This document shows, piece after piece, positions 1 to 47,597 of a stretch of 47,597 bases of DNA. The position numbers and the translations under genes were made by a program. The stretch is from assembly GCA_938021675.1 (NCBI GenBank), contig CALIFY010000060.1:1-47597 (forward strand), read 5' to 3'. This DNA comes from an uncultured Acidimicrobiales bacterium. GTDB taxonomy: Bacteria > Actinomycetota > Acidimicrobiia > Acidimicrobiales > SZUA-35. The stretch's first letter is position 1; each line of letters begins with the position of its first letter. The notes below the pieces were generated by a model. That model saw nothing but the letters and a program-made list of their open reading frames with translations. It had not been told where the DNA came from and ran no database searches.

Positions 1-257
1 ACCTCCACCGATCGGGAGCCCTTAGCATCACCCACCATCTTTCTCGAAGTCTTTTTGACTCCGTCACCGGCGAGTCGTCCACCTAGGCCGAGCTATTCAA
101 TCGGAATTTTGTGCTCTCCACCCCTATGACACGTCTCACTATTGCCCTTGGCGTCGGACCTTGACGTCAGGAGGCTCCTTATGGCCCAACACTAGTTTCA
201 ACCGACTACAGTCATCGTCCAAAGAATGAACAATTTCTACCCGGGAAGTTGGAAAGA
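1..257. other. Upstream region, no gene recognised
   Basis: No coding sequence could be supported here. A strong Shine-Dalgarno-like stretch (AGGAGG near 169-175) lies before an ATG at 181, but that frame stops after four codons. It is either a tiny leader or chance. The DNA is noticeably less GC-rich than the core genes further right, like the sulfotransferase gene that follows. Confidence 0.4.
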
Positions 258-986
258 ATGGACTCCACAAGGCATGCCAGGAGAAGAGCGATCCGCAACG
301 CAGTCACCACAGGGATAAATAGCTTGGCCTTATTCAATCCCCAACGGGCAACTCGACTTACCAACTCCTACTACCGCGCGATGCACAAAAATCTCATCCA
401 TCCATGGCTATCCGCACCCATGTTCTTACTGCATGTGCCCAAATCTGCCGGAACAAGCATGGCCTATGCACTGGGAAAACCTGACCCCGGACACCTTCGG
501 GTTGACGAGTACCCGGCCAAAATCCAGGAATGCCTCTCAGGCCGCGATGCCTTGCTGTGCATACGAGAGCCCGTGGACCGTTTCGAGTCCTCATGCTCGT
601 ATATGGAAAAATTGCGAGGCGAGGGAAATGATACTTTTGTTCGAACAGCTTCAAAGTACCGGAGTGCGTCGGAACTAGTAAAGGCCATGGATGCTGGATA
701 TTGCGCCGACCTGTACTTTCTCCGCTCTGCGTCAAGCATGATCGAAAGTGCAAGCACTCTAGGAATGAAGACGTGGGTAGTTGGATTTGACAAACTTGAT
801 ACCAACGTGGCGGAAGTTGCTCGGGAGTCAGGACACGACATCTCAGAGATTCCGAAGCTGAATGTGGGTCAAAGATCTCGGGCCAAAATCTTGTGTGGCA
901 AAGAACGGGCGATCCTAAACAAGATGTACGCCGAAGACCACGAACTCTACCAGCGGTCAGTGAGAGAAGGCTTCTTTAGGGTTTGA
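258..986 (+). CDS. Probable sulfotransferase family protein
   Basis: The protein probably transfers a sulfuryl group from PAPS to a carbohydrate or similar acceptor. The acceptor cannot be read from the sequence. The N-terminal third contains FLLHVPKSAGTS, which fits the 5'-phosphosulfate-binding loop of Sulfotransfer_2-type enzymes (H[IV]PKxAGT). About 50 residues later REPVDRFESSCSYM fits the 3'-phosphate-binding motif (RxPxxRfxS). The length (about 242 aa) suits this family. I prefer the ATG at 258, which has GGAAAG just before it; a TTG at 249 is in frame. There is no clear signal peptide. Codon use is more AT-rich than in the housekeeping genes downstream, which suggests acquisition by transfer. 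Any upstream partner lies outside the window. The family is fairly sure and the substrate is unknown. Confidence 0.7.
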   Translation: MDSTRHARRRAIRNAVTTGINSLALFNPQRATRLTNSYYRAMHKNLIHPWLSAPMFLLHVPKSAGTSMAYALGKPDPGHLRVDEYPAKIQECLSGRDALLCIREPVDRFESSCSYMEKLRGEGNDTFVRTASKYRSASELVKAMDAGYCADLYFLRSASSMIESASTLGMKTWVVGFDKLDTNVAEVARESGHDISEIPKLNVGQRSRAKILCGKERAILNKMYAEDHELYQRSVREGFFRV

Positions 987-1135
987 CCTTGACCGCCACC
1001 CGGCAGTCGCCACTTCGGGAAACCAGCAAACCTGACACGATGGCCAGCAGACAAAACAAACAGCACAAAGGGCAACCGCAACACCACTCTCCGTCACAAC
1101 GAAGCGAGTGCGGCTGCAGCCGGTAGGTTGTCGAG

Positions 1136-4009
1136 ATGGTAATTTTGCCCACCCTCTCGGTACGGACGGTGGCGACCACCGTTGCCGCAATCTTTTTGTT
1201 TGCGGCTTGCACCAGTACCGACAACGGCGATGACAACGCAAGCGATGACCCGGCGACGCCCGAAGCCTCCGAGCCATCCTACGAACTGATCGAACCAGCC
1301 CCCGATCCAACACCGATCGAACCGAGTGCCGACGTGCGTATCGGTACCCTCGATAACGGGCTCACCTACTACGTGAGACGAAACGACCGGCCTGGTCAGA
1401 GTTTGGCACTTCGGCTCGTCGTCAACGCCGGCTCTCTCCAACAGGACGTCCCGGACTCTGGCGGCGCCCACTTCCTAGAACACATGCTCTTCAACGGCAC
1501 CGAACGTTGGCCTGACAACGAAATGGACCGCGTCCTTCAACGGCTGGGCATCGAGCTAGGCCCCGATCTCAATGCATACACCAGCCCTGACGAGACCGTC
1601 TATCAGCTCAACGTGTCCGGCATCGACGCCGAGAAAACGAGCACCGCTTTCGATGTACTCCGGCAGTGGGCATCGGCTGCCACCATCACCGAGCAGGCGA
1701 CCATCGAGGAACGGGGCGTTGTTCGGGAGGAAATTCGGCTTCGAGACGAAGGCCCACAGGGGGCATTAAGCGCCGTTTTCGACGCCGCGTACCACGACGG
1801 CACCGCCTATGAGAACCGAGAGCCGGGAGGTCGCGACGAACTCATCCTCGAAACGACCGCCGATCAGCTACGAACATTCTACGACCGGTGGTATCGCCCA
1901 GATCTGATGGCGGTGGTCGCGGTTGGCGACCTTCCTCTCGATGAGATGGAGGCGGCCATCGTCGAGCGTTTCTCCGACGTCACCTCTCGGGGCGACGATC
2001 GAGAGCGAACCGAGCCCGAGGTGGCGCCGATCGACACGACGTTGACCGATGTCGTCAGCCACCCCGAGCTTTCGTCCTCGTTCGTCTCGGTCGACTATTC
2101 CCTGACCGATTGGCGCCAGGCCACGATCGGTGGCGAACGCCTGACGTACATCCAAGATCTCATCGCACTAATGATCCAAAATCGGTTACAGGAATCGGCC
2201 GACCGTGGCGATGTGGTGCTGATAGATCCTTCGGTCGGTCGAGTGTCCCTCAACCGATCCCAACCGATCCTCGGGTTTAACGTCGACGGCCCCGATCTGA
2301 CCGCCGTCGCCGCTCACGTCCTTACCGAAATGAACGCCATCGAGCGGAATGGCTTCACCGAAGACGAACTCGAACGGGTCAAAGCCACGGCGACGTCCGG
2401 ACTCGATCGGATCCTCGGCGCGGCGACCACCATCGAGGACGCCACCCATGCCAACGCCTACGTCGATCACTACCTTCGCGGATCGGAGATTTCTGACGTT
2501 TCCGACACCCACAGCCGATTGACCTCGATCACCGAGGAGCTGACCGCCCAAGAGGCCACCGACCTGTTCCGCTGGGAGCTGTCGAAGGCGGCACCGGTCG
2601 TGATCGTCGCAGGACCCGACCCTGAAGCGCTACCGACAACCGACGAGTTGGATGACGTCGTCGCCGCGGCCGCCGCCGACGACGGAGCCGCCGAGGCCAC
2701 CGACGATGGGCCGGCCATCGAATCACTGATCGCCGCACCCGACCCGGTCGAGCCGGTGGCGGTCAACGAACTTGATGAGTTAGATGCCACCGAGTGGGTC
2801 TTCGAAAACGGCGTGACGGTTCGGGCGGTCGAGACGGACATCGTGGCCGGAGAGGCGGTCGTTCGCGCTCGGTCGACCGGCGGATGGAGCACCCTGTCGG
2901 CCGAAGACGCCGTGCTCGCCCCGTGGGCCGCGAACGTGGTCGCCGGAAGCGGGGTTGGCGACTACGACCGCTTGACGTTCCGACGCTTCCTGGCCGGGAC
3001 GAGTGCCAGCCTCAATCCATTCATCGGGGAGACCACCGAAGGGTTCTCTGGGTCTTCTTCGGTGGAAGACATCGAGGTCTTGTTCCAACGGCTCCATCTG
3101 GCGATGACCGCTCCCAAAGCGGAAGAGGCGGCATTGGCCGAGATGCTCTCCAGCGCTGCAGACTCGCTTCGGGCTGCGGAGTCGAACCCGAACGCGGCCA
3201 CGACGGCCGCCCTGGCCGATGTCCTCTTCGATGGTGATGAACGATTTGCTTCGGTCCCACCGGATGGACTCAACGCCCTCACCACCGAAAAGGCGCTCGA
3301 TCTCTATCGTTCTCGTTTCGGTCCCGTCGACGATCTCGTCGTGGCTTTTGCCGGCGATATCGACACTCAGGTCATCGGCGACCTGTCGGCTCGCTACCTC
3401 GGCACCCTGAGCAACGGGCCCGATGATTCGTGGACCGATGTCCGACCACCTGATCTAGAAGAGGTCGTCGAACGCCGACTAGAGGCCGGTACCGGCGAAG
3501 CGACCGCCGCAGTCGCCGTCTTGTACCCGTCTCGTTTCGACGTCGATGCCGAGACGCGGGTCCAGTTAGAGGTACTAGGAGCCGTGCTCGATGCTCGCCT
3601 CTTCGATGTAGTACGGGAAGAACTCGGCGCCAGCTACGGGGGGTCCGTGCTAACCAACGTTGAGGTGGCACCCCGGGAAGGGGCGACGATCACCCTGTTT
3701 GCCAACGGCGACCCGGAGCGGGCCGATGAGATCCTTCAGGTCATGGGCGACGAGTCCGGCAGCCTGGCAGCCGAAGGGCCAACCGATGACGAACTGCAGC
3801 GAGCGAAAGCCATCATCGGAACCGACTTCGAGCTGGTAAACAACAACCAGATGGTCGAGATGTTGTTGACCGATCCTGGCGAAGACGCCCTCACAATGGT
3901 TCGACGCTCGGCGCTGCTCGCCACGGTGGAAGCGACGGACATCAAAGCCTTGGCCGAAGTGACCTTCCCGACAGACAGTCGGGTTGATGTCATCACGCTC
4001 CCCGGTTGA
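1136..4009 (+). CDS. M16 family zinc metallopeptidase, lipoprotein
   Basis: This is an insulinase/pitrilysin-type protease, probably attached outside the membrane. The start is a hydrophobic segment ending in LFAAC, a lipobox-like sequence with Cys25, followed by an acidic Ser/Thr-rich spacer (26-65). The first M16 domain has the inverted zinc motif HFLEH (112-116), with the third ligand expected in ERGVVREEI (192-200). A peptidase_M16_C-like segment follows. A second, catalytically silent half occupies roughly 560-957. About 950 residues with two M16 units in one chain matches PqqL-like proteins rather than the short processing-peptidase type. An acidic Ala/Asp-rich stretch near 500-535 links the halves. 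The gene converges on prmC. In mycobacteria prmC is followed by a sua5-type gene in the same direction, so this gene is a local replacement. The substrate is unknown. Confidence 0.88.
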   Translation: MVILPTLSVRTVATTVAAIFLFAACTSTDNGDDNASDDPATPEASEPSYELIEPAPDPTPIEPSADVRIGTLDNGLTYYVRRNDRPGQSLALRLVVNAGSLQQDVPDSGGAHFLEHMLFNGTERWPDNEMDRVLQRLGIELGPDLNAYTSPDETVYQLNVSGIDAEKTSTAFDVLRQWASAATITEQATIEERGVVREEIRLRDEGPQGALSAVFDAAYHDGTAYENREPGGRDELILETTADQLRTFYDRWYRPDLMAVVAVGDLPLDEMEAAIVERFSDVTSRGDDRERTEPEVAPIDTTLTDVVSHPELSSSFVSVDYSLTDWRQATIGGERLTYIQDLIALMIQNRLQESADRGDVVLIDPSVGRVSLNRSQPILGFNVDGPDLTAVAAHVLTEMNAIERNGFTEDELERVKATATSGLDRILGAATTIEDATHANAYVDHYLRGSEISDVSDTHSRLTSITEELTAQEATDLFRWELSKAAPVVIVAGPDPEALPTTDELDDVVAAAAADDGAAEATDDGPAIESLIAAPDPVEPVAVNELDELDATEWVFENGVTVRAVETDIVAGEAVVRARSTGGWSTLSAEDAVLAPWAANVVAGSGVGDYDRLTFRRFLAGTSASLNPFIGETTEGFSGSSSVEDIEVLFQRLHLAMTAPKAEEAALAEMLSSAADSLRAAESNPNAATTAALADVLFDGDERFASVPPDGLNALTTEKALDLYRSRFGPVDDLVVAFAGDIDTQVIGDLSARYLGTLSNGPDDSWTDVRPPDLEEVVERRLEAGTGEATAAVAVLYPSRFDVDAETRVQLEVLGAVLDARLFDVVREELGASYGGSVLTNVEVAPREGATITLFANGDPERADEILQVMGDESGSLAAEGPTDDELQRAKAIIGTDFELVNNNQMVEMLLTDPGEDALTMVRRSALLATVEATDIKALAEVTFPTDSRVDVITLPG

Positions 4010-4012
4010 GCA

Positions 4013-4027
4013 CGGGCCGGGGGCCCG
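4013..4027. terminator. GC-rich hairpin between convergent genes
   Basis: CGGGCC-GGG-GGCCCG is a perfect 6-bp stem with a 3-nt loop. It lies 3 nt after the M16 stop and 11 nt from the prmC stop on the other strand. There is no clear T-run, so a bidirectional terminator role is inferred from position. Confidence 0.4.
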
Positions 4028-4038
4028 GGGTCCGGCGG

Positions 4039-4938
4039 TTATCGCTGTGGGCGGTCGGCGGGAGAGATCGGGCGCCGAGCCACGATCCCTCTCGCCCGTT
4101 CGGCGAGATCCTGAAACGGTTCGACGTCAGCGAAGTACTCGGTCGCTTGGGCGGCGATAATCGGCACCTGAGCAGGAGCCATTTCCAAAACCAACGCTCC
4201 GGCCGGTTGGAGCCACTTCGGGCCTTCGGTGAGGAGATGGCGCAGATGGGCGGTTCCATTGTCTCCGGCCACCAACGCCTGGCGAGGTTCCCAGTCGGCT
4301 ACTTGCGGTTCGAGATCGTCGCCGTCGGCCACGTACGGCGGGTTTGATACCGCCACGTCTAGGCGTCCACGGAGTGCTGGTGGCAGCGCAGCGAACCAGT
4401 CCCCCTCGGCCACGGTGACGGTCGAACCGGACCATCCAATCCCAGCGATATTGGCCTGAGCCACCGCCAGCGCGTCGGGCGACGCGTCGGTCAGCCACAC
4501 CTCTGTTCCTCGGTGTTCGACGGCCAATGAGAGGCCGATGGCTCCAGACCCGGTCCCAAGATCGACCACGGTTGGCGTTGCGACGTCGTCGGCGAGACGG
4601 CGGACCTCTTTGAGCGCCCACTCCGCTACGATTTCCGTCTCCGGTCGCGGGATCAGGACGCGCCGATCGACGAACAGTTCAAGGGTACGGAATCCCCAAT
4701 TGCCAAGAACGTATTGGAGCGGCTCACCGGCCGAGCGTCGCTCGATCATCCCGTCGAAGTAGGCCAGTTGGCGGACGGTCGGTTCCTGGTCGGCGGTGTC
4801 GATCCACTGGCCGGCGTCGGTTCCGGTTGCTTGCCGGCCAATCCATTTGGCCTGCGATTCGGACTCTGCAACCCCGGCTTCGGCCAGGCGCCGCTCAGCG
4901 TCAACGATCAGCTCCCGCCAGGTCACCATCTCACCCAC
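4039..4938 (-). CDS. prmC: Release-factor glutamine methyltransferase
   Basis: PrmC N5-methylates the Gln of the GGQ motif of class I release factors using SAM. The 299-residue chain has the N-terminal helical substrate-binding domain (about 1-90), RPETE at 98-102, the SAM-binding DLGTGSGAIGLSL (126-138) and the catalytic NPPYV (199-203). The length matches the family. The stop of prfA lies 6 nt upstream, so the two are almost certainly co-transcribed and the methylase is made with its substrate. Start: ATG at 4938; a second in-frame ATG three codons in (MVTWREL) is possible. Identification is secure. Confidence 0.95.
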   Translation of the reverse strand: MGEMVTWRELIVDAERRLAEAGVAESESQAKWIGRQATGTDAGQWIDTADQEPTVRQLAYFDGMIERRSAGEPLQYVLGNWGFRTLELFVDRRVLIPRPETEIVAEWALKEVRRLADDVATPTVVDLGTGSGAIGLSLAVEHRGTEVWLTDASPDALAVAQANIAGIGWSGSTVTVAEGDWFAALPPALRGRLDVAVSNPPYVADGDDLEPQVADWEPRQALVAGDNGTAHLRHLLTEGPKWLQPAGALVLEMAPAQVPIIAAQATEYFADVEPFQDLAERARGIVARRPISPADRPQR

Positions 4939-4944
4939 CCGGTC

Positions 4945-6024
4945 TTATGAGTCGGTCATCGGGTCGGAGGTCTGAAGCTGCCGGGTGCGTTCATCGTGGA
5001 CGAGCCCATCGCTCAGATCGTTCATGTCGCCGGCCATCACTTTGTCGAGCTTGTGGAGGGTCAGGCCAATCCGATGGTCGGTGACCCGGTTCTCTTTGAA
5101 GTTGTAGGTGCGGATCTTTTCCGATCGCCCGCCGCCGCCGGTCTGCTCGCGTCTGGTGGCCGAGGCATCGGCCTGCCGTTTCTCTTCTTCAAGTTGGAGT
5201 AGACGGGATCGAAGGACTTTGAGGGCGCGCTCGCGATTCTGGAGCTGGCTCTTCTCATCCTGCATCGACACGACGAGCCCGGTCGGGAGGTGGGTGACCC
5301 TCACCGCAGAATCGGTCGTGTTTACGTGCTGTCCACCGGCGCCCGACGAACGATAGGTATCGAATCGTAGTTCGTTGTGGTCGATTGAGATATCGACCTC
5401 TTCGGCTTCGGGCAACACCGTTACCGTCGCCGACGAGGTGTGGACGCGGCCCTGGGATTCTGTTTTCGGTACTCGTTGCACCCGGTGGGGTCCGGCCTCG
5501 AACTTCATCCTCGTCCACGCCTGATCGCCCGAGAGTACGAAGGTCACCTCATCGAAACCGCCGAGATCGGTGGCGCTCGAATTCAGCACCTCGAAACCCC
5601 ATCCGCTTGTAGCGGCGTACGACTTGTACATCTCGAACAGGTCACGAGCGAACAAGTTGGCCTCGTCACCTCCTTCGGCACCTCGAATCTCGACTATCAC
5701 GTTTCGGCCGTCGTGAGGGTCCTTTGGCAGCAACAAGACCCGAAGTTCGCCTTCGAGTCGTTCGATCTCTTCCTCGGCCGAGTTCACTTCGGAACGAAGC
5801 TCCTCGCGCTCGTCGGTGTCGGCTTCGCTCAGTAGCTCCCGGGCGGTTGCAACGTCGTCGTAGCGGTGTTGAAGCTCCCCACCGACCCGAACCAGTTCGC
5901 CCAGGGCGGCGTAGCGTTTCGACATCTCCACGAACCGGCGGTTGTCGGCTGCTATCTCCGGGTCGGCCATGCGCGCCTCTAGCTCCCGATACTCCTCGTC
6001 GAGGGCACGCAACCGTTCCAACAT
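4945..6024 (-). CDS. prfA: Peptide chain release factor 1
   Basis: RF1 reads UAA and UAG stop codons and triggers peptidyl-tRNA hydrolysis on the ribosome. The 359-residue protein has the helical N-terminal domain (1-105), the codon-recognition segment RVQRVPKTESQGRVHTS with the PxT tripeptide at 186-188, and the catalytic GGQ at 230-232 in SGAGGQHVNTTDSAVR. A PxT tripeptide (RF2 has SPF) identifies it as RF1. Its middle residue is Lys, whereas it is usually Ala or Val. The gene is followed 6 nt later by prmC, which modifies the GGQ Gln. It lies 109 bp downstream of the unknown gene 6134-7165. Confidence 0.96.
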   Translation of the reverse strand: MLERLRALDEEYRELEARMADPEIAADNRRFVEMSKRYAALGELVRVGGELQHRYDDVATARELLSEADTDEREELRSEVNSAEEEIERLEGELRVLLLPKDPHDGRNVIVEIRGAEGGDEANLFARDLFEMYKSYAATSGWGFEVLNSSATDLGGFDEVTFVLSGDQAWTRMKFEAGPHRVQRVPKTESQGRVHTSSATVTVLPEAEEVDISIDHNELRFDTYRSSGAGGQHVNTTDSAVRVTHLPTGLVVSMQDEKSQLQNRERALKVLRSRLLQLEEEKRQADASATRREQTGGGGRSEKIRTYNFKENRVTDHRIGLTLHKLDKVMAGDMNDLSDGLVHDERTRQLQTSDPMTDS

Positions 6025-6133
6025 GACTCCGAGGGTACTGGGCTGTCGACCGCTTCCCGGGCGGCCCTCTTGCCCTCACCTCGGTTGTTCGCCAGCGGTT
6101 GACGGTCGAAGATGAGCCGTCGACGCCTTGCCG

Positions 6134-7165
6134 CTACGCCAGTACCTGCTCGGCGTCGTTCCATGGCAAGTCGATCGACCGAACCTCGCAGCGAGGAACC
6201 AACCCGGTCGTGCCGCCATCGGCCAGGACCTGATCTCGCTCGGGGACGACGATCACCAGGTCGGCCTCGGCGTCGAACCGAGCCCGGTAGTCTGCCGCTT
6301 CGGGTGCGAGGTCGAGATCGACACCGACGGAGCAGACAACGACCACGCCATCGCCGGCCGCTACGGCCGGTTCGGTTGCGAGGACCGACCGTTTTGGGCG
6401 TAGTGGAACGACGGGTTCCAGCCGGTCGAGGCCAACGATGCTGGGGTCATCGAGAATAATTGATCGGAGCCACCGTTGACGGGCCACTCGGCTCAACGGG
6501 TGAACTGCGGCACCGGGCCGTCGGTGACGGGCGACCGCAGTGATTGCGTTGCGGAGATTGTCGGTTCCGTCACGATGCCCGTTAACGAATTGCTGAAGTT
6601 CACGATCGGCCAAACCGACTCCAACGTCGAGCCGGGGGCCGTCCGGTGCCGCCGCGCTTGCATCGGAAGTCTCGGCTTCCACGACCCGAGCCACTTCTAG
6701 CCCGGCAACTTCTCCAACCAGCACCCCGTGATCGTCGACCGGACGGGCGCCCGCTTCGGCCAACACGCTGGCTAGCGCCCAATGAGACTCCGGTAGTACC
6801 GGTGGATGTTGGTAGTCGGTCGGGGTGGCCCGCACAAACGCTGACTGGTCGTCCGGTGAAATATCGCTACCGACGACATCGGATTCGTTTTGGGGCTGAC
6901 CGGTCCAAACGTCGATCGGCACATCGAGCAGCGCGGCCCGTCTGGCCAGGATAGGGGCACTGCTGGGAGCGGCCAAGACGTGTAACCGGTCAAGCCGAGG
7001 CCCGATTGCCGACCACGCCCACCGGATCGCCGGACCCAACCCGCGATCGGTGTCGGCCTGGAAGAAGGCCTCGCCGTCTATGACCCGCCCAGGTACTGGT
7101 CCGGTGGCTACATCGACCGGGCGTCCGGTCAACGTCAAAACAAACTGATCCAGGGCCCCGCTCAC
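6134..7165 (-). CDS. Unknown protein between rpmE and prfA
   Basis: I do not recognise this 343-residue protein. It begins with GTG at 7165, 11 nt after the rpmE stop, so it is probably translated from the same transcript. It has no signal peptide, no membrane segment and very few cysteines, and looks cytosolic. It alternates predicted beta/alpha elements rich in Val, Asp and Arg. Recognisable stretches include DGPRLDVGVGLADRELQ near 175-190, a basic segment AVARHRRPGAAVHPLSRVARQRW and a C-terminal DLVIVVPERDQVL strand-turn. Its place inside the rho-rpmE-prfA-prmC block suggests a link to translation or termination. That is inference from position only. GC-rich codon use matches its neighbours, so the reading frame is credible. 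Confidence 0.75.
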   Translation of the reverse strand: MSGALDQFVLTLTGRPVDVATGPVPGRVIDGEAFFQADTDRGLGPAIRWAWSAIGPRLDRLHVLAAPSSAPILARRAALLDVPIDVWTGQPQNESDVVGSDISPDDQSAFVRATPTDYQHPPVLPESHWALASVLAEAGARPVDDHGVLVGEVAGLEVARVVEAETSDASAAAPDGPRLDVGVGLADRELQQFVNGHRDGTDNLRNAITAVARHRRPGAAVHPLSRVARQRWLRSIILDDPSIVGLDRLEPVVPLRPKRSVLATEPAVAAGDGVVVVCSVGVDLDLAPEAADYRARFDAEADLVIVVPERDQVLADGGTTGLVPRCEVRSIDLPWNDAEQVLA

Positions 7166-7176
7166 AAGCAGCGAGG

Positions 7177-7470
7177 TTAGCCTTCAGCCGAATCGTCGGC
7201 CGGGGCACCGTCGCCACCGCTGCGACGCCGACCGCCGTACCGGCGTTCGAAACGCTCGACCCGACCTGCGGTGTCGACGATTTTCATCGTGCCGGTGTAG
7301 AAGGGATGGCTGGCGGCGCTGATGTCGACCTTTGCCAGCGGGTAGGTGTTGCCGTCTTCCCACTCGATCGACTCTTCAGTTTCGATGGTCGATCGAGTCA
7401 GAAACGAGAAATCGGCTGAAGCGTCCATGAAGACCACGGGCCGGTACTTGGGGTGGATGTCAGCTTTCAT
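7177..7470 (-). CDS. rpmE: 50S ribosomal protein L31, cysteine-free form
   Basis: L31 bridges the ribosomal subunits. The sequence opens [18 protein letters not shown] and contains [25 protein letters not shown] and [11 protein letters not shown], which together identify L31. It contains no cysteine, so the CxxC zinc site of type A proteins is absent and the VVFxDAS segment resembles type B. The C-terminal [11 protein letters not shown] looks like type A. At 97 aa it is longer than usual because of a Gly/Asp/Ser-rich tail. The gene lies between rho (104 bp upstream) and the unknown gene 6134-7165, the place normally held by rpmE in actinobacteria. Confidence 0.93.
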
Positions 7471-7574
7471 GTCTTGCTCTCGCTCTCGAACTCGTACGGG
7501 CAGCTCTCAAGGCTACCGAGTGGTGTTGGTATTGCCGCCCGGTTGCGTCTCCGCGTGCCCGGCCGTTGGCCCGT

Positions 7575-9458
7575 CTACCGAGCTCGACCGATCTCGGACA
7601 GGAATTCTGCGTTGGTTTTGAAGGTTGCAAGCCGCTCGACCAGCATCTCAACGCCCGACGCTGGGCTTCCGCCTTCGTCGTTCATGCCGGCGATGACCTT
7701 TCGGAGTTTCCAGGACGCTTCGACCTCTTTGCGCTCCCGCAACAACTCTTCGTTTCGCGTCGACGAACCTGCGATATCGATGGCCGGAAAGATGCGTCGC
7801 TCAGCGAGTCGGCGGTCGAGCCGAAGCTCCATATTGCCGGTCCCCTTGAACTCCTCGAAGATTACTTCGTCCATCTTGGATCCGGTCTCGACAAGAGCGG
7901 TGGCCAGAATCGTCAACGAACCGCCCTCTTCGATATTGCGGGCTGATCCAAAAAAGCGCTTCGGCGGATACAGGGCAGCGGCGTCTACGCCACCCGAAAG
8001 TAGCCGCCCCGATCCGTTGGCCGACATGTTATGTGCCCGTGCCAATCTCGTGATCCCGTCGACGATAAGGCAGACATCGTCGCCTTGTTCGACCAACCGC
8101 TTAGCCCGTTCAATGGTCAGTTCAGCGACCGCTGTGTGTTCCTCCGGTGGACGATCGAACGTCGACGCGATGACCTCGGCGTTCTTGAGGTGACGCCGCA
8201 TATCGGTCACCTCTTCCGGTCGCTCATCTACCAGTAAGACGATCAGCGACACCTCGGGATTGTTGATCTCGATAGCTCGGGCGATGTTCTTCATGATCGA
8301 TGTCTTGCCCGCCTTAGGCGGAGACACGATCAGCCCTCGCTGCCCCTTCCCTATCGGCGACACCAGATCAATGATCCGATTCGTCATATTGAGTGGCTCA
8401 TTCTTTGTTTCAAGAACGAGCCGCTCGTCGGGGAACAATGGGGTGAGCTTGTCGAAACGCGGTCGGCCTCGGGACTCCTCGGCCGGTTTCCCATTCAGGC
8501 TGTTCAGCGAATGGAGCGCCGGGTTCTTCTCGTTTCGGTTCGCCGGGCGGGAAAATCCGGTAATTCGATCACCCTTCCGGAGCCCGTATTGGCGAACCTG
8601 CTTGACCGAGACGTAGGCATCATCGCGACTTGGCAGCGCGCCGTTCACCCGGAGGAACGCATACCCCTCGTCGCGGAGATCGAGATACCCGGTAACTTCG
8701 ATCGGCTCTGAAGTTATCGCTGGATTGCCGACATCATCGCGATCGCGCCCTCGGTTTCGGCCACGACGACGAGACCGCCGATTGTTTGGATCGACGTCTT
8801 CGTCGCTCTCTTCGCGGTCTCGCTGCCTGTCTCCGGAGGAGCCGGACTTATCGCCGCTGTTCGGCTTGTCACCCTTGGGGGGTTTTGTCGACGACTGCGA
8901 CCCATTGCCCTTTTTCGAGCCGTTGGCGTTGGTGCCTCGACCGCCACCATCGCCACCGGGGCGACCGCTGGGATTTCCGCCACGAGATCGGGAATCGGAC
9001 GGCCGACCACCCTCTTCGAGGACTTTGACCTCCCAATCAGCGAGCGGTTCCCCATCGGGACCGCTGGGATGCTTTGCCGATGATCGTTTCGATCGTCGAC
9101 CCGATGAACCGTCCGATTCAGCAGATGTGACGTCCGGCTTGTCGGGCGCCTCATCGGCCGACACCGCATCCGGTGAACCAGCCGGAGAGGAACCAGCGTC
9201 AACCGGACCGGCGTCGGTTTGGTCTCCGCTAGTGATCTCGGCGTCGGCGGAATCAATGTCCGAAGCGTTGTCATCACCGGTCGGGTCTGCTTCTGCAGCG
9301 CGGGTGGTCGCACCAGACAATTCGAGGATTTGGTCTATGAGCTCGGCCTTTCGCATCCGGGCGCTTGAGCTGCCGCCCAATGCCGAGACAATGGCCTGCA
9401 ACTCGCCCTTGTCTTTCTTTTCGAGACCTTCGCGCTCAACGATGAGTTGGTCGCTCAC
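7575..9458 (-). CDS. rho: Transcription termination factor Rho
   Basis: Rho is the hexameric RNA-dependent ATPase that ends transcription at C-rich untranslated RNA. The 627-residue protein has a Rho_N helical domain (about 1-50) and a long low-complexity insert rich in Ser, Gly, Asp and Arg (about 51-250). Then come the RNA-binding fold (PIEVTGYLDLRDEGYAFLR, 252-270) and the ATPase core with P-loop SPPKAGKT (379-386) and the Walker B region IVLLVDERPEEV. The insert is typical of actinobacterial Rho and may form condensates or bind RNA by its Arg-rich end (NRRSRRRGRNRGRDR). Start is GTG at 9458 with AGGAG seven bases before it. The 197-bp gap to thrC holds no gene. Confidence 0.96.
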   Translation of the reverse strand: MSDQLIVEREGLEKKDKGELQAIVSALGGSSSARMRKAELIDQILELSGATTRAAEADPTGDDNASDIDSADAEITSGDQTDAGPVDAGSSPAGSPDAVSADEAPDKPDVTSAESDGSSGRRSKRSSAKHPSGPDGEPLADWEVKVLEEGGRPSDSRSRGGNPSGRPGGDGGGRGTNANGSKKGNGSQSSTKPPKGDKPNSGDKSGSSGDRQRDREESDEDVDPNNRRSRRRGRNRGRDRDDVGNPAITSEPIEVTGYLDLRDEGYAFLRVNGALPSRDDAYVSVKQVRQYGLRKGDRITGFSRPANRNEKNPALHSLNSLNGKPAEESRGRPRFDKLTPLFPDERLVLETKNEPLNMTNRIIDLVSPIGKGQRGLIVSPPKAGKTSIMKNIARAIEINNPEVSLIVLLVDERPEEVTDMRRHLKNAEVIASTFDRPPEEHTAVAELTIERAKRLVEQGDDVCLIVDGITRLARAHNMSANGSGRLLSGGVDAAALYPPKRFFGSARNIEEGGSLTILATALVETGSKMDEVIFEEFKGTGNMELRLDRRLAERRIFPAIDIAGSSTRNEELLRERKEVEASWKLRKVIAGMNDEGGSPASGVEMLVERLATFKTNAEFLSEIGRAR

Positions 9459-9655
9459 GTGTCAGCTCCTGGAGGAAGAGAGTTAGGAGAACAGTTGATA
9501 GAGGAACGCCGCCGGGCGGAAGCCCGCCAAAGCCGACAGGGGCAGACAAGACGACAGCTCATGTGTCGACGCGACGTGTGCCACCCCCACGTTCTCTTCT
9601 GATAAGGCTAGCAAGGTTCTCTGACAATTGGACCGACGCCGGCAATGGGTACGGA

Positions 9656-11035
9656 TCAGCGTCGAATTTTCCGGATGGCGGCGGCCACCTCGGCCTGGTC
9701 GTTGTCTATCTTGTCGAACCGCTCCGGCAACTCGAACAGGTCGTGAAGGTGGGCCGGCAACTCGGGGTGAAATCCGACCGCCGATTCCACCGCATCGGGA
9801 AACTTCGCCGGATCGGCGGTTGCCAACGTGATCATCGGCGTGGCGGCCGGTGACCGCCGGGCCGCCTCAAGACCTACCGCGGTATGCGGATCGACAAGGC
9901 ACGACGTCGCCGCATACGTACTCGCCACTTCGGCCACGGTCCCCGCATCGTCCAACCGCTCACCGTCGAACTCGTCCAACACCGTCCGATACCAACTATC
10001 GGGAACGGTGACCCGCCCAGCCGAGCGCAACTCGACCATCAGCTCGGCAACCGCAGCACTATCTCGACCGGATGCCTCCCACAACAATCGTTCGAAATTG
10101 GAAGAGATCTGGATATCCATGCTGGGGCTCAAGGACGGCTCTACCGTGCGCGTCTCAAGGGTGCCGGTCTCAAAAAAGCGGGTTAACACATCATTGCGAT
10201 TGCTGGCCACCACCAAACGATCGACCGCCAGCCCCATCCGCTTCGCGTACCAGCCGGAGAGCACGTTGCCGAAGTTGCCGGTCGGCACCGAAAAAGAGAC
10301 CGGTTCACCATTCGGTCGCACGGCACGGGCCGCGGTCACGAAGTAGACGATCTGACACATCACTCGGGCCCAGTTGATCGAGTTGACCGCAGCGAGGCCA
10401 ACCTCGGCCCGGAACTCTGCGTCGGCAAACGCCCCCTTCACCAGGTCTTGGCAGTCATCGAACGTTCCGGCAACCGCCAGATTGTGAACGTTGGCCGCGG
10501 TGACGGTTGTCATCTGTCTCCGCTGGACGGCCGATACCCGGTCGTGAGGATGAAGAATTACCACCTCGATGTTCTCGCGGCCAGCGAGGGCGTTAATAGC
10601 CGCCGAACCGGTATCGCCGGAGGTCGCGCCGAGCACCGTTACCCGCTCCTGACGCCTCGCGAGTTCGGCGTCCAGCAGCCGCGCCACCACCTGGAGGGCG
10701 ATGTCTTTGAAGGCCAGCGTCGGCCCTCGGGTCAGATCGAGTAGATACTGGCCGTCTTCCAGTTCGACGACCGGGCACACATCGGGGTGACCGAAGACAC
10801 CGTAGGCCTCCTCGACGATTGCTCCGAGCTCGACCTCGTCGAACGACCCGGCGACATAGGGCGCCAGGATGGCGGTCGCCGCCTCGGGGTATGGCATGTC
10901 GGCCGTAATTGTTGGCAACGGCGGAATCTCGGTCGGGCAGTAGAGGCCGCCGTCGGTAGCCAAACCGGCGAGCAGCACATCGGCAAAACCAAGTTCGGCA
11001 GCGTCGCCGCGCGTCGAGACATAGGTCAGGGGCAT
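9656..11035 (-). CDS. thrC: Threonine synthase
   Basis: ThrC converts O-phosphohomoserine to threonine with pyridoxal phosphate. The protein has the N-terminal Y(V)STRG start and the PLP-lysine motif LTRGPTLAFKD (Lys110). It continues with GATSGDTGSAAI and FSVPTGNFGNVLSG, both typical of the long (E. coli/fungal-like) class. I chose the ATG at 11035 (MPLTYVSTRG) because it lies one base after the hom stop codon TAG. A frame extension to 11086 would lie inside hom. The tight junction implies translational coupling. thrB, which supplies the substrate and usually follows thrC in this block, is not present here. Confidence 0.95.
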   Translation of the reverse strand: MPLTYVSTRGDAAELGFADVLLAGLATDGGLYCPTEIPPLPTITADMPYPEAATAILAPYVAGSFDEVELGAIVEEAYGVFGHPDVCPVVELEDGQYLLDLTRGPTLAFKDIALQVVARLLDAELARRQERVTVLGATSGDTGSAAINALAGRENIEVVILHPHDRVSAVQRRQMTTVTAANVHNLAVAGTFDDCQDLVKGAFADAEFRAEVGLAAVNSINWARVMCQIVYFVTAARAVRPNGEPVSFSVPTGNFGNVLSGWYAKRMGLAVDRLVVASNRNDVLTRFFETGTLETRTVEPSLSPSMDIQISSNFERLLWEASGRDSAAVAELMVELRSAGRVTVPDSWYRTVLDEFDGERLDDAGTVAEVASTYAATSCLVDPHTAVGLEAARRSPAATPMITLATADPAKFPDAVESAVGFHPELPAHLHDLFELPERFDKIDNDQAEVAAAIRKIRR

Positions 11036-11036
11036 G

Positions 11037-12374
11037 CTAAGAACCGATGACCCGGAGCACGCTGTTGACATCGCAGACGTCGTCAAGACGCCGAAGGTCT
11101 ACCAAGGTGGCTTGCATGTCGCGCTCAAGAGCGGTGTGGGTAATGAGCGCCACCCTGGCCTGATCGCCGTCCTCGTTGGGCACCGCCTCCTGTTGCTGCA
11201 TCGTCTTAATCGAGATGTCGTGCGTGGCCAACACACCGGCGACCGCCGACATGACCCCGGGGTTGTCCTCCACGGTCAACCCGATGTAGTAGGCGCTTTC
11301 CAGGGCGTCGATAGACCGAATTCGGGCCCGGGGGCCAGAGGGAACCGGATGGAACGTGTGACGCCGTAGGTTCAGCGACGCGTCGACAAGGTCACCGAGT
11401 ACCGCGCTCGCCGTCGGAAGCCCACCGGCGCCTTGGCCGTAGAACATCAGCTCCCCGCAAGCCTGCCCCTCGACGAACACCGCGTTGAAACTGCCTCGAA
11501 CCGAAGCGAGCGGATGATCGTTTGGCACCATGGCCGGGTAGACCCGGACACCGATCTCGCTCCCTTCCCCGTCTGCGACATCTTGAAGCTCGGCGATAGC
11601 GAGCAGCTTGATCGTGTACGAGAACTGCCGGGCGAACTCGATATCACCCTGGGTGATAGCTCCAATACCCTCGTGGTAGACATCGCCGGCTACGACCTGC
11701 GCCCCGAAGGCGATCGAGGCCATGATCGCCGCCTTCGCTCCGGCGTCGAAACCTCCGACGTCGGCGGTCGGGTCGCGTTCGGCATAGCCCAGCCGCTGAG
11801 CCTCGGAGAGCGCATCGGCGTAGGACACGCCATCATCGGCCATCCTGGTGAGGATGTAGTTCGTCGTGCCGTTGACGATGCCCATTACCCGTCGGACGTC
11901 TTCGCCGAGCAGCGACTCGCGCAACGGCCGAACGATCGGGACCGCGCCGGCTGCTGCCGCCTCGAACAGCAGGTCGACCCCATTGGCCGCCGCCGCCTCA
12001 TACAGTTCAGCGCCGACGTTTGCCAACAGTTCTTTGTTGGCGGTGATGACCGGCTTTCCGGATTTGAGGGCCGCCAGTATCAGCGATCGAGCGGGTTCGA
12101 TTCCGCCGATCACCTCGACGATTACGTCGATCGACGGGTCGGTGACCAACGCCTCAGCATCGGTGGTCAACATCGAGTCGTCGAGGTCGAGACCGCGATC
12201 CTTGCTGCTGCTACGGACCGCGATGGCTGCCAGTTCGAGCCGCAACCCGGACCCGGCTTCGATGGTCGGGCCTCGCTCGTTGATCAGTCCGACAAGCTTC
12301 GTTCCGACGATGCCGCAGCCGAGCAGCCCGACCCGCACCGATTCCGTCTGCTCAGTATTCGATGTTGAACTCAC
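11037..12374 (-). CDS. hom: Homoserine dehydrogenase
   Basis: This NAD(P)H enzyme reduces aspartate semialdehyde to homoserine, the branch point to threonine and methionine. It has the Rossmann motif VGLLGCGIVGTKL (about 15-27), the catalytic domain with EAAAAGAVPIVRPLRESL, NGTTNYILTRM and GYAERDPTADVGGFDAGAKA, and a C-terminal ACT-type regulatory domain (from about 345, DNPGVMSAVAGVLATHDISIKTM). The ACT domain implies allosteric feedback, typically by threonine. The start is GTG at 12374, inside the last 23 bases of the upstream PQ-loop gene. A later start is possible, but the Rossmann fold begins by residue 15. thrC follows after one base. Confidence 0.96.
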   Translation of the reverse strand: MSSTSNTEQTESVRVGLLGCGIVGTKLVGLINERGPTIEAGSGLRLELAAIAVRSSSKDRGLDLDDSMLTTDAEALVTDPSIDVIVEVIGGIEPARSLILAALKSGKPVITANKELLANVGAELYEAAAANGVDLLFEAAAAGAVPIVRPLRESLLGEDVRRVMGIVNGTTNYILTRMADDGVSYADALSEAQRLGYAERDPTADVGGFDAGAKAAIMASIAFGAQVVAGDVYHEGIGAITQGDIEFARQFSYTIKLLAIAELQDVADGEGSEIGVRVYPAMVPNDHPLASVRGSFNAVFVEGQACGELMFYGQGAGGLPTASAVLGDLVDASLNLRRHTFHPVPSGPRARIRSIDALESAYYIGLTVEDNPGVMSAVAGVLATHDISIKTMQQQEAVPNEDGDQARVALITHTALERDMQATLVDLRRLDDVCDVNSVLRVIGS

Positions 12375-13077
12375 CTCGTGAACTGTATTCGGTCAGGTGG
12401 TGGCTCCCCGCCCGTTTTCTCCTCAGCGGTGTCGGCCGACGGAGAATCGCCGACCGGGGCTGCGCTTCCCCCTTCGGCCACGGAGAGCCAGGACGTCGGG
12501 CCGATGCCAGCCGCCACAAGATGACGAGAGCCATCAGCGACCCTCCTCCTCCACCTATGACGAGGGCTGGATCGCCGACCACCCAGCCGTAGACGAACCA
12601 GACGTTGGCCTCCAATAAGGCGAGCGACCAGGTGGCTGGGGAGATACCACCAACTCGGCTCGACCTGATGGCGGTGATCGCCGCCGGGACAAACTGCACG
12701 CCGTAGCTCAGCCCGATGGCCAGACCGGCGGCCCACCAACCGCCGGCTAAAAGAACGACGAGGGGAACGATACCGATGGCCACCCCACCCCGAACCACAT
12801 CGGTCAACGCGGCGGCGCCGGCCAGCCGCCCAACCTGAGCAGCCATGACCGAATAGAGAGCGAACCCCCCGATCGAGACTGGAACGATGGCCCACAGGCC
12901 GCCGTGCAGGGCATACATCGTCCACCACAAATTCAAGATCACCCCGACCCCGATCCCGACGCCGGAGACCCCATCGACCAGCCGCCGACGGTGAAGACGG
13001 ACGACCTGCGGCACGATCATGCCGACACCGGCCAAGGTGGCCAGCACCACAGCGGCCGAGAGCAAGAACGAAAACAC
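12352..13077 (-). CDS. Seven-helix PQ-loop (SWEET-like) membrane protein
   Basis: This is a membrane protein with two PQ-loop-type units. Hydrophobic segments can be placed near residues 3-25, 40-62, 63-83, 95-115, 118-138, 145-167 and 170-190, giving seven helices. The first unit carries GMIVPQVVRLHRRRLVDGVS, the classical Pro-Gln turn after helix 1. The matching turn in the second unit reads QFVPAAITAIRSSRVGGIS, with PA in place of PQ. This arrangement resembles full-length SWEET and KDEL/cystinosin-type proteins more than the three-helix bacterial SemiSWEETs. The substrate is unknown. About 45 C-terminal residues are polar and basic. The gene overlaps hom by 23 nt and diverges from the CGNR gene across two palindromes. 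The fold is moderately sure. Confidence 0.75.
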   Translation of the reverse strand: MFSFLLSAAVVLATLAGVGMIVPQVVRLHRRRLVDGVSGVGIGVGVILNLWWTMYALHGGLWAIVPVSIGGFALYSVMAAQVGRLAGAAALTDVVRGGVAIGIVPLVVLLAGGWWAAGLAIGLSYGVQFVPAAITAIRSSRVGGISPATWSLALLEANVWFVYGWVVGDPALVIGGGGGSLMALVILWRLASARRPGSPWPKGEAQPRSAILRRPTPLRRKRAGSHHLTEYSSRGEFNIEY

Positions 13078-13110
13078 GAGGTGACCTCCTCAACACGCGG
13101 ACCGACCCGG

Positions 13111-13138
13111 TAAGGACTTAATGGATTTTAAATCCTTA
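13111..13138. promoter_or_regulatory. Imperfect palindrome, candidate operator 1
   Basis: TAAGGAcTTAA and TTAAaTCCTTA form arms matching at 10 of 11 positions around a 6-nt centre. The site lies in the 130-bp gap between the divergent PQ-loop and CGNR genes, 33 bp from the PQ-loop start. It is AT-rich within GC-rich DNA, as expected of a promoter or operator. Confidence 0.5.
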
Positions 13139-13143
13139 CTTTG

Positions 13144-13179
13144 GTGGTAATGTTCTAACATGGTTTAGACCATTACCAC
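13144..13179. promoter_or_regulatory. 36-bp palindrome, candidate operator 2
   Basis: GTGGTAATG and CATTACCAC are perfect 9-bp outer arms. After one mismatch, TCTAA and TTAGA continue the dyad around a 6-nt centre, so 14 of 15 positions match. It ends 28 bp before the CGNR start codon and is a good candidate for a dimeric regulator site, possibly autoregulation. Confidence 0.55.
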
Positions 13180-13207
13180 AACCTCCGATAGGCGATATGG
13201 TGGATCT

Positions 13208-13792
13208 ATGCACATGGCATCGGTCACCCAATCGGAGACCCGACTCACCATCGAGACCATGGTCAAGCTGGCTAACGCCCTGGGCAACGGCGACCTCGAC
13301 ACGACCCGAGACACCCTGGTCGATGCTGGATTCAGCGGTGCCGAAGAAGCATCGGCGGCATCGGTCCACCGGGTAACCGAGCGCATGGTGGCCATCCTCC
13401 CCCTAATGACAGAGCTCCCAGACCTCGACGTCACCGCCGCCGCTCGCACAATCAATAAGCACCTGACCACGCTCCCGATCTCACCGGCCATCGTCGATCA
13501 CGGTGGCGTCGGACCTCACCTCCATTGGACACCGGCAGCCGCCACCTTCGACGACCAAGTACTGGCCGACGTGTTGATGTCGTTGGCCCACGAACTCTGC
13601 GACAACGGCACAGACCGATTCGGGCGTTGTGCCGCCACCGACTGCGACGACCTCTTCTATGACGGCACCCGCAACCGGTCGAGGCGCTTTTGTGTTAACC
13701 CCCGCTGTGCCAGCCGCACCCACACCGCCGACCATCGGGCCAGGCGCCGCGCCAACGACGGCGGATCTTCTCCAAAAAGCGGAACCCCATGA
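13208..13792 (+). CDS. CGNR zinc-finger regulator-like protein
   Basis: A 194-residue protein of the ABATE/CGNR type, likely a DNA-binding transcription regulator. The N-terminal two thirds resemble the ABATE-like ligand-binding region (ETMVKLANALGNGDL onward). The C-terminal finger reads RFGRCAATDCDDLFYDGTRNRSRRFCVNPRCASRTHTADHRARR. The four cysteines, the F-x-D-x-(S/T)RN-xSRRxC core and the basic tail match the family. The eponymous CGNR is here CASR. The start ATG at 13208 has GGTGGA just upstream; an ATG two codons later is an alternative. The DinB-like gene overlaps the stop by 4 nt (ATGA). The two palindromes upstream suggest self-regulation or control of the divergent PQ-loop gene. Confidence 0.82.
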   Translation: MHMASVTQSETRLTIETMVKLANALGNGDLDTTRDTLVDAGFSGAEEASAASVHRVTERMVAILPLMTELPDLDVTAAARTINKHLTTLPISPAIVDHGGVGPHLHWTPAAATFDDQVLADVLMSLAHELCDNGTDRFGRCAATDCDDLFYDGTRNRSRRFCVNPRCASRTHTADHRARRRANDGGSSPKSGTP

Positions 13793-14325
13793 CCACCGAC
13801 CCCGTCGCATCGGCACTCGATTCGGCCGCTCAAGCAAAAACGCAGCTCCTCCACCGTCTCGACGGTCTCTCCGATAACGAATACCAATGGGAACCGGCGC
13901 CCGGATGTTGGTCGATCCGCGATATCGACGGAACCTGGGTGGCCGAACTCGACCCGGCTCGCCCCGAACCCGGCCCCATCACCACGATCGCCTGGCGTCT
14001 CTGGCACCTGGCCGTCGACTGCATGGACTCCTACTCCGCCCGGATATTGGGTGCATCGGGTTCGGGTTTACCAGATGACCAGTTCGTGGGCACGGCGGCA
14101 GAAGCCATCACCGTTCTCGACACATCGATCGATCACTTCGTCTCCGGTATGGCATCGATGGGCGACGATATCTGGCTGGCACTCGGAGCCGATTGGGGGT
14201 CGCACGCCGACCGAACAGGCTTCGATTTGCTGCTTCACGCCAACCGGGAACTCATGCATCACGGGGCCGAGATCGCGCTGCTACGAGACCTCTACCGGGC
14301 GCTGGCGATCAACCAAGATCGGTGA
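13789..14325 (+). CDS. DinB-superfamily protein
   Basis: A 178-residue four-helix-bundle protein of the DinB/YfiT type, a group that includes metal-dependent thiol transferases and many proteins of unknown role. The bundle begins with LDSAAQAKTQLLHRLDGLSDNEYQWEP, followed by WSIRDI. Potential metal ligands are His in TIAWRLWHLAVDC and the HHGAEIALLRDLYR motif near the end, where metal-binding His residues normally sit. It overlaps the CGNR gene by 4 nt (ATGA), so the two are probably co-translated. The 3' end overlaps the convergent lysA by 17 nt. The biochemical activity is not predictable from sequence alone. Confidence 0.8.
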   Translation: MTTDPVASALDSAAQAKTQLLHRLDGLSDNEYQWEPAPGCWSIRDIDGTWVAELDPARPEPGPITTIAWRLWHLAVDCMDSYSARILGASGSGLPDDQFVGTAAEAITVLDTSIDHFVSGMASMGDDIWLALGADWGSHADRTGFDLLLHANRELMHHGAEIALLRDLYRALAINQDR

Positions 14326-15589
14326 GCAACAGATCGTCGAACGTCTCGCGGCGCACGACCAGGCGGGCGTCGCCATCGCGGCAGAACACGACCGCGGGGC
14401 GAAGAATCTTGTTGTAATTCGACCCCATCGAATGGCCATATGCCCCGGTGACCGGGGTCGCCAGGTAGTCACCGACCACCAGATCCGACGGGACGGCAGC
14501 TTCCCGAACAAGAAGATCTCCCGATTCGCAGTGCTTGCCTACGACGCGAACGGTCTTGCCTCTTGGCGCGGCGACCGCCCGCGGCAAAAACGTCTCGTAG
14601 CCCGAGCCGTACAGCACCGGTCGAGGGTTATCACTCATTCCGCCGTCGACGGCGACATAGTTCCGGATGCCCGGCAGCTCCTTCATCGTGCCAACCGTGT
14701 ACACCGTGATTGCCGCCGCGGCGGCAATCGACCGGCCCGGTTCAATTCCGAGTTTCGCCGTCAGCCCGGCGTCTGCTGCAGCCCGGGTGATGATGGCCGA
14801 CCACTGAGCGATCGTCGGCGCTTCCTCCCCCTCGACGTATGGGACGCCGAGGCCACCACCGACCACCAACTCGGGAAGCTCGAACGGGAGGGCAAACCGG
14901 CCAACAGCAGCCACCGCAGCGGCAAAAGAATCGACCCGGAACACCTGTGACCCGATGTGGGCGTGCAGACCGAACAACTCGACCGCGGGCGAGGCCTGAG
15001 CCTTTTCGACCGCGGCGGTGGCGGCCCCCGTCGAAACGGTGAACCCAAACTTGGAATCGTCCTGCCCGGTTGCGATGTAGTCGTGAGTCTCCGCCTTGAT
15101 CCCCGGGGTGATCCGTAACAGGATCGGGGCAACCTGGCCATCGGTTCCGTACAGGGCTTCCAGACGCGATAGCTCATCAAAACTGTCGACCACGATCCGG
15201 CCGACACCGAGATCGCGGGCCATTTGTAACTCCGCAACCGACTTGTTGTTCCCGTGGAATACCAACCGGTCGGCAGGCACGCCAGCTTGGAGGCACACAT
15301 GCAACTCGCCACCGGTGGCCACATCGAGGCCCATCCCCTCCTCGTAAGCCAAGCGGGCCATGGCCCGACACAAGAACGCCTTTGTGGCATAGGTCGCTCC
15401 CGAACCGAACGCGGCGACCGCTTCGCGGCAACGGGCCCGAAGGTGGTCCTCGTCATAAATAAACAGTGGCGTGCCAAATTCGGCGGCCAAGGCTAGTACG
15501 TCGCACCCGGCTATCGACAGGTGACCATCGTCGCCGACCGCTGAATTGTCGGGAAGAAGGTGCCAGGGAACAGGAGTACCGTCGGTCAT
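14309..15589 (-). CDS. lysA: Diaminopimelate decarboxylase
   Basis: LysA makes lysine from meso-diaminopimelate using pyridoxal phosphate. Visible motifs are the PLP lysine in GATYATKAFLC (Lys70), HGNNKS, the phosphate-binding ELVVGGGLGVPY, the substrate-binding VAVDGGMSDNPRPVLYGS and the active-site Cys of VVGKHCESGDLL. The length (426 aa from the ATG at 15589, MTDGTPVPWHLLP) suits the family. The frame stays open upstream to 15703, but that extension is low-complexity and overlaps the sugar-kinase gene. The stop overlaps the DinB-like gene tail to tail. The gene lies 46 bp downstream of the sugar kinase. Confidence 0.95.
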   Translation of the reverse strand: MTDGTPVPWHLLPDNSAVGDDGHLSIAGCDVLALAAEFGTPLFIYDEDHLRARCREAVAAFGSGATYATKAFLCRAMARLAYEEGMGLDVATGGELHVCLQAGVPADRLVFHGNNKSVAELQMARDLGVGRIVVDSFDELSRLEALYGTDGQVAPILLRITPGIKAETHDYIATGQDDSKFGFTVSTGAATAAVEKAQASPAVELFGLHAHIGSQVFRVDSFAAAVAAVGRFALPFELPELVVGGGLGVPYVEGEEAPTIAQWSAIITRAAADAGLTAKLGIEPGRSIAAAAAITVYTVGTMKELPGIRNYVAVDGGMSDNPRPVLYGSGYETFLPRAVAAPRGKTVRVVGKHCESGDLLVREAAVPSDLVVGDYLATPVTGAYGHSMGSNYNKILRPAVVFCRDGDARLVVRRETFDDLLLTDLG

Positions 15590-15635
15590 CGACGCCAAGC
15601 GTACTGAAGGTTCGAGAAATCTCCCTAGACCGAGG

Positions 15636-17126
15636 TCAGCCGGCCAACCCAGCGGCCGCCTCCGCCGCCGCCCCGTATCGGTCCCGGACCGACCGGTCGT
15701 CATCGTTGACCGGGGTCACGATCGATCCGCCGTCCCGCAGCCCCCAACGATCGACGACGTCGTCGATCGAGTCGCCGCCGGCCACAGCCGCCGCTTGGAC
15801 CGCGGCGCCAGCTGCTGGGGCTTCATCTCCCCCGTCGGACGACCGATCGGGGATGCGAACTGGCCCCTGATAGAGGTCGGCCAACACTTGCCGATACGCC
15901 GCCGACCGGGCACCGCCGCCGACCAGGCGCAACTCGGCACCCTCATCGGACCGAACCCCGACCGCAGCCAGCGCATCCACCGCGTCGAGCAGGTTGGCGA
16001 GCACGCCTTCGTGGGCGGCCCGGGCAATGTCGGCCCGAGTGGTCGTTGGACGGAGTCCGGTGATCATTCCGGTGGCTGCCGGCAAGTTCGGTGTCCGCTC
16101 TCCATCGAAATACGGCACAACCGACACCCCTCCGGCTCCGGGCGCGGCCGACAGCGCAAGCGCGGCGAACTCGTCACGATCAACCCCGAGGGTGGCGGCC
16201 ACCATGTCGGTGACCTTGGTGGCGTTGAGGGTGCAGGCCAACGGCAAATAGGCGCCGTTGGCATCAGCGAAACCGGCGACCAGTCCGGACGGGTCCTTGG
16301 ATGGCCGACCGGACACGCCGAACACGGTGCCCGACGTTCCAAGCGACATCGCCACTTCGCCGGCGCGGAGTCCAAGCCCGAGGGCTGCTGCCATGTTGTC
16401 ACCGGTCCCGGCCCCGATGGTGGTGGTGACCGGCAGACCGAGTTCACGAGCGGCCCCGGCGGTGATCGTGCCGGCGGCTTCGGTCGGGGCCAACACCCGG
16501 GGAAGGCAGCCGATGAGGTCGCGGTTTGCACCGGCCGTAGCCAGTAGATCGGACCGGTAGGTGCCGGTCGATGGATCCCACCATCCCGTCCCCGACGCGT
16601 CGCCCCGATCGGTCACATGATTCCCGGTCAAACGCCAAGTCAGATAGTCGTGAGGCAACATGATCCGTTGGATCCGAGCCACCGCATCGGGCTCGTGGTC
16701 GACCAGCCATGCCAGTTTGGTCACGGTGATCGCCGGCACGGGCACGACCCCACAGGCCTCCGCCCAACCCGTCGCTCCGAGGCGTTCGACCAACCGCTCG
16801 GCCTGATGGGCCGACTCGGTATCGTTCCACAGCTTGGCGGGCCGGATGCCTCGGCCATCGCCATCTACGACGACGAGACCATGCTGCTGACCAGAGACGG
16901 CGACGGCGACAACGTCGTCACCGAAGGCGGCGAGCTCGGCAAACGCTGTGGTCAAGGCAATCCACCACGAATCAGGATCCTGTTCGGAACGCGGCGGCTC
17001 GGTGACGGTATGGGGGGCCCGAGCCGACGCCACCTCTCGCCCATCTTCAAGCCGTCGGAGCACAACCTTTGTCGACTGCGTCGACGAGTCGACTCCGGCG
17101 ACCAACGCGCCGTTCGGTTCGTTCAC
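15636..17126 (-). CDS. xylB: FGGY-family sugar kinase, xylulokinase type
   Basis: The enzyme phosphorylates a ketopentose, most likely D-xylulose, with ATP. The actin-like N-terminal lobe starts AGVDSSTQSTKVVLRRLEDG, and the catalytic region SGQQHGLVVVDGDGRGIRPAKLWNDTESA is close to xylulokinases (SGQMHGxVxLD, lWND). The second lobe shows GAGTGDNMAAALGLGL, MSLGTSGTVFGVS and the adenosine-binding LRLVGGGARSAAYRQVLADL. At 496 residues it has the usual length. No isomerase or transporter lies nearby, so the sugar assignment rests on the family alone. A related FGGY kinase is possible. Confidence 0.85.
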   Translation of the reverse strand: MNEPNGALVAGVDSSTQSTKVVLRRLEDGREVASARAPHTVTEPPRSEQDPDSWWIALTTAFAELAAFGDDVVAVAVSGQQHGLVVVDGDGRGIRPAKLWNDTESAHQAERLVERLGATGWAEACGVVPVPAITVTKLAWLVDHEPDAVARIQRIMLPHDYLTWRLTGNHVTDRGDASGTGWWDPSTGTYRSDLLATAGANRDLIGCLPRVLAPTEAAGTITAGAARELGLPVTTTIGAGTGDNMAAALGLGLRAGEVAMSLGTSGTVFGVSGRPSKDPSGLVAGFADANGAYLPLACTLNATKVTDMVAATLGVDRDEFAALALSAAPGAGGVSVVPYFDGERTPNLPAATGMITGLRPTTTRADIARAAHEGVLANLLDAVDALAAVGVRSDEGAELRLVGGGARSAAYRQVLADLYQGPVRIPDRSSDGGDEAPAAGAAVQAAAVAGGDSIDDVVDRWGLRDGGSIVTPVNDDDRSVRDRYGAAAEAAAGLAG

Positions 17127-17218
17127 CTGTCCTCCAACGCTCGCTTCTGGCCTCCGTCAATCTACGGTTGGCCGTCGAGTGCCTCAAATCGCAGAGTCAA
17201 CGAACGTTGAGGTTGGGC

Positions 17219-18229
17219 TCAGCCGGTCGAGCCGAAGGGATGAGCCCTGATGAACTCCTGGTTTGCTGCCACCCAGCGGACGACGCCGCCCCGGCTTAGC
17301 CCACCGTTCATCTGATTGAGCCAGTAGTTGAAGCCCCTCTGGTCATAGTTTCTGCCGAGGACGTTCCGATACACAACGGCCAGGAACTGAGCGTTGTTTG
17401 GCGATCCGTAGCGGGACCGGAACTCGGCTGACAGGGCGAACTGTTGGGCGATCTCGTCCAGTCCATAGCCCGAATCCCGCAGCTCCAACCAGTAGGCGGC
17501 ACCGGCGACATCGGGGTCACGATCGAAGAATGCCCGGTAGAGGCGCAGGGTGTCTGCGTGCCGTGCTTCGTACCGGCTGCTGGCGATCAGATTGCTGATA
17601 GACGTGTTTTTGGCGAAGGCGTCTGGCGATCCGGCGGGGAGCTGGGCGAATCCCTGGTCATCGCACCGGCGTGAGCCGTTGGTATAGAAGTTCTGTCCCG
17701 GTTCCTTTTTGGTGATCTCGCGAGGCGTGAGCGAACCACCGTCGCTCCCGACCCAAATAATGCCGTAGGCCGACTGGCCGAGGCAGAACACGCCGACCCT
17801 CATGTAGTCGGCATCGCCGAGCATGATCCGTCGGTGTGGGTCGGAGCCGTTCCAAAGATCGGCGAGAACACCGACATTGCCGCCCTGGCTGGACCATGTG
17901 ACGGCCAGAATCTCGGCCTCGACCAAAGGCTGATTGCAGCTCGGAGGGACGTGAGCCAACCGTCGGGCATCGGCGTTCTCCGCCACCACACATTCGATGT
18001 ACGCCTGGTAGCCGTCCCACTCTTCAACCCGAAGCGGAGCCAAGCCATACACATTGGTCCGCAACCGGTTGACCGTCTCGGCCAAGTCAGCTTCGGCACC
18101 AGGAGATTCTCGCCTCGGCCCCTCCCAGAAGCGGGTCGCGGCGGAGGCGACCGGAGCAGCGGTGGCCAACGAACCGAGCACCAGCAGGACGGGAAGAAAA
18201 ACCCGGGCGGCGCGACGCAATACGATCAT
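17219..18229 (-). CDS. Secreted CAP-like protein with DUF4214 module
   Basis: An exported 336-residue protein. A signal peptide (about 1-31, RRAARVFLPVLLVLGSLATAAPVASA) leads to a CAP/SCP-like domain at about 45-160. That domain has VNRLRTNVYGLAPLRVEEWDGYQ, LAHVPPSCN and a C-terminal YMRVGVFCLGQSAYGIIWVG strand pair. A spacer contains one further cysteine (RRCDDQG). Residues about 222-330 are a DUF4214 module (LRLYRAFFDRDPDVAGAAYWL, then VVYRNVLGRNYDQRGFNYWL). The order CAP then DUF4214 is the reverse of the M15 protein at 30553-31617. DUF4214 is common in exported actinobacterial proteins and its ligand is not settled. The gene is preceded by a 172-bp gap after the broken LigD gene. Confidence 0.8.
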   Translation of the reverse strand: MIVLRRAARVFLPVLLVLGSLATAAPVASAATRFWEGPRRESPGAEADLAETVNRLRTNVYGLAPLRVEEWDGYQAYIECVVAENADARRLAHVPPSCNQPLVEAEILAVTWSSQGGNVGVLADLWNGSDPHRRIMLGDADYMRVGVFCLGQSAYGIIWVGSDGGSLTPREITKKEPGQNFYTNGSRRCDDQGFAQLPAGSPDAFAKNTSISNLIASSRYEARHADTLRLYRAFFDRDPDVAGAAYWLELRDSGYGLDEIAQQFALSAEFRSRYGSPNNAQFLAVVYRNVLGRNYDQRGFNYWLNQMNGGLSRGGVVRWVAANQEFIRAHPFGSTG

Positions 18230-18401
18230 GATGGTCCATCGGCAGGTCTTGGTGTCTTTCTTGAGTCTTCAGACCTGTTCGCTCCACTCGCCAGGTAAAC
18301 GACGCAAGATTTAGCCGGTCGTCGAGTAGAAGAAACACCGCCTATGGCCTCATTTCATCGGGAGAATTGAGCCAGACGAGGGTGGGCGTAGGCCAAACGA
18401 A

Positions 18402-19290
18402 TCATTGGCGGTCACGGGCGGGAACCGGGCGAGCCCAGCGGTCCATATCGGCCCACGGATCAGGCTGCGCGTCCAGCCGGTCGAATACTCCCCGCAGCGT
18501 CACGCTTCGAGGAGTAAGGCGGTCGACGAGAGCTTGGTCGAGTTCATTCCACGTGATCGGTGCGGCTATCGGGCCCCCTTCAATAGCCCGTACCCCGTAG
18601 GGGGCGGCGATGGTCGACCCGTAGCTGTTTCGAGCCAGGTCGAGATAGATCCGGTCGCCTCGATCCGCTTTGGCAAACGAGACGGTCAGCTCATTCGGGA
18701 AGCGATCGAGCAGTGCGGTCGCCAGGGCACGCCCGAATCGGTGCACGACATCCCATGTTGCGGGCCTCTCGCACTCCGTTGGCTACTCGTCGGAGTCTGG
18801 CCATGCCAAACGGGTCTGCTGTGTGGGACGGGTCGGACGGGTCGGCTGTGTCGACTTCAAGTTCCCCGATGGCGCCGACACCGGGATCGGGAGGATCGAG
18901 ATCCACCACGAATCGGTCGGGGCGATCGAGCCGACCGGCCCGAGCCAAACCGATGTGGGGCGTGATCATGTTTTGTTGAGCGAAGTAGACCAGGGCCGCT
19001 GTGTCATGGACGACCGCATGGCGAATGACACCGCCCTTTTTCGTGAGTTCGACCCGGCGGATCCATTCGGGGTAGTGATCAGGGGTGTGCTTCTGAAAGA
19101 ATCCACTCGACCCGATGCCCTTCGGATAGCGGACTAACGTCAACGGCCGACCGCTCACATGGGGCAGCATCGTGGCCCCGATCCGACCGTAATACCGGGC
19201 CAGTTCGCCTTTGGTGATTCCGGAGTCGACGAACAATGCCTTACCGGGGTTGCTGACCTCGATCACCCGGCCGGCACACTCGATCGGCAT
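18402..19290 (-). pseudogene. Disrupted LigD-type polymerase/primase domain
   Basis: The intact homologues are the NHEJ polymerase (PolDom) of LigD. The first part, from an ATG at 19290, reads VIEVSNPGKALFVDSGITK, HVSGRPLTLVRYPKG, FFQKHTPDHYPEWIRRV and FVVDLDPP with the metal-binding Asp residues, up to RRVANGVRE. The remaining part lies in another frame of the same strand (from about 18770): TWDVVHRFGRALATALLDRF, FAKADRGDRIYLDLARNSYG and IAAPYGVRAIEGGPIAAPITW. Between them the conserved segment around (T/S)GS(K/R)G(L/F)H, about 30 residues in intact enzymes, is missing. A deletion of roughly 90 bases has thus removed the nucleotide-binding motif and shifted the frame. The true start is uncertain because the frame stays open upstream. 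No ligase domain or Ku gene is visible nearby. Confidence 0.75.
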
Positions 19291-19366
19291 CCGCTCATCG
19301 GCCACGACGCACCGTACCTCAGTCCTACCAGCGTCTTCGAGTTCCCTCGAACCGAGGACGGTACCG

Positions 19367-20473
19367 CTAGAACATGACGACTCCGAAGTCGCCGGAGTCG
19401 CCGGCCCAATAAAGGCGAACGTGGAGACGGTAACGGCGGCCGGCGAAAAGCTTGAGGTCGAACTCTGCGTTTCGGTCGAATCCGCTGTCGTCGTCGCCGG
19501 ACCGGAACCGCCATTGACCGTCGACGTCTTCGAACAACACCAACACCGTGTCTGCCGGGCCAAAAGTTCGGAACCGATACCGGCGGGTGGCGGTCGGCTC
19601 GACCAAGAATTGAGTTTGTTCACCCTCATCCAAGGAGACGGGCTCCGAACGGAACGGTTCAAGCGACCGAATTCGCTTCCCCACCGTCGGATACCACTGT
19701 TTGGCCCATCGCTTGTCGGCTGCCGAGAGACCCCCGGCCGGAACCAACGCCTGGCTTCGATACTTTGACGGCACCTGGATAAGTCCGGCATCGAAGGGGT
19801 AGTGCATCACCGAATTCGGATCCCACTTCGATCCCGACACCGACGACTCCGGCAGTTTGCGGAGAATGTTATGAAACGTCTTGTCACGGCTCCAGCTGTT
19901 CGGCGGTTTCGCCAATTCTCGGTATACGGCATCCTCATCCCAGACGATCCCCGAAAACGGGTTCTGGTGTTCATGGGGCATGCCGAGTGTGTGGCCGATC
20001 TCGTGGATGGCGGTATCGAGATCGCCGGTCAGATCCCAACCGAAGTTCATGGTCCGAGCGGTCGTCGGCTCATCGAGGATCCGTCGCCCAAGCCACGACC
20101 ACGACCCATCGCCATGGACGAATCCGATCCGGATCTCGGCCTCCGATGGTCGGTCAACCTTCTCGAAATCGATGCCTATCCCGATCGCCGACCAGGCCGC
20201 AAATGCCTCCTCGACAACCCGCTGCTGGGCCGCTCCACCACCCCACCGAAACCTCCGACGATCCCACTCGAACTCATCGGCCCCGAAGTAGTAGTAACGA
20301 AGGGTGGTGCCGCTTACCCATTTCCTGTCGCCATCGACAATGGCTGCCGATCGGCCCGGATGCAGCTCTGGGTCGAGTTGTCTCGGCGGCTGCTCGGGAA
20401 GGCCACAGATCGATGCTCCCGCACCGACCGCGGCCCGATCCTGGCCGGATGTACTTTTACTTTGAGCTGCCAT
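19367..20473 (-). CDS. M12-like zinc metalloprotease
   Basis: A 368-residue metzincin-type protease. The catalytic helix reads DTAIHEIGHTLGMPHEHQNP (His157, Glu158, His161, His167), followed by the Met-turn SVMHYPF with Met223 and Tyr225, as in astacins. The N-terminal part (about 40-130) matches the usual substrate-cleft sheet, with RIGFVHGDGSWSWLG just before the helix. Residues from about 270 form a beta-rich C-terminal domain (TQFLVEPTATRRYRFRTFG and onward) like the pre-peptidase C-terminal fold. Start: ATG at 20473 with GGGGG seven bases upstream. No signal peptide is visible from this start or from any in-frame start up to 20635, which is unusual for the group. Export, if any, must use another route. 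Confidence 0.82.
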   Translation of the reverse strand: MAAQSKSTSGQDRAAVGAGASICGLPEQPPRQLDPELHPGRSAAIVDGDRKWVSGTTLRYYYFGADEFEWDRRRFRWGGGAAQQRVVEEAFAAWSAIGIGIDFEKVDRPSEAEIRIGFVHGDGSWSWLGRRILDEPTTARTMNFGWDLTGDLDTAIHEIGHTLGMPHEHQNPFSGIVWDEDAVYRELAKPPNSWSRDKTFHNILRKLPESSVSGSKWDPNSVMHYPFDAGLIQVPSKYRSQALVPAGGLSAADKRWAKQWYPTVGKRIRSLEPFRSEPVSLDEGEQTQFLVEPTATRRYRFRTFGPADTVLVLFEDVDGQWRFRSGDDDSGFDRNAEFDLKLFAGRRYRLHVRLYWAGDSGDFGVVMF

Positions 20474-20564
20474 CGGTGGTCCCCCAAGACTCGGCGTGAC
20501 GACGAGAATACGTCGCGATACTGACGCCGGGGTGGGATGGCTGATACAGAAAATCCCGTTTTTC

Positions 20565-21335
20565 CTACAGCCCCAGACGGCGGCGAAGTTCGGGGGCGTG
20601 ACGGCGCGACACCGGAACGACCGAGTCGGCACCATCGTTCATCACCAACACAACACCACCCCGATAGTCCGACCTGAGTTCGGCCACCCGATCGAGATTC
20701 ACCAGGTGAGATCGGTGGACCCGCAGCATCCGAACCGACAGTCGCTCTTCAAGCTCAGCCAACGTGTAGTTGACCAACACCCGCTCGCGTCGGAGCATCA
20801 GGTAGCAGTAGCCCCGAGCGGCCGATGCCGCCACCACGTCGGCCTCGTCGACAAACACCGTGCGTTCCCCCCGCTGAATGGGGAGCCGACGATTTGGTTC
20901 GACCAGTTCTGCCCGGCGATCTTCCACCATCGGCCGATCGGTTCGCCCCACCCCAATCCGGGCCAAAGCTTGACCTAACCGATCGGCATCGAATGGTTTC
21001 AGCAGATAATCGGCGGCCGATAGCTCGAACGCGTCCACCGCGTGGTCCGGATAGGCGGTGGTAAAGACGACCGCTGGTGATCCCGGCCGCGTGACCAGTT
21101 CACGAGCCAACGCCAGCCCACCCCGACCCGGCATGCGGATGTCGAGGAACACCACGTCGTAGGCGACGGCTTGGAGGAGCAACTCGGCCTCTTCGGCAGT
21201 TGCTGCCGCTCCGACTACCAGTACGCCATCGGCTTGCTCCAGAAGGTACCGAAGCTCGTCGCGGGCCGGTGCTTCGTCATCTACGATCAGGCATCGCAGC
21301 GGCGCTATGCCCTCGTCGGTGGTGGTGTCGGTCAT
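20565..21335 (-). CDS. LytTR-type response regulator
   Basis: The regulator pairs with the sensor encoded just upstream. The receiver domain (about 12-125) has CLIVDDEAPARDEL, the phosphorylation site VVFLDIRMPG (Asp65), VVFTTAYPDHAVDAF and DYLLKPFD. The LytTR DNA-binding domain (about 150-255) shows VVAASAARGYCYLML, RVLVNYTLAELEERL and MLRVHRSHLVNLDRV. LytTR regulators bind pairs of short direct repeats, usually upstream of a transporter or surface gene. The ATG at 21335 overlaps the sensor stop (TGATG), so translation is coupled; a GTG one codon earlier is possible. It is the last gene of the symporter unit, so the symporters are the probable targets. Confidence 0.93.
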   Translation of the reverse strand: MTDTTTDEGIAPLRCLIVDDEAPARDELRYLLEQADGVLVVGAAATAEEAELLLQAVAYDVVFLDIRMPGRGGLALARELVTRPGSPAVVFTTAYPDHAVDAFELSAADYLLKPFDADRLGQALARIGVGRTDRPMVEDRRAELVEPNRRLPIQRGERTVFVDEADVVAASAARGYCYLMLRRERVLVNYTLAELEERLSVRMLRVHRSHLVNLDRVAELRSDYRGGVVLVMNDGADSVVPVSRRHAPELRRRLGL

Positions 21336-22570
21336 CACAGGGGGAGGTCCAGTTCGACTCTGGTGCCTTTGCCGGGGCTCGATCGGATATCGAGCCGGTA
21401 CCGGGAACCGTAGAGACCGTCGAGCCGATCGTGGATGTTGTGGAGCGCCAGCCCACCGCTGGGCGATCGGTATGTCCCGGCCGCAACCTCTCGGAGAAGG
21501 TCGGGTTCCATGCCCAGACCATCGTCGCGAACCTGGATCTTCATCGAACCGGCGAGCGGATCGACCCGGGCCTTCAACGCAACCGTCCCACCGCCGGCTT
21601 TTGGGGCCAGCCCGTGTTTCACCGCGTTCTCGACCAACGGCTGGATGGTCAACACCGGAACCTTGGCCGGCAAAATTTGCGGGTCGATGTCGTAGTGCAA
21701 GTCAAGCCGGTCGTCGTAGCGGGCCTTCTCCAAACTCAGGTAGGTCCGCACGAAGAAGTACTCGTGGGCGAACTCGGCGAATTGGCTGTCCTGCTGGATG
21801 GCATATCGGAAGAAGTCGGCGAGCCGTTGGAGGAGTTGGCGGGTCTCGTCCGGGTCGGTCCGACTTTTACTGGCGATCGTGTTGAGGGTGTTGAACAGAA
21901 AGTGCGGGTTGATCTGGGCCCGAAGAGCCTGCAACTTCGCGTCCGCCGCTTGTTGCGCTTTGTTGGTCAGATCCGCCACCTCAAGATGGAGAGAGACCAG
22001 GCTGGCCACGCTCTCCAGCTGGGTTACCGACGGGATACGACCATCATCGAACCGTACGACGAGTGAACCGACGACCTCCCCCTCGACGGTCAGCGGCAGC
22101 GCGACCTCGGTGTCGTCACCCTGCTCGAAACGGACCGTTCGGCCCAGCTCGAACGCCCGGCGACTCGACTGGCCGAGCGTCTCCGGCAACCGGTCCCGCC
22201 CGGCCGACCCGAGCACCTCGGTGGTATCGGTGATCGCTACCGCAGCGCCCCCGGTAATCGGCAGCAGAATGCCCGCCGATCGCGATGCCGTCCGCTCGGT
22301 CAGTCCATCACGCAGGTATGGGAGTGTCCGGTTGACGATCGCCAACGGATCGCCGGGGGTCCCGTCCAGGGGAGCGGCCGACAGCCGGCCGAGTTGGCGT
22401 GGGCCCCGCATCGCTGATGGATACCCCCAGACGGTCAGCATGGTCGCGACAACACCTATGACCACCGTCGGTGCGGTTTCCAGCGGCGCCGCCGTCACCA
22501 TTTGCGTCCCGACCCATACCGCGGTCCATACCGCGGCGATAGCGGCCAAGAGCGGCCACGACCCTTTCAC
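21335..22570 (-). CDS. LytS-type sensor histidine kinase
   Basis: A membrane sensor of 411 residues. Two hydrophobic helices (about 6-25 and 34-50) are followed by a GAF-like domain (about 70-195, ending GEVVGSLVVRFDDG) and a coiled stretch. The His_kinase domain has the phosphoacceptor motif LRAQINPHFLFNTLNTIASK (His223). A HATPase domain shows TIQPLVENAVKHGL and QVRDDGLGM. The start is GTG at 22570 with GGGGGAG six bases upstream, 28 bases after the symporter stop. The frame is open further upstream, but that part overlaps the symporter. The GAF-like domain suggests detection of a small molecule in the cytoplasm rather than outside. Confidence 0.92.
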   Translation of the reverse strand: MKGSWPLLAAIAAVWTAVWVGTQMVTAAPLETAPTVVIGVVATMLTVWGYPSAMRGPRQLGRLSAAPLDGTPGDPLAIVNRTLPYLRDGLTERTASRSAGILLPITGGAAVAITDTTEVLGSAGRDRLPETLGQSSRRAFELGRTVRFEQGDDTEVALPLTVEGEVVGSLVVRFDDGRIPSVTQLESVASLVSLHLEVADLTNKAQQAADAKLQALRAQINPHFLFNTLNTIASKSRTDPDETRQLLQRLADFFRYAIQQDSQFAEFAHEYFFVRTYLSLEKARYDDRLDLHYDIDPQILPAKVPVLTIQPLVENAVKHGLAPKAGGGTVALKARVDPLAGSMKIQVRDDGLGMEPDLLREVAAGTYRSPSGGLALHNIHDRLDGLYGSRYRLDIRSSPGKGTRVELDLPL

Positions 22571-22598
22571 CGGTGCTCCCCCAGCGCCCAGATGCCGA

Positions 22599-24269
22599 TC
22601 ATGGAACTCCGGTGTCCAGCGTGATTCGGGTGAGGCGCTCCGACCGGCGATCGTTGGCCGAGCCATGAAGGCGGACCCATATCCCATCGATTCCGGCGAC
22701 CGGCGTCGTCAACAGCGACACGACGACGATGACTACCGATACCAGCGGCCCGATAACGATGGTCGGCGTCTGCCACGCGCCAGCTAACCCCAGTCCGGCT
22801 AGGCCGGTCACGACAACGCCAACGCTCATCACCGCGCCGAGGACCATGCCGGCGATGACGGCCGTCGCCGTCGTCCGCTTCCACCAGATCCCCAGGACTA
22901 AGCATGGCGTCAGGGTGGAACCGGCCAAGGCGAATGCGGCGGTCACCAGAGCGGCGACGACCGAAGGGGTCGAGGCCGACACATCACTCGGGTCGAGGCC
23001 GACGGCGACCATCGCCGCGCCAACCGCTACGACCCCGACCGCAACCTGCCCCGCTTTGAGCGCTTGAGCTCTTGTCGCCCGCGGGTTGAGGTATCGCTCG
23101 TAGATGTCGTGCCCCCACGATGCGGACGCCGCCAGCAGGAGCCCTCCGATCGTTGACATGATGGCCAGGAGAGCCCCGGTGGTCACCACCGACAACCCGA
23201 TATCGCCACCATAGAGACGGCCCAGCGATAGCAACGCATGCTCGGGGACTCGAAGGACACCGTCGACCGTCAACTCCGCCAGCCACGGATCGTCGGCCGC
23301 TTTGGAGGCGATAATGGAACGGGCGGCGGTCCCGAGCATCACGGCCAAGGTATAGAACAGCCCGACGAACGCCAGAACCCAGACCGTCGTCATCCGGGCC
23401 GCCCGCCCGGTCGGGCTGGTAAAGAAGCGATTCATAACGTGTGGCAGACCAGCCGTGCCAGCCATAAGCGTGACGACCAATGCGAAATGACCGATGGCCC
23501 CGTAGCGAGCGCCGGGACGACCGAACAACGCCGGCTCGCCGTCGAGCTGGCTGGTGACAACTTCGAGCGACTCCGCCCCGGCGCTGTCGACGACCGGTCT
23601 GGTCAGCACCGTCTCGTTGGCGTCTCGCAGCGCGCCAGAATAGGAGAATCCCTGCGACACCATCGCCGCCGCCAACCACACCAGCACGGCGACCAAGACC
23701 ACGAATTGGATCGCTTGGTTCCAGGTCGTGCCCCGCATCCCCCCGATCACTACCAACAGGGCGGTGAGGACCGTCGACGCCACGATGCCGGTTCCGTACG
23801 GGTCGAGGCCGGGCAACGACGCACCGCTGAGGAGCTGCCAGGCCAGTCCCCCGCCGACCGCCTGTGGGATCAGGTAGGCCAGGATGATCAACTCGACGAC
23901 GAGAACCGCCACGAGGCGGACCGCCTCGGAACCGAACCGTCTCGCCAAAAAGTCTGGGATCGATCGTTCACCGAACCGGCGAAGTGGCGTGGCGATAAAG
24001 AGCAGAACCGGGACGAACCCGGCGGCGAACCCCGTGGCGTACCAGGCACCGTCGAGGCCGGCGGCGTAGACCGCGGCCGCCACGCCGAGGAACGAGGCGG
24101 CCGAGACGTAATCACCGCAGATGGCACAGGCGTTTGTCAACACACCCATCTGCCGGCCGGCGAGTTGAAAGTCGAGGGCGGTCCGGGTGCCGCGGACTCG
24201 TGCCAGCAGCACGACGGCTACCGACAGCCCCAAAGCCACCGCCACCACGCCGAGCTGGGCTGCGTTCAC
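22599..24269 (-). CDS. Sodium:solute symporter, ActP-like
   Basis: A 556-residue SSS-family transporter that probably imports a monocarboxylate with sodium or protons. The segment ACAICGDYVSAASFLGVAAAVYAAG matches the acetate permease group (GDYxSAASFLG). Other typical blocks are RSIPDFLARRFG, AYLIPQAVGGGL, IGGMRGTTWNQAIQF, AGTAGLPHVMNRFFTSP and LLLAASASWGHDIYERYL. About 13 hydrophobic helices can be placed. The GTG start at 24269 overlaps the small DUF485-like gene by 4 nt. This pairing is seen with ActP and YjcH. The downstream LytS/LytTR genes suggest nutrient-responsive control. The substrate is inferred only. Confidence 0.88.
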   Translation of the reverse strand: MNAAQLGVVAVALGLSVAVVLLARVRGTRTALDFQLAGRQMGVLTNACAICGDYVSAASFLGVAAAVYAAGLDGAWYATGFAAGFVPVLLFIATPLRRFGERSIPDFLARRFGSEAVRLVAVLVVELIILAYLIPQAVGGGLAWQLLSGASLPGLDPYGTGIVASTVLTALLVVIGGMRGTTWNQAIQFVVLVAVLVWLAAAMVSQGFSYSGALRDANETVLTRPVVDSAGAESLEVVTSQLDGEPALFGRPGARYGAIGHFALVVTLMAGTAGLPHVMNRFFTSPTGRAARMTTVWVLAFVGLFYTLAVMLGTAARSIIASKAADDPWLAELTVDGVLRVPEHALLSLGRLYGGDIGLSVVTTGALLAIMSTIGGLLLAASASWGHDIYERYLNPRATRAQALKAGQVAVGVVAVGAAMVAVGLDPSDVSASTPSVVAALVTAAFALAGSTLTPCLVLGIWWKRTTATAVIAGMVLGAVMSVGVVVTGLAGLGLAGAWQTPTIVIGPLVSVVIVVVSLLTTPVAGIDGIWVRLHGSANDRRSERLTRITLDTGVP

Positions 24270-24718
24270 CCTGTCGGCCTCTCCGTCGCTCCCAGTACAG
24301 CCTGCTCGACCGACCCATTGTTTGGCACGGCCTGTCGATCGCCGAGGCGAGATCGAAAGATCTTTCGAGCGGTGGGCAGAGAACTCGCACCCATCATCCG
24401 GTCATCGACCGCATTGGCCAACGTGGCGGCGGCGAGGCCGATGATCACGAAAAAAATGTAGAGACCGATCGCCATCATCAGAAAGGAGGGACTGAATCCT
24501 CCGAGCACACGGTCGGTCGTAGCCCAGCTCGAGGTGACCGTTCCTGCGGCGACCCCCAGCACCCCAAGGAGAAAGAACGTGCAATAGGCGACGGCGATGC
24601 GACGCTGACTGCGGAAGGCAGCGTCGACTTCCGCCGACGTATCAGCGTCGTGAAACGAGGCGTACCCTTCGACGGTCAACTCTCCCCTATGGTCACCCGG
24701 ATCCGCTTGGGCGTCCAC
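24266..24718 (-). CDS. DUF485-like small partner of the symporter
   Basis: A 150-residue protein with two membrane helices (RIAVAYCTFFLLGVLGVAAGTV and FLMMAIGLYIFFVIIGLAAATLANAV). It corresponds to the small two-helix proteins (YjcH/DUF485) found beside ActP-type symporters. Both ends are polar, and the C-terminal tail (about 45 residues) is longer than in the short family members. It begins with GTG at 24718 and its stop overlaps the symporter start (GTGA). It is probably needed for assembly or activity of the transporter, a role inferred from conserved pairing. Confidence 0.75.
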   Translation of the reverse strand: MDAQADPGDHRGELTVEGYASFHDADTSAEVDAAFRSQRRIAVAYCTFFLLGVLGVAAGTVTSSWATTDRVLGGFSPSFLMMAIGLYIFFVIIGLAAATLANAVDDRMMGASSLPTARKIFRSRLGDRQAVPNNGSVEQAVLGATERPTG

Positions 24719-24734
24719 AACCAGATAGTAGCAG

Positions 24735-25166
24735 TCAGCCGGCGGGCGGGCGAGCGAGCGCTGCCGTCGCCCGGGCCGCCATCAGGCCACAGCCAAACAC
24801 CAGGACAAGCCCGATTCCGGGCGCCCATCCGGTGGTCCCGACACGAAGCACGAGTTTGCCGATCTGCCACAGGGGCAACATGATCGCCGCCGCGCTCATG
24901 GCCGCTGCTTGGGCGACGGCCAACGAACGAATCGGCACCAAGCCGGCCCCTACACCGAGCACCCCGGCATAGAACAGGACGAGGCCAGGCCCGGCGAACC
25001 CGCGGTACACGCCGATGCCAGTCTCGATCCAGGGGAGGAACGAGCCGATGAGTACCCCGATGGCTAACAGCAACATGAGGCGCTGACGGGGGTGCGACCA
25101 GGCCAGGCGACCTGAACGCCTAGCACCGGATGTGGCAGCGGATCGGGATACGTCGATGGCGGCCAT
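24735..25166 (-). CDS. Unknown four-helix membrane protein
   Basis: A 143-residue protein with four hydrophobic segments (RLMLLLAIGVLIGSFLPWI; GLVLFYAGVLGVGAGLVP; AAAMSAAAIMLPLWQIG; GIGLVLVFGCGLMAARA). The basic N-terminus ARRSGRLAWSHPRQR would face the cytoplasm. I do not recognise a family. It is the first gene of the symporter-LytS-LytTR unit, ending 16 nt before the DUF485-like gene. It faces the second symporter pair across a 254-bp gap. I chose the ATG at 25166; the frame is open to 25202. Confidence 0.65.
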   Translation of the reverse strand: MAAIDVSRSAATSGARRSGRLAWSHPRQRLMLLLAIGVLIGSFLPWIETGIGVYRGFAGPGLVLFYAGVLGVGAGLVPIRSLAVAQAAAMSAAAIMLPLWQIGKLVLRVGTTGWAPGIGLVLVFGCGLMAARATAALARPPAG

Positions 25167-25238
25167 GGCCCGACAGTAGATCCGGGCCCCACCGGCAACC
25201 AAGCGGGACCGATCGAGCGGCGGGAGGCGGACCTCGAA

Positions 25239-25254
25239 CGGTCGATTTCGACCG
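25239..25254. promoter_or_regulatory. Palindrome in divergent symporter control region
   Basis: CGGTCGA-TT-TCGACCG has perfect 7-bp arms. It lies in the 254-bp gap between the two divergent transport units, 72 bp from the start at 25166. It is a candidate operator shared by both units. It is not of the direct-repeat form expected of LytTR proteins. Confidence 0.4.
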
Positions 25255-25420
25255 CCGAGTGGTGACCGGACACCAGCGACCGTGGGTTACGGCGCGACCG
25301 ACCACCTGGTAACGACGCTGAACAGACCATTGTCGCCGTCCACCGGATTTCCCTTCCCACCGACCGCCGTCTCTGGCTTTGGTGGAGAAAAACGACAACG
25401 CGTTGAAGGGGGAACCGACC

Positions 25421-25705
25421 TTGAATGAATCGGACCGGAGCGCCTATTGGCACTCGAACCTGCGCCTCATGGCAACACTCCTCACGGTGTGGGCTTTGGT
25501 GTCTTTGGTAGCGAGCACTTTGATTGTCGATTGGTTGAATAACGTCAACATCGGAAGCGTGCCGCTTGGATTTTGGATGGGCCAACAGGGCTCCATTATC
25601 ACATTCGTGATTCTGATCGCCATCTACGTCTGGCGGATGGAGAAGCTCGACAAGGCATTCGGGATCGATGAGGATGCAGAGCTTGCACGCCAGGAGAAAT
25701 CATGA
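25421..25705 (+). CDS. Symporter small subunit (DUF4212)
   Basis: A 94-residue protein with two helices (LRLMATLLTVWALVSLVAS and GFWMGQQGSIITFVILIAIY). The blocks AYWHSNLRLM, LGFWMGQQGSI and YVWRMEKLDKAFG are typical of the DUF4212 small subunit of solute:sodium symporters. I chose the TTG at 25421 because AAGGGGGA lies six bases before it. Starting at 25379 or 25382 would add 13-14 residues without that ribosome site. The stop overlaps the next start by 4 nt (ATGA), so the subunits are made together. Confidence 0.88.
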   Translation: MNESDRSAYWHSNLRLMATLLTVWALVSLVASTLIVDWLNNVNIGSVPLGFWMGQQGSIITFVILIAIYVWRMEKLDKAFGIDEDAELARQEKS

Positions 25706-27381
25706 GCACATTCGGGTGGACCGTATTGTGGGTCTTGATCACCTTCGGGATCTATATCTTTATCGCGTTTCGGAGCCGGGCGAAGAGCACGGGCGACTTC
25801 TACGTCGCCGGTGCCGGCGTTCCCGCCATCGCAAACGGTGCGGCGGTTGCCGCCGATTGGATGTCGGCAGCGTCGTTTATCTCGATGGCCGGACTCGTCG
25901 CCTTTCAAGGGTATGGGGGCGCGGTATTTCTGATGGGTTGGACCGGGGGCTACGTGTTGTTGGCCCTCTTGCTGGCCCCGTACCTTCGAAAGTTCGGTAA
26001 ATACACGGTGCCAGACTTCGTCGGAGACCGGTACTCCGATGGTGCCAGAGTCGTGGCCGTCGTCGCCGCCATTTTCGTATCGCTGACCTACGTCGCCGGC
26101 CAGATGCGCGGCGTCGGCGTGGTCTTTAGCCGGTTCCTAGAAGTTGAAGTGACGACCGGTGTGCTGATCGGCATGGCGGTCGTGTTGTTCTACGCGGTAC
26201 TGGGCGGGATGAAAGGCATCACGTGGACCCAGGTAGCGCAGTACTCAGTCTTGATCGTCGCCTACTTGATTCCGGCGGTAGCCATCGCCAATCAGCTGAC
26301 CGGGAACCCGATTCCTCATCTCAGTTTCGGACAGATCCTGGAACGGTTGGACGGCATTCAGACCGACCTCGGATTCGCCGCATACTCGGACCCGTTTGCC
26401 ACTCACACGAGAACCAATCTGTTTCTGATCACGGCCACGCTGATGGTCGGTACTGCGGGGCTTCCCCATGTGATCGTCCGGTTCTACACCACCCGTACGG
26501 TCAAGGCCGCTCGACGGTCGGCGCTTTTCGCTCTGTTCTTCATCGCCATTCTGTACACGACCGCACCGGCGGTCGGTGTCTTCGCCAAATTCAACGTGAT
26601 CGACACGGTCGAGGGCGCCCAGTTGAGCGAGCTCGAACAGATCGATTGGGTTGCTGGATGGTCGGAGACCGGCCTGCTGGAAATCGAAGATAAGAACGGC
26701 GACGGTGTCATCAACTACACGCCGGACGAAGACACGAACGAGCTGATCACCTTCGACCGGGACATCCTCGTGTTGGCCAACCCCGAGGTGGCCGGTCTAC
26801 CTACGGCGGTGGTCGGGCTTGTCGCTGCGGGCGGGTTGGCGGCCGCGTTATCGACGGCGTCGGGGCTGTTGCTCGTCATATCGTCCTCGGTGGCTCACGA
26901 CCTCGTTTACAAGTTGTTCCGGCCCGATGCGACCGAGGCACAACGGTTGCGGTGGGGCCGCATAGCCATGGCGGGGGCGGTGACGGTAGCCGGGTATTTC
27001 GGGGTGAACCCTCCTGGTTTCGTCGGTGAAGTGGTCGCCTTGGCCTTCGGGCTTGCTGCGGCGAGTTTCTTCCCGGTACTCGTACTCGGCATCTTCTGGA
27101 AACGAGCAAACGCCCCCGGCGCCATCGCCGGCATGGTCGTCGGCCTCGGCACCGCTGCCCCCTACATGTACCTGCTGATTTGGGGTGGAATGGATCCCTG
27201 GTTCGGGGTCGACAAAGCCGGTGTCGGCGTCATATCGGCGGTATTCAACGCCATCGCCATCGTCGTCGTGTCGCTCAGGACCGACCCGCCAAGCCAGGAG
27301 CTACAAGACCTGGTCGAGAACGTCCGGTACCCGGGCAACGTCTCGGTTGGCTCACAAGGTACGCCTCTAGAGACCGCATAA
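25702..27381 (+). CDS. VC_2705-type sodium:solute symporter
   Basis: The large subunit (559 aa) of a two-component SSS transporter. Typical blocks are GVPAIANGAAVAADWMSAASFI, KYTVPDFVGDRYS, YVAGQMRGVGVVFSRFLEV, GGMKGITWTQVAQY, GTAGLPHVIVRFYTT and GLLLVISSSVAHDLVYKL. An acidic loop near residues 315-355 (LLEIEDKNGDGVINYTPDED) is EF-hand-like, with Asp/Asn/Gly spacing that could bind calcium. VC_2705 transporters take up acetate- or related organic-acid-type substrates; the exact one is unknown here. Divergence from another symporter unit with a two-component system suggests joint regulation. The gene ends at a strong hairpin. Confidence 0.9.
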   Translation: MSTFGWTVLWVLITFGIYIFIAFRSRAKSTGDFYVAGAGVPAIANGAAVAADWMSAASFISMAGLVAFQGYGGAVFLMGWTGGYVLLALLLAPYLRKFGKYTVPDFVGDRYSDGARVVAVVAAIFVSLTYVAGQMRGVGVVFSRFLEVEVTTGVLIGMAVVLFYAVLGGMKGITWTQVAQYSVLIVAYLIPAVAIANQLTGNPIPHLSFGQILERLDGIQTDLGFAAYSDPFATHTRTNLFLITATLMVGTAGLPHVIVRFYTTRTVKAARRSALFALFFIAILYTTAPAVGVFAKFNVIDTVEGAQLSELEQIDWVAGWSETGLLEIEDKNGDGVINYTPDEDTNELITFDRDILVLANPEVAGLPTAVVGLVAAGGLAAALSTASGLLLVISSSVAHDLVYKLFRPDATEAQRLRWGRIAMAGAVTVAGYFGVNPPGFVGEVVALAFGLAAASFFPVLVLGIFWKRANAPGAIAGMVVGLGTAAPYMYLLIWGGMDPWFGVDKAGVGVISAVFNAIAIVVVSLRTDPPSQELQDLVENVRYPGNVSVGSQGTPLETA

Positions 27382-27397
27382 CTCCCTCACCGGCTGA

Positions 27398-27445
27398 ACA
27401 GCCCGGTCGTCAACTCGGGAGTTCCGGGATTGATGGCCGGGCTGT
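27398..27445. terminator. Bidirectional terminator-like hairpin
   Basis: ACAGCCCGG (27398-27406) and CCGGGCTGT (27437-27445) are perfect 9-bp arms. A smaller AACTC/GAGTT stem lies inside the loop. It sits between the symporter stop and the convergent GNAT gene, where a terminator serves both. There is no long T-run. Confidence 0.5.
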
Positions 27446-27476
27446 GGCGCGCCGAGACCAACGGAGCATGCGGCGG

Positions 27477-28283
27477 TCACCGGCTGAAGACCAACTGGCT
27501 GTCGACCAGCACCAAACCCGCCTTGCTCAGGTTCCGTGCTGAGACACCGGTGACCGCGGTTGCCGCAACCGCCGAGCATCCGACGATCGACGCCGCAGCG
27601 ATGCGGTGGTCGAGCAATGCGGTCTGGACACCCTGGTTTCGGTAGCTGGGGATGGTCGCTGCGGCACTCAACCAGGCCACGCCGTCGACATGATGAATAG
27701 CGCCGCAACCGACGGCTTCGCCATCCTTCGATGCCAAGTACGCTGTCCATCCAGCAACCCGCCGAGCGGCCAGACAGTACTGTTCACCAACGGCGCGGGT
27801 TGCCGCGGTGCCGGCCTCGGTCCCTATGGCGAAGACGTCGAGCCACCGTTCGATCTCATCGTCACCGACGACGGTGATCTCCCACTCGCCGGGCATCGCT
27901 CGGTTCGCCATCACCGATCGGTCGGTTGCTGTCGTAGACACCGGAGCGGCTCGGAGTTGACGGAACCATCGGGCCCGGTAGCCGGCCTTGGCCAACCGAT
28001 CGAGCGTGCCCGCATCGGCCAGTGCGCTCAGCTGTACGGCCGCCGGCAGACCAGCGTCGGCGTAGAAGGCGTCGATCTCGTCCAACTGCGACCAGGTGAG
28101 CGATGGACCGATACCGATGGCCCGATTGACGTAGCGATCACGGCCGAGGGCCACCAACACACCATCGCCCAGCGTCCGGAACCGAACCGCCGGACCACCG
28201 TTGTCTTGCAACGATCTGGCGATGGCGGCAATCGCCATCGCTTCCGAAGAGTGCAACAACGACAATTCGATCCGATCGATCAC
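27477..28283 (-). CDS. GNAT-family acetyltransferase
   Basis: A protein of about 268 residues with a C-terminal GNAT fold. The acetyl-CoA motif is in AAATIPSYRNQGVQTALLDHRI (R-x-x-G-x-Q), preceded by GEAVGCGAIHHVDGVAWLS. The end (NLSKAGLVLVDSQLVFSR) is the usual closing strand. The N-terminal half resembles the first, less conserved half of tandem GNAT proteins. The acceptor is unknown. I place the start at the GTG at 28283. The frame is open to 28364, but that extension covers a perfect hairpin in the intergenic gap. Confidence 0.82.
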   Translation of the reverse strand: MIDRIELSLLHSSEAMAIAAIARSLQDNGGPAVRFRTLGDGVLVALGRDRYVNRAIGIGPSLTWSQLDEIDAFYADAGLPAAVQLSALADAGTLDRLAKAGYRARWFRQLRAAPVSTTATDRSVMANRAMPGEWEITVVGDDEIERWLDVFAIGTEAGTAATRAVGEQYCLAARRVAGWTAYLASKDGEAVGCGAIHHVDGVAWLSAAATIPSYRNQGVQTALLDHRIAAASIVGCSAVAATAVTGVSARNLSKAGLVLVDSQLVFSR

Positions 28284-28338
28284 CTTGATATACGGTAACG
28301 ACCGGCAGCGTAGGGTAACGACCGGATGGATTCGACCA

Positions 28339-28372
28339 AGGCTGGGGTGTCCAGTGACGACCACCCCAGCCT
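28339..28372 (-). terminator. Hairpin downstream of the META-domain gene
   Basis: AGGCTGGGGTG (28339-28349) and CACCCCAGCCT (28362-28372) form a perfect 11-bp stem with a 12-nt loop. It is the second of two hairpins after the stop of the gene ending at 28506. It is probably a terminator, although no T-run follows. Confidence 0.45.
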
Positions 28373-28383
28373 CAGTCCCGGTG

Positions 28384-28418
28384 CGGGAGAGCTATCCGCT
28401 ACCCAGTGGGCTCTCCCG
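28384..28418 (-). terminator. First of two tandem intergenic hairpins
   Basis: CGGGAGAGC (28384-28392) and GCTCTCCCG (28410-28418) are perfect 9-bp arms around a 17-nt loop. It lies about 90 nt beyond the stop of the META-domain gene and directly before the second hairpin, as in tandem terminators. Confidence 0.4.
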
Positions 28419-28505
28419 TACCGACGCCGCCGACCACCCACCCCTTAGGTTGAGTAGTCAGCGCTCGAATTGAAACCGTGGGCGAGATTGTCTGGTGTGG
28501 CCTCA

Positions 28506-29891
28506 CTAGGGCTCCCAGATATCGAGGTTGACGGCGACGACACGCCCGGCGTCGTCGAACAAAATGTCGACGGAGAACCAGTCGATGCACGAATCGATTC
28601 CGGTCGGGACGACGGCGACATGTCGGACCGATTGGACGGCGGGAAGGGGCATCGGTGGCGCAGCGCAATGGTTGTGAGCTCCGACGGACACATCGACCGT
28701 CTCTGCTGCGGCCAGGGCTTCAAGGGCCGAGAACGGCCCGGTCCTCGCTCTAAAAAAGGCATCGGGATCCAACCGCCAGGCCGCCGAGTCGGCGAGTTCA
28801 GCCGGTGTCCGAACTACGGCATGGACGCTTCCACCGAGGGTTAGCGACACCTCATCGGAATGCCAAGCCAGTTCCGAGTTGGTAAGGTCGCCAGCCCGTA
28901 GCGCATCGACTACCGCCTGCTCGGCCACGGTGACCTCGAGTTCAGCGTCTGTCGTCCCTTCGACGATCAACCGTTCCTCGTCATCGAGCCGACCGGTGAT
29001 GGTGGTCTCGAGGGTCCCGACGGCGTCGGGGTTATCAATCCCTACAAGGGTGAGCCACCGACCGGGGCAAACCACTCCGCCCGACGGTTGCGTACCGCAC
29101 AAGATCGATCCGCCATCGAGTCTGGTAAGCCAGCCCCGCACCTCGAACTCTCCCGTCGGCACCATGTCGAGTACTTCGTTGACCGAACGGACCGGATCCG
29201 TTTCGCTTCTCGCGTCGACCGCCTCGCCGACCGTGCCGGCGCGCTCGTACACCAGTTCAACGTCTACACCGGACAACACCATGTTGTCGCCCTTACCCTC
29301 GAAGGAAATTTCGGTCACCGTGCGAAGCGCATCGAGGTAGCGGCCGTTATCGCCGCACCCGTCGTCGTCTCCATCGATTGGGCCGATCTGGAGCTGTGCC
29401 CCGTAGAAGGACACCGTTCCGTCGAAATCGTTGCAGCCATCGCTTCCATAAACGGTGGTGGATCCGACTATGAGCGTCACCGGACCGGGTACCGCCTCGA
29501 CATCGATTCTCTGTCCGCCAACACCTCCAGAAATAAGGATCCACGACGTCCCATCAACCGGTTCGCCGATATCCAGAACTCGTTCGGCCGCAGAAGACGA
29601 TCGCTCTTCGTCAGCCGGCTTGGTTTGATCGGTGGATGCCAATTCGGTGGTGATCAGCTCGTCGCTCGGACTCCATCCGCTGGCCCCCACAACGACGGTG
29701 AACAAACCAGCAAACGCGGCGACCGCTACGCCGGTGACGACCACCAACCGAAGCCAGCCGTTTGTTGGTGACGACGAAGCGCGAACGGCCGGTGCCCCGT
29801 CGGCGGTCGTGACGATGGCCGTGTCAGCTCGAAGGCGATCGAATGCGGCACCGACGAGCTCATCAGGATCCGAAGGCGGCAAAGCGCTCAT
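28506..29891 (-). CDS. META-domain membrane protein, probable anti-sigma factor
   Basis: A 461-residue protein encoded immediately after an ECF sigma factor, overlapping it by 4 nt (ATGA). That arrangement is typical of a sigma/anti-sigma pair. The first 45 residues (SDPDELVGAAFDRLRADTAIV) would be cytoplasmic. A single helix spans about 47-69, and the rest would be outside. Residues about 105-218 resemble a META/HslJ domain (SDGCNDFDGTVSFYGAQLQIGP, then DGCGDNGRYLDALR). The remaining C-terminal part (about 225-461) I do not recognise; it contains cysteines that could form disulfides. There is no obvious zinc-binding ZAS motif (HxxxCxxC), so the anti-sigma role is inference from position and topology. 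Confidence 0.7.
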   Translation of the reverse strand: MSALPPSDPDELVGAAFDRLRADTAIVTTADGAPAVRASSSPTNGWLRLVVVTGVAVAAFAGLFTVVVGASGWSPSDELITTELASTDQTKPADEERSSSAAERVLDIGEPVDGTSWILISGGVGGQRIDVEAVPGPVTLIVGSTTVYGSDGCNDFDGTVSFYGAQLQIGPIDGDDDGCGDNGRYLDALRTVTEISFEGKGDNMVLSGVDVELVYERAGTVGEAVDARSETDPVRSVNEVLDMVPTGEFEVRGWLTRLDGGSILCGTQPSGGVVCPGRWLTLVGIDNPDAVGTLETTITGRLDDEERLIVEGTTDAELEVTVAEQAVVDALRAGDLTNSELAWHSDEVSLTLGGSVHAVVRTPAELADSAAWRLDPDAFFRARTGPFSALEALAAAETVDVSVGAHNHCAAPPMPLPAVQSVRHVAVVPTGIDSCIDWFSVDILFDDAGRVVAVNLDIWEP

Positions 29892-30421
29892 CGGCCGCCG
29901 CCCTCCAGGCGGCGGCGAAGCGTTTGCCGACCCCGGTGAAGATGAACCCGCACGGTGGCCGGTGAGATGTCGAGGACCTCGGCGATATAGGCAACCGATG
30001 CGTCCTCCAAGTAGTGCAAGGCAACGGCCGCTCGCTGTTTGCCGGGGAGGGCGGCGACCGCCTCCCACACCTTGTCATCGACAGCGGGCGGGGCAGGGTC
30101 GATCGTTGGTTCCGGACGTTGGAGCAGGAACCGTGCCTTGGCTTCCCGGGCCAGACGCCGACGTTGAGACAACGCTCGGTTGATAACGACTCGCCGGAGC
30201 CATGCACCCGGTCGGTCGTATCCAACCACCGAACTCCAGTGCTTGTCGAGCTGGGCCAGCGACTCCTGGGCGATGTCTTCGGCGTGGGCCCGACTGCCGC
30301 TCACCGCAGCAGCGAGGGCGACCATGGCAGCGTATTCAGCATGAAAGACCGAATCGAAGGTCGGTGCCGCCATCAACGCGGCTCGATCGAAACTGTTAGG
30401 TTCGATCGGCTCAGCAGCCAC
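29888..30421 (-). CDS. ECF-family RNA polymerase sigma factor
   Basis: A sigma factor of about 177 residues. Region 2 covers FDSVFHAEYAAMVALAAAVSG and HAEDIAQESLAQLDKHW with the D-x-x-Q-E motif and GAWLRRVVINRALSQRRR. Region 4 covers VWEAVAALPGKQRAAVALHYLEDASVAYIAEVLDISPATVRVHLHRGRQTL, a typical helix-turn-helix. This resembles the actinobacterial SigE-like ECF group. I chose GTG at 30421 because AGGAGG lies seven bases before it; GTG 30424 is adjacent. The frame is open to 30604, but nothing sigma-like lies there. It is co-translated with the membrane protein downstream, its likely inhibitor. Its own promoter must lie in 30424-30552. Confidence 0.92.
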   Translation of the reverse strand: MAAEPIEPNSFDRAALMAAPTFDSVFHAEYAAMVALAAAVSGSRAHAEDIAQESLAQLDKHWSSVVGYDRPGAWLRRVVINRALSQRRRLAREAKARFLLQRPEPTIDPAPPAVDDKVWEAVAALPGKQRAAVALHYLEDASVAYIAEVLDISPATVRVHLHRGRQTLRRRLEGGGR

Positions 30422-30426
30422 CACAT

Positions 30427-30434
30427 CACCTCCT
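30427..30434 (-). promoter_or_regulatory. Strong ribosome-binding site of the ECF gene
   Basis: On the minus strand AGGAGGTG is an almost perfect match to the anti-Shine-Dalgarno sequence. Its core ends seven bases before the GTG at 30421. It decides the start and rules out the longer reading. Confidence 0.7.
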
Positions 30435-30552
30435 ACCACTTTCGTGCCCGCTACTACAGTCATGCCCAAAAATGCCTTCCTTGAAACCTTTACATCAACA
30501 CACACGTCGGATAGGGCTCTTGCGTTTACCAAAACCTTGACTCTTCGACTAA

Positions 30553-31617
30553 TCAGCGATCGAAGTGTTGATAGTCCCGGATCGACCGGAACGAACCGCC
30601 CCACCGCCAGCCAATATCGGCGAACGAAGTCTGCACGACATCGCCCGGCCGGATCATCGCCGGATGGTAGTTCTGGCGGTCGACGTATTCAGCACCCTTT
30701 GGTGGGAGTACCTGCAGGGACGACACGTACGGGTTCTGCATCGGGTTGATATCGACCGCCATCCCGTAGGAGTGGCGAGACCAAGATGTGCCACCGGTGA
30801 CCGCCCGGCAGTTGAACGCACTGGTGTTGTTTGCCTCCATCGATGCGGCATCGTCGCCGTCGTACACATCGATGGGGCGTATCGACTCCACGGGATAGCG
30901 AGCACCGTACAACCGCTCGAACACCGCGGCGATATCGTCGGCAACCGCCGCCCGAACGATCAACGTGCCACGCTGATAGGATCCGGCGAAGTCGACGTAG
31001 TCGACCTCCACCGCCCGCAGATCGTCGGGATGTACCGGACATCCAGGCTTCCAGGACCGGGCGACGTCGGCTTCGGATACCGAAGACACGACCGCCCCGT
31101 ACTTCGGTAGGTCGACCGGCACCGTTCCGGTTCGAGTCTTGTTCTCGGGGGACTCCGACAACAGCAACACCAACTCCGATCGAGGCAGACCGGCGGCCAA
31201 CTCTCCGACCCAGTACTGGGCGCCCTCGGCGTCGCCCGGCCGGCCGAGCACGTTGCGATAGGTCTGGTCGACAAAGTCCGCATCGGCTTCTGCGTCAAAG
31301 CGCCTGGCGAACTCGGCGCTGTTGAGAAACCCATCGGCTACGGCGCGCAACGAAACTCCTTCCACTCTGGCGCTCACCCAGTAGGCGAACCCGGACCCGT
31401 CGGGGGATCGGCCGAGAACGGAACGGTACAACCGCTCCACTTCCCCCTCCTCCGGCCTCGATGGCGAGTCAGCTGCCGCGGCCGCTGGTCGGACCGCGGC
31501 GGCCAGCGTGACACCGACCATCGCTGCCAACATCAGCGCGCTGCCCAGCAGTCGCCATGCGGCCGGCTTGGCTATCGAAGACACTGCCTGCGATGACGTC
31601 GACGGCGAACTGGTCAC
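30553..31617 (-). CDS. Secreted M15-family peptidase with DUF4214 module
   Basis: An exported 354-residue protein. The signal peptide (about 15-49) ends AAAVRPAAAAA. Residues about 58-155 are a DUF4214 module with two repeats (VERLYRSVLGRSPDGSGFAYWV and VDQTYRNVLGRPGDAEGAQYWV). The C-terminal domain (about 185-354) is an M15 zinc peptidase of the VanY/L,D-endopeptidase type: SWSRHSYGMAVDINPMQNPY (His282, Asp289) and the final GWRWGGSFRSIRDYQHF (His351). Such enzymes cut peptidoglycan peptide bonds. The DUF4214 part might direct the enzyme to an envelope or surface ligand. It lies upstream of, and in the same direction as, the ECF gene, 132 nt away, and could be part of an envelope-stress set. 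Confidence 0.85.
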   Translation of the reverse strand: MTSSPSTSSQAVSSIAKPAAWRLLGSALMLAAMVGVTLAAAVRPAAAAADSPSRPEEGEVERLYRSVLGRSPDGSGFAYWVSARVEGVSLRAVADGFLNSAEFARRFDAEADADFVDQTYRNVLGRPGDAEGAQYWVGELAAGLPRSELVLLLSESPENKTRTGTVPVDLPKYGAVVSSVSEADVARSWKPGCPVHPDDLRAVEVDYVDFAGSYQRGTLIVRAAVADDIAAVFERLYGARYPVESIRPIDVYDGDDAASMEANNTSAFNCRAVTGGTSWSRHSYGMAVDINPMQNPYVSSLQVLPPKGAEYVDRQNYHPAMIRPGDVVQTSFADIGWRWGGSFRSIRDYQHFDR

Positions 31618-32781
31618 CGCAACAGACTAGTTTCGACCCCGCCACCGCCGACGGTTCTTGCCCCGCTTAGGCGACGGATAGAAGACGACGGTCACTGTGG
31701 TTGCAACGTCGGGCAGCTCCGCCTTCGTCGATCAACACAATGTCGCACAGTCGGGAACCGCTGACAGCGAGCGATCCGACTCCGACTGAAGGACGTCAGG
31801 CCGCTTCTGCATCCGATCCGCCGGCGCTCGCCTTCAGGGGTGCCGCGCAGATTTTATTTTGCCGGCCGATCCGGGCTTCAGGCCTGAATCTTAGCGCCAA
31901 TCTAGACCGCGAGTAAGAGTGAGCAGTATCCACACTGTCCGAAACGCGACGCAGAACCATGTAGGCTCACCACGAGTAGGTATCCACCCGCATCGCGCAC
32001 CACGTGATGCAGTCGTTAGTACCCGCCAATTTCAATGGTTTGGAGTCAGTAGCCGAGATGCTGCCACCACGATTGTTGTTTCTTGCCGCTCTAACCAGCT
32101 CGATAGGCATGGCTGGACTGTTCGTCCTGAGGTTTAGCCCCACTCTGGCCGTAGCCGGAACGATAACCATCATCGCTGCGGCGGCCATTCACGACATGGC
32201 CCAGAGCCCGACCCCTATCAAAACCAAGACCAACCAGAACCGCTCCGACTCGACTCGATCAGCGCCAAAGCGAACCTCTCGTCGATAAATTCATCGCCGT
32301 GTGACAAATTGCGCAACGCCTCGCACACCCGATGTCGGCGCCAGAGGCACACATCGCTCACGTCGCACCCAACAACCCGTCGAACCCGGCGAGCAGGCGA
32401 CGTGGTACGCAACAGACAACACCCCCTCCCATCGTTCGAGTTCGCGATCCCGGAACACCATCGGAAGACAAAGCGACGGCTGCCGCAAGCGGTATCGGCA
32501 GGTCCAATGTCAATGCGTCAGTCGGCCTCGAAGCGCCGCCATCACCGCAGGGGCAATCTCTGGAGTTGAAGTTCCGAGCGCTAACGAAACGGAAACCGGC
32601 CAAGCCGTTCAACGATCTTCGACGCATTCTCGACGAGGAGATGACCGCCAGCCCTACCACGCCGATCTAAACACCAGATCACATCGTGGTTTCAAACACA
32701 TTAACCACAACCCCTCAACAAGTGAATTTATTACGACGCGACCCGCTGCACATTTAGACAAAAAGTCAATAGAGTCAATGG
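31618..32781. other. Long stretch without a convincing gene
   Basis: About 1.16 kb separates the M15 gene from the Mrp operon, and the two are divergent. Several short frames exist, none with a recognisable family. The best candidate is the two-helix frame at 32058-32288. A proline/serine-rich frame at 32332-32670 has no supporting features. The last 90 bases (32690-32781) are AT-rich and probably hold the Mrp promoter. Confidence 0.5.
32058..32288 (+). CDS. Possible small two-helix membrane protein
   Basis: This 76-residue frame starts MLPPRLLFLAALTSSIGMAG and has two hydrophobic segments (about 4-26 and 28-48) followed by a polar, basic tail (KTKTNQNRSDSTRSAPKRTSRR). I do not recognise it. 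A weak GGAG lies 13-16 bases before the ATG. Third-position GC is only moderate, so coding is uncertain. It could be chance. Confidence 0.25.
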   Translation: MLPPRLLFLAALTSSIGMAGLFVLRFSPTLAVAGTITIIAAAAIHDMAQSPTPIKTKTNQNRSDSTRSAPKRTSRR

Positions 32782-35028
32782 GTGATCCCCGTACTACTTG
32801 CCGCACACCTCGCCGGCATCGTTGGGGCGAGCGTTGCCGGGTACCGCTCAGCACGCGCTGGCTTACTGGTTGCGTCGATACCGCCTGCGATCACCACGAT
32901 ATGGGCTCTCGGGCAGCTAAATAGCGCCCCACAACAGGCGTTTTATGAACTCCATTGGGTTCAAGGACTTGGCTTGTCTCTGAGGTTTAGCGTCGACGAG
33001 CTGGCACTACTAATGACAATCCTCGTATCCGGCATTGGGGTCTTAGTATTCTTTTACTCGACCGGTTATTTCGGTTCAACCGCCGGGCCCGATGCACGAT
33101 TTCCGTCGTCTCTCTTGGCTTTCTCAGGTTCGATGCTGGGATTGGTATGGGCAGACTCGGTCTGGACGCTCTTCATCTTCTGGGAGTTCACATCAATCAC
33201 TTCGTTTCTTCTCGTCGGTTATAAACACGTTGAAGATTCAGTTCGAATCGCGGCCCGCCGTGCACTTATGATCACCGGGGCAGGCGGCCTTTCGCTGCTC
33301 GCTGGTTTGCTGCTACTGGTGAGAGAGAGCAACACAACCATTCTCGACCAAATCAGCCCGGCGACGGGCACGGTCGGCACTGTGGCCGCAGTGCTAGTTC
33401 TCATAGGAGCCGCTACCAAGTCAGCTCAGGTCCCTTTTCACGTTTGGCTCCCGGGAGCCATGGCCGCTCCAACCCCGGTAAGCGCGTATCTTCACTCGGC
33501 CACCATGGTGAAAGCGGGAGTCTTCCTGATGGCCGTGATGGGTCCGATTTTTGCCAACGCAGCCGTTTGGAAGACGGTCGGCGCCGCGTGTGGTATCGCA
33601 TCGATGTTGTGGGGTGGAATCGGGGCTCTCCGGCACCGCGACGCAAAGCTGATGTTGGCCTGGGGCACGGTCTCCCAACTCGGGCTGCTGGTCACGCTTT
33701 TTGCCATCGGCTCGCCAAAAGCGGTGTTCGCCGGCATTGCCCTCCTCCTCGCTCATGCCCTATTCAAAGCGACACTCTTCCTCGTGGTCGGCGAGATCGA
33801 CATTCGAACCGGCACACGCGATATCGCCGAACTGGGGGGCCTGTGGCGGGCTATGCCATTGACATGCGCAGTGGCGACAGCGGCTGGGCTGTCGATGGCC
33901 GGCGCACCCCCATTACTTGGATTCATGGCCAAAGAGGCGGCTCTCGAAGCCGTGCTCGGATTGGCGGGCGCCGAACAATTGGTATTCTCCTGCGCCGTCA
34001 TACTTGGGTCAGTTCTCACCGTTGCCTATACGACCCGCTTTCTCATCACCGTCTTCGGGCCGGGCCCAGCGACAGTGGTGTCTCCCCCGAGGCTCGCCAT
34101 GACTGCACCAGCAGCGGTGCTGTCGATCGCCGGCATTGCCGGATACATCTTCGTAGCGGCTCCAAATCGATTGGTCTCCAACGCTGCGATCGAACTCAAT
34201 GCCGCTGCCACCTACTCTCTGATCGCTTGGCCGGGCCTCAAGACAGCGTTCGTCGTCTCGCTTGCCATATTGTTGGTCGGCTCACTTCTCGGACTAGCCA
34301 TATCAAGACAACGAGTGCGGCCAACACCCGGTTCTCAAGGAGCCGATTGGGCCGACGCCGCAATCGACGGAATCCTTACCGTGGCCCCCTCGCTGACCGC
34401 ACGGATACAACACGGCTCTCTGCCGGTCTACGTCGTAACGATGACAGCGATGGCGGCGTTGGCCACCATCCCGTTCTTGAGCGAGATCCCCTACCTTCAA
34501 CTCGATCTTTGGAACAGTTTGATCGAGCCGTTTCTCGCCATCGTTATCGTTGGCTCAGCTATTGCCGGCACCTTCGTAGGGTCTCGACTCGGCGCAGCGT
34601 TGGCGCTCGGCGCAGTCGGTCTTGGGATGTCGGCACTGTTCGTCTCCTACGGCGCTCCCGACCTTGCGCTCACGCAACTCCTGGTCGAGACCATCATCGT
34701 CGTTGCGTTCGTTCTCGGCCTCGGCCGGCTTCGCCAAAGCTTTCCCCCGGTCGACACCACGTGGAAGGCGGCAAGGATCGTGATCGCCGGAGCGGGTGGG
34801 ATCGGCGTGACCTTGGCCATAGCCGCCGCCTCAACGTCTCCGACTGGCACCCCGCCGCTTGCCGACGTCAGCGAGCAGGCGGTTGAAGAGGGCGGCGGCA
34901 AAAACCTGGTCAACGTCATCCTCACCGACCTTCGAGCCCTGGACACACTGGGCGAGGTCGTCGTGCTTGCCACAGTGGCTATTGGCATACTTGCGCTCGC
35001 CAGGATCAACCAAACGGAGGTGGCATGA
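32782..35028 (+). CDS. mnhA: Mrp Na+/H+ antiporter subunit A
   Basis: MrpA is the largest subunit of the multi-subunit cation/proton antiporter related to complex I. The 748-residue protein has many helices, with the conserved FWEFTSITSFLLVGYKH, TKSAQVPFHVWLPGAMAAPTPVSAYLHSATMVKAG and HALFKATLFLVVGEID of the proton-pumping (ND5-like) half. A C-terminal extension (about 600-748) includes the GAPDLALTQLLVE element and corresponds to the MrpB-like segment often fused to MrpA. Start: GTG at 32782. The stop overlaps mnhB by 4 nt. The complex exports sodium, supports pH homeostasis in alkaline or salty media and is driven by the proton gradient. Confidence 0.93.
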   Translation: MIPVLLAAHLAGIVGASVAGYRSARAGLLVASIPPAITTIWALGQLNSAPQQAFYELHWVQGLGLSLRFSVDELALLMTILVSGIGVLVFFYSTGYFGSTAGPDARFPSSLLAFSGSMLGLVWADSVWTLFIFWEFTSITSFLLVGYKHVEDSVRIAARRALMITGAGGLSLLAGLLLLVRESNTTILDQISPATGTVGTVAAVLVLIGAATKSAQVPFHVWLPGAMAAPTPVSAYLHSATMVKAGVFLMAVMGPIFANAAVWKTVGAACGIASMLWGGIGALRHRDAKLMLAWGTVSQLGLLVTLFAIGSPKAVFAGIALLLAHALFKATLFLVVGEIDIRTGTRDIAELGGLWRAMPLTCAVATAAGLSMAGAPPLLGFMAKEAALEAVLGLAGAEQLVFSCAVILGSVLTVAYTTRFLITVFGPGPATVVSPPRLAMTAPAAVLSIAGIAGYIFVAAPNRLVSNAAIELNAAATYSLIAWPGLKTAFVVSLAILLVGSLLGLAISRQRVRPTPGSQGADWADAAIDGILTVAPSLTARIQHGSLPVYVVTMTAMAALATIPFLSEIPYLQLDLWNSLIEPFLAIVIVGSAIAGTFVGSRLGAALALGAVGLGMSALFVSYGAPDLALTQLLVETIIVVAFVLGLGRLRQSFPPVDTTWKAARIVIAGAGGIGVTLAIAAASTSPTGTPPLADVSEQAVEEGGGKNLVNVILTDLRALDTLGEVVVLATVAIGILALARINQTEVA

Positions 35029-35468
35029 CCGCCTCCCGATCGTCCATCGTGCACGTTGGGATTCGAGCCGCCAGCCCCCTCGCAATCACTGTCGGCGTCT
35101 ATCTCTTTTTTGCCGGACACAGCCAACCTGGCGGAGGTTTTGCCGCTGGACTGGTTCTCGGGGCCGTGATCACCCTCCGTACGGTGACCGGACTTCAGCG
35201 TCCGACAAACGCGACCGGGCTCCTCTCCTCCGGCATCGTCATCGTGACCGCCACCGCAGCCGCTCCTCTCATCTGGGGTGGCACATTCTTTGACCAGAGG
35301 GTGGTGTCGGTCGAGCTACCGGTTCTCGGCACTGTCAAATCGGGCAGTGCGCTGATTTTCGACGCCGGCGTCACCATCATCGTCATCGGCCTGGTCATTG
35401 CCTTACTGGACGGACTGTCTACCTCCGAACCAAGTGCTATTGAGACAGATGCGGAGGGGCGGCCATGA
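35025..35468 (+). CDS. mnhB: Mrp antiporter subunit B
   Basis: A 147-residue membrane protein with four helices. The blocks AITVGVYLFFAGHSQPGGGFAAGLVLGAV, RVVSVELPVLGTVKSGSALIFDAGV and the final helix IIVIGLVIALLDGL match MrpB. It overlaps both neighbours by 4 nt, so subunit stoichiometry is kept by coupled translation. Confidence 0.93.
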   Translation: MTASRSSIVHVGIRAASPLAITVGVYLFFAGHSQPGGGFAAGLVLGAVITLRTVTGLQRPTNATGLLSSGIVIVTATAAAPLIWGGTFFDQRVVSVELPVLGTVKSGSALIFDAGVTIIVIGLVIALLDGLSTSEPSAIETDAEGRP

Positions 35469-35827
35469 GTATCGCCCTGCTCTTGACGGTCGGCGGTCTT
35501 ACTACCACGGGGCTGTATCTGATCACGGCCCGTTCCCTCAGCCGGATCATTCTCGGCTTTTCGCTGCTGGGCCACGCCGCAGTTCTGTCACTACTGATCG
35601 CTGGAGGTAGCCCACGTGCTGCTCCCATCGCAGGCACTGCGGAGCAGATGTCCAACCCTGTCCCCCAGGCCCTTGCGTTGACGGCCATCGTCATCTCATT
35701 CGGTCTCACATTGTTTCTCCTGGCCTTGGCCGGGCGGCAGCAGACGCTTTCTGGCGACGATCTCGTCGAGGACGACCTGGAGGACGGTCGTATCGCCAAC
35801 GCACAGAGCAGTGAAGAGGACTTGTGA
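35465..35827 (+). CDS. mnhC: Mrp antiporter subunit C
   Basis: A 120-residue NuoK-like protein with three helices. Typical blocks are GLYLITARSLSRIILGFSLLGHAAVLSLLI, the DP-like turn SNPVPQALALTAIVISFGLTLFLLAL and an acidic C-terminal tail (GDDLVEDDLEDG). It overlaps mnhB and mnhD by 4 nt each. In complex I this fold carries buried acidic residues of the proton path; here it forms part of the Mrp membrane core. Confidence 0.92.
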   Translation: MSIALLLTVGGLTTTGLYLITARSLSRIILGFSLLGHAAVLSLLIAGGSPRAAPIAGTAEQMSNPVPQALALTAIVISFGLTLFLLALAGRQQTLSGDDLVEDDLEDGRIANAQSSEEDL

Positions 35828-37323
35828 GCACCCTGGTTGCAACAACCGTGATCGCCCCTCTCCTGTGCGCTGCGGGCGGGCTGGCGGTCCGCGGCAACAC
35901 ACCGGCGAGGGATGGCATCACGATCGTTGGTTTGCTCACCGCGGCGGCGTCAGCGGTGGCGTTACTCGTTGACGTTGCCAACAACGGAAGCCGTGTTGTT
36001 CGGGTCGGCGACTGGAGTCCCGAACTGGGCATCGTCCTGGTAGCAGACCTTTTTGCCACGTTGGTCTTGCCGGTGGCGCTCATCATTATCGTCGTCGTCG
36101 AGATCTTTGCCATCGGACAACGCCGTACCGCGTGGGGTGCCAATCCCGAACTGGCCGGACCGCTGCTCTGCGTGCTGACCGCCGGCGTTTCGCTCGCCTT
36201 TCTCACCGGCGACCTTTTCACCCTGTTCGTCGCCTTCGAGATGATTCTCGTCTCAAGTTACGTGCTGCTCACACACCAAGGCCAACGCGACCAGATCAGG
36301 TCCGGCATGACCTACGTCGTCATGAATTTGTTGGCCTCTACGCTGTTCCTTTTTGGGTTGGCTTTGATCTACGCCGCCACTGGCACCGTCAATATCGCCC
36401 TTGCGTCGGAGAGAATCGCCGAACTTCCCGACGGAGTCCGCCTTGGTATCGGCGCCTGGTTCCTCGTTGTGTTCGGCACCAAGGCCGCGCTGTTTCCGCT
36501 GTTTTCGTGGCTGCCCGACTCCTATCCGACCGCCCCTACCACCATCACCGCCGTCTTCGCCGGACTTTTGACCAAGGTCGGTGTGTACGCCATGATTCGA
36601 TTCCACAACCTGGCGGGTATGGACGAGCTCGGTCCAATCATGCTACTTCTGGCTGCGGCGACCATGATCGTCGGCGCCGTTGGGGCTCTGGCGCAGCGCG
36701 ACGTGAAACGAATTTTGTCCTTCCATATCGTCAGCCAGATCGGCTACATGTTGATGGGACTAGGGCTCTTCACCGAGGTCGGCACAACGGCAGCGATACT
36801 GTTCCTGGTCCACCACATGCCGGTAAAAACCGTGCTCTTTCTAGTCGGTGGACTCATCGAAAACGAGCAGGGCACCAGCACCTTGGCCTACACCGGCGGT
36901 CTTGCGACGAAGCGACCATTGATTGCCGCCTTCTTTTCCATCCCCGCCCTCAGCCTTGCCGGCTTGCCTCCGTTTTCCGGATTCGTGGCCAAGTTTGCGG
37001 TGATACGTGCCGGTATCGCCGAGGCTTCGTCGATCCCGGTCATGGTCGCTGTAGTCGCTGCCGTTGGAGCAGGGGCGCTAACACTGCTGTCGATGACCAA
37101 AATCTGGCTTGGCGTGTTCTGGGGTGAACAGGACCCGACCCCGACCGAACCGGGACGAATTCAGGCGGCGGGCAATCGCCGGGCCATGGTTGTCGCCACC
37201 GGTTTGGCCGTCCTCGGAACCGTTGCCATTTCTTTCTCCGCCGGCACGCTCTTCGATCTCAGCCAACGAGCGGCGGCGGAACTCAACGCTCCACGCACCT
37301 ACATCGAGATGGTCGGCTCATGA
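35824..37323 (+). CDS. mnhD: Mrp antiporter subunit D
   Basis: The second ND4/ND5-like channel subunit (499 aa). Conserved features are FTLFVAFEMILVSSYVLLTHQG (channel glutamate), GTKAALFPLFSWLPDSYPTAPTTITAVFAGLLTKVGVYAMIRF (with the conserved lysine), RDVKRILSFHIVSQIGYM and FLVHHMPVKTVLFLVGGLIE. About 14 helices can be placed. It overlaps mnhC and mnhE by 4 nt. With MnhA it forms the pair of antiporter-like modules. Confidence 0.95.
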   Translation: MSTLVATTVIAPLLCAAGGLAVRGNTPARDGITIVGLLTAAASAVALLVDVANNGSRVVRVGDWSPELGIVLVADLFATLVLPVALIIIVVVEIFAIGQRRTAWGANPELAGPLLCVLTAGVSLAFLTGDLFTLFVAFEMILVSSYVLLTHQGQRDQIRSGMTYVVMNLLASTLFLFGLALIYAATGTVNIALASERIAELPDGVRLGIGAWFLVVFGTKAALFPLFSWLPDSYPTAPTTITAVFAGLLTKVGVYAMIRFHNLAGMDELGPIMLLLAAATMIVGAVGALAQRDVKRILSFHIVSQIGYMLMGLGLFTEVGTTAAILFLVHHMPVKTVLFLVGGLIENEQGTSTLAYTGGLATKRPLIAAFFSIPALSLAGLPPFSGFVAKFAVIRAGIAEASSIPVMVAVVAAVGAGALTLLSMTKIWLGVFWGEQDPTPTEPGRIQAAGNRRAMVVATGLAVLGTVAISFSAGTLFDLSQRAAAELNAPRTYIEMVGS

Positions 37324-37823
37324 GCGATCTCGCCAAGCCGCGCCGGCTGACCACCATCGCCGTCCTCACCATGGTCTGGTGCGGACTGTGGGGCCAAGTT
37401 TCGACTGCTAATTTGCTCGCCGGCTTCGCCATCGCTGTCGCCATAACTGCGTCTGGAGTCGGCACCGCGGGCTCGGGCCGAATTCGACCGTGGCTGCTTG
37501 TTCGACTCGCCGGAGTCGTTTCTGTCGACCTGGTCAAGTCGACCATCAACGTCGCGACGGAAATCATCACTCCAACCGACAGCACCGACGAGTCCATCAT
37601 TGCCGTCCAGGTCCCGGCAGCCAGCAGGGACCATCTTCTTCTTCTGGTAATTGCGGTTACCGTCACGCCGGGGACCGCCGTGGTCGATACCGACCCCGAG
37701 ACGGGAACCCTCTACCTCCATCTTCTTCACGCCAAGCGGCAGGCCGAAACCGTCGACCATGTTCACCAGCTGGCAGAGTTGGCGTGCGCGGCGCTGCCAA
37801 CAAACGACAGGGCTATCTCTTGA
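37320..37823 (+). CDS. mnhE: Mrp antiporter subunit E
   Basis: A 167-residue protein with two N-terminal helices and a cytoplasmic C-terminal domain. MrpE-type features are WCGLWGQVSTANLLAGFAIA, RLAGVVSVDLVKSTINVATEI and VTPGTAVVDTDPETGTLYLHLLH. The last is the conserved TPGT segment. Its stop (TGA) overlaps a TTG start of the next gene. Confidence 0.92.
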   Translation: MSDLAKPRRLTTIAVLTMVWCGLWGQVSTANLLAGFAIAVAITASGVGTAGSGRIRPWLLVRLAGVVSVDLVKSTINVATEIITPTDSTDESIIAVQVPAASRDHLLLLVIAVTVTPGTAVVDTDPETGTLYLHLLHAKRQAETVDHVHQLAELACAALPTNDRAIS

Positions 37824-38104
37824 TCGTTGCCATCTGTTGCTTCGCCTTCGCCGGGTTGTGTTCCACCATCCGCCTGCTCAGAGGACCAGGGCTCGCCGAC
37901 CGCATCATGGCGCTCGATGTCACCCTGATCTGTCTGATGGGCGCCATCGCAGTTGATGCTGCCCGACGCGATGACACTACCAACCTGGTCTTGCTTATCG
38001 TGCTGGCCATCGTCGGCTTCACTGCTACGGTTGCCGCCAGTAAGTTCATCGAGCAGCACCATGAACCGGCCGGTCATTCCAGTCCAGGCCGGAGCGGCTC
38101 ATGA
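37820..38104 (+). CDS. mnhF: Mrp antiporter subunit F, TTG start
   Basis: A 94-residue protein with three helices. The conserved MrpF core is FAGLCSTIRLLRGPGLADRIMALDVT (RxxxGPxxxDRxxAxD), followed by LVLLIVLAIVGFTATVAASKFIE. The reading frame has no ATG at the right place. The start is the TTG at 37820, which overlaps the mnhE stop by 4 nt (TTGA), like the other junctions, and gives the family length. The open frame reaches further upstream inside mnhE, but only as an out-of-frame shadow. Confidence 0.9.
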   Translation: MIVAICCFAFAGLCSTIRLLRGPGLADRIMALDVTLICLMGAIAVDAARRDDTTNLVLLIVLAIVGFTATVAASKFIEQHHEPAGHSSPGRSGS

Positions 38105-38481
38105 CCGCTGTGGCTTCGGCGCTGATGATCATGGGTGGGGTACTTGCCGTCCTCGCCGGCATTGGCGTACTCCGGTTCTCCACGACCTCTGCTCGTCTGC
38201 ACGCCGCCGGCAAGGCGAGCCCGATCGCCTTCCTTGTTGCCGCGATCGGAGCGGGCATTGAGCTGGGACCGGCGGGCTCAGCTGCGCTTCTCATCGCCAG
38301 CGCAGCCATGATCCTGACGCTCCCGGTCGGTGTACACCTGCTGTTTCGAGCCGTGCACCGCACCTCGGACAATAGCCATCTGGTTGTCGACCAGCTCCAA
38401 CCATCCGCTCCGACAGAATCCGAGAAACCGAACGACAACGGCGCTCCCGACGCCAGCGCTGCCCCGCCCGCTTCCGAATAA
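38101..38481 (+). CDS. mnhG: Mrp antiporter subunit G
   Basis: A 126-residue protein with three helices. Typical MrpG features are GGVLAVLAGIGVLRFSTTSARLHAAGKAS (rxpDxxxRlHAxtKa region) and the closing helices LVAAIGAGIELG and LTLPVGVHLLFRAVHRTS. A polar tail rich in Ser, Pro and Glu follows. The ATG overlaps mnhF by 4 nt and closes the operon. pyrH follows after 194 bp. Confidence 0.91.
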   Translation: MTAVASALMIMGGVLAVLAGIGVLRFSTTSARLHAAGKASPIAFLVAAIGAGIELGPAGSAALLIASAAMILTLPVGVHLLFRAVHRTSDNSHLVVDQLQPSAPTESEKPNDNGAPDASAAPPASE

Positions 38482-38675
38482 CACAGACGGCTCGTGGCGG
38501 TCCCGACCCTGGCAAGCTGACCGACGGGCAACCTCAGCACCGATCGCTAGCCTCTGGAGCAGATCGGGCCGGCATCGGCGACGCGAAGAACCGGATAGCC
38601 TCACCGCAGACGCTTGACGAAAAGCGTACAACTACCCCCACAGTGAATTCGCCACAGGCAGGTATGGTGACGGCA

Positions 38676-39428
38676 ATGGGCAGCCTTAGATACAAGCGGG
38701 TCGTAATCAAACTCAGTGGCCAGGCCTTTGCTGGCGGCGGACTCATCGGCGTTGAGGCTAAAGCACTGAACTACATCGCTGACGAGTTGATCGCGGCAAC
38801 AGAACTCGGTGTCGAGGTGGCGGTCGTTCTCGGCGGCGGCAACTTCTTCCGGGGAAACCAGGCCCCGGAATGGCAGATCGATCAGGCCGAGGCCGACAAT
38901 GTCGGCATGCTCGGCACCGTCATGAACGGCATTCTCCTTCGTGGCGTGCTCGTGCGCAAAGGTGTGGGCGACACTCGACTAACCACCGCCTTACCCCTCC
39001 CCTCCATGGCCGAGCCGTTTATCCGGCTAAAGGCCTTGAAGCAGCTCAAGGAGAAGAAGATCGTTCTTCTCTCGTGCGGGATCGGTCAGCCGTATGTCAC
39101 CACCGACTATCCGGCGGTACAACGGGCGGTCGAGCTGAATGCCGACGCCATCCTGTTGGCCAAGAACGGCGTCGATGGGATCTACGACGACGATCCTCGA
39201 ACCACCGAGAACGCTCGTCGCTACGAGTCGTTGTCGTATCGCGATGTTCTTGAGGCTGATCTGCGGGTTATGGATCAGTCGGCAATCGTGCTGGCCCGCG
39301 ATCACGAACTCCCGCTTCACGTGTTCAGCTTCGAGGAGCGAGGCGCCATCGCCGGGGTGTGTTCAGGCGAGGATCGTGGCACGCTCGTCTCGGCTAAAGC
39401 GACCATCCAACAGGACCCGGCGAGCTGA
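38676..39428 (+). CDS. pyrH: UMP kinase
   Basis: PyrH phosphorylates UMP to UDP with ATP. The amino-acid-kinase fold shows YKRVVIKLSGQAFAGGG, VAVVLGGGNFFRG, DNVGMLGTVMNGILL, QPYVTTDYPAVQRAVELNADAILLAKNGVDGIYDDDPR and the end HVFSFEERGAIAGVCSGEDRGTLV. Start: I prefer the ATG at 38676 (MGSLRYKR), which has GGTGA five bases before it. An ATG at 38664 and a GTG at 38643 are in frame. In most actinobacteria pyrH lies between tsf and frr; here neither neighbour is present. Confidence 0.95.
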   Translation: MGSLRYKRVVIKLSGQAFAGGGLIGVEAKALNYIADELIAATELGVEVAVVLGGGNFFRGNQAPEWQIDQAEADNVGMLGTVMNGILLRGVLVRKGVGDTRLTTALPLPSMAEPFIRLKALKQLKEKKIVLLSCGIGQPYVTTDYPAVQRAVELNADAILLAKNGVDGIYDDDPRTTENARRYESLSYRDVLEADLRVMDQSAIVLARDHELPLHVFSFEERGAIAGVCSGEDRGTLVSAKATIQQDPAS

Positions 39429-39463
39429 CGTCCCGGGGTTACGCTCCGGGTACCACCCGCCGG

Positions 39464-39718
39464 TTAGCTCAACCAGCCAAGAACGGTCCATATCAGGGCC
39501 ACCAAAAATGGGACACCGAACGCCACGGCTACGAGCACTCGTGCCCGCCGGCGAGCTTGTGGGGACCCGTTGGCCGCCGCGCCGGCTAGGGCTTGAGCCC
39601 CAGCAATTTCTGGGAGGGCGAACCGGTAGTCGGCTGGCGTGTTGCTGTCGTGCCCACCGAACAGCCCCGAATCGGCTTCCTTCCTACTCTCGTATTCGAG
39701 ATCGAAGTCGTCGGACAC
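39464..39718 (-). CDS. Small single-helix membrane protein
   Basis: An 84-residue protein not matching a known family. The acidic N-terminus (SDDFDLEYESRKEADSG) is followed by a short Pro/Ala segment, a basic cluster (ARRRAR) and a C-terminal helix (VLVAVAFGVPFLVALIWTVLGW). By the positive-inside rule the N-terminus should be cytoplasmic. It starts with GTG at 39718, divergent from cutA, and ends 35 bp from the convergent pyrH. A clean, well-composed frame with a membrane helix makes it probably real. Confidence 0.6.
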   Translation of the reverse strand: MSDDFDLEYESRKEADSGLFGGHDSNTPADYRFALPEIAGAQALAGAAANGSPQARRRARVLVAVAFGVPFLVALIWTVLGWLS

Positions 39719-39890
39719 TGTGGGTCACACCCTTTCCCCTCGCCTTCGCCGAGTCTAGCTCAGACGACGATTGGCGAAGATGCAGGGCACGGCCCCAGGC
39801 ACCGTCGGCGACTAGATATCCCGGAACGGTGGCAGATGGGCCAGTATCGCCTGTACTAACTACTCAGGAATCCGACCGAAAGGGAAGGCT

Positions 39891-40226
39891 ATGACAACGA
39901 TCGTCGATGTCTCAATAACGGGACCTGATGCGGATTGGCTCGCAAAACACGCCCGTGATCTGGTCGGTCGAAGGCTGGCAGCGTGCGGAAACATCATCCC
40001 ATCGATCCGTTCTATTTATCGTTGGCACGGGTCGATTGAAGACGACATCGAGTCCTATCTGGTGCTCCACACCCAGTCTTCGCACGTGCCGGCGATCATC
40101 GAGTTCACCAACTCGGTACATCCAAACGACGTTGTACAAATACTGGCCACCGAAGTCAGCCAGGCCGACGACGGTTACGCCTCCTGGGTCATCGAGGAAA
40201 CCTCGTTGGCCCCTCCGGGATCGTAG
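39891..40226 (+). CDS. cutA: CutA-type divalent-cation-tolerance protein
   Basis: CutA is a small trimeric cytoplasmic protein linked in E. coli to copper tolerance; its exact activity is unsettled. This 111-residue protein has GRRLAACGNIIPSIRSIYRWHGSIEDDIE and a strand-helix-strand end (SHVPAIIEFTNSVHPNDVVQIL) matching the family core. The conserved (A)CxN is ACGN. A strong AAGGGAAGG precedes the ATG. It is transcribed alone, with a hairpin after it. Confidence 0.9.
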   Translation: MTTIVDVSITGPDADWLAKHARDLVGRRLAACGNIIPSIRSIYRWHGSIEDDIESYLVLHTQSSHVPAIIEFTNSVHPNDVVQILATEVSQADDGYASWVIEETSLAPPGS

Positions 40227-40258
40227 TGTCGACGTTCGGGTCGAGGTGGCCGAAAACT

Positions 40259-40293
40259 GAAACCCGCCGAGCTGGTGTGGCCCGACGGGTTTC
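40259..40293. terminator. Terminator-like hairpin after cutA
   Basis: GAAACCCG and CGGGTTTC are perfect 8-bp arms around a 19-nt loop, between cutA and the convergent exported-protein gene. On the plus strand the stem ends with TTTC. It probably serves both directions. Confidence 0.5.
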
Positions 40294-40371
40294 TGGAGTG
40301 CTGTACCGAGACGATCGCTGCCGCTCGGCTATGGAATCCTGGGGCAACCCTGGCGAGCGGCCCCAGGCCCG

Positions 40372-41406
40372 CTATCTAAAGACCGAGAGATCCCATTTCG
40401 GTCCGATGTGGCCGCAACCCTCACGCCCGATATCAACTCGACCGGGGCAGTCGGTTTCATCCCCGGCATCGTTGGCCGGGCCGTTGCCGCACTGGATGTC
40501 GTTGTAGACCGGCCGGCCCTCGATACCCGGACCGTCTCCGATCGCACCGCAGACCTCTTTGACCGTCTTCGTTCCGTCAGGAGTCTCCACGGTGATGTCG
40601 CCGATGGCATGGTCGAACGTCGTGGCGCAGTAGCACTTGTCGTCGACCGAGTAGCTGTCGTGCCAGTTGTTGCCCGGCTCCAAGCCGCTTACCGAAATGA
40701 CCTTGACGATGTCGGGGTGGGTACCCTCCGGATTCGAGTCCGGGGCCTCGGTCGTCGTCGGAGCCTCAGTCGTCGTAGTGGCCTCGGTCGTCGTAGTCGT
40801 CTCGGCAACCTCAGTCGTCGTAGTGGCCTCGGTCGTCGTAGTCGTCTCGGCAACCTCGGTCGTGGTCGTTCCCTCGATCACGACCGGTTCGTCGGTCACC
40901 TCGAACTCGAAGACTTGGCTCCCCAACGACGACCCCTGGCCTCGGTCTTCCGAGAACGCTTCGGCCTCGATGGTGTACTCGCCAACCGGTAGTCTCGCGC
41001 CTGCGAAATCCTGACCACTGTTCCCGAAGACCGAGTAGGGGGAGACGTTCTCCAAACGGTCGTAGCTGACCGGCCCGCTGACTGCGAACAACATGCTCTC
41101 TGCATCAGAAGGCGCACCGACGAAGTTGAACCCGTATTCCTCGTCTGCGACGTCGTCGAGTTCGATCGCCTCGGTGTCGAGCAAGACCGAGGTCACGATC
41201 TGGTCGGTGGAGGCGTTGATCACCTCAAGAGTTCCATCTAGGCCGTCGGAGCCCGGGTCGGCGCTCGAGGCGCTTTGCAGGAAGAGAAATCCGCCCACTA
41301 AGCCCACCGTCACCGCCAACACTGAGACGATGATCGAAGATCGTCGTCTCCGCCCCTTCATCTCGCCAGGCTCACGCCCGGCATCCGCCATCATTGGTAC
41401 TGACAT
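40372..41406 (-). CDS. Exported modular protein with six-cysteine C-terminal domain
   Basis: A 344-residue protein. A basic N-terminus (KGRRRRSS) leads into a helix (about 24-43) ending LQSASSA, a signal peptide or membrane anchor. Residues about 57-172 are a beta-rich domain (GTLEVINASTDQIV, YGFNFVGAPS, SYDRLENVSPYSVFGNSGQDF, LPVGEYTIEAEAFS). It is closely similar to the same region of the neighbouring PL7 protein. A Thr/Glu linker (about 180-222, with a 15-residue unit repeated) follows. The C-terminal part (about 228-344) has six cysteines (258, 260, 286, 306, 320, 331), and the stretch YNDIQCGNGPANDAGDETDC repays searching. I do not recognise that domain. The gene is oriented like, and lies downstream of, its paralogue. 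Confidence 0.75.
   Translation of the reverse strand: MSVPMMADAGREPGEMKGRRRRSSIIVSVLAVTVGLVGGFLFLQSASSADPGSDGLDGTLEVINASTDQIVTSVLLDTEAIELDDVADEEYGFNFVGAPSDAESMLFAVSGPVSYDRLENVSPYSVFGNSGQDFAGARLPVGEYTIEAEAFSEDRGQGSSLGSQVFEFEVTDEPVVIEGTTTTEVAETTTTTEATTTTEVAETTTTTEATTTTEAPTTTEAPDSNPEGTHPDIVKVISVSGLEPGNNWHDSYSVDDKCYCATTFDHAIGDITVETPDGTKTVKEVCGAIGDGPGIEGRPVYNDIQCGNGPANDAGDETDCPGRVDIGREGCGHIGPKWDLSVFR
40764..40853. repeat. 45-bp tandem repeat encoding the linker
   Basis: Two nearly identical 45-bp copies (40764-40808 and 40809-40853) encode two units of a Thr/Glu-rich 15-residue linker (AETTTTTEATTTTEV). A partial third copy follows. Such repeats change in length easily by slippage. Confidence 0.8.
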
Positions 41407-41491
41407 TCATTCTCCGTCCGTGAAAATACCGCATCAAACCCGCCACAGGCCGAATTCCGGCAGTCTATTCCTGTTCCTGTCCGGCTTAGCG

Positions 41492-41534
41492 ATTGCGTGA
41501 CAGGTCCGATCAACAGGCTCGACCGTCGGGTTCT
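41492..41534 (-). promoter_or_regulatory. Conserved upstream element, copy 1
   Basis: On the plus strand it reads ATTGCGTGACAGGT, six bases, AACAGGC and ends GGTTCT. Copy 2 at 43189-43231 matches at 34 of 43 positions with identical spacing. It lies 86 nt before the start codon (78 nt for copy 2). Read on the coding strand it contains two CCTGT motifs 13 nt apart. It may be promoter or operator, or just conserved by recent duplication. Confidence 0.45.
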
Positions 41535-41661
41535 GATGCTTACTCCCGATGCCGACTGCAAGACTAGCTCCTCTACCTTCGGGTTGAAGGTCGCTTCTCG
41601 TTCATTGTTGTTTTCCACTGCCTCTGTTCCGCTGAGGACAAAAATGTCGGCAGCGGAACGG

Positions 41662-41698
41662 CGACGACGGAAGGGCCGGTTCGACCCTTCCGTCGTCG
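41662..41698 (-). terminator. Strong terminator hairpin of the PL7 gene
   Basis: CGACGACGGAAGGG and CCCTTCCGTCGTCG are perfect 14-bp arms around a 9-nt loop, 22 nt after the PL7 stop. On the minus strand a TTTTT run lies about 20 nt further on. This is the strongest hairpin in the window. Confidence 0.7.
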
Positions 41699-41719
41699 AG
41701 CCTGTCAGCCGAGAGGCCG

Positions 41720-43111
41720 CTACCGGTGACTCACATCCAGGTCAAATATCTCAGCTTCGCCGTACGAAGCGCAATCTTCGCCTGCTACTTGTTTGTCTCC
41801 ATCGCACGCCGACTGGGTGTATGCCCCGACCCTGAAGTACGCGCCCGAGTACGCTTTCTCCAGAGTGTGGACCAGGTCGCCGTTGAAATACGTTCTGGTC
41901 ATACCGTTGGATACTTCCAGCCTCACGGTGAAGATCTCGCCTAGTTGATAGTTCGTATCGAGAGTTGGACCGTTGTCGCCATCGACTTCGATTCCGACGG
42001 TGTCACCCTCCACCCGAACGGTGAGGATGTCGTCATCGTTGTCGTGTATCTGAGCTACCACCAGGTGCGGCTTTTGCTCCGGCAACCGAGTTGCCCTCAA
42101 ACGCGTTTCCATCGAATGCGTGCCGATTGTCGATGCCCAAGATGCTTGACGACGACCGTCATCGGTCATCTCTCGTAGTTCAAGGCGGGGGTACCCCGAG
42201 CTTGACGTGGTCGCCCCACCCACATGTGCTTTGAATTGCACGTAGTCGCACCCTGAATTCGTAAACACACCAGGGAGAGAATAAGAAGAGAGACTCGGTT
42301 GGTAAATCTCTGCTGCCGTATTCGTGTTGCCATCGCCACTACCAGAATCGGTGGCGTAGGGAATCGTGAGTTTCCAATTCGTCAGGTCGATGACATCACC
42401 GGGTGTGGTGCACTGAGACGGCTCGACCGGTGGGTCGGCAACCTCTGGTGTCGACGGGGGCGGTGTCGTTCCCGGGGCCTCGGTCGTGGTGGTGACCTCA
42501 GGCGCCTCGGTCGTGGTGGTGACCTCCGGCGCCTCGGTCGTGGTGGTGACCTCAGGCGCCTCGGTCGTCGTGGTCGTCCCTTCGATGACGATCGGTCCGT
42601 CGGTCACCTCGAACTCGAAGACTTGAACTCCCAGTGAGGATCCTCTGCCTCGGTCTTGCGAGAACGCCTCGGCCCTGATGGTGTATTCACCGACCGGCAA
42701 TTCCGTGCCCCAGAAATCCTGACCGTCGTTCCCGAACACCGAGTAGGGCGAAACATTCTCCAAACGGTCGTAGCTGACCGGCCCGTCAACCCCGAAGGTC
42801 ATACTTTCGGCGCCGGAAGGGGCACCGACAAAGTTGAACCCGTACTCCTCATTCGACGGATCGTCGAGCTCTATCGCTCCGGTATCGGCCAACACCGACG
42901 CCACCACCTGGTCGGTGGAAGCGTCGACCACCTCAAGCGTCCCGGCCAGCCTGTCGGATCCCCGGGACGCACTCGATGCGTTCTGGAGGACCAGTAGACC
43001 TCCCGCCGCCAACACCGCCATCGCCGTCGAAGCGATGACCAAAGATCGTCGCCTTCGCACTCTCACCCCGCCCGACTCGCGCCCGACATCCGCCACCTTC
43101 ATTTCTGACAT
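41720..43111 (-). CDS. Exported PL7-family alginate lyase, modular
   Basis: A 463-residue exported polysaccharide lyase that should cleave alginate or a related uronan by beta-elimination. An N-terminal basic helix (about 18-48) is followed by the beta-rich domain (about 58-171) shared with the neighbouring 344-residue protein. A linker (about 177-232) carries three repeats of PEVTTTTEA. Residues about 237-462 form the PL7 jelly roll: DLTNWKLTIPY, the substrate strand YPRLELREM (Arg309, Glu311, Arg313), the catalytic AQIHD (Gln354, His356) and YFRVGAYTQS (Tyr425, Tyr431, Gln433). These correspond to the RxExR, QIH and YFKxGxYxQ signatures. Four cysteines (234, 288, 436, 447) could form disulfides. 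Alginate is mainly an algal or biofilm polymer, which suggests contact with seaweed. Confidence 0.9.
   Translation of the reverse strand: MSEMKVADVGRESGGVRVRRRRSLVIASTAMAVLAAGGLLVLQNASSASRGSDRLAGTLEVVDASTDQVVASVLADTGAIELDDPSNEEYGFNFVGAPSGAESMTFGVDGPVSYDRLENVSPYSVFGNDGQDFWGTELPVGEYTIRAEAFSQDRGRGSSLGVQVFEFEVTDGPIVIEGTTTTTEAPEVTTTTEAPEVTTTTEAPEVTTTTEAPGTTPPPSTPEVADPPVEPSQCTTPGDVIDLTNWKLTIPYATDSGSGDGNTNTAAEIYQPSLSSYSLPGVFTNSGCDYVQFKAHVGGATTSSSGYPRLELREMTDDGRRQASWASTIGTHSMETRLRATRLPEQKPHLVVAQIHDNDDDILTVRVEGDTVGIEVDGDNGPTLDTNYQLGEIFTVRLEVSNGMTRTYFNGDLVHTLEKAYSGAYFRVGAYTQSACDGDKQVAGEDCASYGEAEIFDLDVSHR
42477..42557. repeat. 27-bp tandem repeat encoding the PL7 linker
   Basis: Three copies of 27 bp (42477-42503, 42504-42530, 42531-42557), differing at one position, encode a nine-residue Thr/Glu/Pro linker unit. 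A truncated fourth copy follows. Confidence 0.85.
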
Positions 43112-43779
43112 TCCATGCTCCGTCTGTTCAAACCCGAACTACCCGCGCAAGTCAATGTACCCACAGGACGTTCATGTCCGACTCCGCCATTGCGTGACAG
43201 GTTAGACAAACAGGCGCGATCCGCAGGTTCTCCGACCCAGCCGCCAAGGCGTCTCCGCATCTCTGCATTTACGCCCGCAGCTTGACCCGATCGGCGATTG
43301 TTGCGACTACCGCGTCGGAGCCCGGCGGGTGAACTCCTGCGTTCGCGCTGACGCCACGTCGCCGACCACAGTCGACTCGCCGTTGGCCGCGAACTTGGTC
43401 GAGACCCCGACCGCCGCAAGCCAGGAACTTGATCGAAGTCAATCCCACCTCGGACCGAGACCCGAACCCGGTGAGCCGACCCCGACCCCGACCCCGAACA
43501 ACTTGCCTCCCAAACGGTTTTGAGCCCCGCCTACGGCACTACGGTCGCCACCCCGAGGCCGGGACGGGGTTCGCTCTTCCCCGAAGTGTCGGAGTTGCGA
43601 CGGCGGATCGACAAGCGCGGTGGGAGGTGACCACGACTGTGCACATCAGGCGAACCATCACAAGGAACGCCACCGAACCCGACGATGCTCGAGACCAACC
43701 AAATTGATTTGGAAGAAGACAAGCGTTCCAAAGTCACAGAAACTCAAGTTCTGGCTAAATGCGAGAACCCTACCGTACC
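43112..43779. other. Intergenic stretch, no gene recognised
   Basis: This 668-bp stretch contains no frame with recognisable features. It holds copy 2 of the conserved upstream element, and around 43470-43497 a short CCGACC repeat. The promoter of the PL7 gene must lie at the left end. Confidence 0.5.
43189..43231 (-). promoter_or_regulatory. Conserved upstream element, copy 2
   Basis: Same element as at 41492-41534 (34 of 43 positions identical), 78 nt before the PL7 start codon. The bases between it and the start are also partly conserved (TGACATTC and CTCCGTC blocks near the start). Confidence 0.45.
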
Positions 43780-44853
43780 CTATTCTACGGATCCATCGAT
43801 TTCATACCCAAGACCTTGAAGCCCTGACATCTTGCCGGCAACCACACCCATACCAGTAGGGCAGCCATGCCCGCTAACAACTCCAAGAGCCTTGCCGTCC
43901 CGGGTATAGACCGGCCCGCCGCTTTCTCCACCTGCACTTGGGCAAATATCTATTTGAAAGTTGCTAGACGTGACGGCAGTTATTTCACCACAACGAGTGC
44001 CGACAGTAAAGCTGCTGACGCAGGCTTCCATGCCAACTTCGGGTTCACCATATGAAGTTATCTCCACCTTGGCGCCCCAATCCTGGTCCACGACGTTGCC
44101 GTCATCGTCGAATATTAGAGTACGCTCAAACACAGCACTTTCAGGGCGCAAGTTGACCGGATCTACAACTTCAATCAACCCCAAGTCATAGAACTCGTCT
44201 CCGGCGTACTCTTCAAGGTTCAACTCGCTGAAAGTTTCGACTTTGTGATGCCAAAATACATGACGAGCGCCGATGGGCTTAACAGTATTCTCCCAACCGG
44301 TGTTGGGATCAAACCAGTTAGTACCAAAGGGCGAGTTCAACACAGGACCCACGATGCAATGCCCAGCGGTCGTGATGAATTTTTGCCCTTCTTTCTCAAC
44401 AAGAAATGATCCGGTGCAGCCCTCATTCCCATGAGGACCGATACTCTCTCCACCAAACCATTTCTGTGTCGGCTTGATAACTTCAGCCGAATGAGACTCT
44501 TCGAGTAAATCCCACTGAATAAGTGTATATTCGGCTATCAGGTCACAAATATTCGTCACCAGGTCATGATGCTTAGTGAAACCGTGACAATACTTTGCCG
44601 ACTCAGGCCCTTCCGGGTCTTCCCAATTCTCGACCTGTCCTGAGCGATCGTGGAGTTCAGTTGTGAGGTCGGCACAGTGTGGAGTTTGCCCTTCGAGGGT
44701 CTTAATCACAAGGATCGTCCCGTCGACATCCGCCTCGCAGATTCGATGGGGACCATCGTGCGCTTGGACTGGGACGACCGAGAACGCCAAAACCGACACC
44801 AAAATGGCGATCGCCAACCCCAACAACCAGCGACCGCGTCTCACTATCTTCAC
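43780..44853 (-). CDS. Secreted chymotrypsin-fold serine protease
   Basis: A 357-residue exported protease. The signal peptide (about 1-31) ends VVPVQA. Residues about 32-135 look like a pro-region. The protease domain has the triad His165 (ITTAGHC), Asp223 (FYDLGLIEV) and Ser311 (GGESGGPVY), with the oxyanion-hole context intact. A GRE-like surface VFWHHKVETFSEL lies between. Cysteines near the His and the Ser probably pair. No transmembrane or cell-wall anchor is visible, so it should be released. Base composition is lower in GC than in the housekeeping genes. A perfect palindrome lies just upstream of the start. Confidence 0.88.
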   Translation of the reverse strand: MKIVRRGRWLLGLAIAILVSVLAFSVVPVQAHDGPHRICEADVDGTILVIKTLEGQTPHCADLTTELHDRSGQVENWEDPEGPESAKYCHGFTKHHDLVTNICDLIAEYTLIQWDLLEESHSAEVIKPTQKWFGGESIGPHGNEGCTGSFLVEKEGQKFITTAGHCIVGPVLNSPFGTNWFDPNTGWENTVKPIGARHVFWHHKVETFSELNLEEYAGDEFYDLGLIEVVDPVNLRPESAVFERTLIFDDDGNVVDQDWGAKVEITSYGEPEVGMEACVSSFTVGTRCGEITAVTSSNFQIDICPSAGGESGGPVYTRDGKALGVVSGHGCPTGMGVVAGKMSGLQGLGYEIDGSVE

Positions 44854-44868
44854 AACATTCCCGTTTCC

Positions 44869-44893
44869 CTAGTTGTGGGCTACCCACAACTAG
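44869..44893. promoter_or_regulatory. Perfect 25-bp palindrome before the protease gene
   Basis: CTAGTTGTGGG and CCCACAACTAG are perfect 11-bp arms around a 3-nt centre, 15 nt upstream of the protease ATG. It would act as an operator in the DNA or as a hairpin in the 5' leader. It lies too close to the start to be a promoter itself. Confidence 0.5.
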
Positions 44894-45649
44894 TTTGCCT
44901 TTCAAACAAGACCGCTGTGGATCCATTTCATGACGACGGTTCGTACTTTTTGATAGATCGGCCCTGCTACTTCCCGTTGGCGTTCACAGGCGCGCCGGCC
45001 AGGGTCTCAACGAGCGTGTCGCTGAGTCCGACACAAGACTGAGAGCGACAATGAGGTGGCGACGAGAGCGGGCGGTCCCACCTACAGACGGCGGTCAAAC
45101 CAGGGAGTCGAGGGGTAACGCCACGGTCGAAACGGGCTCGAAGTGCGCACCAGGCGAAACCGGTGTGTGAGGTACCGGCGTCAACTCGTTCGATCGATGA
45201 TCCGAACGCCAGTTGGTGTTCGACGGCCACTGCGGGGAAACCCCGAGGCCTGGTGTGGTTCGTTCGCAACCCCCACACCGCCTCGGAGGCTCACCAATTC
45301 AACGCCACCCCCCTGCCCACAACCCCAGTGGCCCCTACAGCTAACCCGCTCCAGCTCGTCCCAGCACATCCCCGAGTAGGGGAATCAGGTAAGACTTGAA
45401 ACGCGTCGGCGTTCTCCAGCCCGACCACCCGGCAAGCCGTATTGATCGACACGCCAACGAACGAGCCGGGACCGTGGAACTTCCCCATTGCAGGATTCGA
45501 CCAATCCGAGATCTCCGGACACATGGGACGAAACCGGGATGCTTCCGATCCGGAAAGCCAACACACCGGTTTACCGAGACCAACGACTTCGTCCTCCTCG
45601 ATTGACCGGACACCGAAGGTCGAGGCACCCAATTCATGAGACACCACTA
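44894..45649. other. Stretch without a recognisable gene
   Basis: This 756-bp stretch has several short frames on both strands (for example 45291-45647 minus), none with a recognisable family or ribosome site. It may be decayed coding DNA. A short CGGGG-AAA-CCCCG hairpin occurs near 45235. Confidence 0.4.
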
Positions 45650-46096
45650 CTACCCTCTATTGTCATGATAGTACCTGCAACCATCAAGAACTTCAAAGTA
45701 CGTCAGAGTTCCATCCTTTATACACGGTGGCCGATCACTAGTAACGTCTTTGCTTTGGATACCGATCGCCCCCCGACTGTCGGAAACAGTGCAATAATGC
45801 GCGACACCAGCGTAGAAGTAGTCATCAGGATCATCGTCATCAGTTGGTTCGCAGGATTGATAGAAAGTAAACTCGTATCTCTTTCCTTCAAGCAAAGTTT
45901 CGAACAGTCCACATGCAGATTCGAACTCAAACGCACCCCCTAGCCGTATTTCGACGAAGCTTTGACTGGAGTCGGAGTGTGCTCTGCAGATCGTATTTCC
46001 TGGCCCTATGTCATCGGTTAACGCGCTTGCCGATGACATCAACGACGGGGCAGTGCTTACCAACACTGCGACGGTCGCAGCTGCAGTCCCGACCAC
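45650..46096 (-). CDS. Small exported cysteine-containing protein
   Basis: A protein of about 148 residues not matching a known family. The N-terminus VGTAAATVAVLVSTAPSLMSSASA is signal-peptide-like, but lacks the usual basic residue. The frame is open further upstream (SKKFQISVATVKN) without ATG, GTG or TTG, so the true start is uncertain. The mature part has six cysteines in FESACGLFETL, YQSCEPTDDDD, HYCTVS, PPCIKDG, LDGCRYY and NTICRAH, and an acidic loop. It is probably disulfide-stabilised. It lies among exported proteases, so an inhibitor role is possible, but nothing shows it. The composition is AT-rich compared with the left side of the window. Confidence 0.55.
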   Translation of the reverse strand: MVGTAAATVAVLVSTAPSLMSSASALTDDIGPGNTICRAHSDSSQSFVEIRLGGAFEFESACGLFETLLEGKRYEFTFYQSCEPTDDDDPDDYFYAGVAHYCTVSDSRGAIGIQSKDVTSDRPPCIKDGTLTYFEVLDGCRYYHDNRG

Positions 46097-46951
46097 AATG
46101 TTCTTTACAGTTGCAACACTGATCTGAAACTTTTTACTCCTATTTCGCGTCTGAGTTTGCTGCTCGTCTTTATTAATACTTAAGCCCCTTTCACACGGAA
46201 AATTGGATCTCGGCGTCTTCGCAACACGGCTACAACTACCGACACATTATGGATGTCCACTAAACAACCAATACAAACCTTTTTTACGGACGAAATACAG
46301 TGTCACATGTCTCATATGTCCGGTCCGACACTCCACTGACCATCCCGCAGCCGCTGTTTGGACTACGTCGGGCGTCTCGCATATTGCCTCACCGCGCCGC
46401 GGAGCAACCGATGCGAGAGATGGAGCTTCCGGGAAACCCACGGAACACGGCATACAGGGTGACGGACCACCACGCTCTGGCCGCGACCCGTGCCAGCACT
46501 GGATAGGTGGTGTTCGCGGTGCCCGGGCGTCTGAGGCGTTGACGGTCCAAGCCGTTTCACATCGCAAACGATGATCGGACTCCCCGAGTCACAACTCTGA
46601 AGACGCCGGCAATCACTATCTGGTCTCGGCGTCCATGTCCGGACGACGCGTCAAGACTCTGCTAGACCCGGTCCGGGCGCAACAGTGTTGTCGGTTGATC
46701 TCCTCAATTTGCTCCAGACCGAGGCCGACTGTATCGATGTTGTCGCTGACGGGTCAGTTTAATTCTCCGGTCATCCGAGCGACCTTGCCGCTCAATCGTT
46801 CGGCCAGGAGGAAGAAGCTCAACCCGCTCGGCGCTGGTAGTCGTCGCTCTCTCGCGTGACGAACAGCTTGTTTATCGGGCATGACTATGCATCTGACCGG
46901 TCAATGAGTACTGGGCGCTGATGGCGCCGTGAGTTTGAGAGGCTTACAACG
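46097..46951. other. Stretch without a recognisable gene
   Basis: This 855-bp stretch has frames at 46203-46574 (plus) and 46247-46567 (minus) that shadow each other and show no family features. The last 100 bases carry the promoter region of the M10-like gene. An AT-rich segment near 46125-46200 may be the promoter of the divergent small gene. Confidence 0.4.
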
Positions 46952-47572
46952 ATGAAGTTTCCAAGACGGCTGAAGCCAACAACCCTTCGACTCGGTCTCG
47001 CCGGGTGTCTCCTGATCGGTGGCTCAGCCATCGGATTGACAACGTCTGCGGCATCCGCTTGGGAGCGGACGGAGTTGGGCTGCAGGTTCGAAGGCCACGA
47101 GCCGATGATCCACTACACGGTAGACGACCTGACCCCATATCATCAGCGCGCTGCTACCACGGCGGCCAATCTGTGGAACGAGACGGACGCGCCTGGCTCG
47201 TTCATCAAGGTGGACAGCACCGTTCAAACCCTCGATGTGAAATTCACCTATACGGACGACCCCGATGCGCCGGCGATGATCACGCAATACCCCTGCGGCA
47301 ACGACGTCTTCTACGACTGGCCGGTCCGTATCGTCATAAACCGAACTACCCCTTGGTTCTATGAGCGGACCGAACGGGAACTCGCCATGCTCATGGCGCA
47401 CGAGCTCGGTCACGCCTACGGTCTTGATCACACATACGACACCGGCGCGTCGTGTGCCACCGGCACGCCGTCCATTATGCAGCAGGGAACGGCGAAGTTT
47501 TCGTGCCAAGGCGACGGGCCATTCGCTGATGACGTCGCAGGTGTAAAGGCGATATACGCCGTTGACAACTAG
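46952..47572 (+). CDS. Secreted matrixin-like (M10) metalloprotease
   Basis: A 206-residue exported zinc protease. The signal peptide (about 1-36) has a basic start (KFPRRLKP) and a hydrophobic core ending TTSAASA. The catalytic helix MLMAHELGHAYGLDHT gives the metzincin motif HExxHxxGxxH (His150, His154, His160). The Met-turn is SIMQQG (Met176). There is no propeptide with a cysteine switch and no C-terminal hemopexin domain, so it is a minimal bacterial matrixin. Four cysteines could form two disulfides. It may work alongside the serine protease at 43780-44853. Confidence 0.88.
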   Translation: MKFPRRLKPTTLRLGLAGCLLIGGSAIGLTTSAASAWERTELGCRFEGHEPMIHYTVDDLTPYHQRAATTAANLWNETDAPGSFIKVDSTVQTLDVKFTYTDDPDAPAMITQYPCGNDVFYDWPVRIVINRTTPWFYERTERELAMLMAHELGHAYGLDHTYDTGASCATGTPSIMQQGTAKFSCQGDGPFADDVAGVKAIYAVDN

Positions 47573-47597
47573 CCGTAGGGGTCACTGAGGCTGTAGG

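Follow-up and report, generated by a model that had tools for sequence, protein, structure and literature searches.

A tandem gene pair from an uncultured Acidimicrobiales bacterium joins a common 5′ unit to a PL7 alginate lyase and to a mobile six-cysteine domain

Two genes lie in tandem on the reverse strand of the window, the whole 47,597-nt stretch of DNA analysed here (Table 1). Their predicted products share a front half and differ behind it: residues 1–209 of the 344-aa and 463-aa products align at 70% identity (BLASTP, E 2e-83), after which the two diverge, and the common beta domain taken alone is 81% identical over 117 residues. The sequence-only reading had called the N-terminus an anchor. 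The arginine-rich start and single hydrophobic stretch are indeed present, and they may form either a membrane anchor or a signal peptide. Rfam and tRNA scans of the whole window gave no match.

Table 1. Features of the tandem genes in window coordinates
Feature	Position	Strand	Basis or remark
344-aa predicted exported protein (hydrophobic N-terminus, Ig-like domain, Thr/Glu linker, six-Cys domain)	40372..41406	-	ORF, BLASTP
344-aa protein, residues 1–48: arginine-rich start plus a single hydrophobic stretch of 19 residues, either signal peptide or anchor	41263..41406	-	
344-aa protein, shared Ig-like domain, residues 58–174	40885..41235	-	beta-sandwich model pLDDT 81; net charge -21
344-aa protein, Thr/Glu-rich linker, residues 175–228	40723..40884	-	
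344-aa protein, six-cysteine domain, residues 230–344	40375..40719	-	AlphaFold model pLDDT 86.6
344-aa gene, upstream element	41473..41534	-	core 24-mer 41478-41501
463-aa predicted exported PL7 alginate lyase, same platform as 344-aa protein	41720..43111	-	ORF, Pfam
463-aa protein, shared Ig-like domain, residues 57–173	42593..42943	-	
463-aa protein, Thr/Glu/Pro linker, residues 174–232	42416..42592	-	
463-aa protein, PL7 domain PF08787, residues 241–462	41726..42391	-	Pfam, PDB match, motifs
463-aa gene, upstream element	43170..43231	-	core 24-mer 43175-43198

The C-terminal part of the 463-aa protein is a PL7 domain, as had been proposed. It matches PF08787 over the entire profile (positions 1–225 of 225; E 1.5e-32; 113.7 bits against a gathering cut-off of 29.7), and its closest PDB chain is AlgAT5 (5zqi; 2.7e-58). 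The motifs that we take to form the PL7 active site, RxELR, QIH and YxxxGxY (YFxxGxY), are intact as RLELR (309), QIH (354) and YFRVGAY (425). The protein thus resembles characterised PL7 alginate lyases such as AlgAT5 and the polyguluronate lyase 1uai in its full-length domain and intact motifs, but differs from them in that the lyase sits behind an Ig-like domain and a Thr/Glu linker. We predict that it is an exported enzyme that would cleave alginate.

Sequence comparison identifies the PL7 gene as a chimera, with a front that shares 72% identity with the neighbouring gene and a lyase part that shares 73.5% with a second PL7 protein of the same genome (C78), which has a hydrophobic stretch and a Thr/Pro linker and in which no Ig-domain match was found. 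The genome holds six copies of the shared domain, five of them strong in a single-sequence search. Close copies carry PL7, PF14099-type lyase-like and six-Cys heads, and one further copy has a beta-helix head, which exceeds the cut-off of PF13229 and shares 24% identity with a protein of Aquimarina (pairwise E 3e-13). These varied heads bear out the earlier proposal of a duplicated platform. One copy (C20) has the reversed order, with the six-Cys domain before the Ig domain. The PF14099-type head (C79) is 27% identical over 243 aa (pairwise BLASTP, E 3e-13) to an Aquimarina protein that passes PF14099 there; since its own Pfam and PDB searches were empty, we call it PF14099-type rather than a member, and hhalign against a lyase alignment gave it no support (probability 1.5%). 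A further candidate (C32:46680; E 0.19, in an aconitase-like ORF) was dropped as a chance match.

The upstream DNA is also shared. A 43-bp element had been noted before each gene, and its best 43-nt window is identical at 34 of 43 positions, extending to 48 of 62 over the full element. Local alignment of the two upstream regions scored 57, against a best of 32 among 2000 Markov shuffles and, for the upstream region of the 344-aa gene, a best of 27 across 947 other segments of the window. Throughout the 4.45-Mb assembly, the 24-nt core occurs without mismatch only before three shared-domain paralogues; the other 17 of its 20 matches carry 2–3 mismatches, close to the 11 matches given by a control sequence. 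The platform at the DNA level, upstream element included, is seen on three genes only.

In its predicted structure the shared domain is a beta-sandwich of Ig-like type, and it appears to be a distant relative of Pfam Big_7. The best structural match of the model was to mixed folds (Z 7.8); the Big_7 domain B1 of Aquimarina CelAly (9KVU) was among its neighbours at Z 6.7, tied with many Ig and Fn3 folds. Consistent with a distant relationship, 4 of 16 shared-domain copies matched Big_7 weakly in a Pfam scan (best E 1.5e-4), and the shared-domain profile aligned with a Big_7-type domain of Aquimarina (hhalign 95%) whose PDB relative is B1. The Ig copy of the 344-aa protein matched FlgD_ig alone (E 0.14), not Big_7, and neither whole window protein matched Big_7 at E ≤ 10. 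B1 is reported in PMC13235733 to use a flat, cationic face to bind alginate gel. The two window domains, by contrast, are strongly acidic, with net charges between −17 and −22 according to where their ends are set.

The C-terminus of the 344-aa protein carries C258, C260, C286, C306, C320 and C331 and matches no Pfam family at cut-off. Its confident AlphaFold model, of four short strands and short helices, has no fold match in the PDB (Foldseek best E 7.6). An alignment of 46 of the 79 six-Cys loci that we collected plus two copies from the genome itself (A2; 48 rows) matched PDB sequences at best at E 5.3, to an unrelated chain, and the whole 344-aa protein gave no PDB match at E ≤ 1. A related alignment (A3) omits two truncated sequences (L107 and L108). 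The earlier reading would have suffered had the domain belonged to an unrelated known family; we found no credible Pfam or NCBIfam relative. We take as chance the matches of 6 of 48 rows to DUF5789 (best E 0.0028; the window copy matches over 22 residues, below cut-off) and those of single rows to nine further Pfam families (best E 0.0014). Two candidate copies (G056 and G065; E 0.001 and 0.009) contained stop codons and were dropped. No paper naming the domain was found, and the strings NDIQCGNGP, CGNGPAND and QCGNGP were absent from the papers searched.

A core of the domain is conserved across phyla, and its invariant or near-invariant polar residues include D265, H266, Y301, N302, D316, E317 and R323. 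In 7 of 48 rows both C260 and C286 are missing, and no row lacks just one of them, a pattern that a C260–C286 disulfide would explain. Because all seven rows fall in one tree group (88/79, not starred), the joint loss may be a single event.

The distribution of the six-Cys domain marks it as a genuine, mobile family. Aquimarina, Granulosicoccaceae and Arenicella account for 53 of the 79 loci, and records are labelled Bacteroidota, Pseudomonadota, Myxococcota, Verrucomicrobiota and Actinomycetota, although single-contig labels may be wrong because many loci come from MAGs. Searches of plasmid and phage records gave no match, and the best hit among viral predicted folds (E 1.3) was not meaningful. 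Many of the host bacteria belong to genera known from seaweed or other marine algae. From the MAG naming, we suspect that many source MAGs derive from the macroalgal study PMC10233909.

We scanned 78 six-Cys proteins (77 from the loci plus the window's own) for partner domains at E ≤ 1e-5, and give counts for the best 25 of 28 families, in which many Aquimarina rows are close relatives. Partners included CBM6 (11), CBM35 (11), F5/8C (9), PA14 (7), CBM96 (4) and CBM60 (1). The most frequent others were the Por tail (32), Big_7 (22), FRG1 (22), DUF7910 (21) and FlgD_ig (10), followed by DUF5060 (6), Collagen_bind_2 (5), PF14099 (4), Fascin (4), beta-helix (3), RicinB (2), GSDH (1) and GH16 (1). 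The control took one longest ORF of 200–1200 aa beside each of 71 of the 79 loci, not matched for secretion; two of these ORFs (L035 and L067) themselves carry the shared domain. Among the best 25 of 111 families in the control there was no CBM, lectin or lyase family, and peptidase S9, kinase, TPR and similar families appeared instead. We conclude that the six-Cys domain is a discrete domain that recurs beside CAZyme domains.

The two modules travel together to a limited extent. Among 39 family genomes, the Ig domain occurs in 12, that of the window included, and so extends well beyond the tandem pair; the six-Cys domain occurs in 3 and both occur in 2. Of 33 genomes holding six-Cys loci (drawn from 35 of the 79 loci, minus L035 and L036), six also contain the shared domain, including one from the window's genus. 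With so few genomes holding both, the linkage is weak. In even samples of 296 genomes from the class and 296 from the phylum, searched with both profiles at thresholds of E 1e-3 and 1e-6 (best 15–16 candidates per genome), only the window's genome matched, and both modules therefore look rare in the phylum. What the sequence-only reading expected, namely recurrence of the shared domain with varied carbohydrate-active heads, is seen also outside the window's genome, where the domain occurs on DUF5060 or Collagen_bind_2 proteins. A Myxococcota-labelled protein has the order of the 344-aa protein: Ig domain, linker, six-Cys domain. Some copies of the shared domain end a membrane protein that has no head.

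We propose, with moderate confidence, that the pair belongs to a modular platform for attacking polysaccharide, and that its six-Cys head is most likely a non-catalytic glycan-binding module. A small paralogous gene set would be built on one 5′ unit, comprising the upstream control element, an export signal or anchor, the acidic Ig-like domain as spacer and the flexible Thr/Glu linker, to which heads that attack or grip extracellular polysaccharide are joined. The 463-aa protein would place an alginate lyase outside the cell, and the 344-aa protein would display a disulfide-bonded six-Cys domain for targeting or adhesion, binding algal or matrix glycan and leaving it uncut. The upstream element may co-regulate the platform genes. 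The earlier suggestion that the head acts on polysaccharide stands in part: from its domain company a glycan role is probable, and the role we favour is binding without cutting.

Individual scans of 20 six-Cys proteins, picked for diversity, bear on whether the domain might instead be a small enzyme, secreted and active on polysaccharide, that is targeted by the CBMs of its proteins. Nine of the 20 hold a catalytic or catalytic-like domain as well (DUF5060, GH16, PF14099, beta-helix, GSDH or DUF4832), so the six-Cys domain fits the pattern of an accessory module. The other 11 consist of the six-Cys domain with binding modules or linkers and have no recognised catalytic domain, so it could itself be the enzyme; its conserved polar residues and cross-phylum core would suit that role. 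However, its model has no fold match to any enzyme, and enzymes that act on polysaccharide are usually larger than ~100 residues. We regard an enzymatic role as unlikely.

Somewhat less probable still is a role unconnected with glycans, in which the six-Cys and Ig-like domains would serve only as structural or adhesive spacers or as protein–protein surface modules such as protease-resistant caps. Both modules do occur on proteins that have no recognised CAZyme domain: one copy of the shared domain is on an HD-domain protein, a non-carbohydrate setting, and three six-Cys proteins are mostly linker (L032, L036 and L041). Moreover, short Cys repeats precede the six-Cys domain in some Acidimicrobiales and Granulosicoccus copies. 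Against this reading stand the carbohydrate partners: they are frequent among the 78 six-Cys proteins, whereas the best 25 of 111 families in the 71 neighbouring ORFs include none.

As to origin, and compatibly with any of these roles, the adjacency of the genes and the inclusion of upstream DNA in the shared unit could reflect plain local tandem duplication with replacement of the second copy's 3′ end, no platform logic and leftover upstream identity, but this account, already weakened, is improbable given that the upstream element keeps 77% identity whereas the shared module has a dS of 0.85 at synonymous sites, that a third paralogue on another contig and with another head keeps the core, and that the PL7 half has a different closest paralogue.

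The platform favoured here can be set beside known algal systems. The six-Cys domain resembles the UKD of CelAly (9KVN) in being an unnamed accessory domain found in Aquimarina in the company of algal-wall enzymes; the UKD, however, is reported in PMC13235733 to be a nine-strand beta-barrel, in contrast to the four short strands and short helices modelled here. Neither profile A2 nor the fold search reached the UKD among the PDB chains searched, a set confirmed to include its sister 9KVU. Aquimarina six-Cys proteins draw on the same partner kit as the modular algal CAZymes of Flavobacteriia (CBM6, CBM96, PA14 and Por tail), whereas the window proteins are actinobacterial and short and share one common 5′ unit.

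Modular glycan enzymes are ordinary and well known; the new part is the unnamed six-Cys domain. We put forward, as a tentative but serious possibility, that it founds a new family for glycan recognition, or a small glycan-active one, with its own disulfide-held fold, spread horizontally over at least five phyla and used as a swappable head by an actinobacterial export platform whose genes have a control element in common. Such a family would label many unnamed secreted proteins, and the domain might offer a new way of recognising the glycans of cell walls. For the organism itself, one 5′ unit with several heads shows modules being exchanged within a single genome.

Two tandem genes of the window had been read from sequence as sharing one end and differing in the other, and both open reading frames (344 and 463 aa) were found as described. 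Residues 1-209 of their products show 70% identity and take in the common N-terminus, the Ig-like beta domain (hereafter the shared domain) and part of the linker. Past residue 209, the 463-aa protein matches the claimed PL7 alginate lyase family (PF08787, 113.7 bits) with its PL7 motifs intact, the nearest solved chains in a PDB search being AlgAT5 5zqi and 1uai. The 344-aa protein ends in an unnamed domain that does contain six cysteines and for which no Pfam family reaches cut-off. Repetitive DNA codes for the Thr/Glu linkers, a possible candidate place for recombination between heads.

Features of the window, shared-domain copies elsewhere in its genome (C-numbers, contigs) and loci in other genomes or contigs (L-numbers)
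Contig or locus	Position	Strand	Feature
C60 (window)	40372-41406	-	344-aa protein; Ig + six-Cys
C60	40718-40891		Thr/Glu linker DNA, repeat spacing 45 nt
C60	41720-43111	-	463-aa protein; Ig + PL7
C60	42450-42596		Thr/Glu linker DNA, repeat spacing 27 nt
C60	43780-44853	-	Trypsin-like protein (PF00089, Pfam), near the two genes
C60	46952-47572	+	Matrixin-like metalloprotease (PF00413, Pfam), near the two genes
C79			Ig + head without Pfam match
C92			Ig + right-handed beta-helix (PF13229, 32 bits, cut-off 25.9)
C20			Six-Cys + Ig (reversed order)
C32			Thr-rich protein with Ig domain at its end
L013	2-1537	+	HD_5-domain protein; C-terminal Thr/Pro linker, then shared domain
L035	7161-10871	+	Three tandem shared domains; ORF adjoins six-Cys glycosidase-like gene
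L050	5174-6226	+	Zetaproteobacteria-labelled protein; six-Cys domain twice in tandem

A profile search of the window's genome assembly (4.45 Mb, 99 contigs, 95.3% complete) found six shared-domain copies, and the proposed variety of heads on one front unit is borne out among them: PL7, beta-helix, six-cysteine and, on C79, a head resembling an Aquimarina lyase region that passes PF14099 (27% over 243 aa, pairwise E 3e-13). The C92 beta-helix resembles the beta-helix start of an Aquimarina six-cysteine protein (pairwise E 3e-13). The PL7 gene is a chimera: its front is 72% identical to the neighbouring gene, whereas the lyase part has its counterpart (73.5% identity across 230 residues) in another PL7 protein of this genome, on C78 (L143). 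The sequence of this C78 protein shows a Thr/Pro linker as well as a hydrophobic stretch; the shared-domain search of the genome found no Ig-domain match in it.

The 43-bp element upstream of both window genes was recovered, with 34 of 43 positions matching in the best stretch and 48 of 62 (77%) overall. The alignment scored 57, compared with 32 for the best of 2000 Markov shuffles and 27 for the best match against 947 other window segments. The region upstream of the C79 gene also aligns with those of the 344-aa gene (69% of 85 nt) and the PL7 gene (72% of 36 nt, E 0.14); the C92 and C20 upstream regions were compared and gave no comparable match. A core derived from the three sites, GTCACGCNNTNGNNNAGNCGGACA, has only three perfect matches in the genome, each lying 64-74 nt ahead of one of the three start codons; the remaining 17 genome matches carry 2-3 mismatches, and a reversed-pattern control gave 11. 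Set against the high dS of the shared coding module (window pair 0.85; with C79, 0.83 and 1.23; dN/dS ~0.15 in the window pair's Ig part), conservation of the element seems to exceed that of silent sites, which argues that it is probably functional, as a candidate promoter or operator, and more than a residue of duplication.

The shared domain was modelled as a beta-sandwich (pLDDT 81.4, 11-row alignment) whose structural neighbours are mixed beta-sandwich domains (best Z 7.8), with B1, the Big_7 domain of Aquimarina CelAly (PDB 9KVU), among ties at Z 6.7. By sequence, 4 of 16 copies match Big_7 weakly, and the shared-domain profile matches an Aquimarina Big_7-type domain at 95%; we regard it as a distant Big_7-like Ig domain. 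B1 is reported (PMC13235733) to bind alginate gel through a positively charged face, whereas the shared domain is strongly acidic (net charge -17 to -22 in four close copies of the window's genome). Since this charge speaks against alginate binding of the B1 type, we favour a role as a spacer or presentation module; calcium-mediated binding may occur, but is less favoured.

The shared domain recurs in the window's family, in 12 of 39 genomes including its own (25 copies, E <= 1e-4). It was found in none of 295 other genomes of an even phylum sample (E <= 1e-6, best <=15 candidates per genome scored). Six of the 33 genomes searched that have six-cysteine loci also contain it (Myxococcota, Microbulbifer, Marinagarivorans, Oxalobacteraceae, Burkholderiales and a MAG of the window's genus). 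Outside the phylum, one Myxococcota-labelled protein has the Ig-linker-six-Cys order of the 344-aa protein. Proteins of Microbulbifer variabilis and of a Saccharospirillaceae MAG that also carry the six-cysteine domain have the shared domain ahead of a glycosidase-like part (DUF5060 and Collagen_bind_2 pass Pfam in the latter). Its unusual partner in L013, HD_5, is presumably of HD-GYP type; the domain is therefore not restricted to carbohydrate enzymes.

Partners of the six-cysteine domain were scanned in 78 proteins (77 from loci plus the window's own; E <= 1e-5). The 25 of 28 families listed were led by Por_Secre_tail (32), Big_7 (22), FRG1 (22) and DUF7910 (21), followed by CBM6 (11), CBM35 (11), FlgD_ig (10), F5/8C (9), PA14 (7), DUF5060 (6), Collagen_bind_2 (5), CBM96, PF14099 and Fascin (4 each), beta-helix (3), RicinB (2), and GSDH, CBM60 and GH16 (1 each); these counts are not independent, since a single stretch can match several families (CBM6/CBM35; FRG1/DUF7910/Fascin) and close Aquimarina relatives account for many rows. 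Among 71 non-overlapping neighbour ORFs from the same loci, used as a control, no CBM, lectin or lyase partner family appears in the 25 of 111 families listed, rarer ones being possible among the other 86; this control is unmatched for secretion, and 16 of its ORFs are one repeated neighbour (peptidase S9). When 20 proteins picked for diversity were scanned individually, a CBM-, lectin- or CAZyme-type domain turned up in 16, among them L097 (signals: Big_7, weak Fascin) and L051 (included on account of DUF4832), and nine had a catalytic or catalytic-like domain, counting DUF5060 and DUF4832, which we take to be glycosidase-like. One Aquimarina protein joins the six-cysteine domain, a B1-related Big_7-type domain and a C-terminal part related to 7zoh/7zoi, chains that bear the name GH18 and that we assume to be CBM92. 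Reasoning from this company, we infer that the six-cysteine domain probably binds polysaccharide; the main rival, that it is itself a small enzyme, we consider unlikely.

In 48 aligned copies, W248, S251, C258, Y301, N302, C306, G307, P310, D316, E317, C320 and G335 are invariant, and D250, D265, H266, Q305, N308, R323 and D325 nearly so. C260 and C286 occur together in 41 rows, are jointly missing from seven and are never found singly, a pattern compatible with a disulfide. The seven rows sit in one moderately supported tree group (88/79), so the joint absence is perhaps a single event. AlphaFold gave a good model (pLDDT 86.6, pTM 0.79), and no PDB fold matched it (Foldseek best E 7.6; 0 of 7 chains compared by VIA), which does not prove a new fold. 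No credible sequence relative was found in PDB, Pfam or NCBIfam.

When 84,980 species were scanned, with one genome each, 79 six-cysteine loci emerged. Their record titles place 34 in Aquimarina, 14 in Granulosicoccus/Granulosicoccaceae, 5 in Arenicella, 5 in Acidimicrobiales and 21 in other groups, among them Saprospiraceae, Tenacibaculum, Myxococcota/Deltaproteobacteria, Microbulbifer, Marinagarivorans, Oxalobacteraceae and Verrucomicrobiales. On macroalgae, Granulosicoccus is a core genus and Aquimarina a dominant one, according to PMC10233909. Within the window's family, the domain is present in 3 of 39 genomes. Bacteroidota copies form one tree group; Actinomycetota copies fall at several places, one with a Granulosicoccaceae copy (100/98, starred), and this scatter suggests transfer between phyla, with the reservation that the rows concerned are MAG contigs. 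Unnamed repeats of ~45 residues with four cysteines (pattern like C..LxxAKxxYxxxCxxPRxDCDPxxGxWxCSSxxIG) precede the domain in L030, L033, L065, L067, L068 and L078, in Acidimicrobiales- and Granulosicoccus-labelled proteins alike.

Literature searches turned up no name for the six-cysteine domain; CAZy/dbCAN or subscription literature may name it. Neither the PL7 head nor the modular logic is new, and the actinobacterial platform combines known parts in a new way. We think it fairly probable that these modular proteins would be secreted or tethered to the surface, with a long flexible linker presenting to polysaccharide either a cutting head (PL7, lyase-like or beta-helix) or a gripping one (six-cysteine), and that three of them would be co-regulated by the shared upstream element.
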